Shown here in pieces: positions 1 through 60,906 of a stretch of DNA of 60,906 nt. The notes beneath the pieces are model-generated. The model saw only the letters and a list, made by a program, of their open reading frames with translations. It did no database searches and was not told the DNA's origin. The stretch comes from Lachnospiraceae bacterium. Lineage in GTDB: Bacteria; Bacillota; Clostridia; Lachnospirales; Lachnospiraceae. The first letter of the stretch is position 1; each line of letters starts with the position of its first letter. The stretch is from NCBI GenBank assembly GCA_016284315.1, contig JAEEOO010000024.1:1-60906 (forward strand). Reading direction: 5' to 3'. A program made the translations under genes and the position numbers.

Positions 1-1713
1 GGCTTTAATCCTGTCAGCCTTGTTTTTTTTGCCTTTGACTTTATCCTTTTATGGAGATTTTTTAAGGGAGAGGTTTTATCAAACATAGGCAGGGCTATTG
101 TTTCTGCTGTGATCGGAATTCTTATGGGACTTTCGACGTTTTTGGGAGTACATATTATTTTCGGTAACAATGATATTTTTGACGGAAGCTCAAAGGGGGC
201 TTATCTTATACCGGTTACATTGGGACTGGCGCTTATATTTGTACCGATTATTTCGGAGATGATCGGTTTCTTTGACAGAATAAGTTCTGTTGAGGATTCT
301 TTGGATGTTAAAGCGACAAAGACCGGCAAAGCCATTGGTTACCTGTGTATGATCTGGGGAATAGTGTTTTTGAGCTTTGTTCCGCTATTTCTATATTGGT
401 GGCCGGGTAACTTTATTGGTGATGCAAATGCGCAGGTTGAGGATTGGCTATATGGAGGAATATCTACGCATCATCCCATACTGCATACAGTCCTTTTGGG
501 AAGATTTTATGAGCTTGGATGCAAATTAGGACATCCGAATTACGGTTTTCAGTTTTTCACGATACTACAGATGCTTGTAGTTTCGGGATCCGTAGCTTGC
601 TTTATGAGGTATCTCTATGACAGAAAGGTAAGGAAAAGCATAAGGATCATTACGCTGCTTTGCTTTGTGCTCAACCCTACTTTGTCCTATTATGCTATTT
701 CAACTATTAAGGGAGTGATGTGCGGAGCATTTACTCTTATTGCGGTCACTTTCCTTCTAAGATTCATAGACAGCGGAAAGATCAATAGGCTTATCGGATT
801 TATTGTACCTGCTATCTTGGCATGCTGCTTTAGGAACAACATGGTTTATGCAATGGCTGTGGCAGGAATAGTAATGACTATAGTTTTTGTAGCTAAGAAA
901 AAAGGTCTTAAGACTGTGATCGCTTTCTTTGCAGCAATAGTTTTGATCGTTGCGGGAGCAAAGGTGAGTGAAAAGATCCTGATCAAAGCTACTGATGGTA
1001 AGGTGGTAGATACTCAAAGAGAGAGTATGTCGGTTCCGATCATGTGTCTTGCAAGAGTAGTAAAGTATCATGGAACTGAACTTGAGCCCGCAGTACATGA
1101 CGAAATCTGTCTTTATATTCCTGAATATCTTATAGATAGTTATGCATATTGCCTTTCGGACGGCGTAAAGAATTATGCAAATGAAAATCTTCTCAGGGAC
1201 AACAAGATAAACTTTTTTAAGTTGGTTGCTAAAGTAGGTTTAAAGTATCCCGGGGAATATCTTGAGGCGTTCTCGGGATTAACTTGCGGTTATTGGTACT
1301 TGGGTGATTATCCTTATTATGTGGGAGGTACGACTAAACTCTTTTGTGCGTCTTTCCGTACGGATATTCCGAATATAGAAAACAAGAACCTTTTACCAAT
1401 CGGTGGAAGTATTTTTGATTATCTGTATGATGAAAGGGAAGGAAGGCTTTCAATTCCTTTGCTTGGATGGTTATGGAGAGGCGGACTGTATTTTTGGATA
1501 TATGTATTTGCTTTCTTCTATAGTATCTATGGAAAGAACATTAAATCTTTGGGAGCGGTTAGTTTCCCGTTTATGTATTTGATGAGCTGCCTTTTTGGAC
1601 CGGCACCTTTCTTGAGATACATTGTTATAAATATTATAATGCTACCCACCTTAATATATTTGTTGGCGAATAAAGGAAACGTTACTAAACAGAATAATAA
1701 TGAAGAAACTTAA
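1..1713 (+). CDS. DUF6020-like polytopic membrane protein, 5' truncated
   Basis: The reading frame is open back to base 1, so the true start lies outside the window; a GTG at 109 is only an internal possibility. The visible 570 codons encode many hydrophobic helices, with charged loops and a conserved-looking extracytoplasmic segment (WWPGNFIGDANAQ, then HHPILHT). This pattern resembles DUF6020 membrane proteins, which look like glycosyltransferase-type (GT-C) enzymes of the cell envelope; the function is inferred, not shown. The stop overlaps the dusB start by 14 bases, suggesting translational coupling. Confidence 0.6.
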   Translation, partial: GFNPVSLVFFAFDFILLWRFFKGEVLSNIGRAIVSAVIGILMGLSTFLGVHIIFGNNDIFDGSSKGAYLIPVTLGLALIFVPIISEMIGFFDRISSVEDSLDVKATKTGKAIGYLCMIWGIVFLSFVPLFLYWWPGNFIGDANAQVEDWLYGGISTHHPILHTVLLGRFYELGCKLGHPNYGFQFFTILQMLVVSGSVACFMRYLYDRKVRKSIRIITLLCFVLNPTLSYYAISTIKGVMCGAFTLIAVTFLLRFIDSGKINRLIGFIVPAILACCFRNNMVYAMAVAGIVMTIVFVAKKKGLKTVIAFFAAIVLIVAGAKVSEKILIKATDGKVVDTQRESMSVPIMCLARVVKYHGTELEPAVHDEICLYIPEYLIDSYAYCLSDGVKNYANENLLRDNKINFFKLVAKVGLKYPGEYLEAFSGLTCGYWYLGDYPYYVGGTTKLFCASFRTDIPNIENKNLLPIGGSIFDYLYDEREGRLSIPLLGWLWRGGLYFWIYVFAFFYSIYGKNIKSLGAVSFPFMYLMSCLFGPAPFLRYIVINIIMLPTLIYLLANKGNVTKQNNNEET

Positions 1714-2668
1714 AATAGGTACACTTGAATTAAAGAATAATGTGATACTTGCACCAATGGCAGGAGTTACTGACCTGCCATTTCGCATTTTATGCAGCGA
1801 AATGGGTGCGGGTATGGTCTGCATGGAAATGGTAAGTGCAAAAGCCATTTCCTATAATAATAAGAACACTGTTGAACTTCTCCGCGTTGAGGAGTCGGAG
1901 CGCCCCGCAAGCCTTCAGCTTTTCGGATCCGAGCCCGAACTAATCGGTGAGGTGGTCAAGTCAATCGATGGAAGAAATTATGATGTCCTTGATTTTAATA
2001 TGGGATGTCCCGTTCCTAAGGTTGTAAACAACGGAGAGGGTTCAGCTCTTATGAAGAATCCCGATCTTGCCTTTAGGATCATGGAGCAGCTTGTAAAGAA
2101 TTCCACCAAGCCCGTTACCGTAAAGTTCAGAAAAGGTTTTGACCATGACCACGTTAACGCGGTTGAGATCGCAAAGGCCGCCGAGGCAGCAGGCGTTAAT
2201 GCAGTTGCCGTTCACGGTAGGACCCGCACCGATTATTATTCCGGTCAGGCGGACTGGGATATAATAAGACAGGTTAAGGAAGCTGTTTCTATCCCTGTCA
2301 TCGGAAACGGAGACGTTACCGACGCAAAGAAAGCAAAAGCTTTGGTAGATCAGACCGGCTGCGACGGAATCATGATCGGAAGAGGCGCCGAAGGAAATCC
2401 CTGGATCTTCAAGCAGGTAGTCCACTACCTCGAGACCGGCGAAGAACTGGATCCCCCCACCCCCGCCGAGAAGAAGGCATTGGCTATTAGGCATGCCGCA
2501 TTAATGCGGAAATACAAAGGCGAATATGTAGCAATCCAGGAGATGAGAAAACATCTCGCCTGGTACACCGCGGGAATGCCGAACTCCTCCAAGTTTCGCG
2601 GTAGGATCAATAGTATGACTACTATGGAAGAATTACTTGAGGGAGTTGAGGAAATATTTGGGGAATAG
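1700..2668 (+). CDS. dusB: tRNA-dihydrouridine synthase
   Basis: Flavin enzyme reducing uridines to dihydrouridine in tRNA. The 322-residue length is normal for the DusB/Dus family. Visible are the N-terminal LAPMAGVTDLPFR flavin-site motif, DFNMGCPVPK with the catalytic Cys103, the VAVHGRTR motif, IPVIGNGDV and the IMIGRGAEGNPW phosphate-binding end of the TIM barrel, followed by the helical tRNA-binding domain. The ATG sits inside the end of the upstream membrane-protein gene. The family is certain; the exact Dus subtype is less so. Confidence 0.93.
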   Translation: MKKLKIGTLELKNNVILAPMAGVTDLPFRILCSEMGAGMVCMEMVSAKAISYNNKNTVELLRVEESERPASLQLFGSEPELIGEVVKSIDGRNYDVLDFNMGCPVPKVVNNGEGSALMKNPDLAFRIMEQLVKNSTKPVTVKFRKGFDHDHVNAVEIAKAAEAAGVNAVAVHGRTRTDYYSGQADWDIIRQVKEAVSIPVIGNGDVTDAKKAKALVDQTGCDGIMIGRGAEGNPWIFKQVVHYLETGEELDPPTPAEKKALAIRHAALMRKYKGEYVAIQEMRKHLAWYTAGMPNSSKFRGRINSMTTMEELLEGVEEIFGE

Positions 2669-2722
2669 TTTCGACTGAAAAAGTAGTACATAAAATATTT
2701 ACAATTTTTTCTAAAAAACTTC

Positions 2723-2751
2723 TTGCAATATTTACAAATAGATGTTATATT
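2723..2751 (+). promoter_or_regulatory. Main promoter of the S10-spc-alpha superoperon
   Basis: TTGCAA (2723-2728) and TATATT (2746-2751) are separated by exactly 17 bases, a good SigA-type promoter. It follows the dusB stop by 55 bases and precedes a leader of about 270 bases before rpsJ. Confidence 0.75.
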
Positions 2752-2756
2752 AGTCC

Positions 2757-3025
2757 TTGCTGTGGCATGATAGCTGTGAAGCGTGAGGTTGCTGTTACAG
2801 AGAAATCTATAACAGGTTTTCCGTGGAGCGAATGTCAAGTTCAGAAAACTGACGACAAGTCACTGTACCGAAAATAAAGTCTGCAATAGTGCAGAAACTA
2901 CGTGTGGTCACCTCGAAAAGAGGTAAAAATGTGCCCGGAACGTTGCTAAGGGTTAGGACACACACGGCAATGTGTACAGTCACCGCTTGTCGCATACGAA
3001 ATGCGAAAAGGAGGCGACTTTTTTT
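2757..3025 (+). promoter_or_regulatory. Long structured 5' leader of rpsJ
   Basis: There is no gene here. Several short inverted repeats can be drawn: TCAG/CTGA nested in TGTC/GACA near 2835-2855, TCTGCA/TGCAGA near 2879-2895, CCTC-GAAA-AGAGG near 2911-2924 enclosed by a GTGTG/CACAC pair, and CGCAT/ATGCG just before the rpsJ Shine-Dalgarno sequence. No T-run follows any of them, so this is not an obvious attenuator. Autoregulation by a ribosomal protein is an inference. Confidence 0.5.
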
Positions 3026-3343
3026 ATGGCAAGTCAAATTATGAGAATTACCCTTAAAGCTTATGATCATCAGCTCATCGATGCATCTGCAGTTAAGATC
3101 ATCGATACTCTGAAGAAAAGCGGCGCCCAGGTCAGCGGACCCGTTCCTCTTCCTACTAAGAAGGAAGTAGTTACTATTCTTAGAGCTACTCATAAGTATA
3201 AGGATTCCAGAGAACAGTTCGAGCAGAGAACTCACAAGAGACTCATCGACGTTGTTACTGCTGGACCCAAGACTGTTGAATCTCTTCAGCGTCTTGAGAT
3301 GCCTGCCGGTGTTTACATCGACATCAAGATGAAGAACAAGTAA
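3026..3343 (+). CDS. rpsJ: 30S ribosomal protein S10
   Basis: First gene of the superoperon, 105 residues. S10 sits in the 30S head and also serves with NusB in rRNA antitermination. The sequence from [15 protein letters not shown] through the [14 protein letters not shown] loop is typical. An upstream in-frame ATG at 2972 is rejected, because AAGGAGG at 3008-3014 serves the ATG at 3026. Confidence 0.97.
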
Positions 3344-3450
3344 TCTTCATTAAATAAAGAAACATTTTTAAAACCTCTACTAGACAAGAACGGGGAGTTG
3401 CAACGAACAAGCCGGTCCGCTATGTAGAACACAGGAGGTAAAATTAAGAA

Positions 3451-4134
3451 ATGAAAAAAGCAATTTTGACAACAAAGATTGGCATGACTCAGATCTTTGG
3501 CGAGAACGGAGCACTTATTCCCGTTACCGTACTTCAGGCAGGACCTTGTGTTGTTACTCAGGTTAAGACCGAGGACAACGACGGTTACAGCGCTGTACAG
3601 GTTGGCTTCGTAGACGACAAGGACAGAGTTGTTAACAAGGATGGAAAGGGCTCCAAGAAGGTTTACAATCGTCACGGCGCTGATAAGGCTGCTCAGGGAC
3701 ACTTCAAGAAGGCCGGTGTTTCATCCAAGAAATATGTCAGAGAGTTTCGCTTTGAGAATGCAGAAGAGTACAAGCTCGGCGATGAGATCAAGGCTGACAT
3801 CTTTGCTCAGGGAGATAAGGTAGACGCTACCGCAATCTCAAAGGGTAAAGGATTCCAGGGCGCAGTTAAGCGTCTCGGCCAGCACAGAGGACCCATGAAG
3901 CACGGTTCTAAGTTCCACCGTCATCAGGGTTCAAACGGTGCATGTTCATCACCCAGCCGTGTGTTCAAGGGAAAAGGAATGCCCGGACACATGGGAAGCG
4001 TAAAAGTTACTGTTCGCAACCTTGAAGTAGTACGTGTTGACAGTGAGAAGAACCTTCTCCTTGTTAAGGGCGCAGTACCCGGATGCAAGAAAGCTCTTGT
4101 TACTATCAAAGAGACTACCAAGGTAGATTGCTAA
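3451..4134 (+). CDS. rplC: 50S ribosomal protein L3
   Basis: The protein has 227 residues, slightly longer than the common 205-215. It begins [16 protein letters not shown], a canonical L3 start, and carries the long loop ([20 protein letters not shown], residues about 150-169) that reaches toward the peptidyl transferase centre. AGGAGG lies 12 bases before the ATG. A 107-base gap separates it from rpsJ. Confidence 0.97.
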
Positions 4135-4161
4135 TTCAGGGCGAAAGGAGGACCAATTATA

Positions 4162-4782
4162 ATGGCAAACGTATCTGTTTACAATATGGAAGGCAAGGAA
4201 GTTGGTACAATCGAACTGAATGACGCAGTTTTCGGCGCACCCGTAAACGAGCATCTCGTTCACATGGCAGTTGTACAGCAGCTTGCAAATAATCGTCAGG
4301 GTACTCAGAAGGCAAAGACCCGTTCTGAAGTATCAGGTGGCGGAAGAAAACCTTGGAGACAGAAGGGAACCGGTCATGCAAGACAGGGATCCATCAGAGC
4401 TCCTCAGTGGAAGGGCGGCGGAGTTGTTTTTGCTCCCGTTCCCAGAGATTATTCTTTCAAGCTTAACAAGAAGGAAAAGAGAGCAGCTCTTAAGTCTGTT
4501 CTTACCGATAAGGTTCAGAACAACAACCTCGTAGTTGTTGACGAGCTTAAGCTTGACGAGATCAAGACCAAGAAGTTCACCGAGGTTATGAACAACCTCA
4601 AGGTTGAGAGCGGTCTTGTAGTAATCAGCGAGATCAACGAGAATGTAATCCTCAGCGCAAGAAACGTAGCTGAAATCAACACTTCCGTTGTTAATAACAT
4701 CAACGTATATGATGTACTTAATGCACAGAAGCTTGTTCTTACTAAGGACGCTGTTGCAAAGATCGAGGAGGTGTACGCATAA
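4162..4782 (+). CDS. rplD: 50S ribosomal protein L4
   Basis: Early 23S rRNA binder lining the exit tunnel, 206 residues. The tunnel loop is recognisable from [20 protein letters not shown] to [12 protein letters not shown] (residues about 49-92). The stop overlaps the rplW start by one base (TAATG), indicating coupled translation. Confidence 0.97.
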
Positions 4783-5081
4783 TGGCAGACATTAAATACT
4801 ATGACGTAATCCTTAAGCCTGTTGTTACTGAAAAGAGCATGGAAGGCTATGCAGACAAGAAGTACACTTTCCTTGTTCACACTGAGAGCACCAAGTCTCA
4901 GATCAAGGAAGCTGTAGAGAAAATGTTCGAAGGCGCAAAGGTTAAGAAGGTTAACACCATGAACCTTGACGGCAAGAACAAGAGACGCGGCGTTGTTACC
5001 GGAAAGACTGCAAAGGCTAAGAAAGCAATTGTATGGCTTACCGAGGACAGCAAGGACATCGAGATCTTCTCAGGTCTGTAA
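4782..5081 (+). CDS. rplW: 50S ribosomal protein L23
   Basis: Exit-tunnel rim protein of 99 residues, known as the docking site of trigger factor and SRP. The motifs [14 protein letters not shown] and [18 protein letters not shown] are typical. It is followed by an unusual 188-base gap packed with hairpins before rplB. Confidence 0.96.
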
Positions 5082-5092
5082 GTTATAAGCAA

Positions 5093-5242
5093 TCAGCATT
5101 ATGTACTTTATAATGCTGACAAATTGCGAAATGCACTAGTTCGCAATTTGCAGCGAAGCTGTTGCGCAATTTGTGATGTCCTTTATCACAAATTGATACA
5201 ATGTTCATTCGCGCAGATGTATACGACTTTTAAATAAGTCGT
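5093..5242. repeat. Cluster of inverted repeats between rplW and rplB
   Basis: Hairpins occur in series: TCAGCATTAT/ATAATGCTGA (5093-5119, 10 bp), CAAATTGCGAA/TTCGCAATTTG (5120-5150, 11 bp), CAGC/GCTG (5151-5161), CAATTTGTGAT/ATCACAAATTG (5167-5195, 11 bp) and ACGACTT/AAGTCGT (5223-5242, 7 bp). All are perfect. The first and fourth have nearly equal 7-base loops (gtacttt, gtccttt). None ends in a T-run, so they are not ordinary terminators. They may be RNA processing or stability elements, or an inserted palindromic repeat. Confidence 0.7.
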
Positions 5243-5269
5243 GCTAAAAAGACAAAGGAGAATAAAAAG

Positions 5270-6112
5270 ATGGGAATTAAGACATACAATCCCTACACCC
5301 CTTCCCGCAGAAACATGACCGGTTCTGATTTCTCAGAGATCACTAAGAAAACTCCTGAGAAGAGCCTTCTTGTTTCTAAGAAGAAAAATGCCGGACGTAA
5401 CAACCAGGGCAAGATTACCGTTAGACATCAGGGTGGCGGTAACAGACAGAAGTATCGTATCATCGACTTCAAGAGACTTAAAGATGGCATCCCCGCTACC
5501 GTAATCGGTATCGAGTATGACCCTAACAGAACAGCTAACATCGCTCTTATCTGCTATGCAGATGGCGAGAAGGCATATATCATCGCTCCCGAAGGACTTA
5601 CCGATGGCATGAAGGTTATGAATGGACCTGAGGCCGAAGTAAGAGTAGGCAACTGCCTCCCTCTTGAGTGCATTCCTGTTGGTACCATGGTACATAACGT
5701 AGAGCTTTATCCCGGAAAGGGCGCACAGATGGTTCGTTCCGCCGGTAACGGAGCTCAGCTTATGGCTAAGGAAGGCAAGTATGCAACCTTAAGACTCCCT
5801 TCAGGCGAGATGAGAATGGTTCCTCTTAACTGCCGTGCTACCGTTGGTATCGTAGGTAATGTTGATCACAGCCTCGTTAAGATCGGTAAAGCCGGACGTA
5901 AGCGTCACATGGGCATCCGTCCTACTGTTCGTGGTTCTGTTATGAACCCCAACGACCATCCTCATGGAGGTGGTGAAGGTAAGACCGGTATCGGACGTCC
6001 CGGCCCTTCAACTCCTTGGGGCAAGCCTGCTCTTGGTCTCAAGACCAGAAACAAGAAGAAGGCTTCCAACAAGTTGATCGTAAGAAGACGCGACGGCAAG
6101 GCAATCAAGTAA
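5270..6112 (+). CDS. rplB: 50S ribosomal protein L2
   Basis: Core protein near the peptidyl transferase centre, 280 residues. It has the N-terminal [17 protein letters not shown], the OB-fold region, and the C-terminal [20 protein letters not shown] signature containing the conserved histidine. AAAGGAG precedes the ATG. Confidence 0.97.
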
Positions 6113-6128
6113 TCGAGGAGGAACAAAA

Positions 6129-6410
6129 ATGGCTAGATCACTTAAAAAAGGACCTTTCGCAGACGCTGAGCTGCTTAAGAAGGTGGATGCACAGAATGCA
6201 GCCGGCCAGAAGTCAGTTATCAAGACTTGGTCACGCAGATCCACAATTTTCCCTTCCTTCGTAGGACACACCATCGCAGTACATGATGGCCGCAAGCACG
6301 TGCCTGTATATGTTACCGAAGATATGGTAGGACACAAGCTCGGTGAGTTCGTTGCTACCAGAACCTACAGAGGACATGGCAAGGACGAGAAGAAGTCCAA
6401 GGTTAAGTAA
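6129..6410 (+). CDS. rpsS: 30S ribosomal protein S19
   Basis: 30S head protein of 93 residues, starting [19 protein letters not shown] and containing the [19 protein letters not shown] core. It lies 16 bases after rplB with a GAGGAGG Shine-Dalgarno sequence. Confidence 0.97.
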
Positions 6411-6439
6411 GTTCAATCAGTTGAAAGGAGTGTAAGTCT

Positions 6440-6829
6440 ATGGCTAAGGGACATAGATCTCAAATAAAGAGAGAAAGAAACGCGCAGAAAGACAACAGAC
6501 CTTCTGCAAAGTTATCTTACGCCAGAGTATCAGTACAGAAGGCATGCTTCGTACTTGATGCTATCAGAGGCAAGGATGTAACTACTGCTGCAGCAATCTT
6601 GGAGTACAACCCCAGATATGCTTCCAGCATCATTAAAAAGCTGCTTGCATCTGCTGTTGCAAATGCAGAGAACAACAACGGTATGAACCCCGAGAATCTC
6701 TACATTGCAGAGTGCTATGCTAACCAGGGTCCTATCATGAAGAGAGTAAGACCTCGTGCACAGGGCAGAGCTTACAGAATCGAAAAGAGAATGAGCAACA
6801 TCACAATCGTGCTCGACGAGAAGAAGTAA
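6440..6829 (+). CDS. rplV: 50S ribosomal protein L22
   Basis: 129 residues, with the conserved [20 protein letters not shown] segment and a long beta-hairpin (residues about 85-110, [18 protein letters not shown]) that lines the exit tunnel. AAAGGAG precedes the ATG. The N-terminus [18 protein letters not shown] is somewhat extended and basic. Confidence 0.96.
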
Positions 6830-6848
6830 GGAAAGGAGCTTAAAATTT

Positions 6849-7514
6849 ATGGGACAGAAAGTTAATCCTCATGGCCTCAGAGTTGGTGTTATCAAGGACT
6901 GGAATTCCAGATGGTACGCTAATGACCAGGATTTCTCAGATTTCCTTGTAGAGGATCAGAAAATCAGAAAGTTTCTCAAGAAGAAGCTCTCAAACGCAGG
7001 AGTTTCTAAGATTGAGATTGAAAGAGCATCCGATAGAGTAAAGGTTATCATCTATACCGCAAAGCCCGGTTTCATCATCGGTAAGGGCGGCACAGAGATC
7101 GAAGTTACCAAGAACGAGATCGCTAAGCTTACTGCTGGCAAGAAAGTTCTTGTTGACATCAAAGAGATCAAGAAGCCTGATCGTGATGCACAGCTTGTTG
7201 CTGAGAACATCGCTCAGCAGCTCGAGAACCGTATTTCATTCAGAAGAGCAATGAAGTCTTGCATGGGCAGAACCATGAAGGCAGGCGCTCTCGGAATCAA
7301 GTCAGCATGCAGCGGCCGTCTTGGCGGAGCTGATATCGCTCGTACCGAGTTCTACAGCGAGGGAACCATTCCTCTTCAGACTCTCAGAGCCGACATTGAT
7401 TACGGTTTTGCAGAGGCAGATACCACCTATGGTAAGGTTGGTGTTAAGGTTTGGATTTACAAGGGTGAAGTTCTTCCTACAAAGAACGTTCAGTCAGAAG
7501 GGAGCGACAAATAA
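6849..7514 (+). CDS. rpsC: 30S ribosomal protein S3
   Basis: 221 residues, starting [18 protein letters not shown]. The type II KH domain carries GFIIGKGG (residues about 75-82). S3 lies at the mRNA entry site of the 30S subunit. The stop abuts the rplP start. Confidence 0.97.
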
Positions 7515-7943
7515 ATGTTAATGCCTAAGAGAGTTAAGCGTCGTAAGCAGTTCCGTGGCACTATGGCCGGAAAAGCACTTCGCGGAAATACCATTAGTTA
7601 TGGTGAGTTCGGTCTCGTAGCTACCGAGCCTTGCTGGATCAAGTCAAACCAGATCGAGGCAGCTCGTATCGCTCTTACCCGTTATACCAAGCGTGTTGGT
7701 AAAGTATGGATCAAGATTTTCCCTGATAAGCCCGTTACAGCAAAGCCCGCTGAAACCCGTATGGGTTCCGGTAAGGGATCACTTGAGTATTGGGTAGCAG
7801 TTGTTAAGCCCGGTCGCGTAATGTTCGAGATCGGAGGAGTTCCTGAGGAACAGGCAAGAGAGGCACTTCGTCTTGCTATGCACAAGCTTCCTTGCAAGTG
7901 CAAGATCGTTTCTAAGGAAGATTTGGAAGGCGGTGCAGTATAA
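7515..7943 (+). CDS. rplP: 50S ribosomal protein L16
   Basis: 142 residues, beginning [15 protein letters not shown], the usual L16 N-terminus, so the first ATG is kept. It has the [18 protein letters not shown] motif. GAAGGGAG upstream is the ribosome site. It overlaps rpmC by one base (TAATG). Confidence 0.97.
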
Positions 7944-8146
7944 TGAAATCAAATAAGTTTATTGAGGAACTGATGACTAAATCCGCTGACGAGCTTCAGC
8001 AGGACTTAGTAGCGGCTAAGAAAGAGCTCTTCAATCTGAGATTCCAGAACGCTACAAATCAGCTTGATAACACAGCAAGGATCAAGGAAGTTCGTAAGAA
8101 CATCGCCAGAATCCAGACTGTTATCAGCCAGAAGGCCAGAGCTTAA
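7943..8146 (+). CDS. rpmC: 50S ribosomal protein L29
   Basis: Small helical protein of 67 residues near the exit tunnel. [20 protein letters not shown] is the standard L29 signature. It starts inside the rplP stop codon. Confidence 0.96.
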
Positions 8147-8160
8147 GGAGGAATGAAGCC

Positions 8161-8418
8161 GTGGAAGAAAGAAATTTAAGAAAAACCCGTACTGGTAAAG
8201 TTACCAGTGACAAGATGGACAAGACTATCGTTGTTGCAATCGAAGAGCACGTTAAGCATCCTCTTTACGGCAAGGTTGTAAAGCGCACCTACAAACTCAA
8301 AGCTCATGACGAGAACAATGAGTGCAAGATTGGTGACACCGTTAAGGTTATGGAAACCAGACCTCTTTCAAAAGACAAGAGATGGAGACTGGTAGAAATC
8401 GTAGAGAGAGCAAAATAA
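8161..8418 (+). CDS. rpsQ: 30S ribosomal protein S17
   Basis: OB-fold 16S rRNA-binding protein of 85 residues. It uses a GTG start at 8161, preceded by [29 protein letters not shown] and [19 protein letters not shown] are diagnostic. Confidence 0.96.
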
Positions 8419-8449
8419 TTAGTGCTTTAGATCGCACAAAGGAGGAAAT

Positions 8450-8818
8450 ATGGTTCAGCAGGAAACTAGACTGAAAGTTGCTGATAACACCGGTGCTAAA
8501 GAGCTTCTTTGCATCAGAGTTATGGGCGGCTCAACCAGAAGATATGCACAGATTGGTGACATCATCGTAGCTTCCGTTAAAGACGCAACACCCGGTGGTG
8601 TTGTCAAGAAGGGCGATGTTGTTAAAGCCGTTGTGGTTAGAAGCGTAAAAGGCGCTCGCCGCAAGGACGGTTCCTATATCAAGTTCGATGAGAACGCAGC
8701 AGTTATCATTAAAGATGACAAGACACCCAGAGGAACACGTATTTTTGGACCGGTAGCAAGAGAGCTTCGTGACAAGCAGTTTATGAAGATCGTATCTCTC
8801 GCTCCCGAAGTATTGTAA
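8450..8818 (+). CDS. rplN: 50S ribosomal protein L14
   Basis: 122 residues, starting [20 protein letters not shown], with the [16 protein letters not shown]-terminal signature. L14 lies at the subunit interface. The Shine-Dalgarno sequence is AAAGGAGG. Confidence 0.97.
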
Positions 8819-8831
8819 GGAGGTGCCCTAG

Positions 8832-9137
8832 ATGCAGAAGATTAAAAAGGGCGATACCGTACAGATTATCGCAGGTAAGGATAAGGGACAGGAAGGAAAG
8901 ATCCTTTCAGTAGATCCCAAGAATGGTAAGGTTGTAGTAGAAGGCCTTAACATGGTAACCAAGCATGCAAAGCCTTCACAGGCAAATCCCAATGGCGGAA
9001 TTGTCGAGAAGGAAGCTCCTATTGACATTTCTAACGTTATGCTCGTTGTAGGCGGCAAGACCACCAGAGTCGGCTTCGAAGTTAAGGACGGCAAGAAGGT
9101 ACGTGTTGCTAAAGCTACCGGCAAGGTTATCGATTGA
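8832..9137 (+). CDS. rplX: 50S ribosomal protein L24
   Basis: 101 residues with an N-terminal KOW motif ([20 protein letters not shown]). It initiates 50S assembly. It starts 13 bases after rplN with AAGGAGG. Confidence 0.97.
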
Positions 9138-9154
9138 TAGGAAGGAGACTAAAG

Positions 9155-9694
9155 TTGAGCAGATTAAAAGATTTATACAACGACGAGATCGTTGCTGCAA
9201 TGACCAAAAAGTTTGGTTACAAGAACGTTATGCAGGTTCCCAAGCTTGATAAGATCGTTATCAACATGGGCGTTGGCGAAGCTAAGGATAACCCCAAGGT
9301 TCTCGAGAACGCTGTATCAGATATGGAAACCATCACCGGTCAGAAGGCAGTTCTTACCAAGGCAAAGAATTCAGTTGCTAACTTTAAGATCCGTGAGGGT
9401 CAGAATATTGGATGTAAGACCACTCTCCGCGGAGAGAAGATGTATGAGTTCCTTGATCGTCTTGTGAACCTTGCACTTCCCCGTGTACGTGACTTCAGAG
9501 GCGTTAACCCCAACGCATTCGACGGAAAGGGTAACTACGCTTTAGGAATCAAGGAGCAGTTCATCTTCCCCGAGATCGAGTTCGACAAGATCGACAAGAC
9601 CCGTGGAATGGACATCATCTTTGTTACTACGGCTCAGACAGATGAGGAAGCTCGTGAGCTTCTTACTCTCTTCAACATGCCGTTCGCGAAGTAA
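9155..9694 (+). CDS. rplE: 50S ribosomal protein L5
   Basis: 5S rRNA-binding protein. The chosen start is the TTG at 9155, giving [16 protein letters not shown] and 179 residues, the usual L5 length. GAAGGAG at 9141-9147 is correctly spaced for it. A TTG at 9134 is in frame but has no ribosome site and overlaps the rplX stop. [20 protein letters not shown] and the [17 protein letters not shown] loop identify the family. Confidence 0.96.
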
Positions 9695-9712
9695 TCAGGA
9701 GGAAATGAAATT

Positions 9713-9898
9713 ATGGCAAAGACATCCATGAAAATTAAACAGCAGCGCAAGCCCAAGTTTTCAACTCAGGCTTACACTCGCTGCAAGCTTTGCGGCCGTC
9801 CTCACTCAGTTCTTAAGAAGTACGGCATCTGCAGAGTATGTTTCCGTGAGCTCGCTTACAAGGGTGAGATTCCCGGAGTAAAGAAGGCAAGTTGGTAA
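9713..9898 (+). CDS. rpsN: 30S ribosomal protein S14, zinc-ribbon type
   Basis: 61 residues, the short zinc-binding S14 type. The ligands are Cys24, Cys27, Cys40 and Cys43 (CKLC and CRVC). The zinc form fits a Firmicute that has not switched to the long zinc-free paralogue. Confidence 0.97.
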
Positions 9899-9913
9899 GG
9901 AGGAAAGAACAAA

Positions 9914-10315
9914 ATGACTATGAGCGATCCTATTGCAGATATGCTTACAAGAATCCGTAACGCTAACACTGCAAAACATGATACTGTTGATGTTCCCAGC
10001 TCCAAGATGAAGCTTGCAATTGCTGATATCCTTGTAGATGAGGGATATATCGAGAAGTATGAGATGGTAGACTGCGGAAGCCACCAGGATATCCGCATCA
10101 CCCTTAAGTATAACGCTAACAAGACCGAGAGAGTAATCTCCGGTATCAAGAGAATTTCAAAGCCCGGACTTCGTGTATACGCCGGCAGCGAGAATATGCC
10201 CAAGGTTCTTGGCGGTCTCGGTGTTGCAATAGTATCCACCAACCAGGGCATCGTAACCGACAAGAAGGCTCGTGAGCTTAACGTTGGTGGCGAAGTTCTT
10301 GCGTTCGTTTGGTAA
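9914..10315 (+). CDS. rpsH: 30S ribosomal protein S8
   Basis: 133 residues, beginning [18 protein letters not shown], and ending with [20 protein letters not shown], the 16S rRNA-binding C-terminus. In E. coli S8 represses the spc operon; no equivalent site was identified here. A 131-base hairpin-bearing gap follows. Confidence 0.97.
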
Positions 10316-10446
10316 ATTAAAATTTTAACTTAGTAACTATCGCGAGTTGATGGGGGAGACGATTCTTCCCCGGATCGTGAATGTTAACGTTGCCGGAAAT
10401 TTTAGCCGGCAGCATAATCCTGAAAACATATAAGGAGGAAAAAGGC
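10316..10446 (+). promoter_or_regulatory. Hairpin-bearing gap before rplF
   Basis: Two hairpins can be drawn: GGGG/CCCC-based pairing near 10350-10371, and TGCCGG/CCGGCA near 10392-10412. There is no T-run. It could be a translational control or RNA processing site in the spc section. Confidence 0.35.
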
Positions 10447-10989
10447 ATGTCAAGAATTGGCAGAATGCCCGTTGCTATTCCCGCAGGTGTAACTGTGACA
10501 GTAGCAGAAGGAAACAAGGTTACCGTTAAGGGACCTAAGGGAACTCTTGAGAGAGTACTTCCCACAGAAATGGAAATCAAGGTTGAAGGTGCAGAAGTAG
10601 TTGTTACCAGACCTAATGACCTTAAGAGAAACAAGTCTCTTCACGGACTTACCAGAACTCTTATCAACAACATGGTAGTAGGTGTTACCGAAGGCTACGA
10701 GAAGAAGCTTGAAGTAAACGGTGTTGGTTACAGAGCTGCTAAGCAGGGAAAGAAACTTACACTTAACCTCGGTTATTCTCATCCCGTAGAGATGGAAGAT
10801 CCCGAAGGAATTGAAACTACCGTTGACGGTCAGAACATTATCTTTGTAAAGGGTATCGATAAGGAGAAGGTTGGACAGTTCGCTGCCGAGATCAGATCCA
10901 AGAGAGGACCCGAACCTTACAAGGGCAAAGGTATTAAGTATGCTGACGAGACTATCCGCCGCAAGGTTGGTAAGACCGGTAAGAAGTAA
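10447..10989 (+). CDS. rplF: 50S ribosomal protein L6
   Basis: 180 residues from the ATG at 10447 ([15 protein letters not shown]), preceded by AAGGAGG. The open frame extends upstream to 10381 but without a ribosome site. Two repeated L6 folds are seen, ending with the signature [12 protein letters not shown]. Confidence 0.97.
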
Positions 10990-11009
10990 TCGATAAGGAG
11001 AGTATGAAG

Positions 11010-11378
11010 ATGGTTAAAAAAGAATCTAGATCGGAAATTCGTGCAAAGAAGCACATGAGAATTCGTAACCGCTTCAGTGGTACTGCTGAAAGACCTCGTC
11101 TTGCAGTATTCAGAAGCAACAATCATATGTATGCTCAGATTATCGATGATACCGAAGGCAAAACACTTGTAGCCGCTTCCACCATGGAAAAGGAAGTAAA
11201 GGCAGAGCTCGATAAGACTAATAATGTCGATGCAGCAGCATATGTAGGCACCGTTATTGCAAAGCGTGCACTTGAGAAGGGAATCAAAGAGGTTGTCTTC
11301 GATAGAGGTGGTTTTATCTACCAGGGTAAGATCGCAGCATTAGCTGAGGCAGCCAGAGAAGCTGGCCTGGAATTCTAG
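11010..11378 (+). CDS. rplR: 50S ribosomal protein L18
   Basis: 5S rRNA-binding protein. Start 11010 ([15 protein letters not shown], 122 residues) is preferred to the ATG at 11004, because AAGGAG at 10995-11000 is only 3 bases from 11004 but 9 from 11010. [20 protein letters not shown] is diagnostic. Confidence 0.94.
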
Positions 11379-11396
11379 GAAAGGAAGAGGAATCAC

Positions 11397-11906
11397 ATGA
11401 AACGTACAATCGTAGATGCAAGCCAGTTGGAATTAGAAGATAAGGTTGTTACTATTAAGAGAGTTACCAAGGTTGTTAAAGGTGGTAGCAATTCTCGTTT
11501 TACCGCACTTGTTGTAGTTGGTGATAAGAATGGTCACGTTGGAGTAGGCCTTGGAAAGGCTAAGGAAGTTCCCGAAGCTATCCGTAAGGGCAAGGAAGAT
11601 GCTATCAAGCACGTTGTTGAGATCGCACTTGATGAGAACAACTCCATCACTCATGATTTCATCGGACAGTATGGTTCATCAAACGTTCTCCTTAAGAGAG
11701 CACCTGAAGGAACCGGTATCATCGCCGGCGGTCCCGCTCGTATCGTTTGTGAACTTGCAGGTATCAAGAACATCCGTACTAAGTCTCTTGGCTCTAACAA
11801 CAAGCAGAACGTTGTTCTTGCAACCCTTACCGGACTTTCTGAGCTTAAGCGCCCTGAAGAGGTAGCTAAGAAGCGTAACAAGTCCGTTGAGGAAGTTCAG
11901 GCATAA
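11397..11906 (+). CDS. rpsE: 30S ribosomal protein S5
   Basis: 169 residues. It has the dsRBD-like N-terminal domain ([20 protein letters not shown]) and the C-terminal [19 protein letters not shown] segment. S5 acts in decoding fidelity and mRNA unwinding at the entry tunnel. Confidence 0.97.
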
Positions 11907-11920
11907 GGAGGAGTAAAGAG

Positions 11921-12106
11921 ATGGCAGATAAAAAGTTAAAAGTTACTCTGACCAAGTCCCTGATCGGTCAGGTTCCTAAGAACAGAGCGATTGCAGAGTC
12001 TATGGGTCTTCGTAAGATCGGTAAGAGCGTTATTCTTCCCGACAACGATGCTACTAAGGGACAGGTTCGTCTGATCAATCACCTTGTTAAGGTTGAAGAA
12101 GTATAA
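11921..12106 (+). CDS. rpmD: 50S ribosomal protein L30
   Basis: 61 residues, the bacterial short form. [17 protein letters not shown] and [15 protein letters not shown] match the family. AAGGAGGAG precedes the ATG. Confidence 0.96.
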
Positions 12107-12123
12107 TAGGAGGTGTTCTTACC

Positions 12124-12564
12124 ATGGAATTATCCAACTTAAGACCTGCTGATGGTTCAAAGCAGAGCGATAATTTTAGAAGAGGCCGTGGACACGGCTC
12201 AGGCAATGGCAAGACCGCAGGTAAGGGTCACAAGGGTCAGAAGGCTCGTTCTGGTGCACCCAGACCCGGATTCGAAGGCGGCCAGATGCCTTTATATAGA
12301 CGTATTCCCAAGAGAGGATTTAAGAATCGTAACACTCTTGAGATCGTTTCAATCAATGTTAGTGATCTTGAGCGTTTTGAGGCAGGAGCTACTGTTGATG
12401 TAGCAGCTCTTGTTGAGGCCGGCGTTATCAAGAACCCCAGAGACGGCGTTAAGATTCTCGGAAATGGAGAGATTAGCAAGAAGCTCGACGTTAAGGCAAA
12501 TGCATTTTCCGCATCTGCAAAGGAAAAAATCGAAGCTGCTGGCGGAAGTGCTGAGGTGATCTAA
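12124..12564 (+). CDS. rplO: 50S ribosomal protein L15
   Basis: 146 residues. The glycine- and basic-rich N-terminus ([20 protein letters not shown]) threads into 23S rRNA, with [15 protein letters not shown] after it. It is followed two bases later by secY. Confidence 0.97.
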
Positions 12565-12566
12565 TA

Positions 12567-13925
12567 ATGCTCACTACCTTGAAGAACGCATTCAAAATCA
12601 AAGAAATCCGTACAAAATTATTATTTACACTTGCTATGGTAGTTGTGATCCGTATCGGATCACAGCTTCCTGTGCCCGGTATCAATACCGGAGTGTTCAA
12701 GGCATGGTTTGAACAGCAGACCGCAGGTATTGATGGTGCAATCAGCTTCTTTGATGCTGTAACCGGTGGATCATTCCTTCAGATGTCCGTCCTTGCACTT
12801 AACATCAATCCCTACATTACATCATCAATTATCATGCAGCTCCTTACAATTGCTATTCCTAAGCTTGAGGAGATGCAGAGAGACGGTGAAGACGGAAGAA
12901 AGAAGATTGTAACCATTACAAGATTCCTTACCGTTGGTCTTGCACTTTTCCAGGCAACATTCATGGCTATCGGATTTGGACGTCAGACTGTTAATATCGA
13001 CGGTCAGATGAAAACAATCCTTCAGAGCTTTGATGCCTTCCATGTCATCACTGTAGTTGTTGCACTTACCGCAGGTAGTGCATTCCTCATGTGGATCGGT
13101 GAGCAGATCACTGAGCACGGTGTAGGAAACGGAATTTCTGTAGTACTTACTGTAAATATCATTTCCCGTTTACCTCAGGACCTTAAGAGTCTGTACGACC
13201 AGTTCGTAAAGGGAAAGGCTCCTGCAACGGCAATCCTTTATGCACTTATCATCATTGCTATTTTCATCGGAATGGTTGTTCTTGTAATCATCCTTAATGA
13301 TGCGGTGCGTTCGATTCCCGTACAGTATGCAAAGAAGATGGCAGGACGTAGAACCGTAGGAGGAGCTTCTTCAAGCATTCCTCTCAAGGTTAACACCTCA
13401 GGTGTTATTCCCATCATCTTTGCACAGTCAATCCTTACACTTCCTATCATCATTACCCAGTTTGTTGGTAATGCAAGTAGCGAGAGTGTTTGGGGAGAAA
13501 TTCTTAAGTACTTTAACTCAAATAAGTGGTGTATACCTTCAAGAACAGAATTTAAGTATACAGCCGGCTTGGTTGTTTATGTTGCGCTTGTAATCTTCTT
13601 CGCTTACTTCTATACATCAATTACCTTCAATCCTTTGATGGTATCTGATAACCTGAAGAAGCAGGGTGGATTCATCCCCGGTATTCGTCCGGGCAAGCCT
13701 ACCAGTGATTATTTGAACAAGGTTCTTAATTATATCGTATTTATCGGTGCGATCGGTCTTATCATCATTTGTGTACTTCCCTATATCTTTAGCGGAGTAT
13801 TTGGTGCGGACGTAGCTACTACCGGTACCAGTCTTATCATTATCGTAAGCGTTATAATTGAAACCGTTAAGCAGATTGAATCTATGATGCTTGTTCGTAA
13901 TTACAAAGGATTTTTAGAGAACTAA
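12567..13925 (+). CDS. secY: Protein translocase subunit SecY
   Basis: Central channel of the Sec translocon in the inner membrane, 452 residues with ten predicted helices. It has the N-terminal GSQLPVPGINT region, INPYITSSIIMQLL, the cytosolic loop with the ribosome- and SecA-contacting segment, and VSDNLKKQGGFIPGIRPGK. The length is slightly above the 430-440 norm. It is coupled to rplO. Confidence 0.97.
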   Translation: MLTTLKNAFKIKEIRTKLLFTLAMVVVIRIGSQLPVPGINTGVFKAWFEQQTAGIDGAISFFDAVTGGSFLQMSVLALNINPYITSSIIMQLLTIAIPKLEEMQRDGEDGRKKIVTITRFLTVGLALFQATFMAIGFGRQTVNIDGQMKTILQSFDAFHVITVVVALTAGSAFLMWIGEQITEHGVGNGISVVLTVNIISRLPQDLKSLYDQFVKGKAPATAILYALIIIAIFIGMVVLVIILNDAVRSIPVQYAKKMAGRRTVGGASSSIPLKVNTSGVIPIIFAQSILTLPIIITQFVGNASSESVWGEILKYFNSNKWCIPSRTEFKYTAGLVVYVALVIFFAYFYTSITFNPLMVSDNLKKQGGFIPGIRPGKPTSDYLNKVLNYIVFIGAIGLIIICVLPYIFSGVFGADVATTGTSLIIIVSVIIETVKQIESMMLVRNYKGFLEN

Positions 13926-13935
13926 GCTTATAACC

Positions 13936-13962
13936 AAAGCCACGTGTAAACAACGTGGCTTT
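13936..13962 (+). promoter_or_regulatory. Hairpin after secY without a T-run
   Basis: AAAGCCACGT (13936-13945) pairs perfectly with ACGTGGCTTT (13953-13962) across a 7-base loop. Only three Ts follow before GCG, so it is probably a pause, partial attenuator or processing site rather than a full terminator, in keeping with adk and map being downstream in the same operon. Confidence 0.5.
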
Positions 13963-13995
13963 GCGTGGTATTAAGAATTAAGGAGGTTTTGGGTA

Positions 13996-14637
13996 ATGAA
14001 AATTATTATGTTGGGCGCCCCCGGAGCGGGCAAGGGTACACAGGCTAAGATGATCGCCGACAAATATGGAATTCCCCATGTTTCTACCGGAGATATCTTC
14101 AGAGCCAACATCAAGAATGGTACCGAGCTCGGCAAAGAAGCTAAGAAGTACATGGATCAGGGACTTTTGGTTCCCGATGAGCTCACTGTTAAGATCCTTC
14201 TTGACAGAGTAGCTCAGGATGATTGCAAGAACGGATATGTTCTTGACGGATTCCCCCGTACAATTCCTCAGGCTGAAGTGCTTGACGAGGCACTTACAAA
14301 ACTCGGCGAGAAGATTGATTATGCTGTAAATGTAGATGTTCCCGATGAGAACATCGTAAAGAGAATGTCAGGAAGACGCGCTTGCCTTAAGTGCGGAGCA
14401 ACCTATCACATCGAGCACATTCCCCCCAAGAAGGAAGGAATCTGCGATACCTGTGGCAGCGAGCTTGTACTCAGAGATGACGATAAGCCTGAGACAGTTC
14501 TCAACAGATTAAAGGTATATCACGATCAGACTCAGCCTCTTATCGATTTCTACACAGCCAAGGGTGTACTTAAGACTGTAGACGGAACAGTTGACATGAA
14601 GGATGTATTTAATGCTATCGTAGCAATTTTAGGCTGA
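13996..14637 (+). CDS. adk: Adenylate kinase
   Basis: Converts ATP + AMP to 2 ADP in the cytoplasm. 213 residues: P-loop GAPGAGKG (7-14), LDGFPRT NMP-binding motif, and a zinc-bearing LID with Cys130, Cys133, Cys150 and Cys153, the Gram-positive long type. AAGGAGG precedes the ATG. The secY-adk-map-infA order is standard. Confidence 0.97.
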
Positions 14638-14639
14638 TA

Positions 14640-15398
14640 ATGATAACGATAAAGAGTGAAGAAGAAATTGCATTAATGAGAGAGTCTTGCAGAAGACTCG
14701 CCATATTGCATAAAGAACTTGCCGAATTTCTTCGTCCCGGTATTTCCACATTAGATGTGGATACCTTCGGCGAATCGCTTATCAGAAAGTTGGGCGGGAT
14801 ACCGAACTTTAAGAACTACCACGGCTATCCCGCATCCATCTGTGTTTCCCTTAACGACGAAGTCGTTCATGGAATACCGAGAGCGGATCGCATCATCAAG
14901 GACGGCGACATCGTGAGTCTTGATTGCGGACTGATATATAAAGGATATCATTCAGATGCAGCAAGAACTCATGCCGTCGGAGATGTGTCTCCCGAAGTAA
15001 GAGAGCTTATCGCGGCTACCGAGAAAAGCTTCTGGGACGGAATAAAAATGGCGAAAGCCGGCAATCATCTCTATGACATATCAAATGGCATAGCGGAAAG
15101 TCTTTTGGAAGGCGGATACGGAATAGTGAGAGACCTTACCGGTCACGGGATCGGAACAAGTCTTCACGAAGATCCGTCGATCCCCAACTTCGAAATGAGC
15201 AGAAGAGGACCGAAGCTTAAAGCAGGTATGACACTTGCCATAGAGCCGATGGTCAATCTCGGAGGCGACGATGTTGAGTTCCTTGATGATGATTGGACGG
15301 TTGTAACGGCTGACGGATCTTGGTCAGCTCACTATGAAAACACGGTATTGATTACGGACGGAGAGCCGGAAGTGCTCACGCTCGAAGTCGAATCCTAA
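14640..15398 (+). CDS. map: Methionine aminopeptidase, type I
   Basis: Removes the initiator methionine from nascent proteins. 252 residues. The five metal ligands are visible as Asp95, Asp106, His169, Glu202 and Glu233 (LDCG, HSDAAR, GHGIG, AIEP, HYENT). It starts two bases after the adk stop, without a strong ribosome site, so coupling is likely. Confidence 0.96.
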
Positions 15399-15412
15399 GA
15401 GGTTATGAAAAA

Positions 15413-15631
15413 ATGTCGAAAAGTGATGTAATTGAAATCGAGGGAGTTGTTGTTGAAAAACTTCCCAACACAATGTTTAAGGTTGAACTCGAGAACGGAC
15501 ATCAGGTTCTCGCAACCATCAGCGGAAAGCTCCGCCAGAATTTCATCAGAATCCTTCCCGGCGATAAGGTTACCATGGAACTTTCTCCTTATGACCTTAC
15601 AAAAGGAAGAATCATCTGGAGAGATAAGTAA
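15413..15631 (+). CDS. infA: Translation initiation factor IF-1
   Basis: 72-residue S1/OB-fold factor that binds the 30S A site. [20 protein letters not shown] and [14 protein letters not shown] are near-universal IF-1 sequences. Confidence 0.97.
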
Positions 15632-15646
15632 GTTACAAAAAAGTGC

Positions 15647-15675
15647 TTGCATTATTGTTTGCACTGTGATAATAT
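15647..15675 (+). promoter_or_regulatory. Internal promoter before rpmJ
   Basis: TTGCAT (15647-15652) and TAATAT (15670-15675) with a 17-base spacer lie immediately after infA. It would give extra transcription of rpmJ-rpsM-rpsK-rpsD-rpoA-rplQ, the alpha-operon part. Confidence 0.65.
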
Positions 15676-15709
15676 GTTAAACGGTCTTTTTTGAAAGGAG
15701 GGCTTTGAG

Positions 15710-15823
15710 ATGAAGGTTAGAAGTTCAGTAAAACCGATTTGCGAAAAATGCAAAGTCATCAAGAGAAAAGGACGCATTATGATCATCTGCGAGAATCCGA
15801 AACACAAGCAGAGACAGGGATAA
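15710..15823 (+). CDS. rpmJ: 50S ribosomal protein L36
   Basis: 37-residue zinc protein: [20 protein letters not shown] and so on, with ligands Cys11, Cys14, Cys27 and His32. GAAAGGAGG precedes the ATG. This is the usual position between infA and rpsM. Confidence 0.96.
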
Positions 15824-15999
15824 TCTTACACCTCGGGAGTGATAAAGACTTCCGAATTCTGTAAGTTACTTCCTGATACCTTTCTATTTATATAGTAGGA
15901 AAGGATAGATCGGATATAGCGTCCGATTGGGCGAAAGCCTCAATCATCTAGTAACCGCATGAAAATCATGCAAATGTAACAAATGGAGGAAAAATCAAA
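15824..15999 (+). promoter_or_regulatory. Structured gap before rpsM
   Basis: There is no gene here. Several hairpins can be drawn: ATCGGA/TCCGAT (near 15911-15929), a TTGGGC-GAAA-GCCTCAA stem (near 15928-15945) and GCATGA/TCATGC (near 15958-15972). The last sits 15 bases before the rpsM ribosome site and could modulate initiation; no regulator is known from the sequence. Confidence 0.4.
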
Positions 16000-16371
16000 A
16001 TGGCTCGTATCGAAGGTGTAGATTTACCCAGAGAGAAAAGAATCGAGATCGGTCTTACCTACATTTATGGTATTGGAAGAGCTACCGCAAGCAGAATCCT
16101 TGCTGAGTGTGGCGTAAATCCCGATACCAGAGTAAGAGATATCACCGATGACGAAGTAAAGAAGATTACCGAAGCAATCGACAAACTTGGAGTAATGGTA
16201 GAAGGTGACCTCAGAAGAGAGATCGCTTTGAACATCAAGACTCTTCAGGAGATCGGATGCTATCGTGGAATCCGCCACAGAAAGGGACTTCCCGTTCGTG
16301 GACAGAACACCAAGAACAACGCTCGTACCCGTAAGGGACCCAAGCGTACCGTTGCTAATAAGAAGAAGTAA
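16000..16371 (+). CDS. rpsM: 30S ribosomal protein S13
   Basis: 123 residues, starting [20 protein letters not shown], with the helix-turn-helix-like [13 protein letters not shown] and the basic tail [18 protein letters not shown]13 contacts tRNA and the large subunit from the 30S head. Confidence 0.97.
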
Positions 16372-16486
16372 TTTTCTTCTTATTAGAAACTTTTTATGTA
16401 ACAATTAATTAAACGGTGCCGGTGAAATTTACATGGCACAGAAAATCGAAAAGCGGTGAACCCGCTGGAAAGTAGGTTAGTTTAAA

Positions 16487-16888
16487 ATGGCAACTAAGAC
16501 AGCAGCAGCTAAAAAGGCTACAAAAAAGCGCGTTAAAAAGAACGTTGAGCATGGCCAGGCACATATCCAGGCTTCATTCAACAACACTATCGTAACTCTT
16601 ACCGATGCTGAAGGAAACGCTCTCAGCTGGGCAAGTGCAGGCGGACTTGGATTCAGAGGATCAAGAAAGTCTACCCCTTATGCAGCACAGGTTGCAGCAG
16701 AGACTGCTACCAAGGCAGCTATCATTCACGGTCTCAAGACTGTTGATGTATTTGTAAAGGGACCCGGTTCAGGACGTGAAGCAGCTATCCGTGCTCTTGC
16801 AGCAGCAGGACTTCAGGTTCTTTCCATTAAGGATGTAACCCCCGTTCCTCACAACGGATGCAGACCTCCTAAGCGTCGTCGCGTTTAA
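16487..16888 (+). CDS. rpsK: 30S ribosomal protein S11
   Basis: 133 residues. It has [19 protein letters not shown] and the C-terminal [18 protein letters not shown]. The Shine-Dalgarno sequence is weak (AGTAGG), while a small AGCGG/CCGCT-type hairpin lies just upstream, so translation may depend on structure or coupling. Confidence 0.96.
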
Positions 16889-16901
16889 TCTTATTTTGTT
16901 A

Positions 16902-16931
16902 ATAAACATCGTCGCATTTATATATGGGACG
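16902..16931 (+). promoter_or_regulatory. Hairpin between rpsK and rpsD
   Basis: An AACATCGTC/GACGATGTT inverted repeat lies in the 111-base gap before rpsD, with a second CACCAT/ATGGTG pair nearer the gene. S4 is a known autoregulator of alpha operons in some bacteria, which makes this a candidate control region; that is inference. Confidence 0.4.
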
Positions 16932-16999
16932 ATGTTGGTAATTATTGGATGAAGACACCATTATGGTGCTGTAAACAATCATGAAAGGAAATAATTAAA

Positions 17000-17593
17000 A
17001 TGGCAGTTAATCGTACCCCCGTCCTTAAGAGATGCAGAGCTCTTGGTATTGAGCCCTCAGTTTTAGGATATGACAAGAAGTCTAACAGACAGCCCCACAA
17101 CGCCGGAAGAAAGGTATCTGAGTATGGTCTTCAGCTCCGCGAGAAGCAGAAGGCAAAGTTCATTTACGGCGTACTTGAGAAGCCTTTCCGTAACTACTAC
17201 GACAAGGCTGATATGATGAAGGGAATGACCGGTGAAAACCTTATGGTTCTCCTTGAGTCAAGACTTGACAACGTAGTATTCCGTATGGGATTTGCAAGAA
17301 CCCGTAAGGAAGCTAGACAGGTTGTTGGACACAAGCATGTTCTTGTTAACGGCAAGCAGGTAAATGTTCCTTCATATCTTGTTAAGGCAGGAGATGTTAT
17401 AGAAATCAGAGAGAAGTCAAAGTCTCTTAACCGTTATAAGGCAATTGTTGAGGTTACCGGTGGAAGACTTACTCCCGATTGGATGGACGTTGATATCGAC
17501 GGACTTAAGGGAACCATTAAGAATCTCCCCACCAGAGAGCAGATCGATGTTCCTGTAGACGAGATGCTTATCGTCGAGTTGTACTCTAAATAA
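17000..17593 (+). CDS. rpsD: 30S ribosomal protein S4
   Basis: 197 residues. The N-terminus [19 protein letters not shown] lacks the four-cysteine zinc motif (a C- form), and the S4 RNA-binding domain is at about residues 89-150 ([20 protein letters not shown]). S4 nucleates 30S assembly. Confidence 0.96.
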
Positions 17594-17656
17594 TAGTTTA
17601 GTTGTTTTTATAAATGCAACTTGTTCACGATTTGTTCCCATAAGGAGGGTATTAGC

Positions 17657-18613
17657 GTGTTTGATTTTGAAAGACCCAATATTGAGATTGTGGAAATTTC
17701 GGAAGATAAGAAGTATGGCAAATTTGTAATCAAGCCCCTTGAGAGAGGCTATGGTATTACTCTTGGTAATTCTCTTCGCAGAATTATGCTCTCTTCACTC
17801 CCCGGAGCAGCTGTAAGCCAGGTTAAGATCGATGGCGTTCAGCACGAGTTTTCTACTATTCCGGATGTTAAGGAAGATGTTACTGAGATCATCATGAACA
17901 TCAAGAGCATCGCTATCAGAAACAATTCTGAGAGCCAGGAGCCTGTTACCATCACTATTGATTACGAAGGAGAAGGTGTTGTAACAGCTGCAGATATTCA
18001 GCACGATGCTGATATCGAGATCCTTAATCCCGAACAGCCCATCGCTACACTTTGCGGTAAGCACGCAAAGCTTTACATTGAGATGACTGTTACCTCAGGA
18101 AGAGGATATGTAAGCTCAGACAAGAACAAGAACGAGAACACTTCAATCGGTGTTATCTCTATCGACTCCATCTACACTCCCGTTGAGCGTGTAAATGTTT
18201 CAGTAGAGAATACCCGTGTTGGTCAGAGCACTGACTTCGATAAACTCACAATTGACGTTTATACCAACGGTGCGCTTGCTCCCGATGAGGCAGTCAGCCT
18301 TGCAGCTAAAGTGCTTTCAGAGCACCTCAGCCTCTTCATCAACCTTTCAGAGAGCGCTCAGAACGCTTCCTTCATGCAGGAGCTTCCTGAGAACAACTCA
18401 GACAAGGTTATCGAGATGAGCATTGAAGAGCTTGAGCTTTCAGTTCGTTCTTTCAACTGCTTAAAGAGAGCAAACATCAACACTGTTCGTGAGCTCTGCG
18501 AGAAGACTCCCGATGAGATGATCAAGGTTCGTAACCTTGGCAGAAAGTCTCTTGAAGAAGTTCTTCAGAAGCTCAGCGACCTCGGCCTTTCACTCAAGAA
18601 TGCTGAGGAATAA
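17657..18613 (+). CDS. rpoA: RNA polymerase alpha subunit
   Basis: The start is the GTG at 17657, preceded by AAGGAGGG at 17642-17649; an upstream in-frame ATG at 17621 lacks a ribosome site. That gives 318 residues: alpha-NTD (dimerisation; [20 protein letters not shown]) and alpha-CTD (about 245-318; [30 protein letters not shown]), which binds UP elements and activators. Confidence 0.97.
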
Positions 18614-18640
18614 TTAATCAAGTAACACATATTGTGCTTT

Positions 18641-18678
18641 CGCAAAGGGTAATTCCAAAGAGTTCCTTTGCGAAATCC
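18641..18678 (+). promoter_or_regulatory. Long inverted repeat before rplQ
   Basis: TTTCGCAAAGG and CCTTTGCGAAA form a perfect 11-bp stem around a 16-base loop in the rpoA-rplQ gap. No T-run follows. It may be a processing or control hairpin. Confidence 0.5.
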
Positions 18679-18755
18679 ATATATGGCAATAAACAACATT
18701 CGGTAAGTAAGTCCAAAGAGCGTGGCCGGATGTACCATGTAAAGGAGAATTTAAA

Positions 18756-19364
18756 ATGGCTAAGTACAGAAAGCTTGGAAGAACCTCTTCACAGAGAAAG
18801 GCTCTTCTTAGAAACCAGGTTACCGCACTTATCAACAATGGTAAGATCGTTACCACCGAGGCTAAGGCTAAGGAAGTAAAGAAGATCGCTGAAGGTCTTA
18901 TCGCACTTGCAGTTAAAGAGAAGGATAACTTCGAGACCGTTAAGGTTACCGCTAAGGTTGCTCGCAAGGATAAGGACGGAAAGCGCGTAAAGCAGATCGT
19001 TGACAAGAATGATCACTCAAAAGTTCTTGCTGAGTCACATCGTGACAAGGACGGCAAGATCGTTCGCGTTGAGAACGGCGTAACCGTTACCGTATACGAT
19101 GAGGTAGAGAAGGAGATTAAGAAGGATATGCCTTCAAGACTTCACGCTCGTCGTCAGATGCTCAAGGTTCTTTACCCTGTAACTGAGGTTCCTACCGAAG
19201 CTAAGGGAAGAAAGAAGAACACCAAGGAAGTTGATCTTGTAGAGAAGCTTTTCGATGAGATCGCTCCTAAGTATGCTAACCGCAATGGTGGTTACACCAG
19301 AATCATCAAGATCGGCCAGAGAAAGGGCGATGCAGCTCTTGAGGTAGTTCTTGAGCTCGTTTAA
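18756..19364 (+). CDS. rplQ: 50S ribosomal protein L17 with internal insertion
   Basis: The N-terminus ([20 protein letters not shown]) and C-terminus ([20 protein letters not shown]) are standard L17, but the protein has 202 residues against about 120 in Bacillus. The extra sequence is a block of about 70 residues (roughly 54-127), rich in DKDGK-type turns and placed before the conserved SRLHARRQ segment. Longer L17 forms are known in Clostridia; what the insertion contacts is unknown. It is the last gene of the superoperon. Confidence 0.95.
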
Positions 19365-19382
19365 TTCATATTAAACATTTCA

Positions 19383-19413
19383 AACCGAGTTGAGAGATCA
19401 ACTCGGTTTTTTT
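19383..19413 (+). terminator. Intrinsic terminator of the ribosomal superoperon
   Basis: AACCGAGTTGA pairs perfectly with TCAACTCGGTT around a GAGA loop, followed by a continuous T-run to 19413. Confidence 0.92.
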
Positions 19414-19464
19414 ATGTCCCGTTTTCTCTATGATTGGATATATAAAATTAATAAAAGCTGGCTC

Positions 19465-19500
19465 TTTACTTAAAACCTAGAAAATGTTAGATTTTAGTGT
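19465..19500 (+). promoter_or_regulatory. Possible promoter placing the start site on the ATG (leaderless)
   Basis: TTTACT (19465-19470) and TAGATT (19488-19493) with a 17-base spacer are modest matches. The -10 box ends 7 bases before the ATG at 19501 and no Shine-Dalgarno sequence exists there, so a leaderless transcript is plausible. Confidence 0.4.
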
Positions 19501-20100
19501 ATGGGTAATAAATACGATTGGAAAAAATTAATACAGATGGTGGCTGTTATCGGTGCGTTATGCCTGATAGTAGGTATAATGACAAGGGTAATGCAGAAGA
19601 GCCAGACCAGCCTTAATGATTACGCCAAGAAGAATCCTGAGATAGCTTACGCTACACCTGAGGAAGATGAGGACGGCGATACAAAAAGCGATGAGGTAGG
19701 TTCGGACTTGGATAAAGACGGGAAGGAATCTAAGACCGATAAGGATTCAAATACCGGAAAGGATTCCAAGTCTGATAAGGATTCAAGGAATTCTACAGAG
19801 ATAACAGCTCAGGAAATATATGATAATTTTTATTACACCGATGAAACCGATGGTTATAAGTTTCATTTGATGTATTATACTTCAAAGCATGAATTAAGCA
19901 CTGCGGAACTTGAACTTAATGTAGAGGATCCGGAGGAGACTCTTACACTTTTTTATGATCTCTTTAAAGCAGAGCATGAGTTCAGTTCCATAAGCGATCT
20001 TCAGAAGTTTGCAGACAAGCTGGCAGTGCCTGTAGATGAAAATCAGTCTGAAGATGAAGTAACCGATACTGAGTATGCTGAGTCATCCGGAGATAAATAA
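19501..20100 (+). CDS. Membrane-anchored protein of unknown function upstream of ecfA1
   Basis: I do not recognise this family. It has 199 residues: a short basic N-terminus, one membrane helix at about 13-33 ([15 protein letters not shown]), a repetitive hydrophilic linker of Asp, Lys and Ser at about 56-100 ([16 protein letters not shown]), and a compact acidic C-terminal part (about 103-199) predicted outside the membrane. The stop overlaps the ecfA1 start by one base, so it is the first gene of the ECF operon. That position suggests an envelope accessory role linked to vitamin uptake, but function is unknown. Confidence 0.75.
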
Positions 20101-20948
20101 TGGAAATAGTTAGAGCAAAAGACGTCGTATATGAATATATAAGACGTGATGATGAAGGGAATATAGTTGGAATAACCAAGGCGGTGGACCATGTTAACCT
20201 TGGAATCAACAAGGGTGACTTTGTAGCGATTCTTGGCCATAACGGATCAGGCAAGTCCACTTTGGCAAAGCACTTTAATGCCATTTTTCTTCCCGAGGAA
20301 GGAACTGTATGGGTGGATGGTATGGACACTTCAGATGAAGAGCATCTTTGGGATATAAGACAGAGCGCGGGAATGGTATTCCAAAACCCTGATAACCAGA
20401 TCATTGCACAGGTTGTTGAGGAAGACGTGGGATTTGGCCCCGAGAATATCGGTGTTCCCACCGAGGAGATCTGGAAGAGGGTGGAAGAAAGCCTCAAGGC
20501 TGTCGGTATGTATGAGTTTAGAAAGTACTCCCCCAATAAGCTTTCAGGCGGTCAGAAGCAGCGTATCTCCATCGCAGGTGTATTGGCCATGAAGCCTAAG
20601 TGCATCGTCCTTGATGAGCCCACAGCGATGCTTGATCCTAAAGGACGCAAAGAAGTCCTTGAAGCGGTACATGAGCTCAACAAAAAAGAGGGAGTTACAG
20701 TCATCCTCATTACCCACTACATGGAAGAGGTCATTGACGCCGACAAGGTTTTCGTTATGGACGGCGGACAGGTGGTAATGCAGGGAACTCCAAAACAGGT
20801 ATTTTCACTTGTTGATGAATTAAAGGAACTTCGGCTTGATGTTCCCCAGGTAACTCTACTTGCGTATGAACTTAAGAAGAGAGGTATCAATCTTCCGGAT
20901 GGTATCCTGACCACCGAAGAACTTGTACAGAATCTTAGAGGAATATAA
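20100..20948 (+). CDS. ecfA1: Energy-coupling factor transporter ATPase EcfA1
   Basis: First of two ATPases powering modular uptake of vitamins and metals; substrate specificity comes from S subunits encoded elsewhere. 282 residues: Walker [10 protein letters not shown] (46-54), Q-loop FQNPDNQ, signature LSGGQKQR, Walker [13 protein letters not shown] and H-loop LITHY. It overlaps both neighbours by one base. Confidence 0.95.
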
Positions 20949-21799
20949 TGTCACTTATTGTTGATCACATTAGTTATACATATGATGCAAAATCCGGCAT
21001 ACCTGTTGTAGGCCTTGATGATGTTTCACTGGTCATCCCCGATGGGCAGTTCATCGGTGTCATCGGACATACAGGTTCGGGAAAGTCCACCCTTATGCAA
21101 CATTTAAACGGCCTTTTAAAAGCCACCTCCGGTACTATCTATTACAACGGAGAGGACATTTACGAAAAGGGCTTTGACCTTAAGAAACTGCGGAGCAAGG
21201 TGGGACTGGTCTTCCAGTATCCCGAGCATCAGCTTTTTGCAGAGACAGTCTTTGCGGATGTTTGCTACGGTCCGACCAACCTTGGCCTTTCAAAGAAGGA
21301 GTGTGAGCTTCGGGCTTACGACGCTCTTAAAAAGGTTGGATTCCCGGATGATCTTATTTTTACTTCACCTTTTGAATTGTCCGGCGGACAGAAGAGACGT
21401 GCTGCCATTGCCGGTGTTCTTGCCATGAAGCCGGAGATACTTATCCTTGATGAGCCTACGGCAGGTCTTGACCCCAAGGGAAGGGACGAGATCCTTGGCC
21501 AGATAAAGAAGCTCCGGCAGGAGGAGAACATTACTGTTATCCTTGTGTCCCATTCCATGGACGACGTGGCGGAGTATGTGGACAGGATCGTGGTACTGAA
21601 TCACGGAAAGGTCTTTTTGGACAACACCCCGGGTGAAGTATTTAAGTGCTACAGGGAACTGGAGGAGATTGGACTTTCCGCGCCTCAGGTTACTTACATT
21701 ATGCACGCATTAAGCGAAAGCGGATTGAAGGTCAATCCGGAAGTTACAACTATTTCAGAGGCTGCGGATGAGATCGCAGCAGCGTTAAAAAGATGTTAA
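20948..21799 (+). CDS. ecfA2: Energy-coupling factor transporter ATPase EcfA2
   Basis: Second ATPase of the ECF heterodimer, 283 residues. Walker A GHTGSGKST, Q-loop FQYPEHQLF, signature LSGGQKRR, Walker B ILILDEPTAGLDP and VSHSMDD. It overlaps ecfA1 by one base and ecfT by seven, so A1:A2:T are made together. Confidence 0.95.
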   Translation: MSLIVDHISYTYDAKSGIPVVGLDDVSLVIPDGQFIGVIGHTGSGKSTLMQHLNGLLKATSGTIYYNGEDIYEKGFDLKKLRSKVGLVFQYPEHQLFAETVFADVCYGPTNLGLSKKECELRAYDALKKVGFPDDLIFTSPFELSGGQKRRAAIAGVLAMKPEILILDEPTAGLDPKGRDEILGQIKKLRQEENITVILVSHSMDDVAEYVDRIVVLNHGKVFLDNTPGEVFKCYRELEEIGLSAPQVTYIMHALSESGLKVNPEVTTISEAADEIAAALKRC

Positions 21800-22608
21800 G
21801 AGATATTACTTTAGGACAATATTATCAGACAGAGAGCGTAATACACAGACTTGACCCGAGAGTAAAACTTCTTGGGACGGTCCTGTTTTTCGTGACCTTG
21901 TTTTGCTTTAAAAATCCTGTGGGATATGCGGTAGCCATCGTGTTCCTTGCAGTGGTCATTTTTTTATCAAGAGTTCCTTTTCTTTATATGATCAGAGGAA
22001 TGAAGACCATTGTTGTTTTGATGCTCATCACAGTTATCCTGAATCTTTTTGTGACCCAGGGAGATCCGGTATTTTCTTACTGGAAGATCACGATAACAAA
22101 ACAGGGAATCGTACAGGCAGCCACTATTGCGTTGAGGATCAGTTTGCTGATCATAGGATCGTCCATCATGACACTTACCACCACCCCCAACCATCTAACC
22201 GATGGCATGGAGAAGGGACTTAGGTTTTTGAGAGTCATAAAGGTTCCTGTTCATGAGATCGCAATGATGATGTCAATCGCCCTCAGATTTATTCCCATTC
22301 TACTTGAAGAGACGGATAAGATCATGAAGGCGCAGCTTGCAAGAGGTGCTGACCTTGAGAGCGGAAATCTCTTTAAAAGGATCAAGGCAATGGTGCCCAT
22401 TTTGGTGCCACTCTTTATATCGGCCTTCAGACGCGCAAATGACCTTGCCAATGCAATGGAGGCAAGATGTTACCGTGGAGGGGACGGAAGGACCAAAATG
22501 AAGCCTTTAAAGTACCATACAAGGGATGCTGTGGCTTACATCATTCTCTTCGTATACACGGTGGGAAGCATTTTTGTGGGCAGATTGTGGATCTTTAATA
22601 TATTCTAA
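21793..22608 (+). CDS. ecfT: Energy-coupling factor transporter transmembrane protein EcfT
   Basis: Membrane scaffold joining S subunits to EcfA1A2, 271 residues. It has an N-terminal helix bundle and the two cytoplasmic coupling motifs of the family, seen as AQLARGAD and AMEARCYRGG, which dock in the ATPase grooves. No S subunit is present in this window. Confidence 0.95.
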   Translation: MLRDITLGQYYQTESVIHRLDPRVKLLGTVLFFVTLFCFKNPVGYAVAIVFLAVVIFLSRVPFLYMIRGMKTIVVLMLITVILNLFVTQGDPVFSYWKITITKQGIVQAATIALRISLLIIGSSIMTLTTTPNHLTDGMEKGLRFLRVIKVPVHEIAMMMSIALRFIPILLEETDKIMKAQLARGADLESGNLFKRIKAMVPILVPLFISAFRRANDLANAMEARCYRGGDGRTKMKPLKYHTRDAVAYIILFVYTVGSIFVGRLWIFNIF

Positions 22609-22693
22609 CCAAAGGTTATAAGAAACAAGCAGGCATAAAGCATACAGCTGTAATAGAAAAATAGATAACAGAAATATTAGATAAAGGTAATAA

Positions 22694-23437
22694 ATGAGAC
22701 GAATCAGATTATATGTGGCCTATGACGGTACCAATTACCACGGATGGCAGATACAGAAAAATTCAAATACCATTGAGGCAGTGTTAAATGCCGCAATAAG
22801 CGATCTTTTGGGTACAGAGGTGTTAGTTATCGGAGCAAGCCGTACGGACGCAGGAGTGCACTCCAGAGGCAACGTGGCGGTGTTTGACTGCGAAAGCAGG
22901 ATCCCTGCGGAGAAAATGGCAGGGGCCATCAATGCAAGACTCCCCGAAGACATCAGGATCGTAAAGTCCGACGAGGTTCCTTTAAACTGGCACCCAAGAA
23001 AGCAGGACTGCAGAAAGACTTACGAATACAGAATAACCAGTGGCAAGGTTCAGCTCCCCACCAAGAGACTGTATTCCCACTTTACCTATAACAATCTAAA
23101 CGTTGAAGCTATGAAGAAGGCCTGTGCACCTTTTATCGGTGAGCATGACTTTGCGGCATTCTGTGCTGCAGGGTCTCAGGCAGATTCAACCATCAGGACC
23201 ATCTATGCACTTAAGGTGGAAAAAGAGGGAAATGAGACTGTTATCAGGGTTACCGGAAACGGCTTCCTTTACAACATGGTCCGCATCATTGCAGGAACAT
23301 TAATGGATGTTGGACTTGGAAAGATCAAGGCTGAAAATGTCTCTAAGATAATAAGATCCGGTGACAGAAGAATGGCCGGCCCCACACTTCCCGCAAAGGG
23401 ACTCATGCTTGTGGGTTACGACTACTATGAGGACTGA
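22694..23437 (+). CDS. truA: tRNA pseudouridine(38-40) synthase
   Basis: Makes pseudouridine at positions 38-40 of the tRNA anticodon arm. 247 residues, with the catalytic Asp52 in GASRTDAGVHSRGN and the GNGFLYNMVRIIAGTL motif. The 85-base gap after ecfT shows no terminator, so it is probably cotranscribed. truA after ecfT is the usual Firmicutes order. Confidence 0.96.
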   Translation: MRRIRLYVAYDGTNYHGWQIQKNSNTIEAVLNAAISDLLGTEVLVIGASRTDAGVHSRGNVAVFDCESRIPAEKMAGAINARLPEDIRIVKSDEVPLNWHPRKQDCRKTYEYRITSGKVQLPTKRLYSHFTYNNLNVEAMKKACAPFIGEHDFAAFCAAGSQADSTIRTIYALKVEKEGNETVIRVTGNGFLYNMVRIIAGTLMDVGLGKIKAENVSKIIRSGDRRMAGPTLPAKGLMLVGYDYYED

Positions 23438-23457
23438 ACAAATAAACATGCATATTA

Positions 23458-23490
23458 AAAAGGCGTGGCCATAATGGCTACGCCTTTGTT
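23458..23490. terminator. Bidirectional terminator between truA and the EAL gene
   Basis: AAAGGCGTGGCC pairs with GGCTACGCCTTT (one wobble) around a 5-base loop. On the minus strand the stem is followed by a run of Ts, so it serves the leftward EAL gene best and truA less strongly. Confidence 0.8.
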
Positions 23491-23518
23491 GCTTAAAAGG
23501 GTCATGATAAAAATACGG

Positions 23519-25441
23519 TTATCGGTTATTCTGCCTTTTAACGTAGGTAATAAACTCGCTCTTAGGAAGGGGCTTTGAGAAGAAAAAGCCCTGGATATAA
23601 TCGCATCTAAGGTCTGCAAATCGCTGAAGAATCTCGGCGTTCTCTACGCCTTCAACAACGATCTTCATTCCAAGGGATTTGATCATACGCACTGTATTAT
23701 CAAGGACAATGTCTCTTCTGATGTTACGCTGAACATTGACAAAGGACTTGTCCAATTTTATTATGTTAAAATTCATGCTGGAGACACGGTCCATGTTGGA
23801 ATAACCGGTACCGAAGTCGTCCAGTGAGAAGGAGATGCCGCGGGACTCAAGCTTTTTCATGTTCTCGATAAGAGAATCCTGTGAGCAGGCGGCGGCGGTC
23901 TCAGTGATCTCAAGATTGATCCTGGTGGAATCAACATTGTACTTGCGCATTATGGTAAGGACTTCCTTGTAGAGGTCATTTCTCATGCACTGGGCGGCGG
24001 AGAGGTTAACCTCGATATAGTCGACACCGAGGGTTTCAAACTCGGGGCTGTTGATGAAGGAGCAAACCTCCTCAAGAACAAAGGCACCGATACGATGGAT
24101 GGCACCGCTCTTCTCCGCAGCAGGTATGAAGAATTCCGGAGAGATAAATCCGAAGTGCTCATCATAGAGTCTTATAAGAGCTTCCGCAGAATTGAACCTG
24201 TCCTCACGAATGCTGTAGATAGGCTGGTAGTATACTTCAAAGGAACGATTGTTAATGGCGTTCTCGATGATTGAATCAACCTGTCTGATGAGGTCGTAAT
24301 GACTGCCGGCATAAAGCTCGGAAGCAAAAACAACTTCTCCTGTAAAGTAGCTGGAACCGAGATCCTTCTGGAATGCAATGAGGGATTCAACGTTTTCGAT
24401 ATCCTCAGGGCACCTTGCCACACAGGTGATGGCGTCGATGTTGAGCTCCATGCCACTGAAATCCAGGGGAACGCTCAAAAGATCGTTGAGGAAATGGGCA
24501 ATGTAATTGGTCTTTGAAAACTTACGGTAGTCCATTTCAAGACAGAACATGCCGTCTCCCATATAGAACATCTCGGAAAAATAGTTGTTGACACGATTGG
24601 TGCTGAGAAAACGACCCGAGATGCGGCGAAGGATGGTCACCATGCCTTCATAGCCCACGATATTCTCGAGGAGCTTGTAGTTTGTAATGTTTATCAGAAT
24701 GAGCTCTGAGGGCTTTCCGTTGTTGATGCATCTTGTCAGGTTGCTCATACATGCCCTTTTATTGCTTAAGCCCGTATCGGTGTCCAGAATGTCTTCGGGA
24801 CGGTTAACAAGAGCCGAGCAGAGAAACAATGATAAGGCATTTGAGAACATCTCCAGAAGGAGGTTGGGATTGATGAACTGAACGACCACAGCGACGATCA
24901 TGAGGGGCAGGAGACTGGCGATGGCAACAAGGCTTTTCCTGTCCAGAGTCTTGCCGTAGACAACGGTGGTATAGAAGATATTGAAAACATATAGGGCCGC
25001 GGAAATGTAAAGAACAAAGAAAAGGGGACCGCGGGTATATAAATGTTCTTCGTTAAAGTAGAAGAGCAGTTTGGTAAAAGGGTTTGAGATCGTTATCAGC
25101 AAAACTACGCAGAGCGGTGCGAAGTAGAAGACTCTTTTTATTTTTTTCAGCTTGAATTCAGTATCTGTAAGAACAAGCAGATAGTAGAAATAAAGCGGGG
25201 TTGATGCGTTGTGAATAAGAAGATAAGAGGAGTTTGCAAGATATCTGAATGCGCGGGGAATGGCGGGATTTCCGTCCAGGAGCACAGAAATAATATCCGC
25301 AATCGTTGATACTCCGGAAACTATCAGCAGGTTGATGAAACATTTATTAACACGGCCTCTGGTCATACCACGGACAATGCTGGTAAATATCAAAGCAACC
25401 AATATGATCAATGCACAATAGTCAAAGTATAGTAGTTTCAT
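23519..25441 (-). CDS. Membrane c-di-GMP phosphodiesterase with degenerate GGDEF and EAL domains
   Basis: 640 residues from the ATG at 25441. The first 215 residues hold about seven membrane helices, resembling histidine-kinase N-terminal sensor domains. The GGDEF-like domain (about 220-375) has MGDGMF in place of GGDEF, so it is probably catalytically dead. The EAL domain (about 385-630) keeps EALIR (420-424), LEITETAAA, LDDFGTGYSN, KLDKSF and VVEGVEN, the catalytic metal and base positions, so hydrolysis of c-di-GMP is expected. An in-frame ATG upstream (25519) would run through the promoter region. TATAAT on this strand (25453-25448) ends 6 bases from the ATG and no ribosome site is seen, so the message may be leaderless. 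It is divergent from a PilZ gene. Confidence 0.88.
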   Translation of the reverse strand: MKLLYFDYCALIILVALIFTSIVRGMTRGRVNKCFINLLIVSGVSTIADIISVLLDGNPAIPRAFRYLANSSYLLIHNASTPLYFYYLLVLTDTEFKLKKIKRVFYFAPLCVVLLITISNPFTKLLFYFNEEHLYTRGPLFFVLYISAALYVFNIFYTTVVYGKTLDRKSLVAIASLLPLMIVAVVVQFINPNLLLEMFSNALSLFLCSALVNRPEDILDTDTGLSNKRACMSNLTRCINNGKPSELILINITNYKLLENIVGYEGMVTILRRISGRFLSTNRVNNYFSEMFYMGDGMFCLEMDYRKFSKTNYIAHFLNDLLSVPLDFSGMELNIDAITCVARCPEDIENVESLIAFQKDLGSSYFTGEVVFASELYAGSHYDLIRQVDSIIENAINNRSFEVYYQPIYSIREDRFNSAEALIRLYDEHFGFISPEFFIPAAEKSGAIHRIGAFVLEEVCSFINSPEFETLGVDYIEVNLSAAQCMRNDLYKEVLTIMRKYNVDSTRINLEITETAAACSQDSLIENMKKLESRGISFSLDDFGTGYSNMDRVSSMNFNIIKLDKSFVNVQRNIRRDIVLDNTVRMIKSLGMKIVVEGVENAEILQRFADLRCDYIQGFFFSKPLPKSEFITYVKRQNNR

Positions 25442-25463
25442 GGATTCATTATAACACAAGTGA

Positions 25464-25492
25464 TTGAAAAGTAATACTTGATTATGTATAAT
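25464..25492 (+). promoter_or_regulatory. Promoter of the PilZ gene
   Basis: TTGAAA (25464-25469) and TATAAT (25487-25492) with a 17-base spacer. The region also holds the leftward promoter of the EAL gene (-10 at 25448-25453), so the two share about 50 bases. Confidence 0.8.
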
Positions 25493-25530
25493 ATTCAATG
25501 GGTATGGCTTTTTCAGCAAAGGGGAAACTA

Positions 25531-26112
25531 ATGACTTTATTGGATCTTATCAAAGAGAAAAAGGGTGTATTCGTTTTATACTGGTATGATACCGAGGACA
25601 ATCTGGTATCCCAGATGTGCAAACCGGAGATCATTAATGACAGAACCGTAAAGCTTTTGGATGACAATATCAACTCGATGGCCACCAGGAACCTGTTCTG
25701 CCTTGTGTTTGAAGAGATTTCGTCGGATAACGTATACATCTTTAACAGGGGAGCTCTTAAAAACAGCAGTGAGGTAATAATTGAGGATGATGACTTTGAG
25801 GTGGATACCAGCGATAAAAGAATGTTCTATCGCTACGAGCTTTCCACGGAGCTTATGCTCATGAACAAGGCACATCATGAGAAGGTTCACCTCAACAACA
25901 TTTCATATACGGGTGTCAGCATCAACACACCAATAAAGCTTCAGATGGGAGAGGAGATAATGCTCTACGATCCCGGTGAGATTGTTCCGGTCTACATCCC
26001 CGGCGTGGTTGTATATGTTGACGGAAAAGATAATTACGGAGTCATGATCTGTGGCAATTACGACCACATCAACAGGATCGTGGTTCCGAATATAATCAAA
26101 AAAGAGAATTGA
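25531..26112 (+). CDS. PilZ-domain protein, probable c-di-GMP effector
   Basis: 193 residues from the ATG at 25531, which has AAAGGGG at 25518-25524; an earlier in-frame ATG at 25498 overlaps the promoter. The N-terminal part (1-90) is a YcgR-N-like beta-rich region. The C-terminal domain has RMFYR (97-101, the RxxxR motif) and NISYTG (123-128, the D/NxSxxG motif), the two parts of a c-di-GMP site. Its target is unknown. Opposite orientation to a phosphodiesterase gene supports a shared signalling module. Confidence 0.8.
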   Translation: MTLLDLIKEKKGVFVLYWYDTEDNLVSQMCKPEIINDRTVKLLDDNINSMATRNLFCLVFEEISSDNVYIFNRGALKNSSEVIIEDDDFEVDTSDKRMFYRYELSTELMLMNKAHHEKVHLNNISYTGVSINTPIKLQMGEEIMLYDPGEIVPVYIPGVVVYVDGKDNYGVMICGNYDHINRIVVPNIIKKEN

Positions 26113-26122
26113 TCATATTGAT

Positions 26123-26160
26123 AAAAAACGTCGAGACACATATCTGTCCCGACGTTTTTT
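26123..26160. terminator. Bidirectional terminator between PilZ and chemoreceptor genes
   Basis: AACGTCG...CGACGTT with an inner GAC/GTC pair, flanked by A-run and T-run on both sides, between convergent genes. Confidence 0.88.
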
Positions 26161-26184
26161 ATGCTTATGGTTTTACTGAGAAGA

Positions 26185-27948
26185 TCAGTCCTCCTGCTTC
26201 TCAACCTTGAAGAACTCAACGTTCTTCTTAAGCTCTTCGGCAATGCTGCCAAGTTCATCGGCTTCACCGACAACGGCTGACATGTTGGAAGTAAGCTGGG
26301 TGATGGAAGCACTGGTCTCCTGAGTGGAAGCAGCGTACTCTTCGGAGAGACTGGACAGTGAGTCGACGGATCCCATGATCTGGTCTTTTCCGTCAGTCAT
26401 ATCCGCTACGAGAGAAGCAATCTCTTTGTTGCCTTCCTCAGTTTCGCGAAGAAGGGCAAGCATTTTATCGAAAGCATCACTCATTTGCTCAAGAGCGGTA
26501 GCTTCATTGGTGGTGGCTTCCTTGATGCTTGAAGTAAGATTTCGGTTCTCATTTGAGTACTGTGTGATGGTACTCAGCATGTTAGTGATCTGACCTGCCA
26601 TCTGGTTGGACTCTTCCGCAAGACCTTTTATGCTGTCTGCAACAACAGCGAATCCTTTTCCTGCTTCACCTGCTCTTGCAGCCTCGATGGAAGCATTGAG
26701 AGCAAGAAGGTTGGTCTGGCTGGCAATATTGATGATTCCTTCAGCGGCGGTATTGATCTCATCGACAACCTCTGCAGTCTTTCCTACGGACTCAGCGACA
26801 AGGCCGGCTTTTTCATCCGTAGCTTCATCGGCTTTACGGATCTCAACAAGCTGTTTCTGGAGAGAGATGGACTCTTCGTAGAGAGCTTTAACCTTTTCAA
26901 GGTTGTTTCCGGCAGCAACGTTAACCTTATCGATGGAGTCACCCATATTAACGGTGATCTGGGCTGTGGTCTGAACATCCTCGGCCATTGTCATGGCGCC
27001 TTCGGCGAGTTCGCTTACGGCTACCGAAATATTATTGGTATTGTCCTCTGAATCGGTAATGGACTGTTTTGTATTCTGAGCCTTGCCGTTAACGGTATCG
27101 GCGGAAGCTACAACAAGTCTAAGTGATTCCTGGAGGCGGGAACGCATATCCTCTGTAGAGTACTGAACGGTATAGAACTCGTTAAAGATACTCTCGGGAA
27201 CGATCTCTGTGGCAAAGTCACCTTCTGCCATATTGCCCACGGATTTAACAATGTATTTGAGGCTCTTGCGCATCAGACGAATGATGAGGAAAGCGATAAC
27301 AAATACGACGAGCATCAAAATGAAGAAGGCTACTGCGCTTATGATGATACGGTTTTTGATACCTGCCTCGCGGACCGCCTTTTCTTCAATGGCCCACTGT
27401 TCGGCAATATCAGTCATATCTGAAAGGGATTTGCGGGTGCTTTCAAAATTCTGGATGAAAAGGGAATAATCACCCTCACCGGACTGAACGTCATATGTGG
27501 TATCCCAGCTTATAAAGTTGGCAATGAATTCATTGTAATAATCGTCAAAGGATTTATCATCTATCTTGATTCCGGAGAAAAGCTTTGCGTTATCCGAGGC
27601 TACTTTATGGGCATCATCCGTCCTGTCCATAACCTGCTGACGGTTATCAACATAATCCTGGTAATATGTACCAAGGAGTTCTGAAAGCAACTCAGGGGGA
27701 ACATCGGGGGGAGCCTGCTGCAGGTCGTGATACTGAACTGCTGCGATCATTGATTGGTAAAAATCTCGATCGGCGTTAATAATGTCGGAACTAATGGTGT
27801 AGAGATGGTCGTAATAAAGATCTTCGTCCTCGTTGGATGTTGCAAGTATCTGACCGCTAAAGAAACATATACTTGCAATGATCATGGCGATCAACAAGCC
27901 ACCGGCCAGAATGAGGGCAGCTGTTACTGTAAGTGTTTTTTTCTTCAT
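26185..27948 (-). CDS. Methyl-accepting chemotaxis protein
   Basis: 587 residues. TM1 at about 10-32, an all-helical extracellular sensor at about 33-205 (four-helix-bundle type), TM2 at about 206-230, HAMP to about 285, and a cytoplasmic signalling domain with the conserved hairpin tip [20 protein letters not shown]. The ligand is unknown. The Shine-Dalgarno sequence is AAAGGA. No che genes are nearby, so it works with a chemotaxis cluster elsewhere. Confidence 0.93.
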
Positions 27949-28141
27949 AACATTCTATCCTTTCCACGTATTTAGTTTTCCTTCAAGCTGTAGAATAAAA
28001 CGCTGCAGTCTTAAGATAAGTTATTTTATCATATTTTCAGACAATAAAACAGCACTTTGGCTAAATTTTGAATAATATTGTAAAAATGTGAAATTATTTA
28101 TTATTTTAAAAACAAAAGAATCTGCTTAATTTTCTAATATG

Positions 28142-28150
28142 TGGTATAAT
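28142..28150 (+). promoter_or_regulatory. Extended -10 promoter
   Basis: TGGTATAAT (TG at 28142-28143, TATAAT at 28145-28150) without a good -35 box, 28 bases before the DUF202 start. Confidence 0.6.
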
Positions 28151-28178
28151 GATATCCATATTTACTTAAGGAGAATGT

Positions 28179-28580
28179 ATGGATCTCAAAAGAGAAGTCA
28201 TCAATCTTGAACAGGAACTGGCCCAGGAAAGAACGGAACTTTCTTATGACAGAACCGGTCTTTCCATTCTGCGGACTAATCTTGCTTTCCAAAACAGTAA
28301 ATTATCGGTGGAACAGACACATCTTTCCTTTATAAGGACTACAGTATCTCTGGTAGGTAGTGCCGCCGCCGTTTACAAAGCGCTTCCCGCTCTGGGTGTA
28401 TCAAATACATTCAGTATGCTTTTGGCGCTCTTTCTTTTGCTCTGCGCGATCTACTTCTTTGTAAGGGACAGGCTGACCTACCCGAAGCTTAAAAGAGAGA
28501 TCAAAGAAATGGAAAAGAAAAAAGATGAAATAGTTAAGAATTCCAAAGCAAATTTGCCGGGATTCGAGGAGGATTTATGA
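28179..28580 (+). CDS. DUF202 (YidH-like) small membrane protein
   Basis: 133 residues. A long amphipathic N-terminus of Glu- and Arg-containing repeats leads to the DUF202-like segment SVEQTHLSFIRTTVSLVG (about 47-64) and two membrane helices (about 55-75 and 83-103), with a charged coiled tail. The family has no settled function. Its stop overlaps the antiporter start (ATGA), so the two are translationally coupled. Confidence 0.7.
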   Translation: MDLKREVINLEQELAQERTELSYDRTGLSILRTNLAFQNSKLSVEQTHLSFIRTTVSLVGSAAAVYKALPALGVSNTFSMLLALFLLLCAIYFFVRDRLTYPKLKREIKEMEKKKDEIVKNSKANLPGFEEDL

Positions 28581-29560
28581 AATTAGCACTGATGATAGTT
28601 TTGCTCATTGTCGGCTTTGTGGGGCTGATCAAGGGCGCAGATTTATTTGTTGACGGAAGCGCGGCTCTTGCACGAAACCTCAAAGTACCTTCACTTATCA
28701 TCGGTTTAACGATAGTTGCCATGGGAACCAGCGCACCGGAACTAGCGGTAAGTACATCCGCAGCTATAGCCGGATCAAATGAAATAGCGCTTAGTAATGT
28801 TATCGGATCCAATCTGTTTAATTCACTAGTTGTTTTGGGAGCATGTTCACTTTTCTGTGCAGTTCCCGTAGACAAGGTTGTTCTTAAAAGAGATTTTCCC
28901 ATTTCCATATTGGTGACGATACTTGTCTTTGCAGTCGTTGGCGGCAGAGCTATTTTCAGCGGAAAGCTTTTTACCGGCGCTATGGCAGACAACGCAGGTA
29001 CTGTATACAGATGGCTGGGAATTCTTCTTCTTGTCTTATTTGTGGCATATATCACGTATCTTGTCATCAATGCAAAGCGTCATCCCGAGCCTGAGACAGA
29101 GGAAAAGAAGAAGCCTTATTGGCAGTGCTTTTTATTCATCCTTATCGGACTTGCTCTTATCGTGGGCGGTGGACAGGCTGTTGTTTACAGTGCAAAATAT
29201 ATTGCGGCGGCAGCAGGTATGACAGAGACTCTTATCGGGCTGACGGTAGTTGCTCTGGGAACATCCCTTCCCGAATTGGTTACTTCCTGCGTTGCAGCGA
29301 AAAAGGGAGAGACGGGACTTGCCATCGGAAACGTTGTGGGATCAAACATTTTCAACCTTATGTTGATCCTCGGAATTTCATCAGCAATTCATCCCGTGGC
29401 TTCAAATGTCGCATCGGTATTTGACATGGGTATTCTTATTATCGTTAGTATTCTGATCTACATCTTTGCTGCGACAAAGAAAAAAGTTGTTCGCACCGAA
29501 GGTATAGTTATGATTTTGATCTACATTGCGGATGTGCTTTTCGCAATCTTTAGAAAGTAA
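28577..29560 (+). CDS. CaCA-family sodium/calcium (cation) antiporter, YrbG-like
   Basis: Inner-membrane exchanger of 327 residues with about ten helices. The two inverted alpha repeats are clear: MGTSAPELAVS with SNVIGSNLFNSLVVLG (about 50-90), and LGTSLPELVTS with GNVVGSNIFNLMLILG (about 230-270). The acidic residues in GTSxPEL are the ion-binding ones. It probably exports Ca2+ using Na+ or H+. It is cotranscribed with the DUF202 gene. Confidence 0.93.
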   Translation: MKLALMIVLLIVGFVGLIKGADLFVDGSAALARNLKVPSLIIGLTIVAMGTSAPELAVSTSAAIAGSNEIALSNVIGSNLFNSLVVLGACSLFCAVPVDKVVLKRDFPISILVTILVFAVVGGRAIFSGKLFTGAMADNAGTVYRWLGILLLVLFVAYITYLVINAKRHPEPETEEKKKPYWQCFLFILIGLALIVGGGQAVVYSAKYIAAAAGMTETLIGLTVVALGTSLPELVTSCVAAKKGETGLAIGNVVGSNIFNLMLILGISSAIHPVASNVASVFDMGILIIVSILIYIFAATKKKVVRTEGIVMILIYIADVLFAIFRK

Positions 29561-29586
29561 TTAAAGTTTTTTATGAGGGTATTATA

Positions 29587-31512
29587 ATGGGGAGAGAATT
29601 AACAGAGAATAAGAAAAAGAAGATCGCTGTTTTTGCTAACGGCTGGAGCAGCGAATATATGAGTCTCTTTATGGAGGGGCTTAGAAAGGAAGCTGAAAAG
29701 GACAACACGGATATCTTCGTGTTCACCACTTATATTCTTCCCAACGAAGCGTTGGAGATGAAGGAAAATCAGCTCAAGATCTTTGATCTCGCAAAAAGTA
29801 TGGAGTTTGATGGCGTCATAGCCCTTACTCATACTTTTAACTCCTCATACGAAATGGAAAAGATACAGGAGATGTTTGAGGGAAGCGATATCCCAAGAGT
29901 TTCCACCGAGGTGAGGCTTCCGGGCTTTTCCATGGTTGGAAGCGGAAATTATCAGGGTGTTTATGAACTGGCAACCCACCTGATAGAAAAACATAATGTT
30001 CGCAAAGTTGTTTATATCAGGGGCAATGACGGAAATCCCGAGTGCGCCGAGAGAAAGAAAGCTCTTGAGGATGCACTGGATGAACACGGACTTGTCCTTA
30101 TTGATACATTAAAAGGAGATTTCGGATTTTATAACGCCTCCAGAGTGGTGGAAGACTGGATGATATCCGGAAAGCCTATTCCCGACGCCTTTGTTTGCGC
30201 CAATGATCTTATGGCACTGGGCGTTATCAGTATTCTTCACAAATATGGAAAAGATGTTCCCGGAGATGTTATCGTAACCGGATTCGATCATGTACACGAA
30301 GGGCAGACATCATATCCAATGGTTGCTACCGTCTCCAGACAATGGGACAACATGGGTCCCTATGCTTATAAAGAGATCTGTTATCAGATGGAGCACAGAG
30401 ATCCCGACCGAGAAACTATTTATCCCTCAAAATTTGTTCCCTCAGAAAGCTGCGGATGTAAGCCTGACGAGGAAGCATTCAACAAAAGACTTGAGATGGT
30501 AAGAAGCGTATTTACCAACGCGACCCATGTTGATATGATAGACTTCTTCTTCCAGAAGGTTCATATCGAAATGTCCGTAACCGAGAGCAAGGAAGACTTC
30601 TACGAGCAGGCGAAATGGCATTTCGGACAGCAGACCTTCTTCGGACAGAATTATTGTATCTGTACCGAACCCGGTCTTTTCGAGGATGAAGATGAGGTAT
30701 ACCTTGAGAAGGTAAAGAACTTTAGTCCTGTTTTGGATGTTATCTACGGAAGAAAAGACGGAAGGAATCTTCCCCAGAAACAGTTCAGTACATCGGAGAT
30801 CTATCCCGGTTATGTGCCGGATCCCAATAAGAGCGAGGTTTATGTATTTGCTTCTCTTGCAAATATGGAACACCTTATCGGTTATCTTGCCATTAAGGAC
30901 AACCCTCAGGTACTTTATTCAAACCATTACAAGAGATGGCTCAATAACCTTGATACTCTCTTTATAAACATCCGTCACAATATCTTCTTAAAAAAGATGA
31001 ATGCAAAACTGCGTGAGATCTACATGAACGATTTCCTTACGGACATGTACAATCGAACCGGATGTGCAAATGTGCTTTACAAGTTTATCGAAGATGAAAA
31101 GCAGCAGGGACACACATCGGTTCTGCTTTTCTTTGATATCAATTGCATGAAGGTGATCAACGATAAGTTTGGACACTTAAGCGGAGATCTTGCCATTAAG
31201 GCTACGGCCAATGCAATGAAGAAGGCCCTCCCGGAGGGATTCCTTTGCGGAAGGTACGGCGGAGATGAGTTTATTGCTGTCGGTTCCTATAAGGGAGAGG
31301 ATGTTTCTCTGTACAGGGAGAACTTTAAGGCCGAGCTTGAGAGGATAAAGGAAAGGCTTCAGGTCGCATTCCCTCTTTCCGCCAGCGTCGGAACCTGTAT
31401 CGTAAAGCCGGACAAAGACGGAACTGTGGACGATTTCATCAAGGAAGCTGATGATTCCATGTACGAGGAGAAGGAACAGGTACACAAACTACTGGGCATA
31501 ACTTCTCATTAA
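29587..31512 (+). CDS. Cytosolic LacI/PBP1-like sensor fused to a diguanylate cyclase
   Basis: 641 residues. Residues about 10-300 look like the sugar-binding domain of LacI/GalR regulators (KKIAVFANGW start, PDAFVCANDLMALGVI near 200, DVIVTGFDHV near 230), but there is no helix-turn-helix before it and no signal peptide or membrane helix, so it is cytoplasmic. A linker of about 170 residues follows. The GGDEF domain (about 480-640) has the intact GGDEF at 558-562 and LLFFDINCMKVINDKFGH; no RxxD inhibitory site is seen. It likely makes c-di-GMP in response to an intracellular small molecule, perhaps a sugar. Ligand unknown. Confidence 0.85.
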   Translation: MGRELTENKKKKIAVFANGWSSEYMSLFMEGLRKEAEKDNTDIFVFTTYILPNEALEMKENQLKIFDLAKSMEFDGVIALTHTFNSSYEMEKIQEMFEGSDIPRVSTEVRLPGFSMVGSGNYQGVYELATHLIEKHNVRKVVYIRGNDGNPECAERKKALEDALDEHGLVLIDTLKGDFGFYNASRVVEDWMISGKPIPDAFVCANDLMALGVISILHKYGKDVPGDVIVTGFDHVHEGQTSYPMVATVSRQWDNMGPYAYKEICYQMEHRDPDRETIYPSKFVPSESCGCKPDEEAFNKRLEMVRSVFTNATHVDMIDFFFQKVHIEMSVTESKEDFYEQAKWHFGQQTFFGQNYCICTEPGLFEDEDEVYLEKVKNFSPVLDVIYGRKDGRNLPQKQFSTSEIYPGYVPDPNKSEVYVFASLANMEHLIGYLAIKDNPQVLYSNHYKRWLNNLDTLFINIRHNIFLKKMNAKLREIYMNDFLTDMYNRTGCANVLYKFIEDEKQQGHTSVLLFFDINCMKVINDKFGHLSGDLAIKATANAMKKALPEGFLCGRYGGDEFIAVGSYKGEDVSLYRENFKAELERIKERLQVAFPLSASVGTCIVKPDKDGTVDDFIKEADDSMYEEKEQVHKLLGITSH

Positions 31513-31544
31513 GATAAAAGATAGTGTTAAAATCAAGTTGCTTT

Positions 31545-31553
31545 TGGTATAAT
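31545..31553 (+). promoter_or_regulatory. Extended -10 promoter of the acetyltransferase-SUF operon
   Basis: TGGTATAAT (31545-31553), with a poor -35 box, about 50 bases upstream of the first gene. Confidence 0.6.
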
Positions 31554-31604
31554 AGGTCTTACAACATTAACCCCGAGAATTAAAAAGCAAGGAGTGATGA
31601 ATAT

Positions 31605-32078
31605 ATGAGGACAAGAAAGTATTCCAACAGAGACTTACCTGTCATGACCGAGATCTGGAACGAACTGATCGAAGCAGGAGAAGCGTTTCCTGCAACGGAG
31701 CCCTTCGACGCAACGAGTGGCGAAAAGTTTTTCTCATCGCAGACGTATTGTGCTGTAGCAGTTGATTTTGGCGGAAACCTTCACGGCATATATACGATTT
31801 ACTCCGAAACCGAGGGCGGTATTGCCAATGTCAAATTTGCAGTTAGAAACTGTAGCCGTTGCCAGAAGGGGGCGCAGGATCTTATGAATGACTGTTTAAA
31901 GGTGGCAAAGGAAAAAGGATACAGCGGACTTATCTCAGATCCCATTGCGGAAAGCAATGAAATTGCTAAGCACATCTTTGAAAAGATGGGATTTGAGTTA
32001 AAAGAAACGATTCCCGGCGGCTATATCATGAAAGATGGACAGGCTGTCAATGCGCTTATCTATCAATTACAACTTTAG
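31605..32078 (+). CDS. GNAT-family N-acetyltransferase
   Basis: 157 residues. Beginning RKYSNRDLPVMTEIWNELIE, it has the acetyl-CoA-binding strand-loop region (GGIANVKFAVRNCSRCQKGA, about 67-86, a variant of the usual Q/RxxGxG loop) and a late SNEIAKHIFEKMGFELKE stretch typical of GNAT C-termini. The substrate is unknown. AAGGAG precedes the ATG. It heads an operon with SufC- and SufB-like genes. Confidence 0.8.
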   Translation: MRTRKYSNRDLPVMTEIWNELIEAGEAFPATEPFDATSGEKFFSSQTYCAVAVDFGGNLHGIYTIYSETEGGIANVKFAVRNCSRCQKGAQDLMNDCLKVAKEKGYSGLISDPIAESNEIAKHIFEKMGFELKETIPGGYIMKDGQAVNALIYQLQL

Positions 32079-32096
32079 GAAAGAGGAATTTCGGAT

Positions 32097-32846
32097 ATGC
32101 TTGAATTAAAAAACGTATCCTTTGAAGTAAGTGAAAGCGGGGAGGGTAAGGAAATCATCAAAAATGTTTCCGTTACCATCCCCGATAATCAACTTGTGGT
32201 CATTACAGGACCTAACGGAGGCGGAAAATCTACACTGGCAAGACTTATTGCCGGTATTGAGAAACCCACTTCCGGACGAATTTATCTTGACGGAGAGGAC
32301 ATTACGGACCTTTCCATCACCGACAGGGCAAAGCGCGGAATAAGCTATGCATTCCAGCAGCCCGTTAAATTTAAAGGAATTCAGGTCTTTGACCTGATCA
32401 GACTTGCCAGCGGTAAGAAGATATCCGTTGGTGATGCTTGCGAATATCTCTCTGCAGTTGGACTTTGCGCAAGAGAGTATATCAGTCGAGAGGTTAACTC
32501 CAGCCTTTCGGGCGGAGAATTAAAGAGGATCGAGATAGCAACGGTGCTTGCAAGAGGCTCAAAACTTTCACTTTTCGATGAGCCTGAGGCAGGGATCGAT
32601 CTTTGGAGTTTCCAGAATCTCATTCAGGTATTTGAGGGAATGAGAAAGAACATCAAGGACAGTCAGGTAATTATCATCTCTCATCAGGAGAGAATCCTTA
32701 ACATTGCAGACAGACTTGTTGTTATCAAGAACGGACAGCTCTTTAAGGAGGGAAGCAAAGAAGAAATTCTTCCAATGCTCAGCGGTACCGATTCGGCAGT
32801 GCCCGAGTGTGCAATGGCAGCAAATGCAAGAGGAGGAGCGCAATGA
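32097..32846 (+). CDS. sufC: SufC-like ABC ATPase of a minimal SUF (SmsC-type) system
   Basis: 249 residues. Walker A GPNGGGKST (38-46), Q-loop FQQPVKF, signature LSGGELKR, Walker B LSLFDEPEAGID and HisSwitch ISHQER. The ELKR signature and the DEPEAGID motif place it with SufC, the soluble ATPase of Fe-S cluster assembly, rather than with transporters. It has no membrane partner and its stop overlaps the SufB-like gene by four bases. Confidence 0.85.
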   Translation: MLELKNVSFEVSESGEGKEIIKNVSVTIPDNQLVVITGPNGGGKSTLARLIAGIEKPTSGRIYLDGEDITDLSITDRAKRGISYAFQQPVKFKGIQVFDLIRLASGKKISVGDACEYLSAVGLCAREYISREVNSSLSGGELKRIEIATVLARGSKLSLFDEPEAGIDLWSFQNLIQVFEGMRKNIKDSQVIIISHQERILNIADRLVVIKNGQLFKEGSKEEILPMLSGTDSAVPECAMAANARGGAQ

Positions 32847-33769
32847 TACAGCTTGATGAAATACAGAAAAGGCTCCTAAAGGAAGTAGCGGATCTTCATT
32901 CAGTACCCGAAGGCGCTTACAATATCCGTTCAAACGGACAGGCTGTGGGACGCGTATCTACAGCAAACATTGAGATCATTCCTAAGGAAAACGGAAGCGG
33001 AATAGATGTAAAGATAAAACCCGGAACAAAGAATGAGAGTGTACACATTCCTGTTGTCATGACACAGAGCGGCATCAAGGAACTGGTGTACAACGATTTC
33101 TACATCGGAGAAGATGCAGATGTTGTTATTGTGGCGGGATGCGGCATCGACAACTGCGGACCAAAAGATTCAGAGCACGACGGTATCCACAGATTCTATG
33201 TGGGCAAGGGTGCAAAGGTAAAATACGTAGAAAAGCACTACGGCTCCGGAGACGGAAGCGGAAAGAGGATCCTTAATCCCGGTACCGAAGTATATATGGA
33301 AGAAGACAGCTCCATGGAAATGGAGATGGTACAGATAAAGGGCGTTGACGATACAAATCGTGATACCAAGGCTGAGCTTAAAGCGGGAGCATCTTTGGTA
33401 GTAAGGGAGCGCCTTATGACTCATGGCGATCAGAATGCAGTCAGCACCTACACCGTCGAATTAAACGGAGACGGATCAAGCGCTGACGTTGTTTCAAGAT
33501 CGGTTGCCAGAGACAATTCATATCAGAAGTTTGACGCAGTACTTACGGGAAACGCGGCTTGTTCGGGACACACCGAGTGTGATGCCATCATCATGGACAA
33601 CGGACGTATCCTTGCGGTACCCGGTCTTGAGGCCAACAGCGTTGATGCAGCTCTTGTTCACGAGGCGGCCATCGGAAAGATAGCAGGAGAGCAGCTTATA
33701 AAACTTATGACACTTGGACTTACGGAAGCAGAGGCGGAAGAACAGATCATTAATGGATTCCTAAAATAG
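32843..33769 (+). CDS. sufB: SufB/SufD-like Fe-S assembly scaffold of a minimal SUF (SmsB-type) system
   Basis: 308 residues from the ATG at 32843 with AGGAGGAG; the open frame begins upstream at 32807 but lies inside sufC. The beta-helix core and the C-terminal signature ALVHEAAIGKIAGEQLIKLM are those of SufB/SufD. It is shorter than SufB (about 460-490) and only one scaffold gene is present, the two-gene arrangement known as the minimal SUF-like system. Cysteines in VAGCGIDNCG (about 103-112) could be ligands. No sufS or sufU is adjacent. Confidence 0.85.
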   Translation: MIQLDEIQKRLLKEVADLHSVPEGAYNIRSNGQAVGRVSTANIEIIPKENGSGIDVKIKPGTKNESVHIPVVMTQSGIKELVYNDFYIGEDADVVIVAGCGIDNCGPKDSEHDGIHRFYVGKGAKVKYVEKHYGSGDGSGKRILNPGTEVYMEEDSSMEMEMVQIKGVDDTNRDTKAELKAGASLVVRERLMTHGDQNAVSTYTVELNGDGSSADVVSRSVARDNSYQKFDAVLTGNAACSGHTECDAIIMDNGRILAVPGLEANSVDAALVHEAAIGKIAGEQLIKLMTLGLTEAEAEEQIINGFLK

Positions 33770-33781
33770 GAGAACGATAAA

Positions 33782-34567
33782 ATGAAAGAACGCACTTTCT
33801 CCACAAGCGAAATATGCCATATTTTCAATATCGGTCGTGAAACTTTAAGACATTACGAAAACATCGGGATATTAACTCCCACCATCAATGCGGAAAACGG
33901 ATATCGTGAATACGGTTACTGGGAAGTGGGTATCATAGTGGATATCCTAAAGTACAAGTCCATGGGGCTAAGCCTCGGGGATACTCGAACAGCTCTCTTT
34001 GATATGGATTTTGGGCAACTGATTGAAGGGGTTCGAGGTCAGGAGGATTTCTACGAAAAGAGAGCTATCCAGGACAAGATGATGGCTGAGATCCTTCACA
34101 ATAATTATATGGCACTTGATTATGCCAGGGAGCATTTAAACGAACTGATCGAAACTGAAATCCCGGAGATGATTCATATACCTTTCAGGTCCGAGCCGGA
34201 TAGTATATATTATGAATCCATGATAGAAGCACTTAAGTACTCACAGTTTTTCTCGACAGCGTGGATACTTGGAGTCGGAAACAATTCTCCCTATGACGGT
34301 ATCGGATTAGCGGCTCAGAAATCATATGCTGATATTTTGAAAATAGAAAATGGGCTGACAATTCCTGCAGCTAAGGCAGTGGGAACAGTTATGGATATTA
34401 CCGGAAGAGATAAGGTGACGGATCAAACCTTCAAGGAGTTTAACGAAAAGGTTAAGGAGAAATATCCCAACACCTCAGATGCTACTTACGCAGTACTCTT
34501 ATCCAGATTTTACGACAAAGAAAAAAGATACCACCAGTATTTCTCGGTCTATAAGAAATTACTGTGA
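33782..34567 (+). CDS. MerR-family transcriptional regulator
   Basis: 261 residues. Winged helix-turn-helix at about 1-75 (FSTSEICHIFNIGRETLRHY, then ENIGILTP, GYREYGYWEVGIIVDILKYK). The remaining 185 residues are an effector-binding or dimerisation part that I do not recognise, without the cysteine pattern of metal or SoxR-type sensors. It lies 12 bases after the SufB-like gene, so it is probably in the same operon and may regulate it. Confidence 0.85.
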   Translation: MKERTFSTSEICHIFNIGRETLRHYENIGILTPTINAENGYREYGYWEVGIIVDILKYKSMGLSLGDTRTALFDMDFGQLIEGVRGQEDFYEKRAIQDKMMAEILHNNYMALDYAREHLNELIETEIPEMIHIPFRSEPDSIYYESMIEALKYSQFFSTAWILGVGNNSPYDGIGLAAQKSYADILKIENGLTIPAAKAVGTVMDITGRDKVTDQTFKEFNEKVKEKYPNTSDATYAVLLSRFYDKEKRYHQYFSVYKKLL

Positions 34568-34847
34568 TACCTTTTTTCAAGGGAACTGTATCGAATAAGG
34601 GAGGTGAATGCATATACCGGCCTTTAAGTGATTAAATATTTCGTGGATTGTGCCGTACAAAAAATGCTGTATGGTGCGACGCGAAAATGAAGGGTAACAA
34701 AATAATCAGTTGGCTCATCTTCAGGGGTATAGAGAAACTGTTCGCGACGCGATGCCGGTATCCTATTACTTTTTCTTATTCCTACAAATAAAGTTTTAAA
34801 CCCGGTGGTAACCACCAGGTCAATACTAAAATTATGAACAATTTGTG

Positions 34848-34924
34848 AATTATGCAAGCAGCAGAGCATAATTTTGCAGTTTTCAAATTTAAAATACACT
34901 TTATGCACATAATATGCGCATAAA
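34848..34924. repeat. Two related inverted repeats, operator candidates
   Basis: AATTATGC/GCATAATT (34848-34855 and 34866-34873) and TTTATGC/GCATAAA (34900-34906 and 34918-34924). The half-sites share TTATGC; the two centres are about 51.5 bases apart, close to five helical turns, and the second ends 4 bases before the -35 box at 34929. Confidence 0.6.
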
Positions 34925-34928
34925 ACTG

Positions 34929-34957
34929 TTGACAGATGATTAAAATAAGTCTATATT
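34929..34957 (+). promoter_or_regulatory. Strong upstream promoter P1 of the amino-acid ABC operon
   Basis: TTGACA (34929-34934) and TATATT (34952-34957), 17-base spacer, directly after the TTTATGC/GCATAAA repeat. Confidence 0.82.
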
Positions 34958-34981
34958 ATACGAAAGATAAACGTGTAACGG

Positions 34982-35006
34982 AGCGCGTCTCTGTTCGCGT
35001 TTTTTT
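34982..35006 (+). terminator. Early terminator or attenuator in the leader
   Basis: AGCGCG pairs with CGCGTT (one G-T wobble) and is followed by seven Ts. It lies only about 40-50 bases after the expected start site of P1. An alternative stem ACGGAG/CTCTGT would compete with it, so an attenuator is possible. Confidence 0.55.
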
Positions 35007-35045
35007 CTTAGCCCCAACGCTTTAACGAGGTAAAAAGGCAGTGTG

Positions 35046-35074
35046 TTGATATACAGCGATGGGATGAATATAAA
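35046..35074 (+). promoter_or_regulatory. Second promoter P2 of the amino-acid ABC operon
   Basis: TTGATA (35046-35051) and TATAAA (35069-35074), 17-base spacer, downstream of the early terminator, about 45 bases before the start codon. Confidence 0.6.
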
Positions 35075-35119
35075 GTGTATAATTATGAGCCATTGGCTTA
35101 TTAACAGGAGGAATGAATT

Positions 35120-36001
35120 ATGAAGAAAATGACCAAGATTGTTGCTCTTATAGGCGCAGCAGTAATGTGCGCATCTGTTATCGCAGGTTGCGGAAACAAG
35201 ACTGAGGCACCCGCAGCACAGGAACCCCAGGAAAACCAGACTGCAGAAAACGGCGAAACCACCGAGGCTTCCAAGTATGACCTCAGCGGCATCAAGCTTA
35301 TCAGTGACGGCGTACTCAGCGTAGGTGAGGAAGTAGGCTACCCTCCTTTCGAAGATTTCGCAGAGGACGGAGTTACCCCCATTGGATATGATGTTGATAT
35401 CATCACTGAAGTAGCAAAGAGACTTGGACTTGAAGTAAATATCGTAAATACTGCATGGGACGGAATCTTCGCAGGTATCGATAATAACTATGATGTTGTT
35501 TGCTCAGCATGCACCATCACCGAGGAGAGAAAAGAGAGCATGCTCTTCTCAGAGCCTTATATCGCAAACTATCAGGCTGTTATCTTAAAGGCGGGCAACG
35601 ATAAGAAGATCGAGAGCTTCAATGACCTTGACGGAATGACCGTTGCGGTTCAGAAGGAGACCACTTCAGACGAACTCATCAGCGATTACAAGTCAACCGG
35701 AACAATCGATGTAGAGATCGTTGCAAATGAGAAGATCTTAAGCTGCTTTACCCAGCTTGACAACGGAGAGGTTGATGCAGTCGTTGTTGACTCAACTGTA
35801 GCCGACGGTTATCTTGCAAAGAATCCCGATGCTTATGTTTATGCATACAAGGATGATTCAGAGGCTGAGTATTTCGGAATCGCCATCGGCAAGGAGAACA
35901 CTGCACTCAAGGCTGTTATCGATGAGGTCCTTGCAGATATGGAAGCTGACGGATTTATTGCAGACACCTATTCTTATTGGTTCGGTGTAACTGAAGAATA
36001 A
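35120..36001 (+). CDS. Polar amino-acid ABC transporter, substrate-binding lipoprotein
   Basis: 293 residues. Lipoprotein signal with lipobox IAGC (Cys24), a short Glu/Thr/Gln-rich linker, then a SBP family 3 domain (GEEVGYPPFEDF, GYDVDIITEVAKRLGLEV, VCSACTITEERKESMLFSEPYI). The YDVDI aspartate and the R in EERKE-type positions bind the amino group and carboxylate of amino acids in this family. Exact substrate unknown. The Shine-Dalgarno sequence is AGGAGGAA. Confidence 0.93.
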   Translation: MKKMTKIVALIGAAVMCASVIAGCGNKTEAPAAQEPQENQTAENGETTEASKYDLSGIKLISDGVLSVGEEVGYPPFEDFAEDGVTPIGYDVDIITEVAKRLGLEVNIVNTAWDGIFAGIDNNYDVVCSACTITEERKESMLFSEPYIANYQAVILKAGNDKKIESFNDLDGMTVAVQKETTSDELISDYKSTGTIDVEIVANEKILSCFTQLDNGEVDAVVVDSTVADGYLAKNPDAYVYAYKDDSEAEYFGIAIGKENTALKAVIDEVLADMEADGFIADTYSYWFGVTEE

Positions 36002-36029
36002 ATAATGGATCAAGGAAACAGATAGTAAT

Positions 36030-37073
36030 ATGAAAAGTTTTCTTAAAGGTTTGATAAACGTTAAAAATTGGAAAAAGAAGACAAAGGTTACATGGATCAT
36101 TGTTCTTGTTGTGATTGCCGTGTGCATTGTCCTTTCAGCCCTTAAGCCCTCTGAGGCTGACATGAAAGCAATGGCGAGCGAAGAGATGCAGGCCATGATA
36201 AAGGCGGATGAAGGAAGCTCAAGAAAGAGAGTTACCGTAACTTACAACAGCCTTATCATCGTAAACTACTGCTCTTTCTCAACTTCCGGAGCAAAGGAAG
36301 TTACAGAGAAGTACGTGGGATTTGTGGGCCATGCTTTTCAGGCGGATGAAGGATTCGGAAAATTCGCAGGTCAGATGGTGAACTACACCTATCGTATGCT
36401 GGGCTGCGGCGAGAACCTTCTACATGGAGCAAAGCTGACCCTACTCCTTACAACACTATCAACAGCCATCGGAGTAGTGCTTGGAACCTTGCTTGCTCTT
36501 GGAAAGATATCCAAGAACAAGGTGCTCAGCAAGGTCTGTGGAGGATATATTTTCTTCTTCAGAGGAACACCGCTTCTTATCCAGCTTTTTGTTATTTACT
36601 ATAGTGTTCCTGCGATCTTTGGATTTGCATGGCGTGACCTTTTTGCTGTGGGAGATACCCAGGCGGTTTATAAGGGAGCGTTCATAGCGGCTCTTATCGC
36701 GTATGGACTTAACTCCGGTGCATACTGCGCCGAGATCGTCCGCGCTGCCATCCAGTCTATTGAGAAGGGTCAGCACGAGGCAGCAAAGGCTCTTGGCCTT
36801 TCCTACAGCAAGACCATGCGCCTTATCATCATCCCCCAGTCAGTTCGCAGAATGGTACCACCTCTCTGTAACGAATTCATTATGATGATCAAGGATGCAT
36901 CTATGGTTTTCGCAATCTCCCTTATGGACATTACAACCATTTCAAAGAATATTATGACCAGCGAGATCTCATACATTGTTTTCCTGCCGGCTTTGATAAT
37001 CTATCTTATCATCACAGCCTTCTTTACCTGGATATTCAATGCCATCGAGAAGAAGTTCTCGCTGTATGAGTAG
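36030..37073 (+). CDS. Polar amino-acid ABC transporter permease with N-terminal extension
   Basis: 347 residues, against about 220 for typical HisM/GlnP permeases. The extra N-terminal 120 residues comprise one membrane helix (about 17-38) and an extracytoplasmic segment of about 80 residues. The permease domain (about 120-347) has [17 protein letters not shown] and the EAA loop [21 protein letters not shown] that contacts the ATPase. Only one permease gene is present, so it likely forms a homodimer. The role of the extension is unknown. Confidence 0.92.
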
Positions 37074-37084
37074 GGAGGCGCACC

Positions 37085-37861
37085 ATGGATAATTTCGAGT
37101 ATATTTTGGAAACGGAACATGTAAGTAAGAATTTCGGAAGCCTCTCTGTATTAAAGGACATCAACCTGAAAGTAAAGAAGGGCGAAGTTATCTGTATCAT
37201 CGGCCCTTCCGGTGCAGGTAAATCAACCTATCTTCGTTCACTTAATCAGCTTGAGAAGATCTCTTCCGGAAAGATATTTATCAAGGGGGATCTTTTCCTC
37301 CACAGAGAAAAGGATCACACCGTTGAAAGGATCGACAAGAAGACTCAGCAGAAGCTTCTTCTTGAGATGGGAATGTGCTTCCAGAGATTCAATCTCTTCC
37401 CTCACAAGACCGTTCTGGAAAACATCTGCCTTGCTCCCATCGAGGTAAAGCATGAGGATAAGGAGACTGTTAAGAAGGAGGCTATGGAGCTTCTTAAGAA
37501 GGTTGGACTGGCTGAAAAGGCAAACGAATTCCCTAACCGTTTATCCGGTGGTCAGCAGCAGCGAGTTGCCATCGCAAGAGCGCTTGCCATGAAGCCTGAG
37601 ATAATGCTTTTTGACGAGCCCACATCCGCCCTTGATCCCGAACTTGTAGGAGATGTTCTTCAGGTCATGAAGGATCTTGCAAATGACGGAATGACCATGC
37701 TTGTTGTGACCCACGAAATGGGATTTGCAAAAGAGGTGGCAGATAGGGTATTATTTATGGCTGATGGAATTATAGCAGAGGAAGGAACACCGGATCATAT
37801 ATTTAACCATCCGGAGAATCCCAGAACACAGAGTTTCTTAAGATCCATCCTTAACGTTTAG
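37085..37861 (+). CDS. Polar amino-acid ABC transporter ATPase (GlnQ-like)
   Basis: 258 residues. Walker [11 protein letters not shown]-loop [10 protein letters not shown], signature LSGGQQQR, Walker [15 protein letters not shown]-loop VTHEMGFA. About 15 extra residues lie before the Q-loop ([19 protein letters not shown]). It lies 12 bases after the permease with GGGAGG. It completes a three-gene importer. Confidence 0.95.
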
Positions 37862-37880
37862 GGATTGCTTAACATTAGTC

Positions 37881-38798
37881 ATGAAAACAACAAAACAGAT
37901 CAGAAGTTCATTATTACTGGCAATAACCGCGATAATCTGGGGCGTAGCATTTGTGGCCCAGACTACGGGAGGGGACGCAGTCGGTCCCTTCTCTTTTAAT
38001 TCGGTAAGATTCATTATCGGGTCCGTGGTATTATTGCCGGTAATTTTTGTTCTTGATAAACTTGGACTTTCAAAGAGAAAACCTGTAACAAAAAAAGACT
38101 ATAGGCTACTTTGGCTGGGAGGAGGGCTTGTTGGTTTGTCCCTTTTTTTTGCAGCCAATGCCCAGCAGCTGGGAATATATTGGGGCGCCCAGGTAAGTAA
38201 AGCCGGATTTTTGACTGCGCTTTATATAATTCTTGTTCCGATCCTTGGAATGTTTATAAAGAAAAAGTGCGGATGGAATGTATGGCTTGGCGTCGCCATC
38301 AGCCTTGTAGGCATGTATTTCCTGTGCGTTAAAGGGGAGTTTAAGCTTGAGTGGATGGACATTGCACTTATCGCATCCGCATTTTTGTTCTCGATACAGA
38401 TTCTTTTGATCGATCATTTTTCGCCTATGATGGATCCTGTAAGACTTTCATCAATCCAGTTTTTGGTTTGTGGAGTATTGTCGTTGATACCGGCGCTTAT
38501 TTTTGATGTGCCGGCTTTTGGAGGATTTACGGAGCTTGTTAAGAGCTTTGGGACATGGAATGCATGGATCCCGATTCTCTACGCCGGAGTTATGAGCAGC
38601 GGAGTAGCCTATACCTTGCAGGTTGTGGCTCAGCCCGGACTTAACCCCACTATCGCTTCCCTTATCATGAGTTTTGAAGCTGTATTTGGAAGCATCGCCG
38701 GATGGCTGATCCTCCACCAGACCATGTCTGTCCGTGAGATGATAGGATGCGGATTGATGTTTGCCGCCATCATCATCGCCCAACTACCTACTAAATAG
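37881..38798 (+). CDS. EamA/DMT-family transporter
   Basis: 305 residues with ten hydrophobic helices in two EamA repeats; GVAFVAQTTGGDAVGPFSFNSVRF and PTIASLIMSFEAVFGSIAGW are typical when read in context. Members usually export amino acids or metabolites. It starts 20 bases after the amino-acid ABC ATPase, so it may share its transcript. Confidence 0.9.
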   Translation: MKTTKQIRSSLLLAITAIIWGVAFVAQTTGGDAVGPFSFNSVRFIIGSVVLLPVIFVLDKLGLSKRKPVTKKDYRLLWLGGGLVGLSLFFAANAQQLGIYWGAQVSKAGFLTALYIILVPILGMFIKKKCGWNVWLGVAISLVGMYFLCVKGEFKLEWMDIALIASAFLFSIQILLIDHFSPMMDPVRLSSIQFLVCGVLSLIPALIFDVPAFGGFTELVKSFGTWNAWIPILYAGVMSSGVAYTLQVVAQPGLNPTIASLIMSFEAVFGSIAGWLILHQTMSVREMIGCGLMFAAIIIAQLPTK

Positions 38799-38932
38799 GT
38801 TTGGCACCCGGGGACGGATTTAGGGTTTGGCACCTGGGGACGGGGTTAGGGGGACATTTTCCGGAAACACTTCAAAAGTTCATCCTACTTTGAAAATGTC
38901 CCCCTAACCCCGTCCCCAGGTGCCAACCCCTA
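38799..38932. repeat. REP-like element, copy 1: large inverted repeat plus a direct half-copy
   Basis: Arms of 41 bases at 38821-38861 and 38892-38932 are complementary with a single wobble mismatch, around a 30-base loop. The arm contains TTGGCACCTGGGGACGGGG followed by a GGGGGACATTTTC end. A second, direct, partial copy of the arm (about 22 of 25 bases) lies just before at 38801-38825. It begins right after the EamA stop codon. The motif GGGGACGG recurs at 41254 and 49892. Confidence 0.85.
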
Positions 38933-38961
38933 ATAATAACAGAATTGCTTGATAGATAAAC

Positions 38962-38993
38962 AAAGAGCCTTGGCAAGTGCCAAGGCTCTTTAA
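38962..38993 (+). terminator. Probable terminator after the EamA gene
   Basis: AAAGAGCCTTGGC and GCCAAGGCTCTTT form a perfect 13-bp stem; the following tract is T-poor (TTTAATT), so efficiency may be moderate. The stem is flanked by As on the other strand. Confidence 0.65.
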
Positions 38994-39039
38994 TTGGTGG
39001 AAAATGCGGTAAATACCGTTGGATACAAGGTATTGGTAA

Positions 39040-39048
39040 TGCTATAAT
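39040..39048 (+). promoter_or_regulatory. Extended -10 promoter of the orphan gene pair
   Basis: TGCTATAAT (TG at 39040-39041, TATAAT at 39043-39048), with a weak TGGATA -35 box 17 bases upstream. It rules out the in-frame ATG at 39047 as a start. Confidence 0.6.
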
Positions 39049-39094
39049 GGTATCGTTTGGAAATTACCAATCTATATATTGTAGGGGGACAGTT

Positions 39095-39913
39095 ATGGAC
39101 AATAAATTAATGAAAGTAAAATTAAAAACAGAAAAACTTCTGGCCGGATTGAATATATTGAAAAACGTAGTCGGAGAAGATGCGAGAGTTGTGATGCTTG
39201 CACTAATTGGACCAAAGTATAATGAGCGGAACGAAGGTTATGTGAGAACTTCATTAAGAATGATAAGCGCTTCGTTGGCGGATTTTTGCATAGATCTGTA
39301 CGAAGATGACGTTGAAATCTGTGATCAAACTTGGGATAACTTCTATATTCCTAACATGAGTCTTTCTGAATTATTAATGATCATAACGAAAGCAGATAAG
39401 TCGGGAGAGACAGAAATGATCTTTGAGAAAGACGGAGACAATTTGACTGTTCACGCAAAATTCATGTCTGCAAGCAATGAAGGCGTAAGTATTTCTCATG
39501 ATTTTTCTGCTACAGAAGAAAGAGGCAAACATGGAGTGGTTTTAGATTCTATGGACAGTGAAAGGTTTAATCTTCTCAGCTATGAAAATGTTTTTGAGGA
39601 GGGCTATGCAATTGTCCCCATCACACGGACACAACTCATCAGCGAGCTTTCAAAAGGTATACAGGATGGCAATGACACTATCGTTGTTTCAGCAGATATT
39701 TCAGCATTCTGGCGCGCTTATACCAATCCTATCGTAACATTCACTTTTAATATACAGCAAGCAAAGATGATTTGTACTGTAATAAAGGAATATGAGGCTA
39801 AATATGTGTTGATTTGGGAAAGTCGTGAAAAAACAAAGTTTATCAGTGACGACGAAAATAATTTCTACATGCAGCTTACTCCCGGATGCAACGATATTTT
39901 TGGAAGAGGATAA
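39095..39913 (+). CDS. Protein of unknown function
   Basis: I do not recognise it. 272 residues from the ATG at 39095, with AGGGGG upstream. It is soluble, with no signal or membrane segment, mixed alpha/beta, and acidic. It resembles in tone a DNA sliding clamp-like or reporter-type beta-rich protein (alternating KVKLKTEKLLAGLNILKN, FIPNMSLSELLMIITK-like helices, and ISHDFSATEER strands), but there is no motif that would settle this. Followed by a possible 23-residue ORF and a large anchored protein, probably in the same transcript. Confidence 0.7.
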   Translation: MDNKLMKVKLKTEKLLAGLNILKNVVGEDARVVMLALIGPKYNERNEGYVRTSLRMISASLADFCIDLYEDDVEICDQTWDNFYIPNMSLSELLMIITKADKSGETEMIFEKDGDNLTVHAKFMSASNEGVSISHDFSATEERGKHGVVLDSMDSERFNLLSYENVFEEGYAIVPITRTQLISELSKGIQDGNDTIVVSADISAFWRAYTNPIVTFTFNIQQAKMICTVIKEYEAKYVLIWESREKTKFISDDENNFYMQLTPGCNDIFGRG

Positions 39914-39935
39914 ATAAGAACGGAGGAAAAATATT

Positions 39936-40007
39936 ATGAGCGCAATAGAAAAAAGTCAGTATCTTTCACCGGAACATTATCCGCATAACAGAATAATATA
40001 TGACTAA
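39936..40007 (+). CDS. Possible small protein, 23 residues
   Basis: ATG at 39936 with a strong GGAGG at 39922-39926, nine bases upstream, encodes MSAIEKSQYLSPEHYPHNRI and three more residues. It has no recognisable motif and no hydrophobic stretch. The good ribosome site and position between two genes of one transcript support translation; it could instead be the remnant of a longer gene. Confidence 0.4.
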   Translation: MSAIEKSQYLSPEHYPHNRIIYD

Positions 40008-40033
40008 AGAGAGACGGAAAGAGGAATGACAGG

Positions 40034-41158
40034 ATGTTTTACTATTTGTGGGATCTTTTATACAAGGTCGGGGAGTTTATCATTAATATTTATCCGGCAT
40101 GGTTAAACAATGCCCTATGCGATGGTCCGGAGCTACTATACTTTTTTACGATGCAAGAGCATGTCGTAGGTATTGAAATTTGCGTTATTGTAATCGTTAT
40201 CGTATTCTTTTGTGCGAGGAAAGTAGTCAAGAGTGTGATAGAAAAAAGAAGATCACAGGAGAAGCGTAAAGCCTCAGAGAAGGCGAGAAATGAGTATATT
40301 AAGCGCATTGAGAGTTTACAAATTGAGGATACTGAAAGAGAACGTCAGAATTACGTACGATACAGAAAAGCGCTTCCTTTTCATGATAAGAATGAAGAGT
40401 ACAGTTATTTAAGAGCTGTAGCTTATGAGAAAAAATTCCCGGAACAGGTAAAAGCTCTGGAAACTCAAGCAAAAGAAGAGGCTATAAGGGAATGGCATCG
40501 CCAAAAAGCAGCCTTATGTGGCTTGATTGCGAAAGCTAAAGATATACGGAGTGGGTTCAGCAAAGTAACGTCAAAGGATGAATACGATGAGAAAGGTGGA
40601 TGTTCCGAGATATCAAGAGGTTTATCGTATGTCTATGATGTTAAGAGAGAATGCCATGCTTTATGGAGATACAAGGATTATATAGCCTACTTAGTAGACG
40701 AAGATGTAGAAGAGTCTTTAAGCGACTTTCGATACGAAGCAGATTCGCTAGAAGGTTCTTTTCGTATGATGAAAGGGATGTACGATCCTAAAACGGAAGT
40801 AGAAAAACTGCGTTCTGTAGAGCCGGCGGCAAATCATGTAGCCAATAGTGATGATGACGAAGATAATTACATCACTATAAGTTCACCTTTGGATTTATTC
40901 GCATCATCCGGTGGTTCAAGTCCATACATTGACGACGATGACTACCCATGTTCGAACAATAACTCTAATTACAATAGCTATGACGATGACCCCGGCTATG
41001 GAACCTATGAGGAAGATACCGGCGGTAGCTATGGAAACAACAGTAATAGCAGCAATTCAGGTGAATATGACGATTTTTCTGATTATTGGCATGCTAATAA
41101 TGGTTGGGAAAAGGGACTTTCCGGAAATGCAGAAGAAGATCAATATTACTATCAGTGA
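40034..41158 (+). CDS. Membrane-anchored coiled-coil protein with low-complexity acidic tail
   Basis: I do not recognise it. 374 residues: an amphipathic N-terminus, one strong membrane helix (about 44-62, VGIEICVIVIVIVFFCARK), a highly charged helical region (about 65-160) that looks like coiled coil, a compact domain (about 160-265), and a tail of about 100 residues rich in Asp, Ser, Asn, Gly and Tyr (such as YIDDDDYPCSNNNSNYNSYD). Such tails are usually disordered. No enzyme motif is seen. It is linked to the upstream gene of unknown function. Confidence 0.7.
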   Translation: MFYYLWDLLYKVGEFIINIYPAWLNNALCDGPELLYFFTMQEHVVGIEICVIVIVIVFFCARKVVKSVIEKRRSQEKRKASEKARNEYIKRIESLQIEDTERERQNYVRYRKALPFHDKNEEYSYLRAVAYEKKFPEQVKALETQAKEEAIREWHRQKAALCGLIAKAKDIRSGFSKVTSKDEYDEKGGCSEISRGLSYVYDVKRECHALWRYKDYIAYLVDEDVEESLSDFRYEADSLEGSFRMMKGMYDPKTEVEKLRSVEPAANHVANSDDDEDNYITISSPLDLFASSGGSSPYIDDDDYPCSNNNSNYNSYDDDPGYGTYEEDTGGSYGNNSNSSNSGEYDDFSDYWHANNGWEKGLSGNAEEDQYYYQ

Positions 41159-41195
41159 TATATTTTTCTGGTAAAAAAGATCTAAACGGTGCTAA

Positions 41196-41225
41196 TTGAA
41201 AAAAAAACCAAATCTGGGATATAAT
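41196..41225 (+). promoter_or_regulatory. Promoter of the sugar-sensing operon
   Basis: TTGAAA (41196-41201) and TATAAT (41220-41225), 18-base spacer. Transcription would start near 41232, before the REP-like hairpin. Confidence 0.7.
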
Positions 41226-41253
41226 GTAGTTTAGGTATTTTAAAACTAATAAT

Positions 41254-41295
41254 GGGGACGGCGTTTTGGGGAAATGGCCCACTAACCCCGTCCCC
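41254..41295. repeat. REP-like element, copy 2, in the 5' leader
   Basis: GGGGACGG (41254-41261) is complementary to CCGTCCCC (41288-41295). The right arm, read on the minus strand, is close to the copy-1 arm (GGGGACGGGGTTAG, then GGG, CATTT). The left arm is degenerate. It lies between the promoter and the ribosome site of the next gene. Confidence 0.7.
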
Positions 41296-41311
41296 GGGGG
41301 ACAGGGGTATT

Positions 41312-42292
41312 ATGTTTAGGAAAAGAATTGCGGCGGCAGTATTTTTTGCCGGGCTTCTTGCCATGGGGATGGCAGGTTGCGAAAACAAAGGGGACACTGC
41401 AAGTGATCCTGAGCTTCTCTTGGGCTTTAGCCAGATAGGTACGGAGAGTGCCTGGAGAATCGGTAACACCGTGGACATAGAGGAGCAGGCAGCAAATTAT
41501 GGCATTGGTCTCATGCTTGAAAATGCAAACCAGAAGCAGGAGAACCAGATTGATGCCATAAGAAGATTTATCGCTTACAAGGTTGATGTCATCGCATTCT
41601 CACCCATTGTGGAAGAGGGTTGGGACAATGTTCTCAAGGAAGCGCAGGATGCGGGGATTCCTGTTGTTCTTGTTGACAGAGATATAAGCGAGAATGAAAA
41701 AGATTTAACTACTTGCCTTATAGGCGCCGATTTCTATAAAGAAGGCGTTATGGCGGGAGAATACCTGATCAGAAAAGCCGACAGCTTGGGCCTTGAGCAG
41801 GTAAACATAGTTGAGATTACAGGCACTGAGAATTCCACTCCCATGATGCAAAGACAGGCAGGCTTTATGGATGCTATTGCCGGTGACGAGAGAATGACGG
41901 TGCTTGAAAGTATAGACGGGGATTTTCTTAAAAGCCGCGGTGCTGAGTGCATGCGGTATCTTTTGGATACTTACGGTGAGGATATCGACGTGGTATTTTC
42001 TCACAATGATGAAATGACAATCGGAGCCCTTCCGGAAATCGAGAGGGCAGGCTTTGAGCCGGGAAAAGACATTATCATCATTTCAATCGACGGCGGTCAG
42101 GAAGCCATCAATGTTCTTAAACAGGGCAAGATAAACTGCGTCGTTGAATGTACTCCCAAACTTGGAAAAGCTCTTATGGAGACAGCACTAAAACTTAAAG
42201 CGGGACAGGAAGTTGATGCCGTGATTCATCCAGAGGAACAGGTTTTCTCAGATGAACAGGACACTTCTTTGATTGCGCCCAGAGGATACTAA
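41312..42292 (+). CDS. YtfQ-like sugar-binding lipoprotein, likely sensor partner
   Basis: 326 residues from the ATG at 41312 with AGGGG just upstream. Lipobox MAGC (Cys23). The mature part is a type I periplasmic-binding fold with strong YtfQ-like features: LGFSQIGTESAWR, NQKQENQIDAIRRFIAYKVD and EGWDNVLKEAQDAGIPVV. YtfQ binds galactofuranose in E. coli; furanose binding here is inference. It is followed by a kinase and regulator, not by transporter genes, so it probably presents ligand to the kinase. Confidence 0.88.
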   Translation: MFRKRIAAAVFFAGLLAMGMAGCENKGDTASDPELLLGFSQIGTESAWRIGNTVDIEEQAANYGIGLMLENANQKQENQIDAIRRFIAYKVDVIAFSPIVEEGWDNVLKEAQDAGIPVVLVDRDISENEKDLTTCLIGADFYKEGVMAGEYLIRKADSLGLEQVNIVEITGTENSTPMMQRQAGFMDAIAGDERMTVLESIDGDFLKSRGAECMRYLLDTYGEDIDVVFSHNDEMTIGALPEIERAGFEPGKDIIIISIDGGQEAINVLKQGKINCVVECTPKLGKALMETALKLKAGQEVDAVIHPEEQVFSDEQDTSLIAPRGY

Positions 42293-42324
42293 AGTTCGGA
42301 AAATCAAGGCTTCGGGGGAAGACT

Positions 42325-43791
42325 ATGGGGAAGATTAAAAAAGAAAAAAGTATCCTTGGCCAGATAAGTGACTTAAGCCACAAACTGGTTTTCATGCTGG
42401 TGATACCGATTATCATCAGCCTTGTTTTGATGCTGGTTTATGCATGGAAATATCACAGTTCCATCGTTCGAATGGAAACTATCGCAAACCTTAAAAACGC
42501 GGTTACGGAGGAGATCCCCGGAAAAGCCTGGAACATTGTAAGCGGAAGGGACACTTTCTCCAATAGCGGAATTTACGCACAGATTCACGAAGTTGAGGAC
42601 ACCATTGAGTCAATCACGGAGCAGACGGGAGAAGAAAACAGACTCTCTCTTATTGTCGCCAACAGGACCATGGATACCCTCGAAAACTATGTTGACAAGA
42701 TTCGTGACAACATTAATGAAGAGAGACCTGTTGTGGAGAGCGAAGCCGTAGTCAGCGAAGTAAGAGACGTGGCAGGACTTATCGACTCCATGTTAAACGA
42801 ATACATTGCTCAGGAAATCGACTCCACAGCGAAGATGAGCGTGGGCTTAAACATCGTTATTATAGCAACTGCTGTTGTTGAGTTTTTGATAGTTCTTGCT
42901 GCTCTTCTCATGCGAAACTACTATGTTAATAAAACCGGTCACTCCGTAAGAGAGCCTATAGAAAGGCTGGAGGAAGCGGCAGAGAGAATCGCAGAGGGCT
43001 CACTTGATGAAAAACTGGGAGAGACTGAGATTTCCGAGCTTCGCAATCTGACGACTCAAGTAAACATTATGGCAGACAGGTTAAAGACCATGATGGAAAA
43101 GAGCAATAAGGACGCAAAGAGCCTTAGAAAAGCAGAGCTAAGAACTCTTCAGGCCCAGATAAATCCTCACTTTTTGTACAACACTTTGGACGCCATCATA
43201 TGGAAAGCCGAAGCGGGAGAAAAGGAAGAGGTCATCCAACTGACAAGAGCGCTCAGCGACTTCTTCAGGATAAGCTTATCTTCGGGCGCCGATTGGATCA
43301 CTGTAAGCCAGGAGAAGAAGCATATAGAAGGATACTTAAAGATCCAGCAGACAAGATATCGTGACATCCTTGATTATGAGATCGATATTCCGGATGAAAT
43401 GGGCGAGATTTATATGCTAAAGCTTTTGCTTCAGCCTCTTGTTGAAAATGCGCTGTATCACGGAATTAAGATCAAGCGCGGCGGAGGAAAGATCCTTGTT
43501 TCAGGAAGAACCGATGGTGATGATCTTGTTTTTTCCGTAAAGGATACGGGAATCGGAATGAATGCCGAACAGCTTCAGGAGCTTAACGACAGGATGAGAA
43601 TAGGACAACCAACGGTTAGCGAAGGAAGCGGTGGCTTCGGTCTTGTAAATGTTAACCTCAGGATCAGACTTTACTATAACGTGGCTACAGGCCTTAAGAT
43701 CGAAAGTAGTGCAGAGGGCACGGAGGTAAGCTTTAGAGTGCCGAGAAGGACCAGAGAGGAGATCTACGAAGATGAAAGTATTTCTGGCTGA
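42325..43791 (+). CDS. Sensor histidine kinase, YesM/LytS type
   Basis: 488 residues. TM1 at about 20-41, an extracytoplasmic helical sensor at about 42-170, TM2 at about 175-197, HAMP at about 198-255, then the His_kinase domain with LQAQINPHFLYNTLDAI (His282) and HATPase with VENALYHGIKI and DTGIGM. This class pairs with AraC-type regulators and controls sugar uptake. It follows the YtfQ-like protein by 32 bases and overlaps the regulator by 20. Confidence 0.93.
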   Translation: MGKIKKEKSILGQISDLSHKLVFMLVIPIIISLVLMLVYAWKYHSSIVRMETIANLKNAVTEEIPGKAWNIVSGRDTFSNSGIYAQIHEVEDTIESITEQTGEENRLSLIVANRTMDTLENYVDKIRDNINEERPVVESEAVVSEVRDVAGLIDSMLNEYIAQEIDSTAKMSVGLNIVIIATAVVEFLIVLAALLMRNYYVNKTGHSVREPIERLEEAAERIAEGSLDEKLGETEISELRNLTTQVNIMADRLKTMMEKSNKDAKSLRKAELRTLQAQINPHFLYNTLDAIIWKAEAGEKEEVIQLTRALSDFFRISLSSGADWITVSQEKKHIEGYLKIQQTRYRDILDYEIDIPDEMGEIYMLKLLLQPLVENALYHGIKIKRGGGKILVSGRTDGDDLVFSVKDTGIGMNAEQLQELNDRMRIGQPTVSEGSGGFGLVNVNLRIRLYYNVATGLKIESSAEGTEVSFRVPRRTREEIYEDESISG

Positions 43792-45025
43792 TGACGAGAT
43801 CGTTATCAGAGAGGGTATAAGAGAATCATTTCCATGGGATGAGACTCCCTACGTACTTGTGGGAGAAGCACCTGATGGGGAAATGGCGCTGCCCATGATA
43901 AGGGACACAAACCCGGATATCGTTATCACTGATATAAAGATGCCTTTTATGGACGGTATAGAGCTTTGCAGGACCCTTAGGGCCCAGATGCCCTGGATAG
44001 GGATCATAGTTCTCTCGGGATATGATGAGTTTGAGTATGCCCGTCAGTGCATTGCTCTTGGAGTAAGAGAGTATCTTTTAAAGCCTATTAACGCTGAGGA
44101 ACTTAAAAATGTTCTTGATAAGGTAAGCGCCCAGATAAAGGCAGAGAGGAATACCTTTGAGCATGCGGCGAGCCTCAGGGCAAGAATGGAAATGGGGGGA
44201 AAGCTTGTAAGAGAAAAGCTGGTTGGCTCCCTGTTTTCCGATGAAGCGGCTCAGGAGGATGCGGGAGAAGTATTGAAGCAGCTTGCTTCCATGGGATGCC
44301 CCGTGCCTGCAAAATATTATACGGTCATTGATGCGGCTTTTACGCCCACGAGTGAAGGCCAGGAGGCTGTGGCTGCCCTTGCGGAAAACGGAAACGGATA
44401 TGTCCTTGCTTCCCCCGGAAGGGCGGGCAGCAGGTTTCTTGTCCTCGGAGAAAGCACGGAAGAAGTGGAAGAGAGAGCCTATGCTTTTGCCACGTCTCTT
44501 TCAAGGGAGATTGAGCATCTTGACGGTGGTGAGATTCGAGTAGGAATCGGAGATATCGTTGATAAGACAGAGGACATCTACAGGAGCTTCAGGACTGCAA
44601 GGCATATAAGACATCTATTGGTAGAAAGACGGGATGAAAACGCAATTATCCTTGGAACCAGGGAGATGGGTGAATCGGAGGATGAAAATACACCCGGGGT
44701 TGTAAGCGAAGCAAAGCTATACATGACCAAGCATTTTTCAGATCCCAATCTCATGCTTCAGGATGTAGCCAAAGCGGTGAATATGAGTAACAGCAGATTC
44801 TCAACCGTTTTTTCACAGCAGACCGGAAGGACTTTTACCGAGTATCTTATTTATTTAAGGCTCGGAAAAGCCAAGGAAATGCTGAGGACCACAAACTTAC
44901 GAAGCTCCCAGATCGCCGGGGAAGTGGGCTACAACGACTCCCACTATTTCAGCTATATATTTAAGAAAAACGTTGGTGTTACACCTTCCGAATACAGGTC
45001 GCAGCATCAAAATCAACCAGAATAA
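43772..45025 (+). CDS. AraC-type response regulator, YesN-like
   Basis: 417 residues. Receiver domain 1-120 with phospho-acceptor Asp54 (VITDIKMPFMDG), a middle part of about 180 residues that is not recognised, and an AraC helix-turn-helix pair at about 310-412 (LQDVAKAVNMSNSRFSTVFS, IAGEVGYNDSHYFSYIFKK). It overlaps the kinase by 20 bases. The likely target is the transporter operon starting at 45176. Confidence 0.93.
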   Translation: MKVFLADDEIVIREGIRESFPWDETPYVLVGEAPDGEMALPMIRDTNPDIVITDIKMPFMDGIELCRTLRAQMPWIGIIVLSGYDEFEYARQCIALGVREYLLKPINAEELKNVLDKVSAQIKAERNTFEHAASLRARMEMGGKLVREKLVGSLFSDEAAQEDAGEVLKQLASMGCPVPAKYYTVIDAAFTPTSEGQEAVAALAENGNGYVLASPGRAGSRFLVLGESTEEVEERAYAFATSLSREIEHLDGGEIRVGIGDIVDKTEDIYRSFRTARHIRHLLVERRDENAIILGTREMGESEDENTPGVVSEAKLYMTKHFSDPNLMLQDVAKAVNMSNSRFSTVFSQQTGRTFTEYLIYLRLGKAKEMLRTTNLRSSQIAGEVGYNDSHYFSYIFKKNVGVTPSEYRSQHQNQPE

Positions 45026-45095
45026 AATGATTTTTAACTTTTATGGGAAGGGGTGAAAATATTCAGTAGAATTTTCAACCAAGTCAGAATGATGC

Positions 45096-45123
45096 TTGAT
45101 TTACGCTTTTTATAAAATAGACT
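45096..45123 (+). promoter_or_regulatory. Weak promoter candidate of the sugar transporter operon
   Basis: TTGATT (45096-45101) and TAGACT (45118-45123), 16-base spacer. The poor -10 box fits an activator-dependent promoter. Confidence 0.35.
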
Positions 45124-45175
45124 ATCCTTTGGTTATGAAGCCGATTACGGCGAGAAAAAGGAGGATAGCAAAAAA

Positions 45176-46135
45176 ATGAAAAAGTTTGGCGCTTTGTTAC
45201 TCGTAGGCGTACTTGCTCTTTCATTCGCGCTCACAGGATGCGGCGCAGGGGGAAAGAGCGGAAAGATTAAGGTTGGTGTTGTAAATAACCCTCCTTCAGA
45301 GTCAGGTTACCGTGAAGCAAACGTTAAAGACATGGAAGCTGTTTTCTCAGCCGAGAACGGATATGAGTTAAAGACAGCGTACAGCCTTAAGAACGATGAG
45401 CAGCTCCAGGCAGCACAGGGATTCATTACAGAAGGTGTTGATTATCTTCTCATCTCTGCAGCAGAGACCACCGGTTGGGACGAAGTTCTCAAGAAGGCAA
45501 AGGAAGCAGGCATCAAGGTTTATCTCTTTGACCGTATGATCGATGTAGATGAGAGTCTTTACGAGGCAGCTGTTGTTTCAGACATGGCTAAGGAAGGCGA
45601 CACCGCAGTTAACTGGCTCCTTGATCAGAAGCTTGATGAGTACAACGTAATTCACATTCAGGGTGCTATGGGATCAGACGCACAGATCGGACGTACCGGT
45701 GCTCTTGACGCTCAGTTCGCAGCAGGAACCATGAACAAGGTTGTACAGCAGACAGCTACCTGGGACGAGGCAGAAGCTAAGAAGATCGTTGAATCAGTTA
45801 TCAACTCAGGCGAAGACTTCAACGTAATCTATGCTGAGAACGATGGTATGGCTAAGGGCGCAGTTGCAGCACTTGACGAAGCAGGTATCACTCACGGTGT
45901 TGGCGGAAAAGTTATCGTTATGGGCTTTGACTGCAACAAGTGGGCATTAAGAGAACTCCTTGCTCAGAAGTGGAACTATGATGGACAGTGCTCACCTTTC
46001 CAGGCACAGATCATCTCAGATCTTATCCAGGGCAAGACCACAGCATCATCAAAGAAGATCATCAACGAAGAGAAGGGATTCGATGCTACAACCCTTACTC
46101 AGGCTGATATCGACACTTATGGTTTAGGTGAATAA
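45176..46135 (+). CDS. Sugar ABC transporter, substrate-binding lipoprotein
   Basis: 319 residues. Lipobox LTGC (Cys22), then a type I periplasmic-binding fold (KIKVGVVNNPPSESGYREAN, AAETTGWDEVLKKAKEAGIK, VIYAENDGMAKGAVAALDEA). It is more distant from YtfQ than the protein at 41312. Abundant ribosomal-gene-like codons (aagg, atc) suggest high expression. The Shine-Dalgarno sequence is AAGGAGG. It supplies the transporter encoded after the terminator-like hairpin. Confidence 0.92.
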   Translation: MKKFGALLLVGVLALSFALTGCGAGGKSGKIKVGVVNNPPSESGYREANVKDMEAVFSAENGYELKTAYSLKNDEQLQAAQGFITEGVDYLLISAAETTGWDEVLKKAKEAGIKVYLFDRMIDVDESLYEAAVVSDMAKEGDTAVNWLLDQKLDEYNVIHIQGAMGSDAQIGRTGALDAQFAAGTMNKVVQQTATWDEAEAKKIVESVINSGEDFNVIYAENDGMAKGAVAALDEAGITHGVGGKVIVMGFDCNKWALRELLAQKWNYDGQCSPFQAQIISDLIQGKTTASSKKIINEEKGFDATTLTQADIDTYGLGE

Positions 46136-46154
46136 GCTATAAACTAACAAAAAT

Positions 46155-46202
46155 AGCGCAGCCGGGCTGTAGTAATTAAAAACAGCTTGGCTGTGCTTTT
46201 TT
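46155..46202 (+). terminator. Partial terminator between binding protein and ATPase
   Basis: An imperfect stem AGCGCAGCC...GGCTGTGCT with an inner GGCTGT/ACAGC pair, followed by TTTTTT. Such a hairpin lets the binding protein be made in excess over the membrane parts. Confidence 0.7.
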
Positions 46203-46217
46203 AGGAGGAAACCGAAA

Positions 46218-47717
46218 ATGCAGGAAAATGTTTTACTGCAGATGCGAAATATAGATAAATCCTTCCCCGGTGTCCATGCCTTGAACAACGTTGATTTTAC
46301 TTTGAGGAAAGGCGAGATCCACGCTCTCATGGGAGAGAACGGCGCCGGAAAGTCCACCTTGATAAAGGTTTTAACAGGCGTTTATCAGATGGAAAAGGGA
46401 GAGATAAAAGTAGAGGGAAATAAGATCTCTATCCATTCCCCTCAGGACGCGCAGAATAAAGGAATCAGTACTGTTTACCAGGAGATCACTCTCTGCCCCA
46501 ATCTGACTGTTGCGGAAAACATGTTCATTGGGCGCGATAAAAAGAGCTTCATAAACAGTAAAGCGCGTATCAAAAGAGCCAATGAGATATTGAACAAATT
46601 GGGAATCCCCGCAAGAGGAAGCCAGATCCTTGGCAATTGCTCACTGGCAATACAGCAGATGGTGGCCATTGCAAGAGCAGTGGACATGAATTGCAAAGTT
46701 TTGATCCTCGATGAGCCTACTTCCTCACTTGACGATAAGGAAGTAAACATGCTCTTTTCTCTCATGAGAGACTTAAAGAGCAGAGGTGTAGGAATCATTT
46801 TTGTAACCCACTTCTTGGAGCAGGTTTATGAAGTAAGTGACAGGATCACGGTTCTTCGTAACGGCGAACTTGTGGGTGAATATTTAACAGAAGAACTGCC
46901 CCAGGTGGAACTTGTTTCCAAGATGATCGGTAAAGAATTGGAAGAACTCAGTTCCCTTGGTGAATCCGATGAAAAGCAGTCCGCTGAGGGAGAAGTATTT
47001 TATGAGGCTCATGGCCTTTCAAGCAGTGAAGCGCTTCCCTTTGATTTTTCTATCAAGAAGGGCGAAGTTAACGGCTTTACGGGACTTCTCGGATCCGGAC
47101 GAAGCGAAAGTGTTAGGGCTATATTCGGTGCTGACAAAGTAGGGGGAGGCACCGTTAAGATAAAAGGCAAAAAGGTAAGTATAACAAAGCCGGTTGATGC
47201 CATGAGACACGGCATCGGCTATCTGGCGGAGGACAGAAAGAGGGATGGTATCATCGCAGAGCTCAGTGTTCGTGAGAACATCATCCTTGCTCTTCAGGTC
47301 ATGAACGGAATGTTCAAACCTATAAGCCGAAGCGAAGCCGAAGCATTTGCGGATGAGTACATCAAGGTACTTAACATAAAGACCGCAAGCCGTGAGACTC
47401 CGGTAGGTTCTTTAAGCGGAGGAAACCAGCAGAAGGTCATACTTGCAAGATGGCTTTTAACTCATCCCGATTATCTGATCCTGGATGAGCCTACAAGAGG
47501 TATCGATGTCGGTACCAAACTTGAAATACAGAAACTTGTGCTGAAACTGGCAGAAGAGGGCGTGAGCGTAACCTTTATCTCTTCTGAGATCGAGGAGATG
47601 CTCCGTACTTGTAGCCGCCTTATTGTCATGAGAGACAGACATATCGTTGGTGAGCTCAAAGGAAAAGACCTAAATCAGACACAGGTTATGAAAACTATAG
47701 CGGGAGGAGAGGCTTAG
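46218..47717 (+). CDS. Sugar ABC transporter ATPase with two ATP-binding domains
   Basis: 499 residues, the MglA/RbsA/YtfR type. The first domain has GENGAGKST and ILDEPTSSLDD; its signature is NCSLAIQQMVAIARA. The second has the degenerate P-loop GLLGSGRSE typical of this class, and SLSGGNQQKV with ILDEPTRGIDVG. AGGAGG precedes the ATG. It forms a complex with the two permeases. Confidence 0.93.
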   Translation: MQENVLLQMRNIDKSFPGVHALNNVDFTLRKGEIHALMGENGAGKSTLIKVLTGVYQMEKGEIKVEGNKISIHSPQDAQNKGISTVYQEITLCPNLTVAENMFIGRDKKSFINSKARIKRANEILNKLGIPARGSQILGNCSLAIQQMVAIARAVDMNCKVLILDEPTSSLDDKEVNMLFSLMRDLKSRGVGIIFVTHFLEQVYEVSDRITVLRNGELVGEYLTEELPQVELVSKMIGKELEELSSLGESDEKQSAEGEVFYEAHGLSSSEALPFDFSIKKGEVNGFTGLLGSGRSESVRAIFGADKVGGGTVKIKGKKVSITKPVDAMRHGIGYLAEDRKRDGIIAELSVRENIILALQVMNGMFKPISRSEAEAFADEYIKVLNIKTASRETPVGSLSGGNQQKVILARWLLTHPDYLILDEPTRGIDVGTKLEIQKLVLKLAEEGVSVTFISSEIEEMLRTCSRLIVMRDRHIVGELKGKDLNQTQVMKTIAGGEA

Positions 47718-47718
47718 A

Positions 47719-48816
47719 ATGAAGAACAATTTCAAAAGATTCTTTTCAAGCGGTCTCGGACAGCTTACCATCCCAATCATTTCTATATGTTTACTGATCA
47801 TATTTAACCTTATAAGGGACCCAAGCTTTTTCAGCATCAGCATTGCACACAACAATGACGGAAACATGGTCCTTGCGGGCAACCTTATCAGTATCATTAA
47901 CGGTGCCAGCGAACTTGCGATCCTTGCCATGGGTATGACACTTGTAACGGCAGCTTGCGGCGGACAGGATATTTCAGTCGGTGCGGCAGCGGCTATTGCA
48001 GGAAGCGTTTTTGTTAAGATAATAAAAATGTGTATGTTCGACTTCAACTCTGATATCAAGGCCGGATATATCATTCTTGCTTTCCTGGCAGCCTGTGTTG
48101 TGGCGATGCTTTTCGGAGCCTTTAACGGAACTCTTGTTGCGGTATTTAAGATTCAGCCCATGATAGCGACGCTGATCCTGTTTACTTGTGGAAGATCCAT
48201 TGCATATTGGATAAACGGCGGTGCAACACCAACGGTTAGCAGCCCTATCATTACCGCTATCGGCGGATTTATTCCCGGAGTTCCCATACCGACTCCGGTC
48301 ATAATTGTTGTGGTCATGGCAGTGCTCTTTAAACTGCTGTTCCACTTCACCTCCCTTGAACTCTTTACCCAGTCGGTGGGAATAAACGGAAATGCCGCAA
48401 GACTTAACGGAATCAATTCAACTTTCATAAAGCTTTTATCATTCATCATCCTGGGAATCTGCGTAGCAGTTGCGGGAACCATCGGTGTCAGCCGTCTCGG
48501 ACTTATTAACCATGAGACGCTCCTTATCGATATCGAAATGGACACCATCCTTGCGGTTGCCATCGGTGGTAACAGCCTTGGCGGAGGAAAGTTCAAGATC
48601 GGCGGAAGTATCCTGGGCGCGTATGTTATCCAGATGCTTACGATTACGCTTTACGCCATGAAGGTTTCTTCAACGGACGTTAAGGCATACAAAGCTGTCG
48701 TTATCATCCTTTTGGTTGTCATCGGATCCCCTGTAGTAAAGAAGTACTTTGGCAGAATGGTTTCAAAGGCCAAAGCTAACAGATCCGAAAAGAAAGCGAA
48801 AGGAGCGGTGGAATAA
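47719..48816 (+). CDS. Sugar ABC transporter permease, YtfT-like
   Basis: 365 residues with about nine membrane helices. ELAILAMGMTLVTAACGGQDISVGA and LAVAIGGNSLGGGKFKIGG-like segments are signatures of the RbsC/YtfT permease family. It overlaps the second permease by one base. The order SBP-ATPase-permease-permease matches ytfQ-ytfR-ytfT-yjfF, so a furanose substrate is possible. Confidence 0.92.
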   Translation: MKNNFKRFFSSGLGQLTIPIISICLLIIFNLIRDPSFFSISIAHNNDGNMVLAGNLISIINGASELAILAMGMTLVTAACGGQDISVGAAAAIAGSVFVKIIKMCMFDFNSDIKAGYIILAFLAACVVAMLFGAFNGTLVAVFKIQPMIATLILFTCGRSIAYWINGGATPTVSSPIITAIGGFIPGVPIPTPVIIVVVMAVLFKLLFHFTSLELFTQSVGINGNAARLNGINSTFIKLLSFIILGICVAVAGTIGVSRLGLINHETLLIDIEMDTILAVAIGGNSLGGGKFKIGGSILGAYVIQMLTITLYAMKVSSTDVKAYKAVVIILLVVIGSPVVKKYFGRMVSKAKANRSEKKAKGAVE

Positions 48817-49844
48817 TGAGTAAAGCAAAGTTAAAAGTAAGAGAGCCGCTCACAGATACACAGCTTTTGATGACCATTACCATCTGTATTTTTATTGTGA
48901 TGTATGGTCTTGCAATGCTCATTTTCGGAGGCGGATTTTTAAGGACTCAGCAGATTTTTGATATTTTGAACGATAATGCCAGCCTTATCATCGTATCCTG
49001 CGGACTAACCATTGTCATGATAGGTGGAGGTATTGACATCAGCGTTGGTGCGGTAACTTCCCTTGTTGTAATGAGCTGCGTAATGTTCTATAACAGGACA
49101 GGAAACATGGTCCTGGCAGCGTTACTTGCCATCGGTATCGGACTTGCCTTTGGACTTATCCAAGGAGCACTTATCAGTTTTCTTGATATTCAGCCCTTTA
49201 TCGTTACTCTGGCAGGTATGTTCTTTGCAAGAGGAATGACCACGATCCTTTCGGTTAATCCTCAAAAATTGCCCACGGAAACTATGGATAAGCTGGCAGG
49301 AATTAAGATTGAGATCCCTTGGCTTGGATATGTTGCCAATAACGGAAATGTTATTCCTGCCAGAATGGAAATTGGAGTTGTGGTAGCGCTCCTTGTTGTA
49401 ATTGCCGTTTTTGTGCTTCTTCAGTTTGGAAGCCTTGGCCGTAACTTCTACGCCATCGGCGGAAACCAGACCAGCGCACTGATGCTTGGTATCAATGTCA
49501 AGAAGACCCGCTTTATGAGCTATGTTATATGCGGACTTTTAAGCGGTATCTCCGGATTTGTCTTCATGATGCATACAGGCGCAGGAAATGCAACCAATGC
49601 TGCGGGAATGGAAATGAACGCCATTGCATCATCCATTATCGGTGGAACCCTTCTTACAGGTGGTGTCGGTAACGTCATCGGTACATTTTTCGGAACCCTG
49701 ACACTTAAGACCATCAGTAAGATCGTTGTTACCAGCGGACTTAACGATCCCTGGTGGCAGAGTATTACCACCGGTGGAATGCTTTGTTTCTTCATCCTTT
49801 TACAGAGTATCGTACTTGGCAGAAGAGCCAAGAAAAAGAAATAG
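48816..49844 (+). CDS. Sugar ABC transporter permease, YjfF-like
   Basis: 342 residues, the second permease. NDNASLIIVSCGLTIVMIGGGIDISVGAVT and SSIIGGTLLTGGVGNVIGT regions are typical, read in short pieces. Together with the upstream permease it gives a heterodimeric channel. Confidence 0.92.
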   Translation: MSKAKLKVREPLTDTQLLMTITICIFIVMYGLAMLIFGGGFLRTQQIFDILNDNASLIIVSCGLTIVMIGGGIDISVGAVTSLVVMSCVMFYNRTGNMVLAALLAIGIGLAFGLIQGALISFLDIQPFIVTLAGMFFARGMTTILSVNPQKLPTETMDKLAGIKIEIPWLGYVANNGNVIPARMEIGVVVALLVVIAVFVLLQFGSLGRNFYAIGGNQTSALMLGINVKKTRFMSYVICGLLSGISGFVFMMHTGAGNATNAAGMEMNAIASSIIGGTLLTGGVGNVIGTFFGTLTLKTISKIVVTSGLNDPWWQSITTGGMLCFFILLQSIVLGRRAKKKK

Positions 49845-49850
49845 TTACTG

Positions 49851-49882
49851 AAAACGCCTCGGTATTTGCCGGGGCGTTTTTT
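49851..49882 (+). terminator. Terminator of the sugar transporter operon
   Basis: AAAACGCC and GGCGTTTT with an inner CGG/CCG pair, then a T-run to 49882. The A-run on the other side makes it partly bidirectional for the leftward GGDEF gene. Confidence 0.88.
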
Positions 49883-49891
49883 CTGACCACC

Positions 49892-49916
49892 GGGGACGGA
49901 GTTAAGGGGTCATTTT
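49892..49916. repeat. REP-like element, copy 3, half unit
   Basis: GGGGACGGAGTTAAGGGG followed by TCATTTT matches the arm of copy 1 (GGGGACGGGGTTAGGGGG, ACATTTT) at about 22 of 25 bases. Only one arm is present, and its end forms the stop codon region of the leftward GGDEF gene. Confidence 0.65.
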
Positions 49917-50622
49917 ACACATCATACTTCTTCAGCAGCATGTCCAAAGCCTCACGGAGGAGGAAGGCTTCCCCGATGCCTTCCCTGGTGGCGAGTTTGG
50001 AGAGGCGCTGGAGCTGGTCCTGGGTGTAGTGGCTGGTCTTGGGGATCATCTTTTCCTCGCGAGCCATTGCAACTTTGTTCCTGCCGCCAACCTTAGCGCG
50101 ATAGAGTGCACCATCTGCTTTTCTGATAAGCTCTGCACATCTTGACGCGTCCACGAATGCCGTTGCCATGCCAATGGTTAATGTGGTCTTTCTTCCGTCG
50201 GGCACCTTGACGGAGAAATTGTTCTTGAGATCGTTCAGTAAGAGGAAGATGTCCTCTCTTTCTGTTAACCCCTTAAAGATAACTCCAAATTCATCACCGC
50301 CGATGCGATAGAGCATTGCATCCTTGGGAAGGTTTTCCTTAAGGTATTTTCCTGTGTCGATCAAAACTCTGTCGCCTACTTCGCTTCCGAATTCATCGTT
50401 GATGGATTTAAATTCATCGAAATCCACGAGGGCGATAACAACGGTCTCCCCTTTTTCTTCCGAATCCCCTTCAAGGATCTCTGTCAGATCATCATCAAAC
50501 TGATTTCCAACAGGAAACTTAAGAGCTTCGTTAACAGGATTGGGCTTGTTCCTGCCAACATTCTTGTGCTCGTCTACAGTGATGGGACGAGCTTCTTCAT
50601 TAGTAACTTTTGCTTTTGCCAT
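49915..50622 (-). CDS. Diguanylate cyclase with C-terminal ribbon-helix-helix-like domain
   Basis: 235 residues from the ATG at 50622, preceded by GGGAGG. Residues 1-58 are a hydrophilic lead. The GGDEF domain (about 60-190) is intact: VDFDEFKSINDEFG and GGDEF at 108-112, with no RxxD inhibitory site, so c-di-GMP synthesis is expected. Residues about 197-234 (SHYTQDQLQRLSKLATREG, then LLREALDMLLKKY) have the strand-helix-helix pattern of CopG/RHH DNA-binding proteins. No membrane or sensor domain is present. Palindromes flank its promoter, so autoregulation is possible. Confidence 0.85.
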   Translation of the reverse strand: MAKAKVTNEEARPITVDEHKNVGRNKPNPVNEALKFPVGNQFDDDLTEILEGDSEEKGETVVIALVDFDEFKSINDEFGSEVGDRVLIDTGKYLKENLPKDAMLYRIGGDEFGVIFKGLTEREDIFLLLNDLKNNFSVKVPDGRKTTLTIGMATAFVDASRCAELIRKADGALYRAKVGGRNKVAMAREEKMIPKTSHYTQDQLQRLSKLATREGIGEAFLLREALDMLLKKYDV

Positions 50623-50657
50623 GATAATACCTCCCAAAACATAGCTAATATATTGAT

Positions 50658-50744
50658 GATATTATTTTGCAGATAATATCTGGTTACACTTATCTTATAA
50701 CATTATAATGATTATATGTCAACATATTATTTCGAAAATAATAT
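50658..50744. promoter_or_regulatory. Promoter and palindromes of the GGDEF-RHH gene
   Basis: On the minus strand TTGACA (50722-50717) and TATAAG (50699-50694) with a 17-base spacer form a good promoter. ATATTATTT-CGA-AAATAATAT (50724-50744) abuts the -35 box and GATATTAT-N7-ATAATATC (50658-50680) lies downstream of the -10 box, while the perfect palindrome CATTATAATG (50701-50710) is in the spacer. Confidence 0.65.
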
Positions 50745-50857
50745 CAAAGACAAGCAGGTAAATTGTGGGAAGTGGTCTTAATACCCGTTGGTTTATTGTA
50801 TAATTAGGTGGTTGGATGGTTTTGTCCACCGGTGGACAATTTTTGTGGGGAGTTTTT

Positions 50858-51676
50858 ATGGCTAGGATTCTTTGCTCAACAGGTGCATTGATCGGACGTC
50901 CAAATGGACGAGATTATAGGCTTTTGGAGTCATTGTCGGAAAATCTTGAATGCGACGGCTTCGAGTTTATGATGTATTCCGATTGGTACGAGAAAATAGA
51001 AGATATAGTGACAATGGTTAGGAGACTCAGACTTAGTATTCCTTCTTATCATGTCCAGAAGAGTATCGGAGAAAATATAAGTAAGGGCGGACCGGAGGAG
51101 ATAAAGGACGCCTTTGAACGGTTTAAGATAAACTGTGACATGGCTGCGCGGATGGGAGCTGAAAAAATAGTCTGCCATTTGTGGGACGGGCTCACATCGG
51201 ATCTGCATTTTGAGAACAATATCAAGGCATATCCTGAGCTCTTAAAGATGAGCGAGGCAGCAGGCGTCGATCTTTTGGTTGAAAATGTAGTCTGCAATAA
51301 CAAGGATCCATTTACAAGATGGATGGAACTATTGTCCTATTACCCCGATATTCATTTTATCTTTGATACAAAGATGGCGGCTTTCCATGAGCAGCTTGAC
51401 CTCATATATAAAGATGAGAATGCATTCTTGTGGAAAGAAGGGCATATACGTCATTATCATGTCAATGATTATGGTGGGGGATACATGGACTGGGCCAATC
51501 TAAGGACTCTTCCCATTGGTAAGGGACATATTGATTTTGAGAAGTTTTTTGATTTTATCAAAAGAATCGGATACGACGATACATTTACACTGGAGTCCAC
51601 TGCTTTTGACAGTACGGGGTATGTGGACACTGATATGCTGAATGAAGAGGTTCGGTATATACGGGAAATGATTTGA
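50858..51676 (+). CDS. Sugar phosphate isomerase/epimerase-like TIM barrel
   Basis: 272 residues from the ATG at 50858, preceded by GGGGAG; an earlier in-frame start has no ribosome site. Xylose isomerase-like/AP endonuclease family 2 fold: residues such as FDTKMAAFHEQ, IRHYHVNDYGGG and FTLESTAF occupy metal-ligand positions in the barrel strands. Substrate unknown. A TATAAT lies at 50799-50804 without a clear -35 box. Confidence 0.85.
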   Translation: MARILCSTGALIGRPNGRDYRLLESLSENLECDGFEFMMYSDWYEKIEDIVTMVRRLRLSIPSYHVQKSIGENISKGGPEEIKDAFERFKINCDMAARMGAEKIVCHLWDGLTSDLHFENNIKAYPELLKMSEAAGVDLLVENVVCNNKDPFTRWMELLSYYPDIHFIFDTKMAAFHEQLDLIYKDENAFLWKEGHIRHYHVNDYGGGYMDWANLRTLPIGKGHIDFEKFFDFIKRIGYDDTFTLESTAFDSTGYVDTDMLNEEVRYIREMI

Positions 51677-51692
51677 TAGATAATTGTTATGG

Positions 51693-51737
51693 ATATGGGG
51701 GAAATAAGACTGCTAAGCCTTATTCCTCCATATTTTA
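51693..51737. terminator. Bidirectional terminator between convergent genes
   Basis: ATATGG...AATAAG pairs with CTTATT...CCATAT (one mismatch and one bulge), with a T-run on the right and the end of the leftward XRE gene within the stem. Confidence 0.65.
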
Positions 51738-52033
51738 ATTGTTTGAAGAAGTTTCGTCTTTTCTGTGTCAGTTAATTCTTGAATTTCCGACATTAATGCG
51801 TTATCTAATGAGTTGGCTTTATAACCGGGCTCCAAATGTCCGATTAATTCGTCTAAAGTGACACCCATTAATTTTGCATAATAAATTAAGAATCGTAGCG
51901 ACATGGCGGTTCTGCCGTTTTCCACGTTGCTTATGTAACCGGGGGTTACTTCCATTTCTTCGGCAACCTGACTCTGGGTAAGACCAAGTTTTATTCTATA
52001 AGATTTTATTTGTTCACCATAATTTTCGTCCAT
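51713..52033 (-). CDS. XRE-family transcriptional regulator
   Basis: 106 residues from the ATG at 52033 (MDENYGEQIKSYRIKLGLTQ), preceded by AGAGG. The helix-turn-helix is at about 8-62 (LTQSQVAEEMEVTPGYISNV, ENGRTAMSLRFLIYYAKLMG), followed by a short helical tail. It is convergent with the isomerase and divergent from a toxin-antitoxin pair, so it may control that pair or itself. Confidence 0.88.
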   Translation of the reverse strand: MDENYGEQIKSYRIKLGLTQSQVAEEMEVTPGYISNVENGRTAMSLRFLIYYAKLMGVTLDELIGHLEPGYKANSLDNALMSEIQELTDTEKTKLLQTIKIWRNKA

Positions 52034-52064
52034 TACAATCACCTCTATATACTCTAAGTAATAA

Positions 52065-52131
52065 TAGTATACAATAAGTATTGCGATATTTCAACTGTAG
52101 TGTTAGTATACCAAATGTATATTTAGTATAC
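52065..52131. repeat. Three TAGTATAC repeats in the divergent intergenic region
   Basis: TAGTATAC occurs at 52065-52072, 52104-52111 and 52124-52131. The latter two are 10-base identities (TTAGTATACC) exactly 20 bases apart, about two helical turns. GTATAC is palindromic. They lie between the XRE gene and the promoter of the toxin gene. Confidence 0.6.
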
Positions 52132-52160
52132 CTACAATAAATAGAAAAAGATATATAAAC

Positions 52161-52189
52161 TTGACGATATATCAAAAAAGGAATATTAT
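52161..52189 (+). promoter_or_regulatory. Promoter of the toxin-antitoxin operon
   Basis: TTGACG (52161-52166) and TATTAT (52184-52189), 17-base spacer; GGAGGA precedes the start at 52207. Confidence 0.7.
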
Positions 52190-52206
52190 AATATGGAGGA
52201 AGATAA

Positions 52207-52554
52207 ATGTTTTCGGTGGATTTCTATCGGACAGAAGACGGAAAAGTGCCTGTAGAGGAATTCTTGGACGACCTAAATATTAAGATGAGAAACAAGGCTT
52301 TGGATAGTTTGTCAATCTTAGAAGAATTTGGGAATCAATTGAGAGAACCTTTTTCAAAATCAATGGGTAATGGTTTATATGAACTAAGAATTAAGTTTTC
52401 AGGAGATATTGTTAGGATTTTCTATTTTTTTATGATTGGAAACAGGATAATACTAACAAATGGATTTGTTAAAAAGGACAGAAAGACTCCCAAATTGGAA
52501 TTGGATAAAGCTAAGAAATATAAGGCTGATTTTGAAAGGAGGTTTCTTGTATGA
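52207..52554 (+). CDS. HigB/RelE-superfamily toxin (phage Gp49-like)
   Basis: 115 residues. MFSVDFYRTEDGKVPVEEFL, GNGLYELRIKFSGDIVRIFY and LTNGFVKKDRKTPKLELDKA are the hallmarks of Gp49/HigB-like toxins, which cut mRNA on the ribosome. The gene is AT-rich compared with its surroundings. It overlaps the antitoxin by four bases in toxin-first order, as in higBA. Confidence 0.88.
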   Translation: MFSVDFYRTEDGKVPVEEFLDDLNIKMRNKALDSLSILEEFGNQLREPFSKSMGNGLYELRIKFSGDIVRIFYFFMIGNRIILTNGFVKKDRKTPKLELDKAKKYKADFERRFLV

Positions 52555-52826
52555 GTGATTTAAAAAAATATAAAGAAAAACAACTTCAAGATCCTGAGTT
52601 TAAAAAAGAATATGATGCAACAAGAAATGAATATAGTGTTACCAGAGCTTTAGTAGCTGCGAGGATTATGGCAAATATGACGCAGAAGGAATTGGCTGAG
52701 AAAAGTGGAATCCGTCAATCAAATATCAGTCGTATAGAAAACGGGACTTGTAGTCCTACAATAGCGACATTACAGGCTCTTGCTAAGGGCCTGGGTATGG
52801 AACTTAGAGTTGGTTTTAAACGTTAA
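52551..52826 (+). CDS. HigA-type XRE antitoxin
   Basis: 91 residues. An N-terminal helix region, then a helix-turn-helix at about 34-88 (RIMANMTQKELAEKSGIRQS, NISRIENGTCSPTIATLQAL). It neutralises the toxin encoded just upstream and represses the operon. The overlap ATGA couples it to the toxin. Confidence 0.9.
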   Translation: MSDLKKYKEKQLQDPEFKKEYDATRNEYSVTRALVAARIMANMTQKELAEKSGIRQSNISRIENGTCSPTIATLQALAKGLGMELRVGFKR

Positions 52827-52832
52827 TAGATT

Positions 52833-53480
52833 ATGGAAATATATCATAATAAATTTCACAATACTCACATATATCTTAAATTTCAGGATGAGGAGATTTC
52901 GAGGCTGAATAAAAGCGAATTTGATGAACTAATCAGGATACATGGAAAACCATTGCAGGTAATGATTTCATCAGAAGCTAAGGAATTAATAGAAAAACTG
53001 GAAGAATCCGGATTTATTTTGAAAAGAAGATGCTTTGAGATGGAAGTTGGCAAAGATGAGCTTAATACATCGCTTCAAAAGCCTACTTTCAAATTAAAAA
53101 ATGCTTCAAAAGGTTCAGCAAAGTATACTGAATGTGCAGAAGCAATGTATGACTATTACAAGAAAACGCATGAGGCTGTTAGCCCTATGACTGCGACAAT
53201 GGCGGAATTTCAGAGCATTTTACCGGAAACAGCGTTATTTTTATCATCAGCCGAAAAGATCACAGCAGCTGCATTTATAGAAGATAATGAAATAGCATAT
53301 ATTTGCGTTAGTGATGAAAATGCTCTTGATGTTTTTTGCAATGCGCTTTTGTACTATATGTTTGAAAAGTATACAGATATAGTATTTGAAGCAGACGATA
53401 CAGACTCTGTGGCAACATATTTGAGGGATAAATTTGTTGCTATTCCGGAGACAAGCTTTAATACTTATATAAAGCATTAG
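52833..53480 (+). CDS. GNAT-like protein of uncertain function
   Basis: 215 residues, starting six bases after the antitoxin. The alternating strands, ESGFILKRRCFEMEV and the AMYDYYKKTHEAVSPMTATM region suggest a double GNAT fold, as in several Lachnospiraceae acetyltransferases, but the acetyl-CoA loop is not clear. AT-rich like the toxin-antitoxin pair. It may belong to the same transcript; whether it has a role in the pair is unknown. Confidence 0.6.
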   Translation: MEIYHNKFHNTHIYLKFQDEEISRLNKSEFDELIRIHGKPLQVMISSEAKELIEKLEESGFILKRRCFEMEVGKDELNTSLQKPTFKLKNASKGSAKYTECAEAMYDYYKKTHEAVSPMTATMAEFQSILPETALFLSSAEKITAAAFIEDNEIAYICVSDENALDVFCNALLYYMFEKYTDIVFEADDTDSVATYLRDKFVAIPETSFNTYIKH

Positions 53481-53518
53481 CCAATGACATAAATACTAAA
53501 CAACATGGAGGCAGAAAA

Positions 53519-54550
53519 ATGGTATCATTTGAAAGTGACTATATCGCGGGAGCACATCCGGAGATCATAAAGAGGCTCACGGAGACAAATCTTGAGTACC
53601 TTCCCGGATACGGAACCGATCATTATTGCGAGAGCGCAAAGGAAAAGATAAAAAAGGCGGTTGGAAGAGACGACCTTGATGTGGAGTTCTTGGTTGGGGG
53701 AACCCAGACAAATGCCTGCATCATTTCTACAATGCTGGCGGATTACGAAGGCGTTATCGCAGCAAAGACAGGTCATATCAATGCGCATGAATCCGGTGCG
53801 ATTGAATACACCGGACATAAAGTTCTTGCTCTTCCGGAAAAGGAAGGAAAGATTAATGCCGCTGATCTTGAAAGATTTTTGATCGATTTCTTCGCAGATT
53901 CAAGCCATGAACATATGGTAATTCCGGGAATGGTATACATTTCATTCCCTACCGAGTACGGAACATTGTACACAAAGAAAGAACTGGAAGCTATTTCCAA
54001 GGTTTGCCGTGAGTATAGTTTGCCTTTGTTCATTGATGGAGCTCGTCTTGGATACGGACTTATGAGCAAGAGCAATGATGTAACCATCGGTGATATTGCG
54101 GAGCTTTCCGACGTATTTTATTTTGGCGGAACAAAGGTGGGCGCTCTTTGCGGAGAGGCAGTTGTCTTTACCAAGAACAACAGACCTAAGCATTTTATCA
54201 ACTCCATAAAAAAGAGAGGAGCGCTCCTTGCAAAAGGAAGGCTTCTTGGAGTTCAGTTTGATACTTTGTTTACCGATGATCTTTACTTCAAGATTGGCGA
54301 GCATGGAATAGATATGGCTGAGAAAATGAAAGAAATATTCAGGGCACGTGGTTATGAATTCTTTATTGATTCCCCCACAAACCAGCAGTTTATCGTTCTT
54401 GAGAATTCAAGAATGGAAAAACTCAAGGAAGACCTTGCTTTCAGTTTCTGGGAGAAGAAAGACGAGACTCATACGGTAGTCAGATTTGCAACAAGCTGGT
54501 CTACTACCGACGAAGATCTCAAGGCACTTGAAACAGCACTTGATAAATAA
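53519..54550 (+). CDS. ltaE: Low-specificity threonine aldolase
   Basis: PLP enzyme splitting threonine into glycine and acetaldehyde. 343 residues. SDYIAGAHPEIIKRLTETN, GTQTNACIIS, DGARLGYGLMS and the PLP lysine Lys206 in FYFGGTKVGALCGEAVV are the beta-eliminating lyase/threonine aldolase signatures. GGAGG precedes the ATG. Confidence 0.9.
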   Translation: MVSFESDYIAGAHPEIIKRLTETNLEYLPGYGTDHYCESAKEKIKKAVGRDDLDVEFLVGGTQTNACIISTMLADYEGVIAAKTGHINAHESGAIEYTGHKVLALPEKEGKINAADLERFLIDFFADSSHEHMVIPGMVYISFPTEYGTLYTKKELEAISKVCREYSLPLFIDGARLGYGLMSKSNDVTIGDIAELSDVFYFGGTKVGALCGEAVVFTKNNRPKHFINSIKKRGALLAKGRLLGVQFDTLFTDDLYFKIGEHGIDMAEKMKEIFRARGYEFFIDSPTNQQFIVLENSRMEKLKEDLAFSFWEKKDETHTVVRFATSWSTTDEDLKALETALDK

Positions 54551-54578
54551 ATTGATACTTATCACTGCGAGGTGACTT

Positions 54579-55439
54579 ATGAAAAGTGAAAGAGCTACTG
54601 CAGTACTTAATTACATTCAGGATATATTTGGCGAGAAGATATTGTCTGCTCAGCAGGAATCCCTTTGGAAAGGCTCACCTGACTATGAGATGAATTATGT
54701 CTTTGAGGCTTCGGGAAAGCTTCCTGCTATGCGCGGTCTTGACTTCATGCATAATGACTTTGACGGTGTTGTAAAAAGAGCTATAGAGTGGGACAAGAAG
54801 GGCGGACTTGTGACCATCTGCTGGCACACAGGTGTTAAGAGCAGCAGTTATAAGGAATCCCAGGAAGACAATCCTGATTTTGACAAGCTTTTTACAGAGG
54901 GCACCGAGGAGAATAAAACTCTTATGGGAAGCTGGGATTTGGCTGCAAACGCTCTTAAAAAGCTTAAGGAAGCCAATGTACCTGTTTTATGGAGACCTTT
55001 TCATGAGTTTGACGGAAAATGGTTTTGGTGGGGCAAGGGCGGTCCTGAGAACTTTAAAAAGCTTTGGAAGCTGATGTATCAAAAGTTCACGGATGAGTAC
55101 GGCCTTGATAATCTTATCTGGATTCTTGGATATTCCCAGCATATGCTTGATGGCTGGTATCCGGGAGATGAATATGTTGATATCATCGGCTCTGATAATT
55201 ACGATAAATCAACAAATAATGAAGCATGGAAAAAACTGATTTCCATTACCTCAAAACCGAGAGCTTTTCATGAGTGCGGCGTTGTGCCTTATGTTGAACA
55301 GTTTGAAAAGGACGGATGCATTTGGGCATGGTTCATGATTTGGCACACAGAATTTCTTATGGAGAATGAGAAAGAAAGACTGAATTTGGTATATAATAAC
55401 GAGAGAGTTATTACTTTGGATAAACTTCCGAAGTTCTAA
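54579..55439 (+). CDS. Glycoside hydrolase family 26 (mannanase-like), cytoplasmic
   Basis: 286 residues without signal peptide. The GH26 acid/base is Glu143 in LWRPFHEFDGKWFWWG and the nucleophile probably Glu232 in PRAFHECGVVP. FDFMHNDF-type and IWILGYSQ segments complete the barrel. Family members act on beta-mannan; the cytoplasmic location suggests hydrolysis of imported manno-oligosaccharides. Confidence 0.88.
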   Translation: MKSERATAVLNYIQDIFGEKILSAQQESLWKGSPDYEMNYVFEASGKLPAMRGLDFMHNDFDGVVKRAIEWDKKGGLVTICWHTGVKSSSYKESQEDNPDFDKLFTEGTEENKTLMGSWDLAANALKKLKEANVPVLWRPFHEFDGKWFWWGKGGPENFKKLWKLMYQKFTDEYGLDNLIWILGYSQHMLDGWYPGDEYVDIIGSDNYDKSTNNEAWKKLISITSKPRAFHECGVVPYVEQFEKDGCIWAWFMIWHTEFLMENEKERLNLVYNNERVITLDKLPKF

Positions 55440-55470
55440 ATATGTATATATAAGAGAGAGGGGTACTTAA

Positions 55471-56910
55471 ATGAAAGAATTTATAAAGGGCGCAAATCCG
55501 TATCTTCCGCTTTGGGAGCACATTCCCGACGGAGAGCCGAGAGTATTTGAACATAACGGTGAGAAGAGGGTTTATATCTACGGCTCTCACGATATCGAGA
55601 AGACAAGATACTGCGGAAAAAACTATGTTGTTTGGTCTGCGCCCGTTGATGATTTAACTGATTGGATCTATCATGGCATTTCTTATGAGACTCAGTATGA
55701 GGACTCAATTCTTTTTGCCCCGGATGTAGTTAAAAAAGGAGATACATATTATCTCTATGCTGCTGAGAGATTCGGCAGCTTAGTTGTCGTTGCTTCTTCA
55801 AAGAATCCCTGGGGACCTTTTGAAAACCCTGTTGAAACCAAGCTCGGATTCGATCCCGGAGTCTTGGTAGATGATGACGGAAGAGTTTACGCTTATTGGG
55901 GAGGATGCGCAGCACCCTGCTATATCGCGGAACTTGAGGATGATATGGCGACCATTAAGGAGGGCACTCTTGTTGAGAATCCCATGGGCCATTCCACATG
56001 CCCCTGGAACCCGGTTGATGACGGACATATCTCATTAATTGACGGTTTCTTTGAGGCATCAAGCCCCAGAAAGGTCATGGGAAAGTACGTTTACATTTAT
56101 TCAAAGCGTTACGAGATCCCTGTGCCTGAACTTGGTGTTTATGAGCCTTGCAATGCGTTTCTTTCTTACAAGATAAGCGATTCACCCTTCGGACCTTTCC
56201 ACGACGGAGGAGACATCAGCTTTAACGGTGGTGAGATCCTTCATGACAGTGAAGGAAACGGAACCATGACCTATAGATGGGGCAACAATCATGGCTCCAT
56301 TATGGAAGTAAACGGTAAGTGGTATGTTTTCTATCATCGTCAGACCGGTACCGATGAGTACTCACGCCAGGCAATGCTTGAGCCCATTGATGTTGCTATG
56401 GGCAAGGACGGAAGACTCTATATCGGAGATGTTAAATACCTTGCAGGGGAGCCCGTATCTTCAAAACCTGTTGAAATGACTTCTCAGGGACCTCATATTA
56501 ACGGACTTGATGCTTACAAGTGGATATCCGCCGGTTATGCTTGCCATCTTTATGGCAGCAGGCTTAATGCAAATATCCGCCCTGTTTATGAGCAGCGCGA
56601 CGATATTTCAGCGCCTATAGTAAACATTACATCCGGAACAACCGTTGGTTATAGATATCTTCAATTTGGTGCTAACACCGCAAAGACTGTAACCTTAGTC
56701 TTGGAAGAAGCAAAGAAGGTCAAAGTAAAGGTGCGCGTAGATTCATACAAAGGCCGCGTTATTGCTACGGTTGACTTTGACGGCTCCAAGACCGAAGAGA
56801 CCGCAAAGCTTGAAACAGGCGTAATCGGAAAGCATGCCATCTATTTTGAATTCATTTCAGAAAATGAGAATGAGGCTTATACTTTCGACAGATTTACTTT
56901 TGATAAATAA
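55471..56910 (+). CDS. Glycoside hydrolase family 43 with CBM6-like C-terminus, cytoplasmic
   Basis: 479 residues without signal peptide. Five-bladed propeller with Asp41 (GSHDIEK), Asp128 (GFDPGVLVDDDG) and Glu195 (DGFFEASSPRK) as likely base, pKa modulator and acid, assigned by pattern. The C-terminal 130 residues resemble CBM6-type beta-sandwich (GYRYLQFGANTAKTVTLVLE). Typical GH43 activity is arabinofuranosidase or xylosidase; substrate not resolved. It follows GH26 by 31 bases. Confidence 0.85.
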   Translation: MKEFIKGANPYLPLWEHIPDGEPRVFEHNGEKRVYIYGSHDIEKTRYCGKNYVVWSAPVDDLTDWIYHGISYETQYEDSILFAPDVVKKGDTYYLYAAERFGSLVVVASSKNPWGPFENPVETKLGFDPGVLVDDDGRVYAYWGGCAAPCYIAELEDDMATIKEGTLVENPMGHSTCPWNPVDDGHISLIDGFFEASSPRKVMGKYVYIYSKRYEIPVPELGVYEPCNAFLSYKISDSPFGPFHDGGDISFNGGEILHDSEGNGTMTYRWGNNHGSIMEVNGKWYVFYHRQTGTDEYSRQAMLEPIDVAMGKDGRLYIGDVKYLAGEPVSSKPVEMTSQGPHINGLDAYKWISAGYACHLYGSRLNANIRPVYEQRDDISAPIVNITSGTTVGYRYLQFGANTAKTVTLVLEEAKKVKVKVRVDSYKGRVIATVDFDGSKTEETAKLETGVIGKHAIYFEFISENENEAYTFDRFTFDK

Positions 56911-56993
56911 ATATTATAAATATCGCCTCGTTTGGGAATATGTAATGAGATAATTGGCATTAAATAAAATAGTTACGAAAGGATCGGTTATTT

Positions 56994-58832
56994 ATGAAAA
57001 GAAGTGAAGTACCTGTTAATCTTACCTGGGATTTGAGCCTTATCTACAAAACTCAGGAAGATGCATGGAAAGATATTGAAGAGTTAAAAAGCCTTGCAGA
57101 CAAAGTAGAGAAAGAGTACAAAGGCAAACTAAAGGATGCAGATTCAATCGTTGCCTGCATGCATTTGTGCGAGAGAATGGATGAAATCAGCTATACTACA
57201 GGCTCATATTTTGAACTTGCTGTAGAGACCGATTTCTCAAATGCTGAGAATGTTTCAACAAACAACAAGGTTGCTAATATCATAAATGAATGCAGCACAA
57301 AGACAAGCTTTGTAAACAGCGAAATCCTTGAGGCTGATGAAGCAGTCCTTAAGGAAGCAGTTGAAAAGGGCGGAACAGTTTCAGGTGCTTTAAAGGATCT
57401 CTTAAGAGAAAAGCCCTACAGGCTTTCTGCTGAGACCGAGGAAACTTTGACTGCACTGGGACAGTTTTTTAAAACTCCCTACGATGTTTATCTTCAGTCA
57501 AAGCTTTCTGATATCAGATTTGACAACTTTACTGTTAAGGGCAAGGAATACCCTCTTTCATATTCTCTCTTTGAGGAGAATTATGAATATGATACCGATC
57601 CCGAGGTTCGCCACACTGCATATAATAAGTTCTATTCAAAGCTTCGCGAGTATGAAAATGTAACCGCAACTGCCTACAATGCCTATTGTTCAAGAGATAA
57701 GGTAATGTCAAAGGTTCGCGGACATAAGGATGTTTTTGAGTATCTTCTTTTTGGTGATAAGGTGCCCAGAGAGCTTTACGACAGACAGATTGATATCATC
57801 ATGGAAAAGCTTGCACCCCACATGAGAAGATATGCTCAGCTGATCAAAAGAGTTTACAAGCTTGATAAGATGACACATGCGGATCTTCAGCTTCCTTTAG
57901 ATCCTACTTTTGAACCAACGGTTACAATAGAGGACGCAGAGAAGACTATAGCAGAAGGACTTTCTGTTATGGGTAAAGAGTATGTGGATATGGTTCATCA
58001 GGCATTTAAGGAAAGATGGATCGACTTTGCCACAAATGACGGAAAGTGCACCGGCGGATTCTGCGCAAGCCCTTACGGAGTTCCCGCATCATTTATCCTT
58101 CTTTCATGGCAGAACAGAATGGAAGACGTATTTACCCTTGCTCATGAGCTTGGTCATGCAGGACATTTTAAGGCCTGCAACGCAGCGCAGGGCATTTATG
58201 ATACCGCTGTACCGAGGTACTATGTTGAGGCGCCCAGCACCATTAACGAGCTCCTTTTGACCGATCACCTTAAGAAGACAAATCAGGATCCCAGATTCAG
58301 AAGATGGGTTCTTGCTTGCACAGTAGGAAAGACCTACTATCACAACTGTGTAACACACCTTCTTGAGGCTGCATATCAGCGCGAGGTTTATAAGATTATT
58401 GACGCAGGCGGAAGTGTACAGGCTGAGACTCTTTCAAACATATACAGAGATGTTTTGAAGAAGTTCTGGGGTGATACCGTTGAGATTCCCGAGGGGGCAG
58501 AGCTTACTTGGATGCGCCAGCCCCACTACTATATGGGACTTTATTCATACTCATATTCAGCGAGCCTTACCATCGCTACAAAGATGGCAAAGAGAATCCG
58601 CGAAGAGGGTGAGAGCGCAGTTAACGATTGGAAGAAGGCTCTCGAAATCGGTAGTAAGGTTACTCCCGTTGAGTTCGCTAAGATGGCGGGCGTTGATATC
58701 ACAACAGAAGTTCCTCTTCTTGACACCATCGAGTATATCGGTTCATTAATCGACGAAATCGAAAAGTTAACGGATGAGATTGGAGACGCTGCAGATTCAG
58801 ACAATAATTCCGGCGAGAAAAACGGAGTTTGA
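56994..58832 (+). CDS. pepF: Oligoendopeptidase F, M3 metallopeptidase
   Basis: 612 residues. The zinc site is HELGH at 384-388 (LAHELGHAGHF), with the third ligand Glu in YYVEAPSTINELLL about 25 residues on. Cytoplasmic degradation of peptides of 7-17 residues is the known role. A clear terminator follows. AAAGGA precedes the ATG. Confidence 0.95.
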   Translation: MKRSEVPVNLTWDLSLIYKTQEDAWKDIEELKSLADKVEKEYKGKLKDADSIVACMHLCERMDEISYTTGSYFELAVETDFSNAENVSTNNKVANIINECSTKTSFVNSEILEADEAVLKEAVEKGGTVSGALKDLLREKPYRLSAETEETLTALGQFFKTPYDVYLQSKLSDIRFDNFTVKGKEYPLSYSLFEENYEYDTDPEVRHTAYNKFYSKLREYENVTATAYNAYCSRDKVMSKVRGHKDVFEYLLFGDKVPRELYDRQIDIIMEKLAPHMRRYAQLIKRVYKLDKMTHADLQLPLDPTFEPTVTIEDAEKTIAEGLSVMGKEYVDMVHQAFKERWIDFATNDGKCTGGFCASPYGVPASFILLSWQNRMEDVFTLAHELGHAGHFKACNAAQGIYDTAVPRYYVEAPSTINELLLTDHLKKTNQDPRFRRWVLACTVGKTYYHNCVTHLLEAAYQREVYKIIDAGGSVQAETLSNIYRDVLKKFWGDTVEIPEGAELTWMRQPHYYMGLYSYSYSASLTIATKMAKRIREEGESAVNDWKKALEIGSKVTPVEFAKMAGVDITTEVPLLDTIEYIGSLIDEIEKLTDEIGDAADSDNNSGEKNGV

Positions 58833-58839
58833 ACTTGCT

Positions 58840-58870
58840 GAGGAAGAATCCGATGGGTTCTTCCTCTTTT
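58840..58870 (+). terminator. Terminator after pepF
   Basis: GAGGAAGAA pairs with TTCTTCCTC, extended through CC/GG pairs around a short loop, then TTTT. Confidence 0.82.
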
Positions 58871-59049
58871 AGTAGGGTAAGTTGCATTTTTGAGGGGGTA
58901 AGATGTAAAGCGGTGGAATATTATTGGCGTTATGTGTTATTATATGTATAAGGTCTAATTCTAAGCATCTATATATATATTCGTTTTAAGAGTTTGCAAT
59001 TGTTAATAGCAATCCGTTGAGATTGTGCTTATTTAAAGGAGGTGCTCCG

Positions 59050-59619
59050 ATGTACGATTACGTCACGTTTGAACGTTTGTATGGCAGCGGTGGACAGGAG
59101 ATTGCAAAAAAGCTTTCCGAACGACTTGGATATCGCTTGTATGACCGCAGTGTTTTGATCGAGACATGTAAGAGGATGGATGTTGCCTATTCTTATATTT
59201 GTCAGTTGGATGAGACCGCTCCCTCGAAGCTTTTCTTCAGAGGCCCGGGAAACAATCTTTCCCTTGAAGAGCAGATCTTCAACACTGAAAAAGAGGTTAT
59301 CAGTGAGGCAGCTGAAAAGCCCGGATGCATTTTCGTAGGAAGATGCGCAAGCGAGGTACTTAAGGATAAGAAAGTTCTTCGCGTTTTTGTTACTGCAGAT
59401 GATGAGTATCGCCTTAACCGTGCGACCTCGGTTGAGAAAATAGATGCGGATCAGGCAGAGGGTCAGATGCGTAATGTTGATAAGCGCAGGGAGAAATTCT
59501 TTAATGCACATGCCGGAAACAACTGGGCTTCCGCTGATTATTTTGATGTTATTATCAATTCCGGAAAACTTGGAATAGATGCCTGCGTTGATATGCTGGA
59601 GGGGCTTATCAAGAGCTAG
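59050..59619 (+). CDS. Cytidylate kinase-like protein
   Basis: 189 residues from the ATG at 59050, preceded by AAAGGAGGTG. P-loop-like YGSGGQEIAKKLSERLGYRLYD (about 10-31, cited in parts: GSGGQEI), then FVGRCASEVL and QAEGQMRNVDKRREKF as in cytidylate kinase-like family proteins. The true CMP kinase usually has GPSGAGKS; this variant lacks that GK-S form, so substrate is uncertain. Confidence 0.8.
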   Translation: MYDYVTFERLYGSGGQEIAKKLSERLGYRLYDRSVLIETCKRMDVAYSYICQLDETAPSKLFFRGPGNNLSLEEQIFNTEKEVISEAAEKPGCIFVGRCASEVLKDKKVLRVFVTADDEYRLNRATSVEKIDADQAEGQMRNVDKRREKFFNAHAGNNWASADYFDVIINSGKLGIDACVDMLEGLIKS

Positions 59620-59657
59620 TCCTTTTATCCGAGGAAAAATATAAGACGATAATTATT

Positions 59658-59697
59658 AAAGGAAGGATGGCGTTGCTACCCTTCCTTTTTAGTTTTT
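59658..59697 (+). terminator. Terminator after the cytidylate kinase-like gene
   Basis: AAAGGAAGG (59658-59666) and CCTTCCTTT (59680-59688), 13-base loop, then a T-rich tract. Confidence 0.8.
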
Positions 59698-60015
59698 GCG
59701 GATTTATAGGTCTTAGATGGATTTTTGAGGTGTCACTTTTGGAGACGGTACATCAAAATCTCAATTATTATTTATAAATGATGTACAGCGTTTTGAAGAG
59801 TAACATCATTCCAGAGTGTTTTCTTATAAATGATGTACGGCGTTTTAAAGAGGGACATCAATCTGAGACGTTTTGTTTCAAAATGATGTAAGTACGGGAG
59901 AATGCATGAATGCCGAGGTAGATAATTTGAAAGTTTTATTATAATGTGACATAATATGGGGACATCGAAGCTTTAATGGTTTTGATGTTCCCATTTATAT
60001 TTAAGGAGAATGATT
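59698..60015. repeat. Periodic TGATGT/ACATCA repeat array and promoter region
   Basis: No gene here. Imperfect direct repeats of 52-53 bases (TTATAAATGATGTAC at 59772 and at 59824, and a third start ATGATGTA at 59883) each carry TGATGT-N18-ACATCA. Half-sites are at 59750, 59779, 59803, 59831, 59855 and 59884, alternating in orientation with start-to-start steps of 29, 24, 28, 24 and 29 bases. Not a CRISPR: the repeats have no unique spacers of normal size. Confidence 0.75.
59927..59994 (+). promoter_or_regulatory. Promoter of the lipoprotein gene with overlapping inverted repeat
   Basis: TTGAAA (59927-59932) and CATAAT (59950-59955), 17-base spacer. ATGGGGACATC (59956-59966) and GATGTTCCCAT (59984-59994) form an 11-base inverted repeat with one wobble mismatch across the expected start site; its ACATC/GATGT ends repeat the motif of the upstream array. 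Confidence 0.65.
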
Positions 60016-60756
60016 ATGAAAAAAAGAGTATTTATGATGGGCTGCATTATGGCCCTCGGACTTGTAGGATGTACTGCAAAGGAGGAAAATAAGCCTGACG
60101 CTTTGGCAATTCCCATAGAAGGAACTGTAGAAGGAACTGTGGAAGGAACCGAGAACGTAGAGCAGGTTGAGACTAACGAAGAAATAACTGCAGAGAATAC
60201 AGAAAACAAAGAAGAAACAGCTGAGCAGACCGAGGCTGTAGCAGATAATGAGGTTACTGAGGAAGCAGGAAGAGAAGACGGCGAGCGCTTTGAAGGCGTT
60301 ATTATACTTGAAGGCACGGAAGAGACCGTTAATTACGAGCACGCTAAGAACAGTGCGCTGGGCTTTGAAATCGACTATGAATATGAGAGCCTTACAAGAG
60401 TGAGCAGTTCTGAGGGCGAGAAATTTATCTCAATTTATGAGGATGAAAATAACGCTTCTAACTACCTTGAGATTGTTTACAGCATGGCAAATTTTGAAGC
60501 AACCGTAGAGAATGTTAGCGAAGAGCTTTCAGCCAACTACGAGATTTCTACTGAAGAGCACTCCTTTGGAAATGTGGGAATCTGCAAAAGAATTTACGCA
60601 ACCAATCCCAAGGACAACAGTGGAAACCTTCAGACTGTTTATGTTATTCCTTGCGGAGAGGGCAGCTTGATTGCAACCGAGCACTATACTTTCGAGAGTG
60701 CTGAAGGCTTCGGAAGAAGATTTGACAATATGCTTGATACACTCAAGATTAAATAG
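60016..60756 (+). CDS. Lipoprotein of unknown function
   Basis: 246 residues from the ATG at 60016, seven bases after AAGGAG; the ATG at 60010 is too close. Lipobox LVGC (Cys19). Residues about 30-90 are an acidic Glu/Thr/Val-rich linker that includes three tandem EGTV/EGTE units encoded by near-identical 12-base repeats. The C-terminal domain (about 95-246) is alpha/beta (GFEIDYEYESLTRVSSSEGE), I do not recognise it. The gene is preceded by the repeat array and followed by a GH3 gene. Confidence 0.8.
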   Translation: MKKRVFMMGCIMALGLVGCTAKEENKPDALAIPIEGTVEGTVEGTENVEQVETNEEITAENTENKEETAEQTEAVADNEVTEEAGREDGERFEGVIILEGTEETVNYEHAKNSALGFEIDYEYESLTRVSSSEGEKFISIYEDENNASNYLEIVYSMANFEATVENVSEELSANYEISTEEHSFGNVGICKRIYATNPKDNSGNLQTVYVIPCGEGSLIATEHYTFESAEGFGRRFDNMLDTLKIK

Positions 60757-60791
60757 TTTTTTGATTTAATGTTACCCGGAGGAAACTTTAA

Positions 60792-60906
60792 ATGGACAAA
60801 AAAGCACTGGAAAATTTATTACATGACATGTCACTTGAAGAAAAGGTAATGCAGTTGGTACAGATTCCGGGCTCGGAGTACGAGGCGGATGCGGAGATAA
60901 CCGGAA
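60792..60906 (+). CDS. Glycoside hydrolase family 3, N-terminal fragment
   Basis: ATG at 60792 with GGAGG at 60778-60782; the window ends inside the gene after 38 codons. ENLLHDMSLEEKVMQLVQI is the usual start of GH3 beta-glucosidases/xylosidases. No signal peptide is visible, so it is probably cytoplasmic. Confidence 0.8.
   Translation, partial: MDKKALENLLHDMSLEEKVMQLVQIPGSEYEADAEITG

Follow-up and report, generated by a model that had tools for sequence, protein, structure and literature searches.

The question raised by this locus, which lies in a 60,906-nt stretch of Lachnospiraceae DNA (the whole of it called the window here), is what a gene for a putative diguanylate cyclase does with a C-terminal tail that resembles a ribbon-helix-helix (RHH) DNA-binding domain, when related palindromes lie around its promoter. 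The original prediction was that an intact cyclase ends in an RHH-type tail and may directly repress or activate its own gene. Our reading, which we consider very probable, is that the protein combines two roles, that of a putative diguanylate cyclase in which no sensor domain is recognised and that of a sequence-specific DNA-binding self-repressor at its own promoter; DNA binding, repression and enzymatic activity are all properties that we infer. The features of the coding region are as follows.

49915–50622, minus strand: GGDEF-RHH gene, 235 aa, stop included in the coordinates.
50630–50635, minus strand: Shine-Dalgarno sequence GGGAGG, preceding the ATG at 50622.
50074–50502, minus strand: GGDEF domain, residues 41–183, with the GGDEF motif at residues 108–112.
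49924–50046, minus strand: RHH tail, as predicted, residues 193–233, with the expected ribbon IPKTSHYT at residues 193–200.

The program-listed open reading frame of this gene starts at a TTG five codons before the ATG at 50622, and the next gene downstream (48816–49844) is convergent. Pfam assigned the protein to the GGDEF and RHH families only, plus two sub-threshold matches, and recognised no sensor domain in it. The GGDEF domain matched its family at 3e-27 and was confidently modelled by AlphaFold2 from a 30-row alignment (the window protein, the relatives L022 and L144, and 27 of 79 generic GGDEF loci), with DgcB as the best Foldseek match (E 3e-13). Residues D67, N75, D84 and K177 are all present, are invariant in the 30-row alignment and are kept in all 21 members of the clade of relatives described below; R181 is also present and is kept in 18 of the 21. 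By equivalence with PleD, we take these five residues to be metal, guanine and phosphate ligands. The GGDEF motif is found in the window protein and in 20/21 clade members, L131 having SGDEF. The RxxD product-inhibition site, which is common in diguanylate cyclases but not required, occurs in none of the 21, PKDA standing at its would-be place in the window protein, and the histidine of the GH-xx-GD motif (at least 90% His in the 30-row alignment) is a serine. Profile, signature motif and ligand residues place the protein among the GGDEF diguanylate cyclases, with the RxxD site lacking, and we regard it as a putative diguanylate cyclase with predicted activity. By our own residue matching, it has Asp at the presumed selectivity position, at which Hypr (cGAMP-type) enzymes have Ser according to the selectivity rule in the excerpt of PMC6456294 used here, and this points to c-di-GMP rather than cGAMP as the likely product.

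The tail gave a match to RHH_3 both in the context of the whole protein (residues 200–233, 9.6e-6, 25.9 bits against a curated Pfam cut-off of 21.6) and when searched alone (9.1e-7, 29.2 bits), and the profile was matched by 10 of 10 diverse tails at E values up to 0.01. Together with the GGDEF match, these results bear out the claim of an intact cyclase ending in an RHH-type tail. A second family, Antitox_RHH, reached 16.7 bits in the window protein, under its Pfam cut-off of 27.2. In the single-chain AlphaFold2 model from the 30-row alignment, helices were placed at residues 201–214 and 218–233, and residues 192–198, within the expected ribbon, had a pLDDT below 50 and no modelled strand. 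Modelling the tail by itself (3 rows, mean pLDDT 76) also gave two helices and no strand, Foldseek returned no match for the 50-residue tail model, and the sole solved relative found by tail sequence belonged to the CopG family, with a weak E value of 0.099. Since no ribbon strand was modelled in a single chain and the tail had no Foldseek match, the RHH assignment rests on sequence profiles, which support it.

A tail of this kind could mainly be a dimerisation handle for the cyclase, with the palindromes serving as the operator of a separate regulator. It is established that RHH domains dimerise and that GGDEF enzymes need dimers, and among the solved matches was a GCN4-zipper fusion to the GGDEF domain of WspR (3i5c). 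The tail is the best-conserved part of the protein in the clade, at a mean pairwise identity of 84–87% versus 64% for the GGDEF domain and 46% for the N-terminus. The ribbon residues are nearly invariant in the clade, which argues against a mere handle. The second half of this explanation, the separate regulator, is taken up below with the distribution of the palindrome.

The promoter features are as follows.

50717–50722, minus strand: -35 box TTGACA, separated by a 17-bp spacer from the -10 box.
50694–50699, minus strand: -10 box TATAAG.
50723–50745, no strand: palindrome O1, directly upstream of the -35 box and 65 bp from O2.
50658–50680, no strand: palindrome O2, whose 21-bp core begins 14 bp after the -10 box.

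The core of O1, ATATTATTT-CGA-AAATAATAT (50724–50744), lies one base off the -35 box, and O2 reads GATATTAT-N7-ATAATATC over 50658–50680; its core would lie at about +9 to +29, judging from the likely start site. The two are near-identical 23-bp copies of one motif, either pattern finding the other, and the promoter lies between them. Thus, the claim of related palindromes around the gene's own promoter was confirmed in a sharper form, with two copies of a single motif flanking TTGACA-N17-TATAAG. Up to three mismatches, the O1 pattern has two matches in the 60.9 kb window, both here, against 0.06 expected, and none of 100 shuffles reached two; the O2 pattern taken alone is less exceptional, since 5 of 100 shuffles did so. 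Throughout the organism's own genome (2.25 Mb, 81% complete), the O1 pattern at two or fewer mismatches matched only at the places of O1 and O2, and a looser version with four free central bases found two further places at two mismatches.

The palindrome played no part in finding relatives of the gene, which were picked by protein or tail profile from genome samples that overlap. Within the genus, 10 of 31 genomes, its own included, carry a near-full-length orthologue, the other nine being 64–78% identical. The tail profile found GGDEF-RHH genes in 8/397 genomes of the family (one divergent), 7/392 of an order sample (three divergent) and 5/398 of a phylum sample (three divergent, and another a weak hit within a frame of 86 residues), the organism's own genome being counted in each of the three, as well as in 3/8 and 10/154 genomes of two more distant groups, which overlap and in which some matches are weak or incomplete; a second genus had such genes in 4/79 genomes. 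In a contig scan that mostly picked up generic GGDEF peptides, one of the 80 loci kept, L022, was an orthologue. A plasmid search matched 2981 records, and among the 10 listed identity was below 60% and some alignments extended to query residue 232. Six matches came from a collection of viral contigs: L144 is a GGDEF-RHH gene, L145, L146 and L149 look like unrelated short frames, and L147 and L148 cover the same 24 residues. The L144 gene (4344–4988) has as its neighbour a 1205-aa frame that matches CotH, and the gene's presence in this collection suggests mobility, the viral origin of the contig being putative. In a tree, the 21 operator-bearing proteins formed one side of a branch with 100/99 support; L143, L150, L151, L156 and L157, some of them weak or incomplete, and L185, found later, were left out of the tree and of the residue table. 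The independent cases number fewer than 22, because L019 is a near-duplicate of L020, and L130 has its paralogue L133 in the same genome.

All 21 clade members have the palindrome at two or fewer mismatches of 18 within 250 nt upstream, and in each of them none of 300 dinucleotide shuffles of these 250 nt gave one as good; L185, the clade member fetched later, has a perfect palindrome at -46. The original prediction had staked itself on the palindromes recurring upstream of orthologues, and that is what was found, mostly at a fixed distance from the promoter. The 30 sites of the clade gave the consensus gATATTATTTcngAAATAATATc. With promoters assigned by a scoring script that favours TTGAC, a site starts 13–14 bp after the -10 box in 18 of the 21 and 10 bp after it in L130, so that 19/21 have a site downstream of -10; the only site of L131 and L144 encloses the -35 box, and L133 has both a -35-enclosing and a downstream site. 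In 6/21 (the window and five relatives) another site lies upstream of the -35 box, its near end about 1 to 15 bp away from it, and two clade members have a weak second site between -35 and -10. Between the downstream site and the ATG there are 47 to 107 nt, a distance that is not conserved. The spacings of the paired palindromes in L016, L017, L126, L127, L130, L015 and the window (38–39, 65–66 and 77–78 bp) are close to multiples of 13, that of L133 being 48, and may reflect either chance or cooperative arrays.

The motif is largely confined to this gene. A site at one or no mismatch is present at the gene in 10/10 gene-bearing genomes of the genus, whereas any such site occurs in 1/21 gene-less genomes, a count in which gene absence is uncertain since the genomes are often incomplete; 13 of the 14 sites of this quality in the genus sit at the gene, and the ten gene-bearing genomes contain no off-gene site at this threshold. 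The 397 family genomes hold at least 55 such sites, in 45 genomes, of which 11 are at the gene among the matches listed, which include five of the six in G096; these 11 are in 6 of the 7 clade genomes of the sample, the own site of the seventh (G093) having two mismatches. A reversed control pattern gave about 30 sites in the same genomes by our sum, and we read the off-gene sites as background, though somewhat above the control. Perfect sites in these genomes were at the gene in four of five cases among the matches listed, the fifth (in G237) lying between unrelated genes. Of the 17 other GGDEF matches in the organism's own genome, seven had their loci searched and showed no site, and 79 generic GGDEF loci (475,922 bp) contained one. 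A chance AT-rich palindrome was rejected as an explanation on the 0.06 matches expected in the window, the co-occurrence with the gene, the upstream shuffles and the near-empty generic GGDEF loci. A regulon beyond the gene itself found no support, with off-gene sites at or somewhat above background, and the presumed repressor probably has one target, as judged from these site counts. If the regulator were a foreign one, sites should also turn up elsewhere or where no GGDEF-RHH gene is present; instead, the palindrome occurs, at one or no mismatch, with the gene and almost nowhere else in the genus, and it follows the gene into other genera, mostly in unlike neighbourhoods. A dimerisation handle combined with a separate regulator is thus improbable, and a protein acting on its own operator remains the preferred reading.

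For 20 loci, these neighbourhoods were compared on the basis of reading frames at least 80 codons long. Most of the 20 differ, so the palindrome seems to move together with the gene; at this ORF length, no neighbour family was found to recur in all of them. Some contexts are nevertheless related, since L158 shares neighbours with L159, and L164 with L165 and L166, ABC-transporter genes are near the gene in three loci of two genera (L158, L159 and, from the other genus, L173), and a few single neighbour families recur in two loci. Members from other genera nest among those of the genus in the tree, which suggests that the gene was transferred together with its operator. A type II antitoxin with an RHH domain was considered and rejected, as no partner gene is common to the 20 loci at this ORF length. 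At L173 (3198–5975), the ABC-transporter genes lie after the GGDEF-RHH gene in the same orientation and may share its transcript. L171 (genome G096) has two paralogous GGDEF-RHH genes, at 5439–6089 and 11401–12051, about 6 kb apart and each with its own palindrome pair. Two further features of the window were recorded. GGGGACGGAGTT elements, at 49892–49903 and also at 35363, 38810–38917 and 41254–41295, number seven at up to one mismatch versus 0.2 expected; they flank the gene in inverted orientation in the close relatives L019, L020 and L022, and look like a dispersed repeat family. At 52207–52826 on the plus strand, a gene for a Gp49-like protein is followed by one for a helix-turn-helix protein, a pair that we take to be a likely HigBA-type toxin-antitoxin.

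A palindrome downstream of a promoter could also work in RNA, with O2 forming a hairpin in the 5' leader that controls stability or translation. O2 does lie inside the presumed leader and its 30-nt segment folds with a z of -5.9, but in the 69-nt leader the best fold excludes the hairpin (z -0.7), and the motif is also found outside the transcript, upstream of -35 in six members and over -35 in three. Moreover, 23 arm pairs deviate from the consensus, of which none is Watson-Crick compensated and three are G-U, so that it is the sequence that is kept and not the pairing. There was no Rfam match at gathering score, and none of six weak ones was a c-di-GMP riboswitch. On the grounds of position, uncompensated arms and the Rfam result, an RNA hairpin or riboswitch was rejected as the main reading, and we regard it as extremely unlikely.

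The position of the sites also bears on the direction of control by a DNA-bound protein. The protein might activate its own promoter in a positive loop of the kind reported for PdeL, which activates its own gene (PMC5052742, in excerpt), and the window together with five relatives does have a site ahead of the -35 box, a possible activator position. However, only these 6/21 have such a site, 19/21 have one downstream of -10, and the other two members have a site over -35 only; we therefore consider activation very unlikely. Repression is preferred because of where the sites lie, so that the original 'repress or activate' is supported as self-regulation and narrows, by site position, to presumed repression.

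Beyond the clade are 11 divergent members, in which the signature is GGDEF in one and SGDEF or AGDEF in three; a wider signature, as given in the excerpt of PMC6456294, would still count SGDEF and AGDEF as active. The other seven fall outside this wider signature (GGDAF, SRDEF, GADNF, SGDQF, AADEF, GPDEV and GRDAF). The tails of the divergent members tested still match RHH_3. Six of them (L132 and L138–L142) were scanned for the palindrome, L137 and L152–L155 being left out, and none had a site at two or fewer mismatches, the best being three in L138, as would be expected if their specificity differs. L132 and L142, whose ribbons read K-S-x-Y-F/Y, have other AT-rich palindromes upstream when inspected by eye, ACATATATATGT twice in L132 and CATATATG twice in L142, which may be the own operators of these members. 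At L137 (982–2130) a further C-terminal receiver is present (Pfam GGDEF 5e-31, RHH_3 1.4e-4, Response_reg 3.3e-29), so that the DNA-binding domain sits between the cyclase-like and receiver domains.

Several known systems resemble parts of this arrangement. The trifunctional proline utilisation A protein, PutA, likewise joins a metabolic enzyme to an RHH domain, which mediates dimerisation, and is an autogenous repressor (PMC5293562, in excerpt). Its RHH domain is N-terminal, its enzyme is unrelated, its target for repression is the put regulon and it can move to the membrane, whereas the window protein has a C-terminal RHH on a GGDEF domain, one target as far as seen, and no Pfam match to the proline dehydrogenase or P5C dehydrogenase domains. 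PdeL, the trigger phosphodiesterase of E. coli, combines a c-di-GMP enzyme with a DNA-binding domain that recognises an imperfect palindrome in the promoter of its own gene (PMC5052742, in excerpt), but it is an EAL phosphodiesterase with a LuxR-type HTH and autoactivation, and the window protein a GGDEF protein with an RHH domain and presumed autorepression. CdbA of Myxococcus xanthus is an RHH protein in c-di-GMP signalling, in which binding of DNA and of c-di-GMP are mutually exclusive; unlike the window protein, it is small and binds chromosome-wide at more than 500 sites (statements from part of PMC7156744). PucR-type regulators such as MabR also carry a GGDEF fold and a DNA-binding domain in one regulator, but with an HTH instead of an RHH and a GGDEF-like domain (PF17853) described, in the portion of PMC11617747 used, as having no catalytic or inhibitory motifs; the window protein has no Pfam match to PF17853 or PF13556 at E values up to 1. 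No account of a GGDEF-RHH protein was found in the open-licence literature among the matches listed, as judged on titles and abstract openings. The original statement that there is no named system of this kind holds for the GGDEF-RHH pair in the literature covered but not for the principle; since PutA and PdeL show that the principle exists, the locus is best described as a variant of it.

How self-repression would work can be outlined. The RHH tail would form a dimer, and probably a pair of dimers would occupy the palindrome gATATTATTTcngAAATAATATc, as a pair of RHH dimers does on the operator of Arc. With the palindrome occupied, at roughly +9 to +29 or, in some relatives, over -35, RNA polymerase would be blocked, and repression would hold the enzyme at a self-limited level; with a single target, what the circuit controls would be how much of the protein is made. 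A dimer formed through the tail would, in addition, bring two GGDEF domains together, as catalysis needs, so that one tail may set both activity and amount. By analogy with CdbA, as far as the excerpt of that study goes, a repressor released by its product is plausible. A bolder version, which we hold tentatively and think rather unlikely, is a self-contained one-gene switch: the tail represses its own gene, c-di-GMP, by analogy with CdbA, or else GTP weakens the hold of the tail on the operator, and synthesis releases more enzyme. On this view the clade represents a c-di-GMP module that consists of one gene and can be transferred, and the wider family, which retains the tail but has often lost the intact GGDEF motif, would show a cyclase on its way to a nucleotide-sensing transcription factor.

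Because the operator is defined to the base, seemingly single-target and mostly at a fixed distance from the promoter, the circuit can be tested with one protein and one DNA fragment. If the reading is true, a diguanylate cyclase of rumen and gut Lachnospiraceae would directly control its own gene through a fused DNA-binding domain, a synthesising counterpart to PdeL, and the wider family could be used to trace a possible path from second-messenger enzyme to transcription factor.
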